A stretch of DNA of 44,394 nucleotides from Candidatus Kaiserbacteria bacterium (lineage in GTDB: Bacteria; Patescibacteriota; Minisyncoccia; Phycocordibacterales; Phycocordibacteraceae), in NCBI GenBank assembly GCA_016217905.1, contig JACRFL010000002.1, positions 82,817-127,210 of the forward strand, written 5' to 3'. Of the stretch, positions 1-44,394 are shown one piece after another. The stretch's first letter is position 1. Each line of letters starts with the position of its first letter. The translations under genes and the position numbers were made by a program. The notes under the pieces are model-generated. The model was not told where the DNA came from. It made no database searches and saw only the letters and a program-made list of their open reading frames with translations.

Positions 1-358
1 GAAGAACGCCGCGGATCTTTTCAGCGTTGCCGGCGAAGTCGTTTTTGTCCCCCGTGACCCCGCTCTCGGGAAAGACCCAGATATGCGCGTGCGGTACTTC
101 GTCTCCGATAATTTTTGAAAGCACCCACTCGGTGCCGAAGGCTTTGCGCTGCGCCTGTGCTACGTTCCTGACCACTTCAAAATATGCCCCGACATTCGGC
201 ACATCCCACACCCAGCGATAATGCCGTTTCGGAATAACCTGGGCGTGCCCGGGAGCCTGCGGATGAATATCCAGAAAGGCAAGGAAGTTGTCGTCCTCGT
301 ATACTTTAGTCGCCGGAATTTCACCCCTGACAATCTTGCAGAAAATACAGTCGTCCAT
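1..358 (-). CDS. HIT family protein (3' end truncated by window edge)
   Basis: Reverse-strand translation from ATG at 358: [47 protein letters not shown]...[10 protein letters not shown]; typical HIT N-terminus and triad region. Not in the ORF track because it runs off the edge. Confidence 0.9.
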
Positions 359-402
359 TGCTACAGGATACCGCAATTGATTCCTGATACAATCGACACA
401 CG

Positions 403-2127
403 ATGTTTCCGCTCCATGAACCGCTGACCGACACGCTGCGCGAAGAACTCGCGGCACACGACGACCTCACTGCGGCCTTGCTTGCGCGCCGCGGCGTTCT
501 GACGAAAGAGGCGGCGGAGAAATTTCTCAATCCCTCGTACGACGCGCACCTCCATGATCCGTTTCTGATGACCGATATGCACAAAGCCTCGGAGCGACTC
601 GCGCGCGCCATTCTCACTGGAGAAAAAATCGCCGTCTGGAGCGACTACGACTGCGACGGCATCCCGGGCGCGGTCCTGCTTCACGACTTTCTGAAAAAAG
701 CCGGAGCGAATTTCGAAAACTATATTCCGCATCGGCACGAAGAAGGATACGGAATGAACGTGAGCGGTGTCGAGAAGCTCGCGAAGAGCGGGGTTCAGCT
801 TATTGTCACGGTAGATTCCGGTATCACGGACGTGGAGCCGATCGCGCGCGCGAACGAGCTCGGCATGGAGGTCATCGTTACGGACCACCACTTGCCGGGA
901 GAGAAGTTGCCGGATGCGCTCGCGATTCTCAATCCGAATGCGCGCGCCGATGAGACATATCCCTTCCGTGGACTCTGCGGCTCGGGCGTCGCGTGGAAGC
1001 TGGTGTGCGCGGCGCTCGCACAAACGCCAAAGCTGCGCGAGCGCGTACCCGCGGGGTGGGAGAAGTGGCTCCTTGATATGGTGGGGCTCGCAACCATCGC
1101 GGATATGGTTCCGCTTGTGGACGAGAACCGCGCGCTTGCCATGTACGGAATCAAGGTGATGCGCAAATCGCCGCGGCTCGGTTTGCAAAAATTATGTCGC
1201 GGCATGCGCGTCGAGCAGCGCGCGATTACCGAAGACGATGTCGGCTTCATGATCGCCCCGCGGGTGAACGCTGCGAGCCGGATGGGAGAAGCGCGCGACG
1301 CATTTGCGCTCTTCACGACCGACGACGAGAGCGAGGCCGACCTGCTCGCGAAGAAATTGGAGAAAGCAAATCGGACACGGAAAGCGGAGGCGGGTGCCAT
1401 CACGCGCGCGGTGCACGCGCGACTCAAAGAGCGCGAGATAAGGAGCGTGATAGCGCTCGGGGACCCCGAGTGGCGGCCCGCTCTTCTTGGACTCGTTGCG
1501 AACACCATCGCTGAAGAATACGAGCGCCCCGTTTTTCTCTGGGGGCGCGAATGGAGCATGAGCTTGAAAGGTTCGGTGCGCTCGGGAGGCGCGACGCACA
1601 TCCTCGAGCTCATGCAGGCCGCTGAAAATGTTTTCGCGCAATTCGGAGGACACAGGGCCGCGGGCGGTTTCACCGTGCAGGATACTGAAGTTTTTTTCCT
1701 GGAGGATCGTCTTGTTGAAGCGTACGCGCGAATCACGGCGGGCGAGAAGAGCGTTGACGTGCTCGCGGAGCGCGCCGACGCTGTGCTCGTTCCAGAAGAG
1801 GTGACACTGTCCTTTCTTGCCAAGATAGAGCGGCTTTCTCCATTTGGTATGGATAATCCAAAACCTGTGTTCCTGCTGCGCGATGTGTTCGTACGAGAGA
1901 TTTCACGTTTTGGAAAAGCGGAAGAGCATTTGAAATTAAAAATTGATTCGCGCGAAGGAAATAGAAGTATCGACGTAGTAACTTTTTTTGTGAAGGGTCC
2001 CGTCGCACGCACGGCACAAGAGCTCGCGCAGGGCAGTCGTGCGCACATCCTCGCACACCTCGAGCGTGACACGTTCTCGCGCGGCAACCCGGTGCGTCTA
2101 AGACTTCTGGACATTAGAGTTGTATAG
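403..2127 (+). CDS. recJ: single-stranded-DNA-specific exonuclease RecJ
   Basis: DHH-family motifs: [77 protein letters not shown]. Confidence 0.95.
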
Positions 2128-2135
2128 TAAGCGGG

Positions 2136-2552
2136 ATGAAATTCACCATCCACGCCGACGGCGGCGCAAGAGGAAATCCGGGCCCCGCGGGCGCGGGCGC
2201 GATGATCCGCGACCACCTCGGCAACTCGGTCGCGAGCGTCTCGCGATTTTTGGGCACGCGCACCAATAACTTCGCCGAATACGAGGCGGTGATTCTCGCC
2301 TTTGAGACGCTCGCAAAACTTCTGAAAGGGAAGACGGGCGCGGTAGAAGTAGCAGTGAAGATGGACAGCGAACTCGTTGTGAAGCAGATGAAGGGCGTCT
2401 ATAAGGTGAAGCACCCGACGATGAAGGCACAGTATGCGCGTCTCATGCATGCGGCCAGCGCCTTCAAATCCGTCTCCTTCACCCACGTCCCGCGCGCACA
2501 AAACTCCGACGCCGACGCGCTCGCGAACGAAGCGATGGATAGGGGTGCATGA
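2136..2552 (+). CDS. rnhA: ribonuclease HI-like protein
   Basis: MKFTIHADGGARGNPGPAGAGAMIRD, NFAEYEAVILA, MDSELVVKQMKGVYKVKHP, HVPRAQNSDADALANEA. Confidence 0.9.
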   Translation: MKFTIHADGGARGNPGPAGAGAMIRDHLGNSVASVSRFLGTRTNNFAEYEAVILAFETLAKLLKGKTGAVEVAVKMDSELVVKQMKGVYKVKHPTMKAQYARLMHAASAFKSVSFTHVPRAQNSDADALANEAMDRGA

Positions 2553-4071
2553 ATATCTTAATTGCTGTTGTTTCAGGGTTCGCGAGTGGGGTTTTCTTGA
2601 GATCGCTGTTTTTCACTGGTTCGACTTCGCTCACCACAGGTAGTTGGTGGCCAATACTATTTGTGGTTTTGCTCGCGGCGCTTGTGGGCGCTGTTGCTTT
2701 TATAAAGCCGCGCCACTTGTACTCACTTGGTGCGGTTTTCTTTTTGTTTGTGGCGTTTGGAATGATACGTGCGGCGGTTGCTGACACACCGTTACCAGCC
2801 GTGTTTGCGAATCAGGTGAAGCAGCGCGTGCAGTACGAGGGTCTCGTTGTCGCCGACCCCGACGTGCGCGACGCGAATCAGCGTGTGCAAGTGCGTGTGT
2901 CGAGGGGAGGTGAGTCAACAATTATGCTTGCGGTCGCCCCGCGCCGCCCCGAAGTCGCGGTGGGTGATCGAATATGGGTATCGGGAACGCTCGAGGTGCC
3001 GGAGGCATTCGCCGATGACGCTGGGCGTACCTTCCGCTACGATAAATATTTACAACGCGACGGCGTGCGATTTCTTTTGAGCTTCGCTTACTTGCGTGTG
3101 GAGTCACACGCCCCATGGTATTCACTTCCTGCCGCACTCGCGAGAGTGAAGCATATGTTTATAGATGGAATCAGAGCGACTCTCCCCGAGCCACACGCCT
3201 CGCTTGCCGGTGGGGTCGTGATAGGAGGGAAGTCAGGCCTCGGAAATGAGTTGAAAATGATTTTGTACGGAGCGGCTTGGTGCAAATCATCGTGCTCTCT
3301 GGCTACAACGTGATGGTCGTCGCCGAGTGGGTGATGGCGCTACTTGCGCTCACGAAACTCCCGCGGCGCTGGGGAGCTGGAGCAGGGGCGCTCGCTCTTC
3401 TCGTCTTCGTCGGCATCGCCGGCTTCTCGGCCACGGCAATTCGTGCCGCGATTATGGCGCTCATCGCGCTCTATGCTCGCGCAAGCGGGCGCACATATGC
3501 GGCAGGTCGCGCACTCCTCTTTGTGATACTCCTGATGCTCCTATGGAATCCTCTCTTTCTCGCCTTCGACCCCGGCTTTGGGCTCTCGGTGATCGCTACC
3601 GCCGGACTTATCTGGCTTGCTCCACTCATTGAGATAATTTTGTCATTTACGAAAAGTGCTTTTTGGAAAAATGCTGTCGCGACGACGCTTTCGGCACAAG
3701 TCGCGGTGTTGCCACTCCTTCTCTATGACACGGGGAATCTCTCACTCGTCTCAATCCCCGCTAACTTGCTCACAATGCCGATGGTCCCGCTCGCGATGGG
3801 CTTCTCCGCGCTCGCCGGGCTCGCGGGGATACTCTTTGGTTCCCTTCTTCCTCTTCTTGGTATTGTCCTTGCGTTCCCCGCATATCTTGCCAATGCTTAC
3901 CTCATATTCATCGCGCACGAGAGTGCCGCACTGCCGTTTTCGGCTTACATGCTCCCTCCCTTTCCGTTTTGGCTTGTGCTCGTTGCCTATGCCACACTTA
4001 TTTATGTTGCTTCGTCAAAACGCTTCTCCACGACACCCCAATTAAGGTTCGCAAAGAAGGCGTCGATGTAA
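2549..4071 (+). pseudogene. comEC: ComEC/Rec2-family competence protein, split into two ORFs (2549..3313 and 3277..4071) by a -1 frameshift
   Basis: ORF1 ends ...GGVVIGGKSGLGNELK then goes out of frame; adding one A at 3254-3257 gives GLGNELKNDFVRSGLVQIIVLSGYNVMVVAEW, the usual ComEC core, continuing in ORF2. Confidence 0.85.
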
Positions 4072-4592
4072 TTTTTCTTTTCCGCCGGCACGTAGTCCAC
4101 CATGTACGCGTGTTCCCAAAGGTCGAGTGCGAGGAGGATGGGGAGGCCGGCGAGCTGTCCGAGCTCATGGTCGGCGACAAAGACAGTGTGGATGGTGTGC
4201 GCAGCTGGATCAGCATAGACAACAACCCAGCCGATGCCGCGCGTTCCCGCAACTTCTTTTATATGTGCGACGAGTCCTTGCTCTCCATATTTTTCAACAA
4301 CTGATTTCTCGAGCGTGCCGCCTGTGGTGGACGACGTCGAACCACCCTCAAACTGCTCGAAATAGTACTCATGCATGCGCATGCCGTCGAATTCAAACGC
4401 GAAGCGTCGCCGTAGCTCCGCAACGAGATACGGATCAAGCTCGAGTTGTCCGGCGCGGACAGCCGAGAGCTTCTCCGTAATAAGATTCGCGTGCTTCACG
4501 TACCCCTCGTACAAAGCGAAATGCACGGCGACCTGCTTCTGCGAAATTCCCTCAAGCGGCGGGAGATCGAATGTTTTTGTCGGGTATGTCAT
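4002..4592 (-). CDS. sodA: superoxide dismutase, Fe/Mn family
   Basis: MTYPTKTFDLPPLEGISQKQVAVHFALYEGYVKHANLI...RMHEYYFEQFEGG...LALDLWEHAYMVDYVPAEKKNYIDAFFANLNW; DxWEHAY signature and candidate metal ligands present. Start chosen at 4592 rather than 4625. Confidence 0.85.
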   Translation of the reverse strand: MTYPTKTFDLPPLEGISQKQVAVHFALYEGYVKHANLITEKLSAVRAGQLELDPYLVAELRRRFAFEFDGMRMHEYYFEQFEGGSTSSTTGGTLEKSVVEKYGEQGLVAHIKEVAGTRGIGWVVVYADPAAHTIHTVFVADHELGQLAGLPILLALDLWEHAYMVDYVPAEKKNYIDAFFANLNWGVVEKRFDEAT

Positions 4593-4625
4593 AGGCATAA
4601 AATGTACCATATACTTACTCAACAC

Positions 4626-5207
4626 ATGCCGCGTAAATTACCGACGAGTTTCTACCTCGTTCTTCTCGTCATTCTCCTCGCCGGGAACATCGGCGTGTAT
4701 CGGGCGATATTCGCGCCGCCCGTGCCTGCCGTCATCGTTCTTGCGGTGGGGGAGAAAGGCGGCGCGACCATCGTGCGGAGTCCGAGTGGAGAAATCGTCC
4801 TTGTCGACGCCGGTCCGGATGCGGGCATTTTGCGCGCGCTCGGAGCAGCGCTTGCGCCGTGGGAACGCACCATTGGTACGGTCGTTCTCACGGGCACGCA
4901 GGCCGGCCTTATCGGCGGCCTGCCGGAAGTCTTGAGTCGCTACCGCGTCTCGGCGCTCGCGCGCGCCGGCGCGCAGGGACCGAAGAGTCTGGAGGCCGCG
5001 CTCGCGGCTGCCGCGAGCGCGGAAACGGGCCTGCAGCAGAAAAGCATTCCGTACGGCGTGCGTCTCGCGCTTTCAGACGGGACGTCCATCGACGTCATCG
5101 CGTCCGGCGTATTCAGGATCTCCTTCGACACCGCCTCACTCGACATCTCTTCGAGCACTCCCGCCGGAGTCTACCTTTCAGACGGGGTCACGATACGCGG
5201 CCGCTAG
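4626..5207 (+). CDS. membrane-anchored ComEC-type metallo-beta-lactamase-like protein with degenerate metal site
   Basis: MPRKLPTSFYLVLLVILLAGNIGVYRAIF (TM) then VIVLAVGEKGGATIVRSPSGEIVLVDAGPDAGILRALGAALAPWERTIGTVVLTGTQAGLIGGLPEVLSRY; follows the ComEC C-terminal MBL pattern, but THxHADH is TGTQAGL. Confidence 0.7.
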   Translation: MPRKLPTSFYLVLLVILLAGNIGVYRAIFAPPVPAVIVLAVGEKGGATIVRSPSGEIVLVDAGPDAGILRALGAALAPWERTIGTVVLTGTQAGLIGGLPEVLSRYRVSALARAGAQGPKSLEAALAAAASAETGLQQKSIPYGVRLALSDGTSIDVIASGVFRISFDTASLDISSSTPAGVYLSDGVTIRGR

Positions 5208-5446
5208 ATCGCCTTCGCCTTCTTGAGCGTGGCGTAAGCTCCGTTCTTTTTTATGGTCTTGAGCCCTTTCATCGAAACGAGGGCGACGACCGTTTTGCCG
5301 AGTTCGGGCACGTAGATGCGGCGCTTTTGGAGATTCGCCTTGCGACGGACCGTGCCCGTCGGGTTGAATTGCGTCGCGCGGGTGCGGTTCGAGTACCGCC
5401 CGCCGATTTGCGTGCTTTTGCCGGTTATATCGCAGGATCGCGCCAT
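5204..5446 (-). CDS. rpmB: 50S ribosomal protein L28
   Basis: MARSCDITGKSTQIGGRYSNRTRATQFNPTGTVRRKANLQKRRIYVPELGKTVVALVSMKGLKTIKKNGAYATLKKAKAI. Confidence 0.92.
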   Translation of the reverse strand: MARSCDITGKSTQIGGRYSNRTRATQFNPTGTVRRKANLQKRRIYVPELGKTVVALVSMKGLKTIKKNGAYATLKKAKAI

Positions 5447-5486
5447 GGCGAACGCATGGTAGCATATCCCGTAGCGCAACTCAATC

Positions 5487-6122
5487 ATGGACACTGCTCT
5501 CTCGCTCGTCGTTCTCATTCTTTCCGTCATCGCGCACGAGGTTGCGCACGGATACGCCGCCAACTCGCTTGGCGACCCGACCGCGCGGCTCGCCGGCCGC
5601 CTCACCATGAATCCACTCCCGCACATCGACCTCATGGGCTCGATCATCATCCCCGCGCTTCTCGTCACCACCCACTCGCCGATACTCTTCGGCTGGGCGA
5701 AGCCGGTCCCTTATAACCCCTACAATCTCCGGAATCAGCGTTGGGGCGAGGCACTCGTTGCACTCGCCGGCAGCGCGACAAACATCTTTCTCGCAGTCAT
5801 GTTCGGCCTCGTTGTCCGTTTTGGCTCCTCTGTTGGATTCGATGCGCTTGCGCTCTCGCTCGCCTCGACTATCGCCTTTGTTAACCTCTTCCTCGGCCTC
5901 TTCAACCTTATCCCGTTCCCGCCGCTTGACGGATTCACCGCGCTGCGCGCGGCGCTCCCCTGGCACCTCGCGTCGGGCATGACCCGCCTTCAAGCCCGCG
6001 TGCACGGCGCGGGCGCGCTCTCGCTCATCCTCTTCCTGCTCCTTTTCTCGTACGTCTTTGCCGCGCCGTTCTTCAAACTCGTCCTCTGGATTTTTGGGCT
6101 GATCACCGGTGCCGGTACATAG
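5487..6122 (+). CDS. site-2 protease family (M50) membrane metalloprotease
   Basis: VIAHEVAHGYAANSLGDPTA (HExxH) and NLFLGLFNLIPFPPLDGF (NPDG-like), multiple TM segments. Confidence 0.92.
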   Translation: MDTALSLVVLILSVIAHEVAHGYAANSLGDPTARLAGRLTMNPLPHIDLMGSIIIPALLVTTHSPILFGWAKPVPYNPYNLRNQRWGEALVALAGSATNIFLAVMFGLVVRFGSSVGFDALALSLASTIAFVNLFLGLFNLIPFPPLDGFTALRAALPWHLASGMTRLQARVHGAGALSLILFLLLFSYVFAAPFFKLVLWIFGLITGAGT

Positions 6123-6187
6123 CGCCCTTCACCAACTCTCTACAGCAGTCGCCTGTTCCGATGCGCGCGGCTGGTATACTACGGGGG

Positions 6188-6619
6188 ATGGAACATCAAG
6201 TGCCGCAGTTCATCGAGGTGGAGGACAGGATCATCGGCCCTCTGACCCTCAAACAGTTTATTTATCTCGCCGGCGCCGGCGGCATTTGTGTCTCCCTCTT
6301 CGCATACGCGCCCCTGCTGCTCGCCATTCTGCTCTCGCTGCCGGTGGCCGTCCTCGCGGCGGCTCTCGCTTTCTACAAGATAAACGGGAAGCCTTTTGTC
6401 GAGGTGCTCGAGGCCGGCTTCAACTATTACACGGGCGCGAAGCTCTTCCTGTGGAAACATCAGGAGTCGGGAGCTCCGGAAAGGAGCGCTGCGACTGAAG
6501 CGGCGGCGCCAGTACCGCAGCGCGGCACGCCGAAACTCACGCGCGGGAAGCTCTCGGAGCTCGCGTGGTCGCTTGATGTAAAATCTGCGGGCGGCAACTC
6601 CGCGAGCCGCGAAATCTGA
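6188..6619 (+). CDS. PrgI family protein (T4SS-associated)
   Basis: MEHQVPQFIEVEDRIIGPLTLKQFIYLAGAGGICVSLF...FYKINGKPFVEVLEAGFNYYTGAKLFLWKHQ; first gene of a VirB4-containing operon. Confidence 0.85.
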   Translation: MEHQVPQFIEVEDRIIGPLTLKQFIYLAGAGGICVSLFAYAPLLLAILLSLPVAVLAAALAFYKINGKPFVEVLEAGFNYYTGAKLFLWKHQESGAPERSAATEAAAPVPQRGTPKLTRGKLSELAWSLDVKSAGGNSASREI

Positions 6620-6620
6620 T

Positions 6621-7256
6621 ATGGCGGCGCAAACGGCGAATCCGACGCAGCAGTTCGTTCCGGTCAAAGAGATCCGAAACGGCATCGTCATCCTCAAGGA
6701 CGGCAGCTATCGCGGCGTGCTCATCTGCTCGTCGATCAATTTCGCCCTCAAGTCAACAGACGAACAGCACGCGATCACCGTCGGCTTCCAGAATTTTCTC
6801 AACACGCTCGATTTCTCGATACAAATCGTCGTCAATTCCCGCAAGATGGACCTGCGGCCGTACCTCGCGCTCCTTGAAGAAAAGGCTCCGGAACAGAAGA
6901 CCGAACTCATGCGGATCCAGCTCCGCGAGTACATCGAATTCGTCCGCTCCTTTACGGACCAGGCGAACATCATGACGAAGTCGTTTTATGTCGTCGTGTC
7001 CTACGCTCCGCACATCACGGCCGGGAGCGCGGTCGGCTTTTTCCGCCGTGATAACGCATCGGAGAAAAATGCGGCCGCTGAAGTTTCCTTCGAAGAAAAC
7101 CGAGCCCAGCTCGAACAGCGTCTGACCCTCGTCGCGAGCGGCCTCGCGGGCACCGGCGTCCGCGCGGTGCCGCTCGGCACCGAGGAGATCATCGAGCTTC
7201 TCTACCGCTCCTTCAATCCGGGAGAACTCGAGAACCCCATCCGTCTCGACAACTGA
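6621..7256 (+). CDS. TraC/VirB4 N-terminal-domain-like protein encoded separately
   Basis: MAAQTANPTQQFVPVKEIRNGIVILKDGSYRGVLICSSINFALKSTDEQHAITVGFQNFLNTLDFSIQIVVNSRKM; lies between PrgI and the VirB4 ATPase. Confidence 0.75.
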   Translation: MAAQTANPTQQFVPVKEIRNGIVILKDGSYRGVLICSSINFALKSTDEQHAITVGFQNFLNTLDFSIQIVVNSRKMDLRPYLALLEEKAPEQKTELMRIQLREYIEFVRSFTDQANIMTKSFYVVVSYAPHITAGSAVGFFRRDNASEKNAAAEVSFEENRAQLEQRLTLVASGLAGTGVRAVPLGTEEIIELLYRSFNPGELENPIRLDN

Positions 7257-7257
7257 T

Positions 7258-9081
7258 ATGGCCCTTCTCGACTTTCTCAACCGCAAAAAAGAAAACGCGC
7301 AGAGCCCGACGGTTATGCCGGTCTTGCCAAAGGATATTTACAAGCAGGGATCGCTGGACCTCGTCGATACAATCGCCCCGACCGCTCTTTCGATCGGCTC
7401 GCGCGAGCTCGAGCTGGGAGAAAAGTTCGTTCGCGCTTTCTACACCATATCCTATCCCCGCTTCCTTTCCGACAGCTGGTTCTCTCCCGTCATCAACCTC
7501 GACAAAGCGCTTGACGTCTCGATATTCATCCACCCTATTGAGACCGAGCAGGCCCTGCGCGGTTTCCAGAAGAAAGTCGCCGAGGTGCAGAGTCAGATCA
7601 ACGAACGCGAGGCGAAAGGGCTTGTGCGCGACCCCTTGCTCGACACGGCCTATCAGGACCTCGAGACCTTGCGCGACAGCCTCCAACAGGTGCAGGAAAA
7701 GCTTTTTGACGTCGGCCTCTACCTCGCTCTCTACGGCGATTCCAAAGAGGAGATCGACAAAACCGAGGGCGACATCCGTGGCATCCTCGACGCCAAGCTC
7801 GTCTACACGAAGCCGGCCCTCTTCCAGCAGGAACAGGGGTTCCGCTCCTGTTTGCCCTTGGGGACCGACGAACTCCTGGTCCACTCGAAGCTGAACTCTT
7901 CTCCGCTCTCCTCGATTTTCCCTTTCGTCTCTTTCGACCTCACGAGCGACCGCGGCATCCTCTACGGCATCAACCGGCACAACTCGTCGCTCATTCTTTT
8001 CGATCGCTTCTCGCTCGAGAACTACAATTCCGTCGTCTTCGCGAAATCCGGTTCCGGCAAGAGCTATGCCACGAAGCTCGAGATACTCCGCTCGCTCATG
8101 TTCGGCACGGACGTCATCGTTATCGACCCGGAGCGCGAGTACGAGCAGCTCGCGGAATCTACCGGCGGACGCGCGTTCCATATCTCGCTCTCCTCCGAGC
8201 ACCACATCAATCCGTTCGACCTCCCGCCGGTCAAGGAGGACGAGGACCCGAAAGACGTTTTGCGCTCTAACATCATCGCGCTTGTTGGGCTCTTCCGCAT
8301 CATGCTGCCGGGCCTCACTCCCGAAGAGGACGCCCTCATCGACCGCGCGGTGAGCGAGACCTATGCGCTCAAGGACATCACCGGCGACTCCGATTTCACC
8401 GGCGCGGAGCCACCCTTGCTCTCCGACTTCGAACAGGTGCTCTCCGGTATGGAGGGGAGCGCTTCCTTGGTCGAGCGACTTTCGAAATATACCCGCGGCA
8501 CCTGGGCCGGGTTCCTCAACCAGCCGACGAACATCGACATCAAGCAGCAGTTCGCGGTCTTCTCGGTACGCGACATGGAGGACGATTTGAAGCCGGTCGC
8601 GATGTACATAATCACGCACTACATCTGGAACGCCGTGCGCCACGAGCTGAAGAAGCGCCTGCTGATCATCGACGAGGCGTGGTGGATGATGAAGAGCGAG
8701 GACACGGCGTCATTCCTCTATTCGGTGGCGAAGCGCGGCCGCAAGTACTACCTGGGAGTCTGCACCATTACCCAGGACGTCGAGGACTTTCTCAAGAGCC
8801 CGTACGGGCGGCCTATTCTCACCAACTCTTCCCTGCAATTATTGTTGAAGCAGTCGCCGACGACGATTGACGTCCTGCAACAGACCTTCAGCCTCACCGA
8901 CGAAGAGAAATATCTCCTGCTCGAGGCCGGCGTGGGCGAGGGGCTCTTCTTCGCGGGCCTCAAGCATGTCGCGATCAAGATCGTCGCGAGCTACACCGAA
9001 GACCAGATCATCACGAGCGACCCGTCGCAGCTCCTCGCCATCAAGCAGGAGAAAGAGCGCTATGGCGCGGAGAAAAAATAG
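7258..9081 (+). CDS. virB4: VirB4/TraC-like conjugal transfer ATPase
   Basis: Walker A VVFAKSGSGKSYATKLEILRSLMFGTDVIVIDPEREYEQLA; Walker B RLLIIDEAWWMM; GVCTITQDVEDFL. Confidence 0.92.
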   Translation: MALLDFLNRKKENAQSPTVMPVLPKDIYKQGSLDLVDTIAPTALSIGSRELELGEKFVRAFYTISYPRFLSDSWFSPVINLDKALDVSIFIHPIETEQALRGFQKKVAEVQSQINEREAKGLVRDPLLDTAYQDLETLRDSLQQVQEKLFDVGLYLALYGDSKEEIDKTEGDIRGILDAKLVYTKPALFQQEQGFRSCLPLGTDELLVHSKLNSSPLSSIFPFVSFDLTSDRGILYGINRHNSSLILFDRFSLENYNSVVFAKSGSGKSYATKLEILRSLMFGTDVIVIDPEREYEQLAESTGGRAFHISLSSEHHINPFDLPPVKEDEDPKDVLRSNIIALVGLFRIMLPGLTPEEDALIDRAVSETYALKDITGDSDFTGAEPPLLSDFEQVLSGMEGSASLVERLSKYTRGTWAGFLNQPTNIDIKQQFAVFSVRDMEDDLKPVAMYIITHYIWNAVRHELKKRLLIIDEAWWMMKSEDTASFLYSVAKRGRKYYLGVCTITQDVEDFLKSPYGRPILTNSSLQLLLKQSPTTIDVLQQTFSLTDEEKYLLLEAGVGEGLFFAGLKHVAIKIVASYTEDQIITSDPSQLLAIKQEKERYGAEKK

Positions 9082-9733
9082 TCCGGAGCCGCCGGTGATG
9101 ACCTGGCCGAAGGCGACGCCCTTCCTCGTGTTGGCCGCCGTTTTCGATGCCCTCCGTTTTATGTTCGAGTGGTTCATATTTTTCGGGCCGGCACTGGCCG
9201 GAGTCGCTTGTACGGTCTCGGCCAACAACACCGCTATCGGCAACGCGGTTGGAACAGCCGTCACCGAATCTGTGTGCGGCGGGGGGGCCGTCGCGGCCGG
9301 CTTCCTCGGTGCGGGAATAATCGGGCCCCTGGGGATCGTGATGGCGATGGTCACTGGGTTTGCCGGCTGGCTCGCGGTCGGGATCGCGTTAGTCATGTTC
9401 AACCGGCGCATATTCAAGGAAAATGCGCTATGGTTCGCCGCGAGCCTCCTCGTAAGCGAGGTGCCCTTTATCGGTTCGGTGCCCGCAATCACTCTGGCCG
9501 TATGGAAAATGCATGGCACCCAGATCCGGGTCGAGAAAGCGGCGCATAAGAAATGGGCGGACGAGCAAGCGGCGCAACAACTTCAGGAAAGGAATCAGCA
9601 AGCCGCGGAGCTTATGCAGCTCCAAGCCACGCAACAAGCGCAGATCATGCAACAAGAAGCGGCAAATAATGCTGCCTATGCCGAAGCTGCGAACGACGAA
9701 GAAATCCCCGAGTCGGTGCGCGAAGCGGCATAA
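9062..9733 (+). CDS. hypothetical multi-pass membrane protein in T4SS-like locus, Gln/Ala-rich C-terminal tail
   Basis: ORF start overlaps virB4 end; hydrophobic segments then AAHKKWADEQAAQQLQERNQQAAELMQLQATQQAQIMQQEAANNAAYAE. Confidence 0.7.
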   Translation: MARRKNSPEPPVMTWPKATPFLVLAAVFDALRFMFEWFIFFGPALAGVACTVSANNTAIGNAVGTAVTESVCGGGAVAAGFLGAGIIGPLGIVMAMVTGFAGWLAVGIALVMFNRRIFKENALWFAASLLVSEVPFIGSVPAITLAVWKMHGTQIRVEKAAHKKWADEQAAQQLQERNQQAAELMQLQATQQAQIMQQEAANNAAYAEAANDEEIPESVREAA

Positions 9734-9762
9734 ATGCCTCCGGCAGGATATATACTAGGAGC

Positions 9763-10761
9763 ATGCGTTTCCTCCCCGCCGCGCTTGCGCTCGCGCTGCT
9801 TCTCCCCGCAGCGGCCTTCGCACAGTCGCTCGGTGACTCTTCTTTGGGGGAGATTCCGCCGTCCTTCTCCGTCTCGGCGACTCCACAATATCCGGCGCCC
9901 CGCGGCAAGGCGGTACTCTCTTTCCTCTCGAGCTCTCTTGATCTCGCGAACGCGACCCTCGCCGTCTCGGCAAACGGAAAGAGCGTGTACCAGGGTTCGG
10001 TGCAGCCGGTCGCCGTCGCCTTGGGCTCGGCGGGAAGCGTGACAAACGTGGTCGCAACGCTGACATCAAACGGCGCGAGCTACCGCCAGACGCTGCGGCT
10101 ACAGCCCCAGGACGTCGTGCTTGTCGCCGAGCCACTCTCCTCTGTGCCGCCGCTCTACCCGGGAAAATCATTGGTGCCGCTTGAAGGGAGCGTGCGGGTC
10201 GTCGCGATGGCAAACCTGAAGAGCGCGGACGGCAAAGTGCTCGACCCGTCCACGCTCTCATACACATGGACGGTCGATGGAGTACAGACCGCACGTTCCT
10301 CGGGCATCGGCAAGATGGCGATCGTGGTCGCTTCGCCGATCCAATACCGCTCCAGCGAAGTCTCGGTCGCGGTTATGAGCCGAGAGGGAGCGCTCGTCGG
10401 CGGCGACTCGCTCTCTCTTATATCCCTTGAGCCCTCGGTGCGCATCTACGAGAGCGATTCTTTGCTCGGCATCCGCTTCGACCACGCCTTGTCGGGCGGA
10501 TACGCCATTACTGATGCCGAGTCCACTCTGTATGCCGCGCCGTTTTCATTCTCGACGGCGCGCGGCGCACCGCTCTTGAAGTGGTTCCTTGACGGGACGG
10601 AGGCGCAAACGGGGAACGCAATAACGCTGCGGCCGACGGGGAGCGGGCAGGGGAACGCTTCGCTTTCTTTTGTCGCGTCGGCAGGAGAATTTATGAGAGC
10701 AACGGCGAATCTCTCGCTCTCCTTCGGCGCGAAACCGGGTACTAATTTATTCGGCCTATGA
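9763..10761 (+). CDS. hypothetical secreted protein in T4SS-like locus
   Basis: Signal peptide MRFLPAALALALLLPAAAFAQS; translationally coupled to the next gene. Confidence 0.7.
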   Translation: MRFLPAALALALLLPAAAFAQSLGDSSLGEIPPSFSVSATPQYPAPRGKAVLSFLSSSLDLANATLAVSANGKSVYQGSVQPVAVALGSAGSVTNVVATLTSNGASYRQTLRLQPQDVVLVAEPLSSVPPLYPGKSLVPLEGSVRVVAMANLKSADGKVLDPSTLSYTWTVDGVQTARSSGIGKMAIVVASPIQYRSSEVSVAVMSREGALVGGDSLSLISLEPSVRIYESDSLLGIRFDHALSGGYAITDAESTLYAAPFSFSTARGAPLLKWFLDGTEAQTGNAITLRPTGSGQGNASLSFVASAGEFMRATANLSLSFGAKPGTNLFGL

Positions 10762-11714
10762 AAAAAGCGTTCCTCATTTCACTCATCGCTCTTTTCTTCG
10801 GGCTGGCGCCGCATGTCTTCGCTGCCGCGGGCGACTTCGTCCCGCTCGCGCCGATTCCTGGCCTCACGGAGGGCGTGACGGCGAACACGGCCGGGCTCGC
10901 GAACTTCCTGAACAATCTCTACAAATTCCTTATCGGCATCGCGGCGATTCTTGCCGTTATCGAGATAATCTGGGGCGGCCTTGAAATATCCACGCAGGAT
11001 TCGGTGAGCAAGAACAAGGACGGCAAAGATCGTATTAAGTGGGCGCTCTTCGGGCTCGTACTCGTCCTCTCTCCGGTCTTGGTCTTCTCCATCATCAACC
11101 CGAGCATTCTGAACCTCTCCGTCAACCTCCCCAAACTCGACACGGGTTCGGGCTTCGTCGGGTCGAGCGGGTCGGGAACCGGAACACAAACACCGGCTGT
11201 CGACCCCGCGAGTGGGTGTAGGGTGGTCGGCGCGGCTGGTATTCTCCAAATTGCAACCTGCCCTTCTCAAACCGCAGCAACAACTTGGAGCAATACTTGT
11301 TCCGGAAGACTTTCAGCGGGTCCCCTAACAAAGCTCGCCGACGGCACAATCACATCTACTGTGTTGCTTTGTGCGGGAACACAATCTTATATATTTATAG
11401 ACTTAACCACCGATATTATTAACTTTTCCCGTATAATTTCTCGGATGCAGCCCTTGGCCCGCACGTCTGATAATCCAAACAATGGGACTACCGCAATACA
11501 ATTCGCAAATACCTGTGCGAGTTTTGGATGGGAGACATGCATAAGTGACCGCCCTCGGGTTACATTTTCGGTCCCCTGTTTACCAACACCAACGACATCA
11601 ATCTCGTCTACGGCAAGCGGAAAATGTTACAAGGAGGTGTTGTCGTGCGAGGATGCGGGTGTCGCATCTGCTGACGTATGTTCTGGCAATCCAAGCTGGA
11701 CGCCTTTCCAATAA
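10758..11714 (+). CDS. VirB2/pilin-like membrane protein with Cys-rich C-terminal extension
   Basis: MKKAFLISLIALFFGLAPHVFAAAGDFVPL...NFLNNLYKFLIGIAAILAVIEIIWGGLEISTQDSVSKNKDGKDRIKWALFGLVLVLSPVLVFSIINPSIL; two TM helices. Confidence 0.75.
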   Translation: MKKAFLISLIALFFGLAPHVFAAAGDFVPLAPIPGLTEGVTANTAGLANFLNNLYKFLIGIAAILAVIEIIWGGLEISTQDSVSKNKDGKDRIKWALFGLVLVLSPVLVFSIINPSILNLSVNLPKLDTGSGFVGSSGSGTGTQTPAVDPASGCRVVGAAGILQIATCPSQTAATTWSNTCSGRLSAGPLTKLADGTITSTVLLCAGTQSYIFIDLTTDIINFSRIISRMQPLARTSDNPNNGTTAIQFANTCASFGWETCISDRPRVTFSVPCLPTPTTSISSTASGKCYKEVLSCEDAGVASADVCSGNPSWTPFQ

Positions 11715-11715
11715 C

Positions 11716-12921
11716 ATGCGCCGCACACTCATCATCGCTGCAGCCGTGATAGTCCTCCTCGGAGCCGGAGTTGCCGCATATTTCTACTTCTTCGGGAAGC
11801 CTGCGGGCATTGCGGTCGCGCCAGCGGGGAGCGCAAATTTGCCGGTAGCGGGGCAAGCGGCACCAAGCGCCGAGTCAACCCCCTCGACGGCGACCCCGAC
11901 GGCCGCTCCTTCGCCAGTCACGGCAGTCTCCGCACGGCTCGTGAAGATAAGCGCGGGGCCGGCCGTCCCTGCCGCGGTGGTTGTTGATAGAAAAGCTGTT
12001 AATGCAAGCTCTTCACCAGAGGTCGTCGTCAACTACCTTGAGCGGGAGAGTGGTAATGTTTTCTCATATGCGATGCGTGCGGGGACGCTTACCCGAACGA
12101 GCAACAAAACAATCCCGGGCATCCAGTCTGCCGCGTGGCTCCCCGACGGCTCGCTTGCTTTTGTGCGCTACCTCTCGGGCGCGGACTTCTCGACCATTAA
12201 CACCTACACACTGCAGGCAGACGGGTCGGGCGGCTCCTTCTTGTCGCAAAATCTCGCCGGAGTCGCCGTCGCTTCCACCAGTGTGCTCACACTTTCCTCG
12301 AGCGTCAGCGGTTCCACCGCCTCGGTCGGACGCGCCGACGGCTCTCGCACGGTGACCGTCTTCACCACGCCCCTTTCCGCTCTCCGCGCCTCCTTTGCGG
12401 GGAAGTCGCAGTATCTCGCGTTCACCAAGCCGTCGGCGACACTGCCGGGGACCGCCTTCCTCGTCGACGCCTCCGGGCGCTTCTCCCGCATCGCCGGACC
12501 GAGAAACGGCCTGGTCGCCCTCGCGAGCCACTCGGGGAAGTGGGTGCTCGTAAGCTACGCGCTCAACGACTCTATGCAGATGGAGCTGATTGATACCTCG
12601 ACCGGCGAGACGCTTCCGCTCCCTGTGGCAACCATTGCGGAGAAGTGCGTGTGGACAGCCGAAGATTCGGCGATCTACTGCGGTATCCCCGTATCCCCGC
12701 CTGCGGGCGCCTACCCCGACGACTGGTACCAGGGCGCGGTACACTTCTCCGACCGAATCTGGAGGATAGAAGTCTCGGGACGCTACGCGCAACTCGTGCT
12801 CGATTTTCCAAAAGAGGCGAAAGATTCTCTTGATGTCGAAGCTCCCGCAATCAATCAGGCTGGATCCGTCCTCGTTTTCGTCAACAAGAACGACGGCTCA
12901 CTCTGGGGCTATCAACTCTAG
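11716..12921 (+). CDS. hypothetical membrane-anchored extracellular protein (possible beta-propeller)
   Basis: N-terminal TM MRRTLIIAAAVIVLLGAGVAAYFYFF, Ala/Pro/Thr linker, repeats such as WLPDGSLAFVRYL, SHSGKWVLVSYAL. Confidence 0.65.
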   Translation: MRRTLIIAAAVIVLLGAGVAAYFYFFGKPAGIAVAPAGSANLPVAGQAAPSAESTPSTATPTAAPSPVTAVSARLVKISAGPAVPAAVVVDRKAVNASSSPEVVVNYLERESGNVFSYAMRAGTLTRTSNKTIPGIQSAAWLPDGSLAFVRYLSGADFSTINTYTLQADGSGGSFLSQNLAGVAVASTSVLTLSSSVSGSTASVGRADGSRTVTVFTTPLSALRASFAGKSQYLAFTKPSATLPGTAFLVDASGRFSRIAGPRNGLVALASHSGKWVLVSYALNDSMQMELIDTSTGETLPLPVATIAEKCVWTAEDSAIYCGIPVSPPAGAYPDDWYQGAVHFSDRIWRIEVSGRYAQLVLDFPKEAKDSLDVEAPAINQAGSVLVFVNKNDGSLWGYQL

Positions 12922-12936
12922 GTGCCAGGGACAAAG

Positions 12937-13671
12937 TTACCCCTTGCCGCTTACGTCTGTGTTGATGGCGCGGCGCACATACCACTCTTGCAGCACCCCC
13001 GCGAGGTTCGTCGCGATGAAGTACAGCGCGATCGCTCCAGAGGTCGTATACGAAATGGTCGCGATAAGAAACGGAAATACATATTTCAACTGAAGCCCCA
13101 TAATCTTCTGGAAGTCTCCCTGCGCGCTGCCCAAAGAAGGCTTCATCGTCCCTGAAAGGGCCGCGTGCGCCTGGAGAAACTGCGAAAAACCGGCGAGTAC
13201 CGCGAGGACCATGCTCTTGCCGGCGACCGAGATGATCCCCAGAAACTCGAGCGAGACCGAGCCCGGGATGGGGGTGAACGCGTAAAGAAGCGCGGCGTTC
13301 GGAACCACAAACGACTCGCGGCTGAAAACCCAAAAAAGAGCGAGGAGGACGGGGATCTGGACGAAAACCGTCAGGATGCTCGAGAACGGGTTTACCCTCT
13401 CCTCGCGATAGAGCGCGAGCGTTCCCAGCGCCTCTTTCTCTTTGTCGCCCTTGTGTTTCTCTTTCATTTCCTTGATTTTTGGTTCGAGCATTTTCATTGC
13501 GCGCTGCGTGCGCGCCGCTGAAAGAGAGAAGGGGAGAAGGATGAGCCGGATACCGATGGTAAGCAGGATGACCGCCACGCCGACATCCCCGCCCGGCACG
13601 AGCGCCATGAGCGCCACAAGCGCGTTGTAGATGGGATTGTAGAAGACGGCGTGGAAGAAAGATGAGATCAC
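12937..13671 (-). CDS. yidC: membrane protein insertase YidC/Oxa1 family
   Basis: MISSFFHAVFYNPIYNALVALMALVPGGDVGVAVILLTIGIRLILLPFSLSAARTQRAMKMLEPKIKEMKEKH. Confidence 0.95.
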   Translation of the reverse strand: MISSFFHAVFYNPIYNALVALMALVPGGDVGVAVILLTIGIRLILLPFSLSAARTQRAMKMLEPKIKEMKEKHKGDKEKEALGTLALYREERVNPFSSILTVFVQIPVLLALFWVFSRESFVVPNAALLYAFTPIPGSVSLEFLGIISVAGKSMVLAVLAGFSQFLQAHAALSGTMKPSLGSAQGDFQKIMGLQLKYVFPFLIATISYTTSGAIALYFIATNLAGVLQEWYVRRAINTDVSGKG

Positions 13672-13997
13672 AGGCGGGCTTTAGTGTGTCGTGTAATGTT
13701 CGCAAGAAGTTCTGCCATTTCGGCTCTCGTGTCCTCGTAGCTTACACTACCTGCGGACGGTTGGGGGAAGATGATGAGGGAAGGAGGGAGGGGGAGGGTC
13801 CGAAGCGCGGCGAGAATGCGGCGTTTTATGCGGTGGCGGGTAACCGAGAGATGGGCGACTTTCTTCGGCACGACAACCGCATATCCCCGGTTTTCTCCGG
13901 AGAAAACGGCCGTGAAGTGCGCCGAAGAGAGCCGCCGGCCCGACGTAAGGAGGGCCGGGAACTCCCCTCGCGGCAGGCGTTCTCGTCGCGGGAGCAC
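13668..13997 (-). CDS. rnpA: ribonuclease P protein component
   Basis: MLPRRERLPRGEFPALLTSGRRLSSAHFTAVF...YAVVVPKKVAHLSVTRHRIKRRILAALR; between yidC and rpmH. Confidence 0.92.
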   Translation of the reverse strand: MLPRRERLPRGEFPALLTSGRRLSSAHFTAVFSGENRGYAVVVPKKVAHLSVTRHRIKRRILAALRTLPLPPSLIIFPQPSAGSVSYEDTRAEMAELLANITRHTKARL

Positions 13998-14001
13998 GGA
14001 G

Positions 14002-14139
14002 TTACGCGGAGAGTTCCTTGCGCCCGGCGCGGCGGCGGCGCTTCAGGATTCTCCTGCCGGGAGCAGCCGCGCTGCGGGAGAGGAATCCGTGCGTCTTCGC
14101 CCGCTTACGCTTCTTTGGTTGGTATGTTCTTTTTGCCAT
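14002..14139 (-). CDS. rpmH: 50S ribosomal protein L34 (45 aa, below the ORF-track cutoff)
   Basis: [45 protein letters not shown], read from the reverse strand. Confidence 0.93.
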
Positions 14140-14155
14140 AGGGGTGGTTCCTAGC

Positions 14156-14164
14156 TTATACACA
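14156..14164 (+). promoter_or_regulatory. candidate DnaA box upstream of dnaA (TTATACACA)
   Basis: Matches TTATNCACA; lies in the rpmH-dnaA intergenic region. Confidence 0.6.
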
Positions 14165-14234
14165 TGATACTAACAGTTTCTCCCCGGAAATCCAGGGTGT
14201 CTTCTATTTTCGGGAAGGGTATACTCCAGGGGTC

Positions 14235-15587
14235 ATGGACAAGAGAAATCCGCGAGAACTCTGGGAATATGTGTTGACGCAGGTCGAGCTTTCCATTTCT
14301 TCTGCGAATTTCAATACCTGGTTCCGCAGCAGCTGTATTGTCAGAATAGGAGAGGACGGCGTTCTGTATGTCGGCGTCCCGAGCCAGTTCTATAAAGATT
14401 GGTATCTGAAGAAGTTCCACACCCTCCTCTTGAAGATCGTCCGGGACATATCCTATGAGTTCCGCAACATCGAGTACATGATTGTGAAGGACGAGAACCG
14501 TAAACCTCCCAAGGAAGAGCGACGTGCGCGCGGAGTCATCGAGCTCCCGCTGGATGAGTTCTATATAAACAAGAGCGACAATTTGAATCCGCGATACACA
14601 TTCGACACATTTGTTATCGGCTCATTCAACGCACTGGCGTGCTCGGCGGCGCAAGCGGTTCTCGCGCGACCGGGTATTACCTATAATCCTCTTTTCATCT
14701 ACGGCGATACCGGGCGCGGGAAAACGCACCTCATTCAGTCCATCGGCAACCAATTCAAGAAACAATACCCCGGACAGAAAGTGTTTTATTTAACATCGGA
14801 GAAATTCGCCGTCGACTACACCGATTCCGTGCAGGCGGGCACCGCGAACCGATTCAAAGACAGGTATCGGCAATACGACCTGCTCATTATGGACGATGTT
14901 CAGTTCCTCTCAAAAAAGGAAAAGACGGAAGAGGAGCTTTTCCACCTTTTCAACGCGCTTCACGATACGAACAAGCAGATCATTTTTTCTTCCGACCGGG
15001 CACCGGCGGCGATTCCCGACATCGCCGAGAGGTTGAAGGGACGCCTTGCGAGCGGTATGACGGTCGACATCGGAGAGCCCGATACAGAATCTCGTATGGC
15101 AATCGTGAGGAAGAAGGCGGCGTCTCATGGGGTGATGCTTTCAGATGAAGTAATCGAATACGTCGCGACGTCGATGGGGGGTTCCATACGCGAACTTGAG
15201 GGTATGGTGAACAGTATCGTCTGTCACACCCAGGTGAAAGGGGCTGCTCCGGACATCGCTGAAGTCCGACAGTCTCTACGATCATTTACTCGGCCTCAAA
15301 AAAACATATCGGTGAAAAACGTGGTCGATAAGGTCGCGGAATTTTACGGAATCGACGAAGAGAGTATTTATGAGAAGACGCGCAGGAGGGAAGTTGTGCG
15401 GCCTCGACAGATTATTATGTATATCCTCCGTGAGGATTTTGGGATTTCCTATCCGACGATAGGGACGAAGCTCGGAGGCCGAGACCACACGACGGTTATT
15501 CACTCATGTGAGAAGATAAAGCGTGAGATTGTTGTGGATAACGATCTTTCTAAAGAAGTTCAGAATATTCGCTCCCTTCTTGTATGA
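14235..15587 (+). CDS. dnaA: chromosomal replication initiator protein DnaA
   Basis: LNPRYTFDTFVIGSFNALACSAAQAVL, GDTGRGKTHLIQSIGN, LLIMDDVQFLSKKEKTEEELFHLFNALHD, C-terminal LGGRDHTTVIHSCEKI. Confidence 0.97.
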   Translation: MDKRNPRELWEYVLTQVELSISSANFNTWFRSSCIVRIGEDGVLYVGVPSQFYKDWYLKKFHTLLLKIVRDISYEFRNIEYMIVKDENRKPPKEERRARGVIELPLDEFYINKSDNLNPRYTFDTFVIGSFNALACSAAQAVLARPGITYNPLFIYGDTGRGKTHLIQSIGNQFKKQYPGQKVFYLTSEKFAVDYTDSVQAGTANRFKDRYRQYDLLIMDDVQFLSKKEKTEEELFHLFNALHDTNKQIIFSSDRAPAAIPDIAERLKGRLASGMTVDIGEPDTESRMAIVRKKAASHGVMLSDEVIEYVATSMGGSIRELEGMVNSIVCHTQVKGAAPDIAEVRQSLRSFTRPQKNISVKNVVDKVAEFYGIDEESIYEKTRRREVVRPRQIIMYILREDFGISYPTIGTKLGGRDHTTVIHSCEKIKREIVVDNDLSKEVQNIRSLLV

Positions 15588-15601
15588 CGATACGAAAACA
15601 T

Positions 15602-15673
15602 TTATCAACACTTTATCTTTTTATTTTGGCCCAAAATAGTATGTGTTTCCGTGCTGATTTCGACTTATCCCCG
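15602..15673 (+). promoter_or_regulatory. candidate oriC/DnaA-box region between dnaA and dnaN (TTATCAACA at 15602, TTATCCCCG at 15665)
   Basis: AT-rich intergenic segment with near-consensus DnaA boxes. Confidence 0.5.
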
Positions 15674-15698
15674 TATCAACAACCCTAATAGAGACCGT

Positions 15699-16799
15699 AT
15701 GAATATTTCTGTACAACAAAAGATGTTTTCCGACGCTGTGCATACCGTCTCGAGATTCGCGGAACGGAAAAGTGCGACGCTCCCCGCGCTCTCCTCAATA
15801 CTCATCATAGCCGCCGACGACGGCATAAAAATGCGTGCGACGAATCTCGAGACCGGCATCGACCTTAAAATCGACGGCGAACAAAAAAGTAGCGGCGTTG
15901 TCGCTGTTCCTGCAGCCCTTCTGCAACAAATAGCGAGCTCTCTCACACCAGACGGGACAATCACCATCGAACATACTGGGGATATTGTTTTCCTAAAAAG
16001 CGGGACCGGAAAGAGCTCGATAAAAACAACCCCCTACGATGACTTCCCCTCCATACCATTTCCAGAAACACCCCAAAACAGAATCGTGCTGCCAGGAGTC
16101 GTTTTAAAGAACCTCTTCACCTCCATCGCTTCCTGCGCATCCCCATCAACAGTCCGTCCGGAGCTTGCGAGCATATACCTCTCCATAGAGGGCGGGACCC
16201 TGACCGCCGTCGCCACCGACTCATTCCGGCTTGCGGAAAAGAAAGTGCCCCTTTCAAACAAGGGGACACAAGGAAAATTTCTTATCCCGGCCAAAAACGC
16301 AATTGATGTTTCTCAAGCCCTACCCGACGACGATATTATTCTATCGTTTGACGAGCATCAGTGCGCGTTCGTGAGCACGTCCGGCATGATTGTTTCCCGC
16401 CTTACAAATGCCGTGTATCCAGATTATCGCCAGATAATCCCCAAAGAATCGGTCGTCGAGGCGGTCGTGCTCCGGAAGGATCTCGAGAATGCGCTCAAAC
16501 GGACGACGATCTTTTCCGATTCCTTCCAAAAAATATCAATCAACTTCGACCCAAAGAAAAACATCATTTCGCTCTTTGCAAAAAACACAGATATCGGAGA
16601 ATCAACAGAAGCTCTATCGGCCGTTATTTCCGGGGGAGCGCTCGACCTATCATTCAACCATCGCTACCTCTCCGCGGCGCTCTCTCTGACCACAGCGGAA
16701 AGCCTCTCACTCATCGCCGCGGGCATTGGGCGCCCCCTTCTCGTAAAAGGCGTCGGGGACACCTCTCTCCTCTATCTCGTTTCCCCGATGAATCAGTAG
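15699..16799 (+). CDS. dnaN: DNA polymerase III subunit beta
   Basis: MNISVQQKMFSDAVHTVSRFAERKSATLPALSSILIIAADDGIKMRATNLETGIDLKI...ATDSFRLAEKK. Confidence 0.95.
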   Translation: MNISVQQKMFSDAVHTVSRFAERKSATLPALSSILIIAADDGIKMRATNLETGIDLKIDGEQKSSGVVAVPAALLQQIASSLTPDGTITIEHTGDIVFLKSGTGKSSIKTTPYDDFPSIPFPETPQNRIVLPGVVLKNLFTSIASCASPSTVRPELASIYLSIEGGTLTAVATDSFRLAEKKVPLSNKGTQGKFLIPAKNAIDVSQALPDDDIILSFDEHQCAFVSTSGMIVSRLTNAVYPDYRQIIPKESVVEAVVLRKDLENALKRTTIFSDSFQKISINFDPKKNIISLFAKNTDIGESTEALSAVISGGALDLSFNHRYLSAALSLTTAESLSLIAAGIGRPLLVKGVGDTSLLYLVSPMNQ

Positions 16800-16809
16800 G
16801 GCGGAGGGC

Positions 16810-19008
16810 CTATCCGGAATCGGCCGCCGTCGATACGGGAGCCGATAAGGGGACCGGAAGCATCACTCCGGTCGAAAAAAGCTCCGGACGCAACGCGTAC
16901 CAGGAAGAGACGCCGTATTCCCAGTACGGGAACTGCGGGTCCTTTGACGGGTCGGCCGGGGGCGCCCCCTGCGGATCGTTCTTGTCAACCCAATACAGGA
17001 GACTGTGGGGAACGACAGCTCCATGCTGATCGGGTGTGTACCAGCTTCCCCGCAGCATGGGCGGAACGGACGAGTAGATCGGGCTCGGTTCGCCGAAATA
17101 CGTTTTCGGATATTTCGATAGCGCGTACGCCATCGCCTCGTGCCACATCGGCGCCGCGATGAATCCGGCGATTGACTTCACCATGGACGAGTTATCGTTG
17201 TTCCCGGCCCACACCCCGAGTGCTATCGACGGCGTGTAGCCGATGACCCACGCGTCGCGCGTATCGTTCGTCGTTCCGGTCTTGACGGCGACGTCATATC
17301 CCGGGAAGGAAAGCGGCGAGTCGAGCGGGTATTCCGGGAGCCGGGCGGGCGCGTCGGAGAGCATGGCGGACACGTCGCGCGCGATGCGCGCCGGGAGCAC
17401 ACTTGACGGCTGCGGGGCATATCGCTGGAGCACGGTCCCCACCGCATCGCTGACCTCAAGAATTCCAACCGGGGCGTTTTTCACCCCGTCGTTCGCGAAA
17501 ACGGAGTACGCCCCAACCAGGTCGAGAAGGCGAACCTCCCCGCCGCCGAGCACGAGCGTCAGTCCGTACTGGTTCGGGTCTCCGAGCGTCGAGAGGCCGA
17601 AAGATTTCGCGAGGTTTATGGCATTTTGTATCCCGACCAGGTAAAGGACCTTGATGGCGGGTATGTTGATCGATTGCGCGAGTGCCGTTTCAAACGTCAT
17701 CGGGCCGCGGAACTTTCCATCGTAGTCGCTCGGCGCGTAACACGGAGCGTCGTTGTTTCTCGTGTCGGACGGCGGGCATTCCGTCGAAAACTGTGTCGGC
17801 ACGTCGAAAACGACCGTGTCGCGCGTGTAGCCGCGCAGGAGCGCGAGAGCGTAGATGAACGGCTTCATAGCCGAGCCGGGCTGTCGGTCGGCGAGCGCGG
17901 CGTTGTACTGTCCGTCGATGGAGATGTCGAAAAAATCCCGCGAGCCGACCATCGCGAGAATCTGACCGGTCGACGGATCGACCGCGGTGAGGGACGCGTT
18001 TGACGCTCTGAAATCCTTCTCATTTTTAAGCGCGTACCGGTTCACGATCGATTCAGCCTTCGTTTGAAGGTCGGCGTCGAGCGTCGTGATGACTTTCAAT
18101 CCGGACATGAGCGCCTGCGAGCCGTACGTCTCTTCCAGGGCGCCGAGGATGTAGAACACGAAGTGGGGAGCGGTGATCGCGTTTTGTCCGGTTGGGGAGA
18201 AAGAGACCTCCTCGACGCGGGCGGCGGCGTATGCGTCGTCGCCAATAAACCCGAGAGCGCGCATCCTCTCGAGCACCAGATTTTTGCGGTCGACAAGCTT
18301 GTCTCTGTGGCTTCCATAGGGCGAGAAGTACGAAGGCGCCTGGATCATCGCCGCCAGATATGCCGCCTGCGCGAGGGAGAGATCTTTCGCCGGCTTACCG
18401 AAATAGGACTCGGCGGCCGCCTCGACCCCGTAGAGAGTCCCGCCGTACGGGATGTTATTGAGGTATGTCTCGAGAATCTGGTCTTTCGAATATATGCGCT
18501 CGAGCTTTATCGCCAGCACCCACTCGTGGATTTTGCGGACAACGCTCTTTTTGCTCGTCAGAAGCTCGTTTTTCACCACCTGTTGGGTAATGGTCGACCC
18601 GCCCTGCGAGAGGGCACCCCCGAGCACATCGACGATGATGGCGCGGAAAATCGACGAGAGGCGGATTCCCCCATGCTCGTAAAAACCCGAGTCCTCCATC
18701 GCGATAGTCGCGTTGATAGTGTTCGGCGATATCGCGGAGAGAGGAACGACGTTCCTCTTCGCGTCTTTATTGTAGTCGTAGAGGAGCACCTGTCCCGTGC
18801 GATCGTACACTTTGGTCGATTGGTCGACCTGCCGCGCCGCGAAAGAGTCGATGTCGGGAACGGGGGTGACCGCGACCGCGATCAATATGCCGCCAACGGC
18901 AAAAAGGCCGAGCCCGCAGAATACGAGGACGAACGCGAGAAGCGCGTGCCACCGCGGAGCATGCCGTCGCGAAGTCATTCCGCGTATGCTAGCACGGACG
19001 ACCCGCAT
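16810..19008 (-). CDS. mrcA: penicillin-binding protein 1A (transglycosylase/transpeptidase)
   Basis: IAMEDSGFYEHGGI, GGSTITQQVVKNELLTSKKSVVRKIHEWVLAIKLERIYSKDQILETYLNNIPYGG, QPGSAMKPFIYALAL, VKTGTTNDTRDAWVIGYTP. Confidence 0.95.
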   Translation of the reverse strand: MRVVRASIRGMTSRRHAPRWHALLAFVLVFCGLGLFAVGGILIAVAVTPVPDIDSFAARQVDQSTKVYDRTGQVLLYDYNKDAKRNVVPLSAISPNTINATIAMEDSGFYEHGGIRLSSIFRAIIVDVLGGALSQGGSTITQQVVKNELLTSKKSVVRKIHEWVLAIKLERIYSKDQILETYLNNIPYGGTLYGVEAAAESYFGKPAKDLSLAQAAYLAAMIQAPSYFSPYGSHRDKLVDRKNLVLERMRALGFIGDDAYAAARVEEVSFSPTGQNAITAPHFVFYILGALEETYGSQALMSGLKVITTLDADLQTKAESIVNRYALKNEKDFRASNASLTAVDPSTGQILAMVGSRDFFDISIDGQYNAALADRQPGSAMKPFIYALALLRGYTRDTVVFDVPTQFSTECPPSDTRNNDAPCYAPSDYDGKFRGPMTFETALAQSINIPAIKVLYLVGIQNAINLAKSFGLSTLGDPNQYGLTLVLGGGEVRLLDLVGAYSVFANDGVKNAPVGILEVSDAVGTVLQRYAPQPSSVLPARIARDVSAMLSDAPARLPEYPLDSPLSFPGYDVAVKTGTTNDTRDAWVIGYTPSIALGVWAGNNDNSSMVKSIAGFIAAPMWHEAMAYALSKYPKTYFGEPSPIYSSVPPMLRGSWYTPDQHGAVVPHSLLYWVDKNDPQGAPPADPSKDPQFPYWEYGVSSWYALRPELFSTGVMLPVPLSAPVSTAADSG

Positions 19009-19016
19009 GCCGCCCC

Positions 19017-19133
19017 CTAATATCTCTCTTCTTCCATCTCTTTCGGCTCCGTTCCCTCCGGATACTCATCCCCCCCCGCCTCCTCCTCGTCTGGAATATC
19101 GGCGACATCGGCACCGTACAGTTCATCGTCCAT
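19017..19133 (-). CDS. small acidic hypothetical protein (38 aa)
   Basis: ATG at 19133: MDDELYGADVADIPDEEEAGGDEYPEGTEPKEMEEERY*; ends 8 bp before the PBP start; too short for the ORF track. Confidence 0.45.
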   Translation of the reverse strand: MDDELYGADVADIPDEEEAGGDEYPEGTEPKEMEEERY

Positions 19134-19230
19134 ACAATAAATCTATTTTTAGAATGACCCCGTCCCGGGGACGGATATATTTGAGCAAATTCATTTTTGC
19201 GCGCAAGGCCCCCCGCGCGTCCGGTGGGGA

Positions 19231-19731
19231 TTAGCGCGCGGGGAGGCCGCGCGCGAGCGCGGTGATTCCGATAGCTATCGCGTCCAACTCGTCGTCAAGC
19301 CGCCTTTTCTTCGGGAGGGAAAGAAGTCGGGGGATCATCTTTGCCACGGACGTCTTGTCTGCCCCGCCGTGCCCCGCCACCGCGATTTTCACCTGCTGGG
19401 GAGAGCATTCGACGACCGGTAAGGCCGCGGATCCGGCGACGGAGAGGATCGCTCCGCGCGCCTCGGCGACGCCGAGCGCCGTCTTCTTATTTTTACTGAA
19501 GAAGAGCGTTTCGATAGCGAGCGCGTTCGGCGCGTAGTCTTTGATCGCGGCGGAAACGACGTTCGCCACCCGCGCCAGGCGACCTTCGCGCGCGCCCTTC
19601 TCCGGAATCACGCACGCGCTCATCAGAAGCATCGGCCGCGACGGGTCTCCCTCGATCACTGCGATGCCGAGGCGATCGTACCCGGGATCAATCGCCAGCA
19701 CCCGGAGAGGACGCCTAGTCGGTGCTCTCAT
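19231..19731 (-). CDS. ruvC: Holliday junction endonuclease RuvC
   Basis: LRVLAIDPGYDRLGIAVIEGD, LAIETLFFSKNKKTALGVAEARGAIL, DDELDAIAIGITAL. Confidence 0.94.
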   Translation of the reverse strand: MRAPTRRPLRVLAIDPGYDRLGIAVIEGDPSRPMLLMSACVIPEKGAREGRLARVANVVSAAIKDYAPNALAIETLFFSKNKKTALGVAEARGAILSVAGSAALPVVECSPQQVKIAVAGHGGADKTSVAKMIPRLLSLPKKRRLDDELDAIAIGITALARGLPAR

Positions 19732-20266
19732 AGCCGCGCGCGTTCGTGAATACCCGCTGGACATCGTCGTGCTCGTCGAGCGCCTCGAGTATGGCGGCCA
19801 ACTCCTCTTCTTCGCCGCCCGCGACCTCGACAAGAGGCTCGTTCGGCGCAAAAGCCGTTCCCGTTTTCGTAAACGCCCAGCTCGCGGCGCCAGGATTCGC
19901 GAGCTCCACCCCGTGCAGGACAAGGAGATGTTTTATTTCCTGCGTCGTCCTATTTTTGTTATCGGTAAGCGCGTCAACCACGAGCGCGGCGCCGCCCGGA
20001 CCGTACGCCTCATACACGACTTGCTCGAGACTTCCCGCGTCCTTCGACGCGCCATTCGCTATCGCGCGATCGATATTTTCCTTCGGCATGTTTTCCGCTT
20101 TGGCGCGCGCGATGGCGGCAGCGAGTCCGGGGGCCGACACGACCCCGTTCGCCCTCTTCGACTCCAGCGCGATAAGGCGGGCGTAGAGCGAGAAGACGCG
20201 GCTCTTTGCCGAATCGGTCACCGCTTTCTGCCGCTTGATTTGAGACCACTTACTGTGCCCCGACAT
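19715..20266 (-). CDS. yebC: YebC/PmpR family regulator
   Basis: MSGHSKWSQIKRQKAVTDSAKSRVFSLYARLI...YEAYGPGGAALVVDALTDNKNRTTQEIKHLL. Confidence 0.93.
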   Translation of the reverse strand: MSGHSKWSQIKRQKAVTDSAKSRVFSLYARLIALESKRANGVVSAPGLAAAIARAKAENMPKENIDRAIANGASKDAGSLEQVVYEAYGPGGAALVVDALTDNKNRTTQEIKHLLVLHGVELANPGAASWAFTKTGTAFAPNEPLVEVAGGEEEELAAILEALDEHDDVQRVFTNARGYESTD

Positions 20267-20268
20267 AG

Positions 20269-21270
20269 TTAGAACATAGCATCGAGATTCTCTCCATTCA
20301 AATAAGAACGACCTTTCGGAGTGAGGATGCGGCCGCGCGGAGAACGCTCGATGAAGCCGAGGCGCAGCAGGTAGGGCTCATAGACGTTCTCGACGGTGTC
20401 GGGATCCTCGTGGAGCGCGGCCGCGAGAGCGCCGACGCCAGAGGGGCCGCCGCGGAAGCTCCCGAGAAGCGTCCTGAGGTAGCGTCGGTCGTCCTTGGTG
20501 AGGCCCTTCGCGTCGATGCCGAAGAGCTCGCACGCCTCGTCGCAGAGTTCCGCAGAGAGAGGGCGCTCATGCACCTGCGAAAAGTCGCGCACGCGCTTGA
20601 GGAGCGCGTTTGCGACCCTCGGAGTCGCGCGGCTTCTCGCCGCGATGCGCTCGATAACGTCTGCCGGCATCGAGAGATCGAGGAGGCGTGCGGAGCGGCG
20701 GACAATGTCGCGCAGGTCGTTGTCGCTGTAGAAGTCGAGCTGGTAGGTGCCGCCGCCGAATCGCGAGCGAAGCGGTCCGGAGAGTTCCGCGACGCGCGTG
20801 GTCGCCCCGAGAAGCGTAAAGGGCGGGAGCGCGAGCTCGACCGTGCGCGCCGAAGGCCCCTTCCCAAGGATGAGGTCGAGGTGTCCCGACTCGAGCGCGG
20901 GGTAGAGGAGCTCTTCTATTTTGCGCGAGAGGCGATGAATCTCGTCGATGAAGAGGACGGTGTTCGGTTCGAGGTTGGTGAGTATCGCCGCGAGGTCTCC
21001 GGCGCGTTCGATAGCGACGCCTGAAGTGCTCTTGAGGGGCGACTCAAGCGCCGCGGCGACGAGATGGGCGAGGGTTGTCTTGCCGACGCCGGGCGGGCCG
21101 TAGAAGAGGATGTGTTCCGGCATGTCCCCGCGCTTCTTCGCCGCATCGATGGCGATGCGCACGTTCGCCTTCACCTGTTTCTGCCCGACGTAGTCGTCCC
21201 AGCGGGAGGGGCGAAGCGCCGAATCGAGGGAGGTCGGAGCCGCGGGGTTGATACTTGAGAGACTTGACAT
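20269..21270 (-). CDS. ruvB: Holliday junction branch migration helicase RuvB
   Basis: LRPSRWDDYVGQKQVKANV, ILFYGPPGVGKTTLAHLVA, VLFIDEIHRLSRKIEELLYPALE, LLGATTRVAELSGPLRSRFG. Confidence 0.96.
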   Translation of the reverse strand: MSSLSSINPAAPTSLDSALRPSRWDDYVGQKQVKANVRIAIDAAKKRGDMPEHILFYGPPGVGKTTLAHLVAAALESPLKSTSGVAIERAGDLAAILTNLEPNTVLFIDEIHRLSRKIEELLYPALESGHLDLILGKGPSARTVELALPPFTLLGATTRVAELSGPLRSRFGGGTYQLDFYSDNDLRDIVRRSARLLDLSMPADVIERIAARSRATPRVANALLKRVRDFSQVHERPLSAELCDEACELFGIDAKGLTKDDRRYLRTLLGSFRGGPSGVGALAAALHEDPDTVENVYEPYLLRLGFIERSPRGRILTPKGRSYLNGENLDAMF

Positions 21271-21496
21271 AAAATAGTATGAATGCTAACATCTTAACAC
21301 AGTTCTGATCCTGTTCATACCCCTCTAGGCAAGGCTTGACGGCTTCGGGCGTTTCCCCAAGGACTTTCTGGTCTGATACTCCGGTATCGGTGCTGGAGAT
21401 CTCCTCAGGTGTCTCGTTCACCCCGCGATTTATTGCGGGTTTTGCCTTGAGGATTATGGACGGGATTTTGTTTTCCGCACACCCGCGAGCGACGGC

Positions 21497-23167
21497 TCAC
21501 CGCGGGAGGTCGACGGTGTCGGCGACTTCAGAAAGGGAGGTGACGCCGGCGAGCGCCTTGAGGATGCCGTCTTGAGCCATGGTCAGGTACCCCTGTTTCG
21601 CCACGAGCTTCGCGATGTCGTTTTCAGGAGGATTGTCGCGGAGGAAATGCGCGAGCTCGTCGTCCATGAAGATCGCCTCGTAAAGGCCGATACGCCCCTT
21701 ATATCCCGTTTCGTCCGCGCTTTCGGGCGCCGGCTCCCACACCGTCTCCATTTTTTCAGGCATTAAAGATTTGTCGGTAAGTGTCTCAAACACTTTCCCT
21801 ATCATCGTTTTCTCCTTGTCTGTGAGCGGGCGCTCTTCCCGCTTGTCCGGATCGAGCGTACGCAGAAGGCGCTGCGCCATCGAGACCGTTACCGCCGAGC
21901 CGAAGGATTTCGGGTCCGCGCCGAGGTCGACGAGGCGCGGGAAGGTGCCGGCGGCGTTGTTCGTGTGGAGGGTGGAGAAGACGAAGTGGCCGGTAAGCGC
22001 CGCCTGGATGGCGATGTTCGCCGTCTCGCCGTCGCGGATCTCACCCACCATGATGATGTCGGGATCCTGGCGCACGATCGAGCGGAGCCCTTCGGAGAAG
22101 GTGTACGCGTCTCCCGCGACCTGCGTTTGCACGATGCCGTCGAGGTGGTATTCGATTGGGTCCTCAATGGTGATTATTTTTATCTCCGGCGCGTGGATCT
22201 CGCGCAAGAAGGAATAAAGAGTCGTCGTTTTACCACTGCCGGTGGGGCCGGTAGTGAGCAGCATGCCGTTGCTCCGCCGGATCTCCGCTTCAAGGCGCGC
22301 AAGCAGCTTCGGGTGTATGCCAAGCTCCTTGTACGAGACCATCGTCGTCTTCGGGTCGAGAATGCGCATCACGATCGATTCGCCGTAGTTCCCGGGGATG
22401 AATGAAACGCGCATCTCGATCTCATCCGTGCCGCGCACGATGCTGAAGCGCCCGTCCTGCGCGCGGTTGGTGACGTTCAGCTTCGTGCCCGAGAGGAGCT
22501 TGATGCGTGAATTGAGCTCATGATAGGTTTTCAAATCGAAGAAATACGCGTCGACGAGGACTCCGTCGATACGCAGGCGCAGACGCACGGTCTCCTCTCC
22601 CGGCTCGAAGTGGATGTCGGACGCGCGGAGCGCGAGCGCCCCTGCGAGCACGGTCTCGAGGAGGTGGGAAACACGATCGATCGTTTTCACCGCGGCTGCG
22701 GCGTCGAGCTCTTCCTTGAGAGTGCCGTGTCCCGCGCCTCCTTCGGCGAGCTTCGAGAGCGTCTTGGCGGACACGGTGAGGGAGCCAATCTTTGATTCGA
22801 CCGCGAAAGAGAGGTCGCCATAGCGCGCGAGGATCTTGTCGAGGCTTCGCTTCGAGACGAGGAATTTCTGCAGCAAGAATCCTCGGTTCACCAGGTCGCT
22901 CTCGAGCTTCGCGAGCGCTGGGTTGTTCGGATTGTGGACGGCGAGCGAGAGCGCTCTCGCCGTCTTCACGAATGCCGCCGCTTCGGCCTCTCGCGCCTCT
23001 TTCTCCGGAATAATGCGGAGCGCCTCGCTGTCGATCTCCTTCAGCGAGAGGTTGACGTAGCCCATGCCGTATTTCTCCGAGAGAATGCGCGCGACATCCT
23101 CTTCCTCGCGCTCGCGCACCTCGGCGAGCTTCGCTCCTTCGCGCGCGACATCAAACGGGAGATCCAT
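21497..23167 (-). CDS. pilB: GspE/PilB-family type II/IV secretion ATPase
   Basis: ASDIHFEPGEETVRLRLRIDGVL, LLTTGPTGSGKTTTLYSFL, ITIEDPIEYHLDGIVQTQV, LRSIVRQDPDIIMVGEIRDGETANIAIQAALTGH. Confidence 0.93.
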   Translation of the reverse strand: MDLPFDVAREGAKLAEVREREEEDVARILSEKYGMGYVNLSLKEIDSEALRIIPEKEAREAEAAAFVKTARALSLAVHNPNNPALAKLESDLVNRGFLLQKFLVSKRSLDKILARYGDLSFAVESKIGSLTVSAKTLSKLAEGGAGHGTLKEELDAAAAVKTIDRVSHLLETVLAGALALRASDIHFEPGEETVRLRLRIDGVLVDAYFFDLKTYHELNSRIKLLSGTKLNVTNRAQDGRFSIVRGTDEIEMRVSFIPGNYGESIVMRILDPKTTMVSYKELGIHPKLLARLEAEIRRSNGMLLTTGPTGSGKTTTLYSFLREIHAPEIKIITIEDPIEYHLDGIVQTQVAGDAYTFSEGLRSIVRQDPDIIMVGEIRDGETANIAIQAALTGHFVFSTLHTNNAAGTFPRLVDLGADPKSFGSAVTVSMAQRLLRTLDPDKREERPLTDKEKTMIGKVFETLTDKSLMPEKMETVWEPAPESADETGYKGRIGLYEAIFMDDELAHFLRDNPPENDIAKLVAKQGYLTMAQDGILKALAGVTSLSEVADTVDLPR

Positions 23168-23209
23168 GCGGGCATCATACCATCAGGATAGGCGCTCCGA
23201 GCGAGGATC

Positions 23210-23239
23210 TTGACAAATTGGCACGAGTGGTAGTATAAT
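23210..23239 (+). promoter_or_regulatory. sigma70-type promoter: TTGACA (23210-23215), N18, TATAAT (23234-23239)
   Basis: Exact consensus hexamers, 18-nt spacer, followed by AAAGGAGG at 23282-23289 before ATG 23294. Confidence 0.8.
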
Positions 23240-23293
23240 TCGCGTAGAACCGTCGATTTTTGGCGGCCCCGCAATCAACCGAAAGGAGGCCCC

Positions 23294-23542
23294 ATGAAGG
23301 CCATCATTTCTGCACTTTTCGCCGTCGCGGCTCTCGCGAGCTGCGTGGTGGTGGTGGTCCCGCCCCAAATGGTGGCGAAACCGGCGGTCGTGGTGCAGCC
23401 GGCAGCGCCGGCGGTCTGCGTCAACGGGTGGGGGCAACTCGTCTCCTGCGGTGGGGGCTACGTCTACGGCTACGGAGTGCCGCAGACTACCGGCTGCATG
23501 GCGGTTCGCGGCAGGAATGTCGCATTCCAAAGCTGTTGGTAG
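23294..23542 (+). CDS. small putative lipoprotein / secreted Cys-containing protein
   Basis: MKAIISALFAVAALASC (lipobox LASC) VVVVVPPQ...AVCVNGWGQLVSCGGGYVYGYGVPQTTGCMAVRGRNVAFQSCW; strong promoter and RBS. Confidence 0.75.
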   Translation: MKAIISALFAVAALASCVVVVVPPQMVAKPAVVVQPAAPAVCVNGWGQLVSCGGGYVYGYGVPQTTGCMAVRGRNVAFQSCW

Positions 23543-23628
23543 TTCGTAGCCAACCGCACCCTTCTGTGCGCCTCGTCTCTTACGAGCAGGCGCACTTTCA
23601 TTTTCGGCGGTACAATAATGTCTCCACG

Positions 23629-24069
23629 ATGGAGAAAACAGTCCGGACGCTTGCGGAGTTTGAGGCCGAGGCCGTGCGCTTCGCGCACGCCCTTGTGCCG
23701 CGGGAAGGGGGCGCAACCCTGGTCACGCTCTCCGGCGAACTCGGCGCGGGGAAGACCGCCTTTATCAAAGCCGTCGCGAAGGCGTTCGGTGTCGAGGAGA
23801 CCGTGACGAGCCCCACCTTTGTTCTCGAGAAAATTTACGAACTTGGAAGCGAAGCTTCCAAGTTCGAGCGACTGGTTCACATCGATGCGTACCGGCTTGA
23901 GGGGGGAAGCGATCTTGCGCCGCTCGGTTTTGATGAGCTGATGCAGGACGCGGGTAATCTTATTCTGCTTGAGTGGCCGGAGAAAGTGGCCGACGCGCTT
24001 CAAGATATTTCGATACGCATTTCTATTCTCGTACAACCCGACGGGATTCGCACCATTTCGTATGAATAA
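23629..24069 (+). CDS. tsaE: tRNA threonylcarbamoyladenosine biosynthesis ATPase TsaE
   Basis: VTLSGELGAGKTAFIKAVAKAFGVEETVTSPTFVLEKIYEL...LVHIDAYRLEGGSDL...ILLEWPEKV. Confidence 0.93.
   Translation: MEKTVRTLAEFEAEAVRFAHALVPREGGATLVTLSGELGAGKTAFIKAVAKAFGVEETVTSPTFVLEKIYELGSEASKFERLVHIDAYRLEGGSDLAPLGFDELMQDAGNLILLEWPEKVADALQDISIRISILVQPDGIRTISYE
23838..23866. repeat. perfect 13-bp inverted repeat with GAA loop inside tsaE
   Basis: CGAACTTGGAAGC-GAA-GCTTCCAAGTTCG. Confidence 0.9.
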
Positions 24070-26440
24070 AAAACTTTCGCCAAAGCCGCGCATCGTCCTC
24101 CTCGACACGCACGCGATCATCCATCGCGCGTACCACGCACTGCCGGAGTTCACCGGGCCCACGGGTGCACCCACCGGTGCTTTGTACGGGCTTGTCGCGA
24201 TGTTGCTCAAAATCATCGCCGAACTCAAGCCGGACTATATGACCGCATGCTTCGATTTAGCGGGGCCCACTATCCGGCACGAAGCGTATGAGGGATATAA
24301 AGGGACGCGCGTAAAGACTGAAGACGCGCTCGCGCTACAGTTGAATGAATCACGCAAGGTCTTCGAAGCTTTTTCTATTCCTATGTATGAGCGAGCGGGG
24401 TTTGAAGCCGACGATCTCCTCGGCACCATCGCCCACGAACTGAAAAAAGAAAAAAGCGTGGATGTCATCATCGCCTCCGGCGACATGGACACGCTCCAGC
24501 TCGTCGACGACGAGCGCGTGCGCGTGTACACCCTGAAAAAGGGCATCAACGACACCATTCTCTATGACGAGAAGGCTGTCGTCGAACGCTTCGGATTCCC
24601 CCCGGCGCTCATTCCCGACTGGAAGGGTCTTCGCGGCGACCCTTCTGACAACATCAAGGGCGTGCCCGGCATCGGGGAAAAGACCGCGACTGAACTCATC
24701 ACCGGATTTGGGTCTCTCGAGAAGATATATGCAACGCTCAAGAAGGGCGACGAAGCTTTCCTGAAAAAAGGAGTGAAAGCGCGCATGGTCGGACTCCTGA
24801 AAGAACATGAGGAGGACGCGCGTTTCTCCAAGTCGCTCGCGACGATACGGCTCGATGTGCCGATTGCCTTCACGCTGCCCGAGCGGTCCTGGCGCGAGAA
24901 TGTCGATATGCAGCGCCTGTTCGCCCTGTGCGAGGAATTCGGCTTCAGAACGCTCAGAGAAAGGATCAAAACGATGTTTCGCAGCGAATCGGGGGCTGAG
25001 GAGACGATCGAGCTCGTGCCGGAGGAGAAGGTGGACGAGACCCGGCTCGCCGAGGCGCAGGTCACGCTCTGGCTCATCTCGTCGGAGTTTACGAATCCGT
25101 CGCTCGACGACATCCTCGCGTTTACGAAGAAGCGCTCGTTCGCCGACGCGTACGCCGAACTCGAGAAACAATTGTCTGCCACAGGGAAGGTGCGCGAGGT
25201 CTACGAGCGGATAGAGAAGCCGCTCATTCCGGTCGTGCGCAAGATGGAAGCGCGCGGCGTCCTTATTGACCCGAAAATACTCGACGGCCTGGCCCTGGAG
25301 TATCGCGCCGAGCTCAAAGAGCTCGAGAATAAAATTTATACAGCCGCCGGGCGCGAGTTTAACGTGAACTCTCCGAAGCAGCTCGGCGAAGTGCTCTTCG
25401 ACGAATTGAAGATCATCCCAGAAAAACAGAAGAGGACGGCGGGTGGAGCGCGCTCGACGCGCGAGAGCGAGCTCGAGAAGATCCGCGACACGCACCCGAT
25501 CGTGGGCGACATTCTCAAATACCGCGAGCTGAAGAAGCTGCTCTCGACCTATATCGAGAATCTCCCGCCGCTCTTGGGCGCCGACAACCGCCTGCATGCC
25601 GAGTTCCTCCAAACCGGCACCACGACCGGCCGCATGGCTTCGCAGAATCCTAATCTACAGAACATCCCGCTCCACTCGGAGCGCGGCCGCGCGATACGGC
25701 ACGCGTTCGTCGCGACACCCGGGTTCGCGCTCGTGGCGCTCGATTATTCCCAGATAGAGCTGCGAATCGCAGCCATTCTCTCCGGCGACGAGAAACTCTG
25801 TGAGATTTTCAGAGGCGGTCGCGACGTGCACCGGGAGGTCGCGGCGCAGGTGTTCCGCGTCGCGCCGGGGGCGGTCGATCAAGAGATGCGGCGGCGCGCG
25901 AAGGTCATCAACTTCGGCATTCTCTACGGTATGGGGGTAAATGCTCTGCGCGCCCAGCTTGGCTCGACGACCGCCGAGGCGCATCAGTATCTCGAAGAGT
26001 ATTTCAGCACGTTCAAAACGCTTTCCGAATATCTAGAAACAACAAAAGGTTCTGCGCGCAAACACGGTTATACCGAGACGCTTTTCGGCCGCCGCCGCCA
26101 ATTCCCGGAGATGAAGTCATCCCTGCCCTACGTGCGCGCACAGGCCGAGCGCATGGCGGTGAATGCGCCTATCCAGGGGACGCAGGCGGATATCATCAAG
26201 CTCGCGATGGTGCACGCCGACGAGATGCTTGAGCGGGAACGTGCACAGGAAGATGCGTATCTGCTTCTGCAAGTTCACGACGAGCTCGTGTACGAGATCC
26301 GCGCCGAGCGTGCCGAGGCGCTCGGCGCGAAGATACGGGAGATCATGGAGTCCGTGTTGTCTCCGGAAGACGCGCGCGGCGTGCCCGTCATCGCGACGAT
26401 GAAATCCGGCCCCGACTGGGGTTCGATGAATTCGCTATGA
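24062..26440 (+). CDS. polA: DNA polymerase I
   Basis: 5' nuclease domain (IVLLDTHAIIHRAYHAL) and polymerase motifs (TGTTTGRMASQNPNLQNIP, LVALDYSQIELRIAAILSGD, AKVINFGILYGMG, LLLQVHDELVYE). Confidence 0.96.
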   Translation: MNKKLSPKPRIVLLDTHAIIHRAYHALPEFTGPTGAPTGALYGLVAMLLKIIAELKPDYMTACFDLAGPTIRHEAYEGYKGTRVKTEDALALQLNESRKVFEAFSIPMYERAGFEADDLLGTIAHELKKEKSVDVIIASGDMDTLQLVDDERVRVYTLKKGINDTILYDEKAVVERFGFPPALIPDWKGLRGDPSDNIKGVPGIGEKTATELITGFGSLEKIYATLKKGDEAFLKKGVKARMVGLLKEHEEDARFSKSLATIRLDVPIAFTLPERSWRENVDMQRLFALCEEFGFRTLRERIKTMFRSESGAEETIELVPEEKVDETRLAEAQVTLWLISSEFTNPSLDDILAFTKKRSFADAYAELEKQLSATGKVREVYERIEKPLIPVVRKMEARGVLIDPKILDGLALEYRAELKELENKIYTAAGREFNVNSPKQLGEVLFDELKIIPEKQKRTAGGARSTRESELEKIRDTHPIVGDILKYRELKKLLSTYIENLPPLLGADNRLHAEFLQTGTTTGRMASQNPNLQNIPLHSERGRAIRHAFVATPGFALVALDYSQIELRIAAILSGDEKLCEIFRGGRDVHREVAAQVFRVAPGAVDQEMRRRAKVINFGILYGMGVNALRAQLGSTTAEAHQYLEEYFSTFKTLSEYLETTKGSARKHGYTETLFGRRRQFPEMKSSLPYVRAQAERMAVNAPIQGTQADIIKLAMVHADEMLERERAQEDAYLLLQVHDELVYEIRAERAEALGAKIREIMESVLSPEDARGVPVIATMKSGPDWGSMNSL

Positions 26441-27126
26441 TTTATTTTTTTCACGGATCCGATATCGAGAAGGCGCGCACCAAAGCATTCGAGTGGGTCG
26501 CGACTGCGCGGGCAAAAGAGCCGAACCTCGCGTACGTGCGCCTTTCGCGCGAGGAGTTGACCCCAGCGGCGCTTGAGGATGCCGCGCTTTCGGGCGGACT
26601 CTTCGTTAAGCGGCTTTTGATACTCATTGACGACCCGTTTCCGGCCGCCCGTGCGGCAAGCGATGAAGAGGGCGATGTAAAAGAAGAGAGTGCGGGAGTC
26701 CTCGAAGGACACCTCGACGCACTTGCCGCCTCCGATAACGCCATTCTCATCCTCGCACCGAAACTCGCCGCAGCCAAGGCGAAAAAAATCGCGAAGAAGG
26801 CGAAGAAGGAATACAAATTCGATGCTCCTGTCGCGCGCGAAGACGCGCGTGGTTTTAACAGTAATCTCGTGAACGCGCTCGCGGCGCGAAGTCGCGAGAA
26901 GCTCTGGCTCGAGATCAATCGTGCGCTTCGCGCGGGCGACGCGCCCGAGATGCTGCACGGCCTCCTCCACTGGAAGGCGCGCGACCTGATGGGGAGTGGC
27001 AGCCGCGCCTGGACGCCGAAAGAATCACGGCAATTGTCGCTCGCCCTCATCGCGCTCCTCCAAAACTCCCGCCGCGGCGACCTCGACCTCGCCTCCTCTC
27101 TTGAGCGTTTCGCCCTCTCTCTGTAA
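26437..27126 (+). CDS. DNA polymerase III delta subunit-like protein
   Basis: MIYFFHGSDIEKARTKAFEWV... LSGGLFVKRLLILIDDP... LHGLLHWKARDLM; HolA-like layout, overlaps polA stop. Confidence 0.6.
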   Translation: MIYFFHGSDIEKARTKAFEWVATARAKEPNLAYVRLSREELTPAALEDAALSGGLFVKRLLILIDDPFPAARAASDEEGDVKEESAGVLEGHLDALAASDNAILILAPKLAAAKAKKIAKKAKKEYKFDAPVAREDARGFNSNLVNALAARSREKLWLEINRALRAGDAPEMLHGLLHWKARDLMGSGSRAWTPKESRQLSLALIALLQNSRRGDLDLASSLERFALSL

Positions 27127-27516
27127 TTAACGCTTTCTTTTCTGTTCGCGTTCGCGGACGGCGTCTTCGTCCATACCGAAGTGATGCGCGAATTCGTGCC
27201 AGATCGTCTCGGCGACCACATCGCGCACGTCCCTACCCTCGTCGTGTGCCGCTTCCTCGACTGGTCGGCGATAGAGCGTGATCGTGTCCGGCAAGGTCAT
27301 TCCGACGCCGTAATTCTCTCCGCGCTCCGTGAGAGGGACGCCCTGATAGAGGCCGAGCAGCATCTCGTCCGGTCCGAGCCTCTCCTTCCGGCGCACGAGT
27401 GTCGACGGTTCATCCTCGACGAGGAGCGCGACATTTCTTATCTTCTCGCGCACCCACGCAGGCAACCGCTCGAAACCTTCCTGCACGAGTCGCTCAAATG
27501 CCGCATCTTTCATCAA
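27127..27516 (-). CDS. metallopeptidase family protein (zincin-like, HEFAHHFG)
   Basis: MMKDAAFERLVQEGFERLP...LLGLYQGVPLTERG...PDTITLYRRPVEE...IWHEFAHHFGMDE. Confidence 0.88.
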   Translation of the reverse strand: MMKDAAFERLVQEGFERLPAWVREKIRNVALLVEDEPSTLVRRKERLGPDEMLLGLYQGVPLTERGENYGVGMTLPDTITLYRRPVEEAAHDEGRDVRDVVAETIWHEFAHHFGMDEDAVREREQKRKR

Positions 27517-27625
27517 CCTATTCTACCCGATGCCCCCGGCAGGTTACGAACCAGCGTATGGTATCATGTAAAGGGAGTCGTCGAAATATGCGAGAAATGA
27601 TAATGTGCGACTAGAAAATAAACAT

Positions 27626-27698
27626 GCGCCCGTAGCTCAGTCGGTAGAGCAAGAAGCTTTTAACTTCGAGGTCGGTGGTTCGAGTCCACCCGGGCGCA
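27626..27698 (+). tRNA. tRNA-Lys(UUU)
   Basis: Cloverleaf: GCGCCCG/CGGGCGC acceptor, anticodon loop CTTTTAA, T-loop TTCGAGT; CCA not encoded. Confidence 0.95.
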
Positions 27699-27699
27699 C

Positions 27700-28526
27700 A
27701 TGATCACTTTTAGAGAACAATGTATAGCCCTGCGAGAGAGGGACTACAGCATCATTGAAATAATGAAAGTTACGGGGCGGGCAAAAACTTCGGTATACAC
27801 GCATATCAAAGACATGCCATTGAGCGAGAAGCGCATAGAAAGATACAGAGTTGCTTCAGGTGAATGGATTAGGAAATTTGCCCTCGCAAGAAAAGGAAAA
27901 AGTAACCGCTCGTTTCTAACTTTTGATAAATGGTCTACTAAGACCGTACTATTGGTCGCGCACCTACTTTTTGATGGAGAGATTACTCGCGGGAAATGCG
28001 TTTATAATAACCGCAGCGAAGAACTTCTCGAACGTGTTGAAAACTAGTCCGTGAGCAATATGATTTCGAGCCGAAACGGTATAAGAATCAAGTGACTGGG
28101 GTCGCAAGAATTAGTTATCATAATGTGGCTCTCGGGACTTATCTACAGAAAAAATCTAAGGAACTATTGAAACAAGTCAAAAAAATGCCATTGGATTTTA
28201 AGCGAGAATTCGTGCGCGCATTTTTTGACGATGAAGGATGCATGGATTTTCGTTCTTCAGGACGAAAAAGAGTCCGCGGATATCAAAAAGACATTCGAGT
28301 ATTAAAGATAATTCGAGGACTTTTGAGCAATTTTGGTATTACAGCGCGAATAGCGCTTCCTAACGAAGTAGTGATTGTCGGAAAAGAAAATCTTATTCGA
28401 TTCGAACGCGAAATTAATTTCTCGCCCGGCGTGTTTATAAATGGGAACCGTACAAACAGCCGCTGGAAAAAGCATCTGGAGAAAAGAGTGCTTCTGCGGA
28501 TGGCGATTGAGTCGTTTAAAAACTAG
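27700..28526 (+). pseudogene. HTH + LAGLIDADG-type homing endonuclease, split into two ORFs (27700..28047, 28092..28526)
   Basis: HTH-like N-terminus SIIEIMKVTGRAKTSVYTHIKDMPLS; motif 1 LLVAHLLFDGEI, motif 2 FVRAFFDDEGCMDF. Continuity VEK-LVREQYDFEPKRYKNQVTGVARISY is restored by one extra A at 28040-28043. Confidence 0.75.
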
Positions 28527-29479
28527 TAGCTGAACGCATCCACCGTTTTGCCGTTCGTGTCGAACAGCTTCACGATCTCGTGCTTGGTGCGCCACAGGGA
28601 GCCCGTGCGGCCGAGATAGATGCGCCAGGTGTCGCCCAGGAAGTCGGGATCGCTCTTGTGCGCATTGACGCACCCGTTGTAATTGAGGTACGTCACGACG
28701 AAACTCTGGCACGCGCTCGTCGCGCCGACCGGCGGCGTGAGCACGACCTGGCAGCGGGAGAGCTTGTCGACGTAGTCAATGCAGGCGGCGTCGCGGATGT
28801 AGCCGCTGCCATAGAAGGCGGAGAGTTCGTTGGACGGGACGGGACAGTTCTGCGGCAACGAGGGATAGAAGTTCTGGAACGTGCCGAAATAGCCGATGCA
28901 TTTGTTCTCGCGGAACGAGGCGCCGATGGGCGATTGCCCGGAAATGATAATGGCCCGCTCCCCGGGCAGAAGTACGATGTCCTGCGCGGCATTCACGACG
29001 CCGGAGGTAGGAATCTCGGTCCCTTTGGGAATTATCGCGGCCGCGCCGGTTGCGTCGCTGGCGAGCTTCCACCCGGAGACGTTGATCGGCACGCCCGCGT
29101 CCTGTGCCGCGGATACCTGAATGTATTCGTTTTTCGGATCTGCCGAGCCGGCTCCCGAAACGTAATGGCTCATCGATACAATCCCGCGGTAAAGCGATGG
29201 CGTCCCGAAGACGCCGCCGGGAAATGTCGGGAGCGGGGACTCCTGTTTCCCGGAGACGCCCGCGCCGCCCGAGGAGCCCGGCAAGGAAACCGTCCCGCCG
29301 CCGATGCCGAAGGGCGCCCGCGGGAAGGACAGGTAGGTGCCGCCGCCGAGTTCCTGTGGCGCCGCGAGCCGCGGCCCGGTGAACGCGATGGGGTGCAAGG
29401 GGCCCCCGGTCGCGATCCAAATAAGGAAGATGAAGACGAAAACGCCTATAAAAAACCACGCGTCGTGCATGTCACCCAT
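28523..29479 (-). CDS. hypothetical membrane-anchored protein with lamin-tail-like region
   Basis: N-terminal TM WFFIGVFVFIFLIWIATGG; NEYIQVSA..VPINVSGWKLASDATGAAAIIPKGTEI...IVLLPGERAII. Confidence 0.6.
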   Translation of the reverse strand: MGDMHDAWFFIGVFVFIFLIWIATGGPLHPIAFTGPRLAAPQELGGGTYLSFPRAPFGIGGGTVSLPGSSGGAGVSGKQESPLPTFPGGVFGTPSLYRGIVSMSHYVSGAGSADPKNEYIQVSAAQDAGVPINVSGWKLASDATGAAAIIPKGTEIPTSGVVNAAQDIVLLPGERAIIISGQSPIGASFRENKCIGYFGTFQNFYPSLPQNCPVPSNELSAFYGSGYIRDAACIDYVDKLSRCQVVLTPPVGATSACQSFVVTYLNYNGCVNAHKSDPDFLGDTWRIYLGRTGSLWRTKHEIVKLFDTNGKTVDAFSY

Positions 29480-29491
29480 AGCGGTATAGTA

Positions 29492-30766
29492 TCAAAATTT
29501 TTCGAGAAGTCGTTCGAGTTCTTCGCGGACCACTGCAGCGTCGCTCCAGGGGATCTTCGAACCCTTTGCGCCCATGATAAACGGATCGGTGCCCTTGCCG
29601 GAAATAAGAACGGCGTCGCCGGGGCGCGCCGCGGCAAGCGCGGCGCGAATTGCCTCGCGTCGGTCCATGATGATCAGGGGCGCGCGTTTCATACCGGCAG
29701 CCATAGCGAGGACGATGGCGCGCAGGTCTTCGTCGTACGGATCTTCGTTCGTGAGAATGACCGTCTCGCACGTCTCGTCCGCGATGCGGCCCATCTCCGG
29801 CCGCTTCCACGCGTCGCGCCCGCCGCCGGTGTTGCCGAGGACGCAGATCTTTCTTCCTGGATACGCAGCGTAGAGCGCGGCAAGAGAGTCGGGCGTATGC
29901 GCATAGTCGACGACGACTTGGAAATTTTGTCCGGTGTCAATGCGTTCGGTTCGTCCCGGGACGCGCTCGAGTTTCGCGAGGGCCGCCGCGCTTTTTTCAA
30001 GAGGGAGGCCCGCACACTGCGCGGCGAGCGCGGCCGCGAGCGCGTTCATGACGTTGAAGCTGCCCGGAAGCTGTAGAGAGAAACGGACGCCGCGAAAGGC
30101 GAACGCGACGCGTCCGGGCGAGAGCACCACCTTCTTTGCATCCGCGTAAGAAAAGGGAATTTTTTTCTCGACCGGGAGCGCCAGGTAGGGGGCGCTCGCC
30201 GAATCATCGGCGTTTGCGATAATCGCGCGCGGACGTTTCGCCGATGCAGCAAGCTGTCCCCCGATCTTCATTTTTGCCTCCGCATATTTCTCGAAGGAGC
30301 CGTGGGACTCGAGATGTTCTTTCTGGAGGTTCGTGAACACCAGCGCATCGAGATCAAGAAAGAGGTGCCGGAAATCCCGCGTGCTCTCGGAGGTTATCTC
30401 GACGACCGCATGCGTGCATCCCGCCCGTACGGCCCGAGCGAAGAAATCTTGGATGAATCCGCGCCCCGGCATCGTCATTTTGAAGAGGTTCGGCTCGGAC
30501 CGGTCTTTGATCGCGAAGCGGATGGTCGAAGCCGCGGCAACCGCGTAGCCGTTGTCGAGCAGGGTGGCGTAGATCAGGTCGGTTACCGTCGATTTTCCCT
30601 TCGTACCCGTGACGCCGATGATGGTCAGTTTTCGAGCAGGGAAACCGTACCAGAGCGCCATCAGGAATGCGAGCATGCGGTGATACAGCGGCCGCAACGG
30701 CCGCACCACCGGCTCTGGGACGATTTTTTTTAAGATACGGACAGCCCGATCGACAAACTCATACAT
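29492..30766 (-). CDS. murE: Mur ligase family protein (MurE-like)
   Basis: LTIIGVTGTKGKSTVTDLIYATL, VVEITSESTRDFRHLFLDLDALVFTNLQKEHLESHGSFEKYAEAK, VVDYAHTPDSLAALY, VLGNTGGGRDAWKRPEMGRIA. Confidence 0.92.
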   Translation of the reverse strand: MYEFVDRAVRILKKIVPEPVVRPLRPLYHRMLAFLMALWYGFPARKLTIIGVTGTKGKSTVTDLIYATLLDNGYAVAAASTIRFAIKDRSEPNLFKMTMPGRGFIQDFFARAVRAGCTHAVVEITSESTRDFRHLFLDLDALVFTNLQKEHLESHGSFEKYAEAKMKIGGQLAASAKRPRAIIANADDSASAPYLALPVEKKIPFSYADAKKVVLSPGRVAFAFRGVRFSLQLPGSFNVMNALAAALAAQCAGLPLEKSAAALAKLERVPGRTERIDTGQNFQVVVDYAHTPDSLAALYAAYPGRKICVLGNTGGGRDAWKRPEMGRIADETCETVILTNEDPYDEDLRAIVLAMAAGMKRAPLIIMDRREAIRAALAAARPGDAVLISGKGTDPFIMGAKGSKIPWSDAAVVREELERLLEKF

Positions 30767-30769
30767 AGG

Positions 30770-31315
30770 TTACTGGCCGGAAGAGAGCGCCGCCTTCAGC
30801 CGCGCGTCCTTGCCGCCGATGTCGTCCGGTATCGTCTGGAGCGCTTTGCGCGCCTCGCGCTCGGTGTAGCCGAGCGCGATGAGAGTGTCGAAGACTTCAT
30901 TGTCGGCGTTGTCATGGGCGCGCGGGCCGACCTTATCCGCGAGCTCGACCAGCATCTTCTCCGCGCTCTTCTTGCCGAGCCCGACGACCTTGGTGAGGTA
31001 CGCGAGGTCGCGTTTGCCGATAGCGCCTTCGAGCGCCTCGCGCGGAGCGCGGCGTAAGACCGAGAGCGCGGTCTTCGGCCCCACGCCCGAGACCGAGAGG
31101 ACGAGCTCGAAGAAATCTCGGTCGGCACTGTCTGCGAAGCCGTAGAGCTCGAGGCCGTCCTGCCTAAGCGCCAGATGCGTTGCAAGCGATGCCTCGGCAC
31201 CGACGTTGAGCGTCTGCGGAGCGCTCATACGTACCTCGACACCGAAGCCCTCCACCTCAATAACGGCGCTTACAGGCCCCACCGAGAGCACCTTCCCGCG
31301 GATCTGCCGAATCAT
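30770..31315 (-). CDS. ruvA: Holliday junction branch migration protein RuvA
   Basis: MIRQIRGKVLSVGPVSAVIEVEGFGVEVRMS...DFFELVLSVSGVGPKTALSVL...LTKVVGLGKKSAEKMLVEL...ALGYTEREARKAL. Confidence 0.94.
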   Translation of the reverse strand: MIRQIRGKVLSVGPVSAVIEVEGFGVEVRMSAPQTLNVGAEASLATHLALRQDGLELYGFADSADRDFFELVLSVSGVGPKTALSVLRRAPREALEGAIGKRDLAYLTKVVGLGKKSAEKMLVELADKVGPRAHDNADNEVFDTLIALGYTEREARKALQTIPDDIGGKDARLKAALSSGQ

Positions 31316-31329
31316 GCATTGATAATACA

Positions 31330-31357
31330 GGTAGTAGGGGGTAGGTAGTAGGGGGTA
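31330..31357. repeat. two perfect tandem copies of GGTAGTAGGGGGTA in the ruvA-rpsT intergenic region
   Basis: Direct reading of CAGGTAGTAGGGGGTAGGTAGTAGGGGGTAGG. Confidence 0.9.
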
Positions 31358-31414
31358 GGAATACATTTGCATTTATGGCAGCAACCTATACACTACGGCC
31401 TACAACCTATTTAT

Positions 31415-31681
31415 ATGGCCATCACCAGCTCTGCGAAGAAAGTGATTCGCTCCTCGGCGAGGAAGCGTGTGTTCAATCTACGCCGTATGGATACGCTCCG
31501 CGACACGACGAAGTCGCTCACGAAGGCACTCGCCGCCAAGGACATTGCTGGAGCTGAAAAGTTTCTTAGCGCGGCCTACAAAGCGATTGATAAAGCGAAG
31601 AAGCGCGGGGTCATTAAGGGCAACACCGCCGACCGCAAAAAGTCCCGTCTCGCCGCCGCTATCAAACGCGCTCGCGCCTAA
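31415..31681 (+). CDS. rpsT: 30S ribosomal protein S20
   Basis: MAITSSAKKVIRSSARKRVFNLRRMDTLRDTTKSLTKAL...AYKAIDKAKKRGVIKGNTADRKKSRLAAAIKRA. Confidence 0.93.
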   Translation: MAITSSAKKVIRSSARKRVFNLRRMDTLRDTTKSLTKALAAKDIAGAEKFLSAAYKAIDKAKKRGVIKGNTADRKKSRLAAAIKRARA

Positions 31682-31682
31682 C

Positions 31683-31714
31683 TGGTGCTCTCGACCGGAA
31701 TCGAATCGTCATTT
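31683..31714 (-). other. tRNA 3'-end fragment (T-arm + acceptor + CCA) resembling tRNA-Arg(GCG)
   Basis: AAATGACGATTCGATTCCGGTCGAGAGCACCA aligns without gaps to CAATGACAGTTCGATTCTGTCCGAGAGCACCA of the tRNA at 32644-32718; no 5' half present. Confidence 0.7.
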
Positions 31715-31751
31715 AGCGCGCCATTCTCGACGCTTTTTATTTTTAAAACGG

Positions 31752-31823
31752 TGCTCCCACGAGGAGTCGGACCTCGATTTCAGGCTTCGGAGGCCTGCGC
31801 TCTATCCGTTGAGCTATGGAAGC
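31752..31823 (-). tRNA. tRNA-Arg(CCG)
   Basis: GCTTCCA...TGGGAGC acceptor; anticodon stem-loop CAGGC-CTCCGAA-GCCTG; T-arm CGAGG-TCCGACT-CCTCG. Confidence 0.9.
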
Positions 31824-31835
31824 TACACAAGAAAG

Positions 31836-32555
31836 TTACCACAATTTACTTTTTGCACTCACGTGCGCGACCTGAAGGGATATTTCTTTTCCAAGAGCGA
31901 TCAGTTCTCGCTGTATCGCACTCGAAGAATAATGAAGGTTACAAATGCCATAGAAATTTCTCTTATAGTTCCTTTTCTTGCCGCTCCGCGGCTTGAGATA
32001 AATCTTCCAAAACTGTGTAGTAGGTATATGAAGTTTCTCAGACCAAAACTGTCGAGTTTGACTTCGATTGTGATAGTAATGCACCAGAAGACCCACACGA
32101 AGCCGACTCTCATTGATTTTATAATGTTTTCGCAAGAGAGAAATAAAAATCAGCATAAGTTCTGGGTCAGTATTCGTGAATTTCATACTTCCGTCCGTCT
32201 TTCCACCTTCTGCCCAATACAGCATAGCGAGCAGGGCCTTTCCGACGGCTTCTTGAAGAATCGGGACGCGAGTTGCAACTTGTTTAGCGGCACCCTCAGC
32301 CTCCTTGATTCGTGATGCTTTTTGCCGATTCTTTGCGGCAATCGAAGCAATTCTCGCGAGACGCAAATGCGCGAGTTGTTGGGTACGGTCTTGTTTTTTA
32401 CCCGCTCGACTAAACCAGTAGGACAGGGTGCTTTTCGGGATCGGATATTTTTTCTGTATCTGCGCATAGGTATTTCCAAGGGCGCCTAATTCCAATACCC
32501 GTTTTTTTGTCTCCTCTGGATATCGAGTACCAGCCACAGGTTCATTATATAGCAA
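31836..32555 (-). CDS. HTH + LAGLIDADG-like endonuclease-type protein
   Basis: N-terminal HTH-like TYAQIQKKYPIPKSTLSYWFSRAGKK; ALLAMLYWAEGGKTDGSMKFTNTDPELMLIFISLLRKHY...FWKIYLKPRSGKKRNYKRNFYGICNLHYSSSAIQRELIALG. AT-rich island. Confidence 0.6.
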   Translation of the reverse strand: MLYNEPVAGTRYPEETKKRVLELGALGNTYAQIQKKYPIPKSTLSYWFSRAGKKQDRTQQLAHLRLARIASIAAKNRQKASRIKEAEGAAKQVATRVPILQEAVGKALLAMLYWAEGGKTDGSMKFTNTDPELMLIFISLLRKHYKINESRLRVGLLVHYYHNRSQTRQFWSEKLHIPTTQFWKIYLKPRSGKKRNYKRNFYGICNLHYSSSAIQRELIALGKEISLQVAHVSAKSKLW

Positions 32556-32643
32556 TAATTAACTGTCGATAGATGTATGAGTCCAATTCTGTGGACAAGA
32601 TTTGATAGGGCAATCTCGGGCCAAAAACTTACAGAATTTTGTC

Positions 32644-32718
32644 TGGTGCTCTCGGACAGAATCGAACTGTCATTGCCGGATCCGCAATCCGGTGTCCTAT
32701 CCGTTGAACGACGAGAGC
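32644..32718 (-). tRNA. tRNA-Arg(GCG), CCA encoded
   Basis: GCTCTCG/CGAGAGC acceptor, CCGGA-TTGCGGA-TCCGG anticodon arm, GACAG-TTCGATT-CTGTC T-arm, ACCA. Confidence 0.93.
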
Positions 32719-32734
32719 AATGAATGAATGTATA

Positions 32735-33208
32735 TCAGAATCCGAGCCACGCCGCCACCAGATCGACGAACGTGTGACGGTGCTCGTCCTCGTCGACATG
32801 CTGGAGGAAGTAGGCGTAAATCGCATCGGCGTCCACGCCCTCAAGCGGGATGACGAGATGCGGCGAGAGCCAGCTCTCGGTCTTGATGGAGATCAGGGGA
32901 GGAAGCTCGTCCTCGATGTCCTCCAGGACGGAGAACGAGGTCATGCGCTCGAATGGATGGAGCTCCTCGCCGATGACGATTCCGCGCTCGACGAGGCGGA
33001 AACGGTGAAGCGGGGGCTCTTTGGCGGCGTGGAGCGCGAGCGCTGCGGTGGCGATGCCGATGAGAAGAGCGAAGAGATAATTGCCGAAAAGCGCCGCGGC
33101 CACCATACCGGCGACGGCGATGATGCCGAGCGCCCAATACCAATCAGCGCTCTTCGGATTATGATCGTATTCTCTCCCCTCCCATTCAAAAAGGGCGGTG
33201 CGGGCCAT
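32735..33208 (-). CDS. hypothetical protein with two TM helices
   Basis: MARTALFEWEGREYDHNPKSADWYWALGIIAVAGMVAAALFGNYLFALLIGIATAALALHAAKEPP... Confidence 0.7.
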   Translation of the reverse strand: MARTALFEWEGREYDHNPKSADWYWALGIIAVAGMVAAALFGNYLFALLIGIATAALALHAAKEPPLHRFRLVERGIVIGEELHPFERMTSFSVLEDIEDELPPLISIKTESWLSPHLVIPLEGVDADAIYAYFLQHVDEDEHRHTFVDLVAAWLGF

Positions 33209-33230
33209 GGGCGCATGATAACAGAGAGAG

Positions 33231-33251
33231 CGCGGCGGCGGAGCCGCCGCG
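33231..33251. repeat. 9-bp perfect inverted repeat with GGA loop (CGCGGCGGC-GGA-GCCGCCGCG)
   Basis: Direct reading; intergenic, close to tRNA-Ser 3' end. Confidence 0.85.
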
Positions 33252-33269
33252 TGTGTCTGTGTGCACAAG

Positions 33270-33357
33270 CGGATGGGGTGAGATTCGAACTCACGGTCCC
33301 GTCTCCAGGACTCCGGATTTCAAGTCCGGCGCATTAGACCAACTCTGCCACCCATCC
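33270..33357 (-). tRNA. tRNA-Ser(UGA)
   Basis: GGATGGG/CCCATCC acceptor, anticodon arm CCGGA-CTTGAAA-TCCGG, long variable arm GAGTCCTGGAGACGGGACC, T-arm GTGAG-TTCGAAT-CTCAC. Confidence 0.93.
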
Positions 33358-33396
33358 CTATGCGTACGTGCTTGGAAGTTATACCATATCCAGTAT

Positions 33397-33810
33397 ATGC
33401 GGTATCTTGGCGTCGACTATGGAAGCAAAAAAATAGGCCTCGCCCTTTCCGACGAGGCGGGGACGATGGGCTTCCCGCATGCGATTGTCTCTCGTACGCC
33501 GCGACTTGTCGACGATCTTTGTTCGCTCATCGCCAGAAAAAATGTCGGAGCCGTCGTGATCGGAGAATCGCGGACGCTTTCCGACGGAGAAAACCCGATC
33601 GCAAGGGACTCCCGCACGCTCGGCAATCTGATCGCCGAGCGTGCGGGAGTCCCCGTCTTCTTCGAATCGGAAGTGTTCACGACGAGCGAGGCGCGTCGCG
33701 CGCCGGCGAAAGAGGAGAAATCGCGCGCGGCGAAGCCGCGCGCGAATGTCGACGCTTCCGCCGCCGCGCTCATTCTTACCAGCTATCTCTCTCGTGCCGA
33801 CCATGAGTAA
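33397..33810 (+). CDS. ruvX: Holliday junction resolvase RuvX/YqgF
   Basis: MRYLGVDYGSKKIGLALSDEAGTMGFP...VVIGESRTLSDGENPIA...VDASAAALILTSYL. Confidence 0.9.
   Translation: MRYLGVDYGSKKIGLALSDEAGTMGFPHAIVSRTPRLVDDLCSLIARKNVGAVVIGESRTLSDGENPIARDSRTLGNLIAERAGVPVFFESEVFTTSEARRAPAKEEKSRAAKPRANVDASAAALILTSYLSRADHE
33605..33653. repeat. perfect 20-bp inverted repeat with 9-nt loop inside ruvX
   Basis: GGGACTCCCGCACGCTCGGC-AATCTGATC-GCCGAGCGTGCGGGAGTCCC. Confidence 0.92.
33721..33745. repeat. perfect 11-bp inverted repeat with GAA loop inside ruvX
   Basis: TCGCGCGCGGC-GAA-GCCGCGCGCGA. Confidence 0.9.
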
Positions 33811-34144
33811 ACTCCGCATCTCCATCGACGAATTCGGAAAGATAGAGGTGAAAATCGGCACCGTGCGAAGTGCCGAGCGCGTGCCGGACACCGACAAGCT
33901 GCTCCGACTCATCGTTGACTTCAACGAGGACGCCGGTCCGCGCCAGATCATTTCCGGCATCGCCGCGTACGCGCCGGATCCGGCTACGCTTGTCGGGAAA
34001 CAGCTTGCGTTTGCAACGAATCTCGAGCCGCGCACGATACACGGCCTTGAAAGCGACGGGATGCTGTTCGCCGTCGGAGCGGACGAGTCGTTCGCGTTTC
34101 TCGTTCCGGACCGAGAAGTGCCGTCCGGTACGAGCGCGCACTGA
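33803..34144 (+). CDS. tRNA-binding domain protein (MetG C-terminal / CsaA-like)
   Basis: MSKLRISIDEFGKIEVKIGTVRSAERVPDTDKLLRLIVDFNEDAGPRQIISGIAAYAPDPATLVGKQLAFATNLEPRTIHGLESDGMLFAV. Confidence 0.92.
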   Translation: MSKLRISIDEFGKIEVKIGTVRSAERVPDTDKLLRLIVDFNEDAGPRQIISGIAAYAPDPATLVGKQLAFATNLEPRTIHGLESDGMLFAVGADESFAFLVPDREVPSGTSAH

Positions 34145-34173
34145 TGCACTGATGCGCTGATGCGCTGATGCGC
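34142..34173. repeat. four tandem copies of an 8-bp unit TGATGC(A/G)C
   Basis: TGATGCAC-TGATGCGC-TGATGCGC-TGATGCGC; starts at the stop codon of the preceding gene. Confidence 0.9.
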
Positions 34174-34195
34174 GCAGTCGCGCTATACTGGACGC

Positions 34196-35293
34196 ATGGC
34201 CCTTGCTCTTCGCGAACGTCTGCGCGCGGCTTTCGCGCCGCCGCGCTACATCGCGCTCCCGTTCTCGGGCATCGATCTTTCGACGAGCGGCGTAAAGGCG
34301 GTTCGTCTCGCGGAAGGTCCCGAGGGGCTCACTCTCGCTGGATACGCGGAAGTATTCCTTCCGTCGGGAGCGTTCACCGACGGCGAGATAGTTGATCATG
34401 CGGCGGTCGCCGGAGCGCTCGCCGCCGCGGCCAAGGCGGCTGGTATTTCCACAGCGAACGCGGCGCTGCCGGAGTCGAAGTCGTACCTTTTTGAAACCAC
34501 GGCCCCGGGAGCGAGGAAGGCGCAGTGGCGCGTCGCGATCGAACAAAAGCTCGACGAGCTCGTGCCGCTTCCTCCGGCGGAAACAGAGTTCGACATCGTG
34601 AGCGTGGGCCCCGGGAAGCAGGGTGATACGCGCATCGCGGGTATCGGCTTCGCGCGTCGCATCGTCGACGATACGCTCCTGGCGTTTGACGAGGCAGGCG
34701 TCGGCGTGCGCTCGCTTGAGGGGGAAACGTTCGCGATGGCGCGCGCGCTCCTCCCTCGGGGAGACGCGTCAACGACGCTCATCATCGATGTCGGAAAGAC
34801 GACGACGAAAATGACCATCGTCGCGGAGCGGATACCGCGCTTCGCGACGACGTTCGGGATCGGCGGACACGCGCTGACGCTCGCCGTTCAGAAACATTTC
34901 GGCGTTACGGAGGCCGAAGCGCGCAAAGTGAAGGCGGACCGCGGCATCGTGCGCGCTCCCGGGAATGAGGACTATCTCGCCGCGATGCTTTCGACGGCGT
35001 CCGCCATCCGCGACGAGATCGCGCGCCGCCTCGAGTACTGGCAGGGGAGGGAAGTCGCCTCGGGCGCGTACGAGCCGGTATCGCACGCGGTGCTCGCCGG
35101 CGGCAACGCCTCGGTGCGCGGCCTGCCGGAGTACCTCGAGGGAGCGCTGAAGGTGCCTGTCACCGCCGGCGACGTGTTCACCAACCTGGCCTCGCGCGAC
35201 GCTTGGATTCCCCAGATCGACTTCACCGAGTCGCTCGCGTACGCGACGTCGATCGGGCTTTCGCTGCGCGACGATGTGGAACCCTATGCGTAA
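34196..35293 (+). CDS. pilM: type IV pilus assembly protein PilM
   Basis: PFSGIDLSTSGVKAVRLAEGPEGLTLAGYAEVFLP...TTLIIDVGKTTTKMTIVAERIPRFATTFGIGGHALTLAVQKHFGVTEAEARKVK. Confidence 0.85.
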   Translation: MALALRERLRAAFAPPRYIALPFSGIDLSTSGVKAVRLAEGPEGLTLAGYAEVFLPSGAFTDGEIVDHAAVAGALAAAAKAAGISTANAALPESKSYLFETTAPGARKAQWRVAIEQKLDELVPLPPAETEFDIVSVGPGKQGDTRIAGIGFARRIVDDTLLAFDEAGVGVRSLEGETFAMARALLPRGDASTTLIIDVGKTTTKMTIVAERIPRFATTFGIGGHALTLAVQKHFGVTEAEARKVKADRGIVRAPGNEDYLAAMLSTASAIRDEIARRLEYWQGREVASGAYEPVSHAVLAGGNASVRGLPEYLEGALKVPVTAGDVFTNLASRDAWIPQIDFTESLAYATSIGLSLRDDVEPYA

Positions 35294-35840
35294 CGAACTT
35301 ACCAACTTGCTTCCGTCTGAACGCCGCGACGCGCTCATGCGCGACTACTACGTGCGTCTCGCCGTCGTCGCCACATGGTTCGCCTCCTCGCTCATCATCG
35401 TGTCCATGGCGCTCCTCGCGCCGACCTACGTTTTCCTCGCGGCGAACGCGCGTTCGAAGGAAGCTCATCTCGCAAATGTCGTGTCGACGCTTTCATCAGC
35501 GGGCGACGCGGCGCTCTCCGCCCGCATCGCCGCGCTCTCGAAAAACGCTGCGGCGCTCTCCGCTCTTGCGCAGGCGTCCGCCGCAAGCAAGATCGTCCGC
35601 GCGGCGCTCGCGATCCCGCGCCCGGGCGTCGCGCTTTCCGGGTTCGCCTTCACTCCCAAAAGCGCAAAGGGGCCGGGCGTGCTAAGCATTTCCGGGACGG
35701 CCGCGACGCGCGACGCCCTGCGCGGCTATCAGCTCTCGCTCGAGAAAGCGTCTTTCGCGAGATCGGCGAATCTTCCGGTTTCCGCGTATGCGAAGGACAG
35801 CGATATCGCATTCACCATCACCGTGACTCTCTCGCCATGA
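35286..35840 (+). CDS. PilN-like inner membrane protein
   Basis: MRNELTNLLPSERRDALMRDYYVRLAVVATWFASSLIIVSMALLAPTYVFL; directly after pilM. Confidence 0.65.
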   Translation: MRNELTNLLPSERRDALMRDYYVRLAVVATWFASSLIIVSMALLAPTYVFLAANARSKEAHLANVVSTLSSAGDAALSARIAALSKNAAALSALAQASAASKIVRAALAIPRPGVALSGFAFTPKSAKGPGVLSISGTAATRDALRGYQLSLEKASFARSANLPVSAYAKDSDIAFTITVTLSP

Positions 35841-36367
35841 AGCGCTCCATTTTTCATCTCGTCCTCGCGGGAGTCGTATGCGCCGCCGCCGCCGCCGGCT
35901 ACGTATTCCTCTACGCTGCCATCGCCGCCAAGAGCGCGGCCGTCACCGCTCTGCAAGATCAGATCGACGCGAAGACCGAGGCGGCAAACAAGATGGCCGC
36001 CGCGCGCGCCACACTGGCGAAAATAGCGAACGATGAACAGATCGTTCAGGGATACTTCGTTCCGGAAGCCGCGGTTGTCTCGTTGATAAACGATCTCGAA
36101 GCGCAAGGGCGCGCGCTCAAGGCCGCCGTCAATGTCCTCTCCGTGTCGACCGCCGGCACGCCCGTGCAGCCCGCGCTTGCGCTTACGCTCTCCGTGCAGG
36201 GAGCGTTCGACGCCGTCCTGCGCACGCTTGGCGCGATCGAGTACGCCCCGTACGCCATTTCAGTGTCTGAATTCTCGATCGGGCAGGACGCCAAGAACAG
36301 CTGGCGCGCCGATCTGAAGCTGTCCGTCGGTTCGACGCCCGTCCGCGTCGCGACAAGCACGCCATGA
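35837..36367 (+). CDS. PilO-like membrane protein
   Basis: MKRSIFHLVLAGVVCAAAAAGYVFLYAAIAAKSAAVTALQDQIDAKTEAANKM; TM + coiled coil, third in the pilMNO order. Confidence 0.65.
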   Translation: MKRSIFHLVLAGVVCAAAAAGYVFLYAAIAAKSAAVTALQDQIDAKTEAANKMAAARATLAKIANDEQIVQGYFVPEAAVVSLINDLEAQGRALKAAVNVLSVSTAGTPVQPALALTLSVQGAFDAVLRTLGAIEYAPYAISVSEFSIGQDAKNSWRADLKLSVGSTPVRVATSTP

Positions 36368-36675
36368 TCACTGTCAACGCCGTCACCTCGTTCTTCAAGC
36401 GGCTGCGCGGCGGTGGCGTACGCCAGGACCCGGTGCGCGACTGGCTGGCGCTCGTCACGCTCTCGGCCATCACGCTTCTCGGCATCATCGTGTGGAACGT
36501 GTGGGCGTTCGACACGGTCGCACAGGGCGGCGTCATCGGCGACCCCAAAGCGTCTCCCTCCTCGGCCGTGGACACGGTCTCGCTCGACGCCATTCGCGCA
36601 GTCTTCGAGGAGCGTGCCGCCGAGAAAGCAAAATATGTGACCGGTGTCTATCGCTACGCCGACCCTTCGCGCTAG
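36364..36675 (+). CDS. hypothetical single-TM protein at end of pilus operon
   Basis: ORF overlapping the previous stop: VRDWLALVTLSAITLLGIIVWNVWAFDTVAQGG. Confidence 0.6.
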   Translation: MITVNAVTSFFKRLRGGGVRQDPVRDWLALVTLSAITLLGIIVWNVWAFDTVAQGGVIGDPKASPSSAVDTVSLDAIRAVFEERAAEKAKYVTGVYRYADPSR

Positions 36676-36722
36676 GGGCCGAAATAGGTTAGATTTTCCT
36701 TGTGCCCCGATGTCTTCGGAGC

Positions 36723-36797
36723 GCCCCTGTAGTTAAATGGATATAACTGCGGACTTCTAAGCCGCTATTCGAGGTTCGATTCCTCGCGGGGGCACCA
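36723..36797 (+). tRNA. tRNA-Arg(UCU), CCA encoded
   Basis: GCCCCTG/CGGGGGC acceptor, anticodon loop CTTCTAA, T-arm CGAGG-TTCGATT-CCTCG, ACCA. Confidence 0.93.
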
Positions 36798-38307
36798 TAG
36801 TAGAATTTGGAGTATCAATTAGCTGTTTAAGCGTGTAAATATGGGCTGTTTTTGTGGTTCCAAATGTCGAATAGTCGTATAAAACGCCTTCTGGAAAAAT
36901 CATCTCTTGAAACTTGATCTTGTCGGTCAGTTTTACCTCGTACCAAAGCTTGTAAATGTTGACCATAAAGTACAGGCAGTAGTTGACGCAAGCTTCCACA
37001 TCGAACTCCTCGATTTGTAAGTCATTTCTGTTTAATCTCAGGACGGTTACTCTTTCTTTGATGCGATCCAACTCCTCTTTTGCAGTTTCGGCATCAAAAA
37101 CTTTCTGCTTGGTTAATTCAACGACTCTCACTTTCTCCTCCTCGACTTTCTCGATATTCCGATCGATGGTGGCTATATCGGTATTGAGTTCAGTATGCTT
37201 GCCTTCCCAGTAATCGATGATCAGGCCTCTGAACATACCCATTTCCTCTTTCTTAGGAGCAAGTCGTGTCAGAAATTCCATGAACTGTTCCTCGAAGACT
37301 TCTTTCTTGACGCTTTTCTTGTGGCACTTGGCACAGTGGTAATAGGCATAGCGTATACCCATCTGGCCTCGTGACCAGCTTCCGGTAAATCTGCCACCGC
37401 ACACGCACCGGGCAGTGACTCGGAGAGGAAAGTCCGGATTGAGAGCACGCTTTGGATGATTGGTGAGTCGGCCGCTTTTGGTGCGTATATAAAACTGGAC
37501 CCGCTCAAATAGTTCAGTGGTGATGAGTGGCTCAAATACTCCCTGCTTTTCCGCACCTTTATGCATAAATGTGCCGGTATAGATTTTGCTTCGAAGCATT
37601 TTGTGAATGACCTGCTGTCTGATTTTATTTCCTTTGCCTGTCGTAAATCCCAAGCTGTTTGCCATTCGGGTAATCTCTGACTCTTTGTAAATTCCTTTTG
37701 CATATTCCTCAAAAAGTTTTTTCACCATCGGTGCGCGTTCCGGATCAGGCACGATAGTCTTATATCCTCCCGGCTTCATGACGTTGTTGTAGCCAACCGG
37801 GGCGACCCATGAAATCTCTCCCTTGCTTACTCTTTTATTTATGCCGTCTTTGGTGCGCTCGCTTTTGGCATCATTATCAAACTGGGCAAATGACGCCATG
37901 ACATTTTCTAAAAGTTTGCTCGTGGAGTTGTCGCCACCGATCGGTTCGGTCACCGAGTAAATCCTCACTCCGTATTGGCTAAGGAGGGACCGGATCGCCA
38001 CATGGTCGGCCATGTTCCGGGCAATGCGATCTATTTTATAAATCAGGACGGCATCTACTTTGCCTTTGTGTGTTCGGCAGTATTCTAAAAGTTTAACTAG
38101 AGCTTTGCGATTCATAGTCTTGGCCGATTCACCGGCATCAATGAATGGCTCGCAGGCAAGTTTGAAGTGATGATCTGCGACCCACTTTCTTGAGAGATCG
38201 ACTTGCGACTCCAAGCTGAAGTTGTGCTTGGCCTGTTCCTCGGTGGAAACACGAGCATAAATCACGGCTCGCATCGTTGTATTCTTTTGTTCAATTTGTT
38301 CATTCAT
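36757..38307 (-). CDS. large serine recombinase (resolvase N-domain + zinc-ribbon recombinase domain + coiled coil)
   Basis: RAVIYARVSTEEQAKHNFSLESQ, DAVLIYKIDRIARNMADHVAIRSLL, zinc ribbon CVCGGRFTGSWSRGQMGIRYAYYHCAKCHKKS; C-terminus ...VPPRGIEPRIAA* antisense to the tRNA. Confidence 0.95.
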   Translation of the reverse strand: MNEQIEQKNTTMRAVIYARVSTEEQAKHNFSLESQVDLSRKWVADHHFKLACEPFIDAGESAKTMNRKALVKLLEYCRTHKGKVDAVLIYKIDRIARNMADHVAIRSLLSQYGVRIYSVTEPIGGDNSTSKLLENVMASFAQFDNDAKSERTKDGINKRVSKGEISWVAPVGYNNVMKPGGYKTIVPDPERAPMVKKLFEEYAKGIYKESEITRMANSLGFTTGKGNKIRQQVIHKMLRSKIYTGTFMHKGAEKQGVFEPLITTELFERVQFYIRTKSGRLTNHPKRALNPDFPLRVTARCVCGGRFTGSWSRGQMGIRYAYYHCAKCHKKSVKKEVFEEQFMEFLTRLAPKKEEMGMFRGLIIDYWEGKHTELNTDIATIDRNIEKVEEEKVRVVELTKQKVFDAETAKEELDRIKERVTVLRLNRNDLQIEEFDVEACVNYCLYFMVNIYKLWYEVKLTDKIKFQEMIFPEGVLYDYSTFGTTKTAHIYTLKQLIDTPNSTMVPPRGIEPRIAA

Positions 38308-38373
38308 AAGTTTTTCTTTGAAAGAGCTTGCAAGGACACCCTATGCTATCCCTCGAGACAAGCCAAGCAGTTG

Positions 38374-38580
38374 TTAAGTGGATATGTTCACCATCGAAAA
38401 CCGGTAGGTAATCTCAATGGAAACCTTGATCACGACTGGTCGATTCTTTCCTTCGTGCCACACGTCGAACATGAAAGCGGCCATTTGGTAGTACTGGTTT
38501 CGCATGAGCTCAATCTCCTTGTCACTTTTGGAAGCGTAGGATTTTGGTAATAATTTTCTACAGGCTTTAATCGTTAACAT
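38374..38580 (-). CDS. small hypothetical protein upstream of recombinase
   Basis: MLTIKACRKLLPKSYASKSDKEIELMRNQYYQMAAFMFDVWHEGKNR...; same strand as recombinase. Confidence 0.5.
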   Translation of the reverse strand: MLTIKACRKLLPKSYASKSDKEIELMRNQYYQMAAFMFDVWHEGKNRPVVIKVSIEITYRFSMVNIST

Positions 38581-38807
38581 AAATTTATGAGCTCTTACGT
38601 CTTATTTTCTCCAGTATCTTTTCGAGCTCAAGATATTTTCCTTGCTTATGACTGCGAGCCAAACGGTCATAAAATTGGTGCTGATTTTCTTTTTGCATAT
38701 CATGCTAATGCACAGAATCCCATTCCGGATGACTTCTTTAAATTTGGCCGTGGCATACGAAAAAATCTACAAGACAGCACTGTTACGGATAAGCAACAGA
38801 TATAAAA

Positions 38808-38981
38808 ATGATTATGAAAAAACGAGAATTCAAAAAATTACCTGAGGGCATGACGCTCGGACAAATGGAGGAGATATTTGCCGATCGCTTGGCTAATCTT
38901 ATTGTCATGCTCTTGGATCATCAACATGAGCAAAAGCTCAAAGCTGAAAACAATGAGAAAAAAGCGGAATCCAAAATTTAA
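38808..38981 (+). CDS. small hypothetical protein (57 aa)
   Basis: MIMKKREFKKLPEGMTLGQMEEIFADRLANLIVMLLDHQHEQKLKAENNEKKAESKI*; too short for the ORF track; overlaps the next small ORF. Confidence 0.5.
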   Translation: MIMKKREFKKLPEGMTLGQMEEIFADRLANLIVMLLDHQHEQKLKAENNEKKAESKI

Positions 38982-39108
38982 GGTTGAAGTGATTTATAAA
39001 GAAGTGCCGGATAAAAAAGATCGGGTACGTCAGCTTTGGGATTTACTGATTTCTTTACCCAATTCAGAAAAATCAGATGGAGAAAAGAAGTTAAGAAATA
39101 GACCTTGA
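38953..39108 (+). CDS. small hypothetical protein (MRKKRNPKFKVEVIYKEVPDKKDRVRQLWDLLISL...)
   Basis: Internal start of ORF 38878..39108, overlapping the upstream 57-aa ORF as in a coupled pair. Confidence 0.5.
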   Translation: MRKKRNPKFKVEVIYKEVPDKKDRVRQLWDLLISLPNSEKSDGEKKLRNRP

Positions 39109-39179
39109 CTAACCATGTAAGTATATTTTCAAAAGTGCTATAATGTAAGTAATTAGTTTTATAAAATAATTAATCGCCA

Positions 39180-39230
39180 GATATTTTATTGAGCATGTTC
39201 AATAGAACAACCCTGGTTCAATAAAATATC
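39180..39230. repeat. perfect 13-bp inverted repeat with 25-nt loop (GATATTTTATTGA ... TCAATAAAATATC)
   Basis: Direct reading; ends 4 bp before an ATG (39234); two GTTCAATA direct repeats lie within. Confidence 0.9.
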
Positions 39231-39233
39231 ACT

Positions 39234-39422
39234 ATGAAAATTTCATTTAGCAGTTCGAGAATTTTAGCTTTTACTCTGGTTTTGTCTCTTATTATTTTGC
39301 CGACCGCACCGGCTTTTGCCCAGCTTGGCGATGTTACGCCTCCTGAGTTTCTTGGTTCGTGTCAATTCAAATCTTTTTTACGCTCTTCAAATTCTTTTTT
39401 ATCAATCTCGCCTTTTGCGTAG
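39234..39422 (+). pseudogene. truncated secreted-protein 5' end (signal peptide only) fused to antisense of SHOCT gene
   Basis: MKISFSSSRILAFTLVLSLIILPTAPAFAQLGDVTPPEFLGS then reads antisense into the C-terminus of the convergent gene. Confidence 0.5.
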
Positions 39423-40078
39423 CGTCCTTTCAGGATTTCAAGCGGAGACTTATCTTTTCCACGTGCACCATCACCATGATCGTGTCCGCACCCGTGGCCA
39501 TTTCCAAAACTGCCTCGTATTAAGGTGACAATCGCCCAGATGACGAGACCCCAAAAGACAACCATAAATATCCAACCGAACCCGCCCATGGCTCCATATC
39601 CAAAATTCATCATATTGTTTGTTGAATTATTACTGCCAAAGGGAGACGACCACCCTCCCCACATCATATTCATCATCGGCGCAAATCCCGCACCTTGCGA
39701 TGGAAACGCGGCGGAAGTATCACAACCGCTACCTCGTTTGCCCCAAGCGATATGCATCTGTTCTTCTCCCTGTTCTCCCATCATTGATTTCATCATTTCG
39801 TTCATAGCAATGTGCCTTGAAGTATCTCCGATGGATTGACCCATAAAATATTCGCCGATTTTCTCAAAGTCCGCGTCTTTAAGTTGCGAACAAGTAACTG
39901 TTTTGTTGTTTAAATTGTCCAAAAACTGCTTACCTTCTTGCTCTTCCTGTTGCTGGGTTTGTATGGAGGCACTATCGGAGGATGAATTTTGGAAGCCCGT
40001 CATTCCTTGGGCGAAAGAAAAGTTGGGGAGCAAGGCAAAACCAAAAACAAAAGTTGTGATGAAAAAGATTTTTTTCAT
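39362..40078 (-). CDS. secreted/membrane SHOCT-domain protein with Met- and His-rich segments
   Basis: Signal peptide MKKIFFITTFVFGFALLPNFSFAQG; MNEMMKSMMGEQGEEQMH; MMNMMWGGW; TM; GHGCGHDHGDG; C-terminal SPLEILKGRYAKGEIDKKEFEERKKDL (SHOCT). Confidence 0.75.
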   Translation of the reverse strand: MKKIFFITTFVFGFALLPNFSFAQGMTGFQNSSSDSASIQTQQQEEQEGKQFLDNLNNKTVTCSQLKDADFEKIGEYFMGQSIGDTSRHIAMNEMMKSMMGEQGEEQMHIAWGKRGSGCDTSAAFPSQGAGFAPMMNMMWGGWSSPFGSNNSTNNMMNFGYGAMGGFGWIFMVVFWGLVIWAIVTLIRGSFGNGHGCGHDHGDGARGKDKSPLEILKGRYAKGEIDKKEFEERKKDLN

Positions 40079-40081
40079 ACG

Positions 40082-40465
40082 TTATTTCGCGTTATTAATA
40101 ATATTTTGAATAATTTGATCAATTTCTTTTGGCCTCTCGCCTAAATCGGCTTGCGGGAAAAACTGCGGCAGAATAATCGGCCGCATACCGGAAATAAAAG
40201 TTTGCCCGTCTTTGACATAAACATTTATCTTGCAGGGCAGACAAAGGCCGATTTTAATATCTTTATTCAAGAACTCGTTGGCAAACTTTGCGTTGCAAAA
40301 CTCAACAATCTTAAACGGTTCCCTTTCAAAACCTTTCTCGGCTAAAGTCTTTTGTACATCGTGAACATACAAAACCCGCATGTCGGCTTTGGCAATTTCG
40401 TCTTGCACGCCCTGAACCGCCGCGTCAAAAGTTTTTATTGTAGTTGTGGTGTAGTCGAATTCCAT
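40082..40465 (-). CDS. DUF302 domain protein with CLPC motif
   Basis: MEFDYTTTTIKTFDAAVQGVQDEIAKADMRVLYVHDVQKTLAEKGFEREPFKIVEFCNAKFANEFLNKDIKIGLCLPCKINVYVKDGQTFISGMRP. Confidence 0.8.
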   Translation of the reverse strand: MEFDYTTTTIKTFDAAVQGVQDEIAKADMRVLYVHDVQKTLAEKGFEREPFKIVEFCNAKFANEFLNKDIKIGLCLPCKINVYVKDGQTFISGMRPIILPQFFPQADLGERPKEIDQIIQNIINNAK

Positions 40466-40491
40466 AGGATTTTTTAATTGATTGTCTCTAA

Positions 40492-40950
40492 CTATTTTTT
40501 TATAATTTCATAACCGTTATTTTTCCAACTGATCATGCCGCCCGACAAGTGCGCTACCTGCGTGTAGCCGAGCCGCGCTAACTCTTGTGCCGCTATTTCA
40601 CTCATCCGGCCGCTCCGGCAATAAAGGACTATTTTGGCGTTTTTATCTTGGGGCAATTTTTCAAGATTATCCGCAATCTTGTCATACGGGATAAAAGCGT
40701 CGGTGTTCTCAATTTCTCCTTCATAAGGTGTGTGGACATTCACCAGAAAGAAATTCTTTTGTTGCAACATCGTAGCCAGTTGCGCACTATTTAATGCGGT
40801 AAAATTAACGGCTGCTTGTCCCGGCGCTGGCATTGTTTTAATTTTAACTTGAGTCACGGTAGTGGTTGCCGGCTGTTGTGATTTACGAAACAGCAAAAAG
40901 CCGATAAAGGCTATTACTATGATAAATATGACAATAATGATTCTGCGCAT
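40492..40950 (-). CDS. membrane-anchored rhodanese-like domain protein
   Basis: N-terminal TM RRIIIVIFIIVIAFIGFLLF; FLVNVHTPYEGEIENTDAFIPYDKIADNLEKLPQDKNAKIVLYCRSGRMSEIAAQELARLGYTQVAHLSGGMISWKNNGYEI. Confidence 0.9.
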   Translation of the reverse strand: MRRIIIVIFIIVIAFIGFLLFRKSQQPATTTVTQVKIKTMPAPGQAAVNFTALNSAQLATMLQQKNFFLVNVHTPYEGEIENTDAFIPYDKIADNLEKLPQDKNAKIVLYCRSGRMSEIAAQELARLGYTQVAHLSGGMISWKNNGYEIIKK

Positions 40951-40954
40951 CGTT

Positions 40955-41293
40955 TTAAAATTTTTCTAATAATCTACCGTCGGCTGCCAGTTGCTCTTTG
41001 AGGGCCCTTCTTAAAGCGTCATAAGCCACGAGAATTTTTGGATTGGCTAGAGAATACAGAATGGCGACGCCGTCCCTCCGAGTTTTAACGATATTTTGCT
41101 GACGCATTAAACTCAAGTGTTGGGAAACATTGGCTTTTGTAATACCAAGTTTTTCAGCCATTTCAGAAACGCCCATTTCTTTTTCATCACGGAGTAAATC
41201 AATAATCTCCAGTCTTTTGGGGTGAGCTAAGGTTTTGCAGACCGTGGCGTGAAGCTCAAAAATTCTTTTTTCCAGATGGTTTTTATCAGTCAT
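40955..41293 (-). CDS. ArsR/SmtB-family winged-helix regulator
   Basis: VCKTLAHPKRLEIIDLLRDEKEMGVSEMAEKLGITKANVSQHLSLMRQQNIVKTRRDGVAILYSLANPKIL. Confidence 0.9.
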   Translation of the reverse strand: MTDKNHLEKRIFELHATVCKTLAHPKRLEIIDLLRDEKEMGVSEMAEKLGITKANVSQHLSLMRQQNIVKTRRDGVAILYSLANPKILVAYDALRRALKEQLAADGRLLEKF

Positions 41294-41498
41294 AAGTATC
41301 TATTTGCAGAGTTTCGCATATATGATATATTGTAAGTATATAAAATTAAAAATTTCCTGTCAAATTTTTCTGCGGTGTATTTCGCAAAGCGAAACACAAA
41401 ATTCGGCGGCGAAAAAGCGAGGGCGGGCGGGATTGAAAATCGGTGCTAATTCAACAGACCGAGAGGCCTCGGCTTAACTAAGCCATATTTTGCTGTGC

Positions 41499-41541
41499 CG
41501 GTTCGATTTCTGTAGACCCGACTCGACCAGAAATCGAACCG
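41499..41541. repeat. perfect 14-bp inverted repeat, 15-nt loop (CGGTTCGATTTCTG ... CAGAAATCGAACCG)
   Basis: Direct reading; between the ArsR operon and a transposase fragment. Confidence 0.88.
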
Positions 41542-41586
41542 CCCCGGCGTCTTCCTTTCGTCCGCTTTCGCCCATATAATCTGCAT

Positions 41587-41814
41587 ATGTCAGAAACCAA
41601 AGAAGAAATCCTTGCGCGCCGCGCCGAACTTGAAATCGAGATAGCAGAACTGCTTGAAAAGTCTAAGAGCGCCTCACAGGACGAGCGACGTTGTTCGCTC
41701 TATGCTTTCGTCGACTCCTTCAATCACGAGCGAGTGCATGGTACCCTGGGAATGACACCGATTGAGAAATCGGCGCAGTATGCGAAACGGCTGGGTGGGG
41801 ACAACGCGGTATAA
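41587..41814 (+). pseudogene. chimeric ORF ending in an IS3/IS481-type integrase C-terminus
   Basis: ...FVDSFNHERVHGTLGMTPIEKSAQYAKRLGGDNAV resembles the YNxxRxHxxLGxxTP end of DDE integrases; the N-terminal Glu-rich helix does not. Confidence 0.55.
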
Positions 41815-41825
41815 ATTTACACCCT

Positions 41826-42479
41826 ATGGATCCAAAGATAGAAAAACGCTTCGAAAATACGTCGAAATCAAAAACATTCAATAACATTGTCAGAATTTTT
41901 GATTTGGACAAGAAATCAGTTTTAGACATCGGGTGTTCTTTTGGTGAATTCGTTGCTCGTTTTGGCAAAGGAAGCACCGGAATAACTATTATCAAAAACG
42001 AGGTTGGGTACGGAATAAAAAGAGGCTTGGATATCAGGTATGGAAATATCGAGTCAGACAATTTTGTTTTAGAGGGGAAATACGACGCTATTTTTGCGAA
42101 TAATTTATTTGAACATTTATACTCCCCGCATAACTTTCTCTGTAAAATAAAAAAATATCTCAAACCGGATGGTATTTTAATACTCGGAGTTCCTTGTATC
42201 CCAAAAGTTGTTTCTCTTTTATACATAAATAAGTTTCGCGGTAGTTTGGCAGTTGCTCATATAAATTTTTTCACTCACGACACGCTCATAAAAACTGCCG
42301 AAAGGGGGGGGTGGAAACCAATTACTACGCGCGGTTTTCATTTTGCTAATAAAGTTATTGATCATTTGCTTGACCCGATTTATCCTCACTTTTATGTAGT
42401 CGCAACCCCTGATCCTGATTCCAAGTATTCCGAAAAGAGAATGAAGGAGTTGGTTGGTTACATTGATATTCATAATTAG
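41826..42479 (+). CDS. class I SAM-dependent methyltransferase
   Basis: SVLDIGCSFGEFVARFGKGSTGITI...YDAIFANNLFEHLYSPHNFLCKIKKYLKPDGILILGVP. Confidence 0.85.
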   Translation: MDPKIEKRFENTSKSKTFNNIVRIFDLDKKSVLDIGCSFGEFVARFGKGSTGITIIKNEVGYGIKRGLDIRYGNIESDNFVLEGKYDAIFANNLFEHLYSPHNFLCKIKKYLKPDGILILGVPCIPKVVSLLYINKFRGSLAVAHINFFTHDTLIKTAERGGWKPITTRGFHFANKVIDHLLDPIYPHFYVVATPDPDSKYSEKRMKELVGYIDIHN

Positions 42480-42656
42480 ACCTGATAATATTTTTGTATT
42501 CGCTTCGCGAATTTTTGGGTTGAATGCCGCCAAAGAAAAACTTGAGATTGTCAGCGGTGCGGCTCCGCCGCCTTTCCGAATTTTCGCGGGGGGAATTCCT
42601 CGCCGCCACAGGCGGCGAAATGCGTTCGGACTATCTTTAGAATACTGCACAGGCTA

Positions 42657-43100
42657 GTGCCAACTCAAATGATCGAGGTGCCTCATTTGCATACGGTCTC
42701 TAAGGAGGCGATGGCCATCTCTTTATACGCGAAAGGCCTCACCACCCGCGACATCGCCTCGTACATGAAAATGCACCAAGGTGTCGATATGTCACAGCCC
42801 GGTGTGTCGACGATCACGGACAAAGTGTTTCCGCTTGTTAAAGAATGGCAGACGCGCCCGCATATTGCTTTTTTGTGGAAAGAAGTCGATAACCCTGACA
42901 TTCTGAAACAAGTATCCATCAATCCAAAAGTAGATCGAGTAAAATATGTTACAGGTGCATTGTTGTGGAATGTGGACTTAAAGAATTGGAGCAAAAGCGC
43001 AATGTGCAAATTTATTAGCACCAAGGTAACGAAACAAGTAACGGTGCGAAGCGTGAATACCGTGAGGAAACTCAATCAGATGATGTCTGTGCTAAAATAA
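42657..43100 (+). pseudogene. IS256-family transposase fragment fused to unrelated C-terminus
   Basis: VSKEAMAISLYAKGLTTRDIASYMKMHQGVDMSQPGVSTITDKVFPLVKEWQTRP matches the IS256 transposase N-terminal pattern; the catalytic region is absent. Confidence 0.65.
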
Positions 43101-43105
43101 AACGT

Positions 43106-43582
43106 ATGAATAAAACAACCTTAACATCTGATTCTCCACAGGTAATTGCTCCGCCGCCATTTATTTATCTAGGCGGGCTTGCGGCGGGAATTGCCCTCCA
43201 CTGGCTCAAACCACTACCCTTTCTCCCAAAGAGCCTCACCTTGCCTCTTGGGGTTGCAATTATTGCGGTTTCGGTTGTTCTTGTCGTTTTGGCATTCCGT
43301 GCGTTCATAAGAGCAAAGACAAATATTGACGTACGGAAACCGACGACAAGCGTAGTATCCACAGGACCATATCGCCTCACCCGCAATCCAATTTACCTTT
43401 CCATGACGTTTCTCGTTCTTGGAATAGCGGTTTGGGCTAATTCACTCTGGATACTCGTTACGCTCGTTCCGGTACTTCTTATTATGCAATTCGGAGTTAT
43501 CGTACGCGAGGAGTCATACCTGACTAAAAAATTTGGTGATGAATATCTGCGATATAAATCTAAAGTACGCCGTTGGGTATGA
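43106..43582 (+). CDS. isoprenylcysteine carboxyl methyltransferase (ICMT)-family membrane protein
   Basis: TSVVSTGPYRLTRNPIYLSMTFLVLGIAVWANSLWIL...VIVREESYLTKKFGDEYLRYKSKVRRWV. Confidence 0.88.
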   Translation: MNKTTLTSDSPQVIAPPPFIYLGGLAAGIALHWLKPLPFLPKSLTLPLGVAIIAVSVVLVVLAFRAFIRAKTNIDVRKPTTSVVSTGPYRLTRNPIYLSMTFLVLGIAVWANSLWILVTLVPVLLIMQFGVIVREESYLTKKFGDEYLRYKSKVRRWV

Positions 43583-43592
43583 ATATTAAGAA

Positions 43593-43652
43593 GAATATGC
43601 CGCCAAAATCGCGAAGGCGTTGGGTGCTTCAATAGAGGATTTGATAAAATAA
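43593..43652 (+). pseudogene. C-terminal remnant of an XRE-type HTH regulator
   Basis: GAATATGCCGCC... = EYAAKIAKALGASIEDLIK*; typical end of an HTH_3 domain, with no in-frame start. Confidence 0.45.
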
Positions 43653-43656
43653 ATGT

Positions 43657-44268
43657 ATGGCTACAAAAATCGACTTAGCAAAAGAGGACAAGATTTATTA
43701 TACTGCTAAGACAAAGCCACAAATTGTTGAGTTTCCTAAAATTCCTTATCTTGCAATAGAGGGCAAGGGTGAACCGGCAGGAAAAGCATTTACCGAAGCA
43801 GTTCAAGCCCTATATCCATTTGCCTATGGCATAAAAGGCATATGTAAAAAATCCGGCAAAGATTTTACCGTAGTAAAACTTGAGGGTCTTTGGTGGGTAA
43901 AATCAAATAAGCCTGCTTTAGAAGTTCCTCGCCAAGAATGGTACTGGAAATTACTTATTCGGCTTCCTGATTTTGTCACTTCAGAGATTGCAGAGAAGGC
44001 GCGATTGGAAGTCATTAAAAAGAAAAAAGTTGATTTGCTCAAAGATATTAAATTTGAGAAAATGACAGAAGGAAAATGTATTCAAGTTCTATATGTCGGT
44101 CCCTACACAACCGAGCCGGAAACCATTGCGGAAATGAGAAAGATGATGGAATTGAATAATTTTATCGAGAATGGCTTACATCATGAAATTTATCTGTCCG
44201 ACCCAAGAAAAACGCCTCCGCAAAAAATGAAAACAATTTTAAGACAACCAGTAAAATCTAAAAAATAA
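43657..44268 (+). CDS. GyrI-like small-molecule-binding domain protein
   Basis: MATKIDLAKEDKIYYTAKTKPQIVEFPKIPYLAIEGKGEPAGKAFTEAVQALYPFAYGIK...GKCIQVLYVGPYTTEPETIAEMRKMMELNN. Confidence 0.85.
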   Translation: MATKIDLAKEDKIYYTAKTKPQIVEFPKIPYLAIEGKGEPAGKAFTEAVQALYPFAYGIKGICKKSGKDFTVVKLEGLWWVKSNKPALEVPRQEWYWKLLIRLPDFVTSEIAEKARLEVIKKKKVDLLKDIKFEKMTEGKCIQVLYVGPYTTEPETIAEMRKMMELNNFIENGLHHEIYLSDPRKTPPQKMKTILRQPVKSKK

Positions 44269-44317
44269 AACATGACAAAACAATTTCTAAAAGACGCGTT
44301 GGGTTGTGGATTTATTA

Positions 44318-44394
44318 GCGAAGCCATACCCCGCCCCTTGGGGCGGGTTCCGCAGCCGAAAGTCTGAAAACGTTCGGTTTTCAGGTATGCTTCC
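44318..44394. repeat. nested inverted-repeat element at window end
   Basis: Outer GAAGC(C)ATACC ... GGTATGCTTC, inner CCCGCCCC-TT-GGGGCGGG and CTGAAAAC-GTTCG-GTTTTCAG. Confidence 0.6.

Follow-up and report, generated by a model that had tools for sequence, protein, structure and literature searches.

A family of HTH and LAGLIDADG-like genes in Patescibacteria whose clades are each linked to a single tRNA isoacceptor

tRNA genes are usually regarded as docking sites for integrases. The locus described here comes from a 610-kb genome of a Candidatus Kaiserbacteria bacterium and holds an endonuclease-like gene among tRNA-Arg genes. It lies in a 44,394-nucleotide stretch of DNA, the whole of which is called the window, and its features are collected in Table 1. 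A sequence-only reading of the window had described an HTH and LAGLIDADG-like ORF between two intact tRNA-Arg genes, with an orphan tRNA 3' segment at the far end, and had proposed that the insert arose by tRNA-targeted integration. The inventory was confirmed. Both intact tRNAs were found by ARAGORN and Rfam, the 32-nt segment is present and aligns gap-free with the last 32 nt of tRNA-Arg(GCG) (26/32, with CTGGTGCTCTCG common to both), no recombinase occurs among the ORFs of the segment, and the proposal that an endonuclease-like gene moves together with a cargo tRNA is supported.

Table 1. Features of the window segment (positions are those of the window)
Feature	Position	Strand	Basis
tRNA-Arg 3' remnant, 32 nt, just after rpsT	31683-31714	-	direct comparison
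Divergent tRNA-Arg(CCG), paired with the gene	31750-31823	-	ARAGORN and Rfam
Extended -10-like sequence TGGTAACTT, overlapping the stop codon of the gene; candidate tRNA-Arg(CCG) promoter	31833-31841	-	sequence
HTH and LAGLIDADG-like gene, putative free-standing homing endonuclease	31836-32537	-	233 aa from GTG
TATAAT box, 6 nt upstream of the likelier start, GTG; putative near-leaderless promoter	32544-32549	-	sequence
TTGTCCACA, one mismatch from the DnaA-box-like TTATCCACA	32590-32598	-	left-end motif enriched across the family
tRNA-Arg(GCG)	32644-32718	-	ARAGORN and Rfam

The window locus and its counterparts in relatives

The order in gene-free relatives is rpsT, native tRNA-Arg(CCG), tRNA-Arg(GCG) and DUF gene. 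A single intact tRNA at the empty site would have supported insertion; the gene-free sites carry two, tRNA-Arg(CCG) and tRNA-Arg(GCG). The latter occupies the same spot beside the DUF gene in unit-free relatives, and we regard it as a native neighbour outside the unit rather than as part of it. The functional partner of the window gene is the downstream tRNA-Arg(CCG), which begins 12 nt past the stop codon. Two loci, L075 and L076, are rearranged: here rpsT is directly followed by tRNA-Arg(GCG), and tRNA-Arg(CCG) lies on the opposite strand.

The tRNA-Arg(CCG) of the window is of a type that occurs in 5 of 93 congeners, with 93-99% identity. Other matches to most of its length reach about 80% identity or less. 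It is the sole CCG tRNA found in the window genome, which is 95% complete. Three units combine the gene with this divergent tRNA beside rpsT, namely the window, L124 and L125. L124 is the same contig as in the congener G098, a carrier of the divergent tRNA that has a family gene nearby in the layout of the window, and L125 is a window-layout unit in a Kaiserbacteria MAG from Baikal that lacks tRNA-Arg(GCG) at this place. Another carrier, G069, has a family gene upstream of tRNA-Arg(GCG) instead, and in G003, G027 and G069 the divergent tRNA occurs without the gene directly beside it. At the G027 locus (L118) a GIY-YIG ORF (Pfam E 8.1e-15) stands in the place of the window gene beside the same divergent tRNA, between tRNA-Arg(CCG) at 1848-1920 and tRNA-Arg(GCG) at 2320-2392.

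No fragment of the kind left in the window is present in the sister units L124 and L125. The best scores of the window fragment are with the native tRNA-Arg(CCG) of L080 and L094 (24), compared with 21 for the window's own tRNA-Arg(GCG), a small margin. Because relatives have the native tRNA-Arg(CCG) at this position and the sister units lack the fragment, we read it as probably the 3' remnant of a displaced native tRNA-Arg(CCG). The gene, together with the divergent tRNA-Arg(CCG), has thus probably displaced the bacterium's own copy of this tRNA.

The protein family and its distribution

The ORF that had been placed at 31836-32555 (minus strand) exists, but GTG at 32537 is a likelier start than its TTG, because relatives align from the VAG/MAG position and TATAAT lies 6 nt upstream. 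The structure model of the protein (pLDDT 91.9) combines an HTH and a long helix with an alpha/beta domain. The HTH is supported by weak Pfam matches in many family members; the LAGLIDADG assignment drew support from a profile comparison with I-DmoI, but none from Pfam or fold searches. The family alignment contains a single LYWxEGxK motif in which E116, G117 and K119 (counted from the TTG start) are nearly or fully invariant. In I-DmoI it is the second LAGLIDADG motif, GLYVAEGDK, that the family profile matches, with an E value of 8.5e-5, and the conserved E116 and K119 line up with its EGDK. Pfam assigned no LAGLIDADG family to the window protein, and the 25 commonest Pfam families over 60 members include HTH and similar domains only and no LAGLIDADG; this check is a test of curated models and says nothing on descent. 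Foldseek with the confident model gave no match at E<0.001 to PDB or viral structures and no LAGLIDADG structure, and the nuclease assignment therefore rests on the motif. Searches of Pfam, NCBIfam and PHROGs returned no curated name, only weak HTH and unrelated matches, and a literature search of titles and abstract openings, largely of open-access papers, returned no description. The proteins thus constitute an uncurated and apparently undescribed HTH and LAGLIDADG-like family in Patescibacteria.

Four family loci, intact or decayed, are found in the window genome, the others being one beside tRNA-Ile(TAT), one beside tRNA-Val(TAC) and one that is decayed. A 60-member profile has at least one match in 66 of 93 congeners, with none in many genomes and up to 12 in one (G088, a genome of about 0.8 Mb); the weakest of these matches cover the HTH part only and may be other proteins. 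Matches were found phylum-wide in 50 of 146 genomes, some of them weak, and a scan of GTDB genomes for the Arg clade yielded 17 loci, all in Patescibacteria groups except two labelled only bacterium or uncultured bacterium. A query of IMG/VR with the Arg clade found no viral relative.

Decayed copies of the family exist. Where computable, dN/dS is 0.03-0.12, with synonymous sites near or at saturation, values that point to strong purifying selection and do not resemble those of a gene drifting to decay. The carriers are scattered: on a marker tree, the most parsimonious count of changes is the same as the number of carriers for each isoacceptor tested. This tree is a weak one, built from two proteins, and three genomes lack one of the two. 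Gene identity is discordant with marker identity among carriers. The flanks and the gene are similarly conserved in the Ile(TAT) pair of G000 and G005. Most tRNAs of a carrier genome have no partner gene.

Linkage to tRNA genes and the recurrent unit

Family genes almost always adjoin a tRNA gene, in most cases as its immediate upstream neighbour in the same orientation, and each clade is tied to one isoacceptor. A same-strand tRNA lies just downstream in 51 of 67 copies. The stop codon falls between 84 nt inside this tRNA and 24 nt before it in 50 of the 67, and in 13 of those 50 it is formed by U8-A9-G10 of the tRNA, so that the gene ends at tRNA position 10. Chance adjacency is estimated at about 0.3% per gene from 39 tRNAs in 610 kb. 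A second, phylum-wide sample contains a same-strand tRNA within 110 nt in 27 of 29 loci. When isoacceptors are placed on a quick protein tree, the 19 states require 18 changes, the minimum, and shuffled labels require 44-54. Chance adjacency is excluded by this family-wide linkage, which is seen in the 67 loci, the tree and the second sample.

Several copies without a detected tRNA are found beside tRNAs split by group I introns, at contig ends, or tail-to-tail with a tRNA. The group I intron model (Rfam RF00028) scores above gathering in L060 and L061 and more weakly in L004 and L063, and in L026, L031 and L048 the family gene lies upstream of an intron-split tRNA-Thr(GGT), as read by eye. 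The window's own, unoccupied tRNA-Thr(GGT) (L148) is intronless and has no family gene just upstream. A tRNA-Asn-like gene interrupted near the anticodon is positioned just past a family gene in L172. In L015, another of the copies without a detected tRNA, at about 1203-1503 a tRNA-Ser(CGA) 3'-end piece, CGAATCTCCCTCTCTCCGC, is repeated upstream of the gene, resembling an integration repeat.

Comparison of locus pairs shows a recurrent unit, of putative promoter, gene and tRNA, which begins about 40-80 nt upstream of the gene and stops exactly at the tRNA 3' end. Four pairs, Ile(TAT), Ile(GAT), Gly(TCC) and Gly(GCC), are similar over this span and have unlike or differently spaced sequence outside its borders, and in the remaining pairs similarity runs over longer or shorter stretches. 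The unoccupied spacer between tRNA-Arg(TCG) and tRNA-Gly(GCC) measures 41-47 nt in G000, G027 and G023 and at least 741 nt when occupied. These nuclease-like genes lie outside introns and inteins, and relatives have alleles that are unoccupied.

The left end of family genes is enriched in TATCCACA, GAAC and TATAAT, the last being observed upstream of family members 21 times against 6.7 expected. Extended -10-like sequences are enriched in the final codons ahead of the tRNA, being present for 73% of linked tRNAs compared with 25% of windows inside coding regions. GAAC clusters about 25 nt ahead of the gene starts. A motif like the DnaA-box-like TTATCCACA, with at most one mismatch and within 180 nt upstream, is found in 24 of 67 copies against about 3-4 expected, examples being the window copy, L053 and L055.

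Homing and competing explanations

We lean, with moderate confidence, towards the view that these putative nucleases are free-standing homing endonucleases parasitising tRNA loci, as phage SegB does, with each clade locked to an isoacceptor. Repair from an occupied allele would copy the gene in, plus more or less of the neighbouring tRNA, and the host would be spared because the tRNA remains whole and the last codons of the gene can hold the tRNA promoter. The window gene would have arrived with its divergent tRNA-Arg(CCG) and replaced the native tRNA, a 3' piece of which remained. Homing at tRNA loci would explain the adjacency, the isoacceptor specificity, the patchiness, the discordant identities, the decay and the replaced tRNA. 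Against it we count the low dN/dS, the missing LAGLIDADG fold match, the occurrence of identical tRNAs with and without the gene, and also the divergent tRNA-Arg(CCG) that stands without the gene directly beside it in three genomes. Identical occupied and unoccupied tRNAs are exemplified by Ile-GAT of G000 and G003 and by Gly-GCC of G000 and L027/L042; since such tRNAs can be identical, protection cannot generally lie in the tRNA, and a target spanning the insertion point is a natural candidate in its place.

The main rival to homing is that the proteins are domesticated DNA-binding proteins, each regulating or helping to maintain the adjoining tRNA gene through its HTH and LAGLIDADG-like domain, with no homing now. 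In its favour are strong purifying selection with synonymous sites close to or at saturation, the fixed order and distance to the tRNA, the promoter-like sequence within the 3' end of the gene, the undisrupted tRNA and the lack of nuclease fold matches. We nevertheless think it unlikely, given the patchy occurrence among the 93 congeners, the many tRNAs of a carrier that have no partner, the scatter of carriers over the marker tree, the decayed copies, and the alignment of E116 and K119 with EGDK of I-DmoI. It is less likely still that the units act by natural cleave-and-rescue, a scheme in which the enzyme would eliminate the native tRNA gene while the unit supplied a resistant substitute, leaving the isoacceptor to carriers alone. 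The window, with a divergent tRNA-Arg(CCG) by the gene, a native remnant and no other CCG tRNA, resembles what this would produce, and divergent types also occur among the linked tRNAs for Arg(TCG) and, in two cases, Gly(TCC); but linked and unlinked tRNAs have the same sequence for Ile(GAT) and Gly(GCC), Gly(TCC) is of native type in L040, and the divergent tRNA-Arg(CCG) occurs without the gene, so that cleave-and-rescue is at best true for some units. Such identity of linked and unlinked tRNAs is also why the resistant-tRNA model was rejected as a general rule.

Two further accounts concern the fragment. Taken alone, its origin is uncertain: it is short and degraded, the gap between scores of 24 and 21 is small, and in L075 and L076 it is tRNA-Arg(GCG) that comes after rpsT, all of which would suit decay of an unrelated tandem tRNA with the gene beside tRNAs merely by chance. 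The family-wide linkage excludes such chance adjacency, and the position of the fragment fits the native tRNA-Arg(CCG) in most relatives that have a tRNA there, making this account improbable. We give least credence of all, and very little, to site-specific integration into a tRNA with duplication of its end, as the sequence-only reading had it from the intact tRNA on one side and the tRNA 3' piece on the other. The supposed boundary, tRNA-Arg(GCG), accompanies tRNA-Arg(CCG) in unit-free relatives and is missing from L125, both sister units lack the supposed duplicated end, and the segment is without any recombinase, whereas tRNA-integrated genomic islands are marked by an integrase and a direct repeat of the tRNA 3' end. 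The far side of other family loci carries no duplicated tRNA end in general, short T-arm matches being confined to L040-L042.

Among known systems, the nearest in way of life is SegB of phages T4 and T6, a free-standing homing endonuclease gene adjoining tRNA genes (PMC13096335, which cites PMC2330249). The repeat unit in T6 is tRNA-Tyr plus segB; the 5' end of the tRNA and the 3' end of segB share microhomology, and a preference for particular isotypes is not reported (PMC13096335). SegB is a GIY-YIG enzyme of phages, whereas the present family is LAGLIDADG-like and cellular, with each clade tied to one isoacceptor. LAGLIDADG homing endonucleases such as I-DmoI share the match over GLYVAEGDK, but the family has a single motif and an extra HTH, is not found inside introns, and gives no fold match. 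Intronless homing has been reviewed, as has collaborative homing, in which a free-standing endonuclease pairs with a group I intron in its vicinity (PMC3984707); some members resemble the latter in standing beside tRNAs split by group I introns, although most have no intron. LAGLIDADG genes are present in rRNA insertions of CPR bacteria, the same bacterial group, but these lie inside rRNA genes, and the main text of that report never mentions tRNA (PMC11270868).

In these streamlined genomes the genes of a whole, apparently unnamed protein family are each linked to a tRNA isoacceptor, and in one instance, the tRNA-Arg(CCG) of the window, there seems to have been an exchange of the tRNA as well. 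Whether the replacement of tRNA genes is driven by selfish nucleases, and how a nuclease keeps its specificity for one isoacceptor, thereby become testable questions; were cleave-and-rescue of an essential tRNA gene true, selfish genes would sweep tRNA alleles through Patescibacteria. Elsewhere in the window, a frame-shifted gene at 27700-28526 (plus strand), directly after tRNA-Lys(TTT), comprises an HTH part followed by LAGLIDADG_3 (Pfam E 1.2e-10) and represents a second, different nuclease relic adjoining a tRNA.
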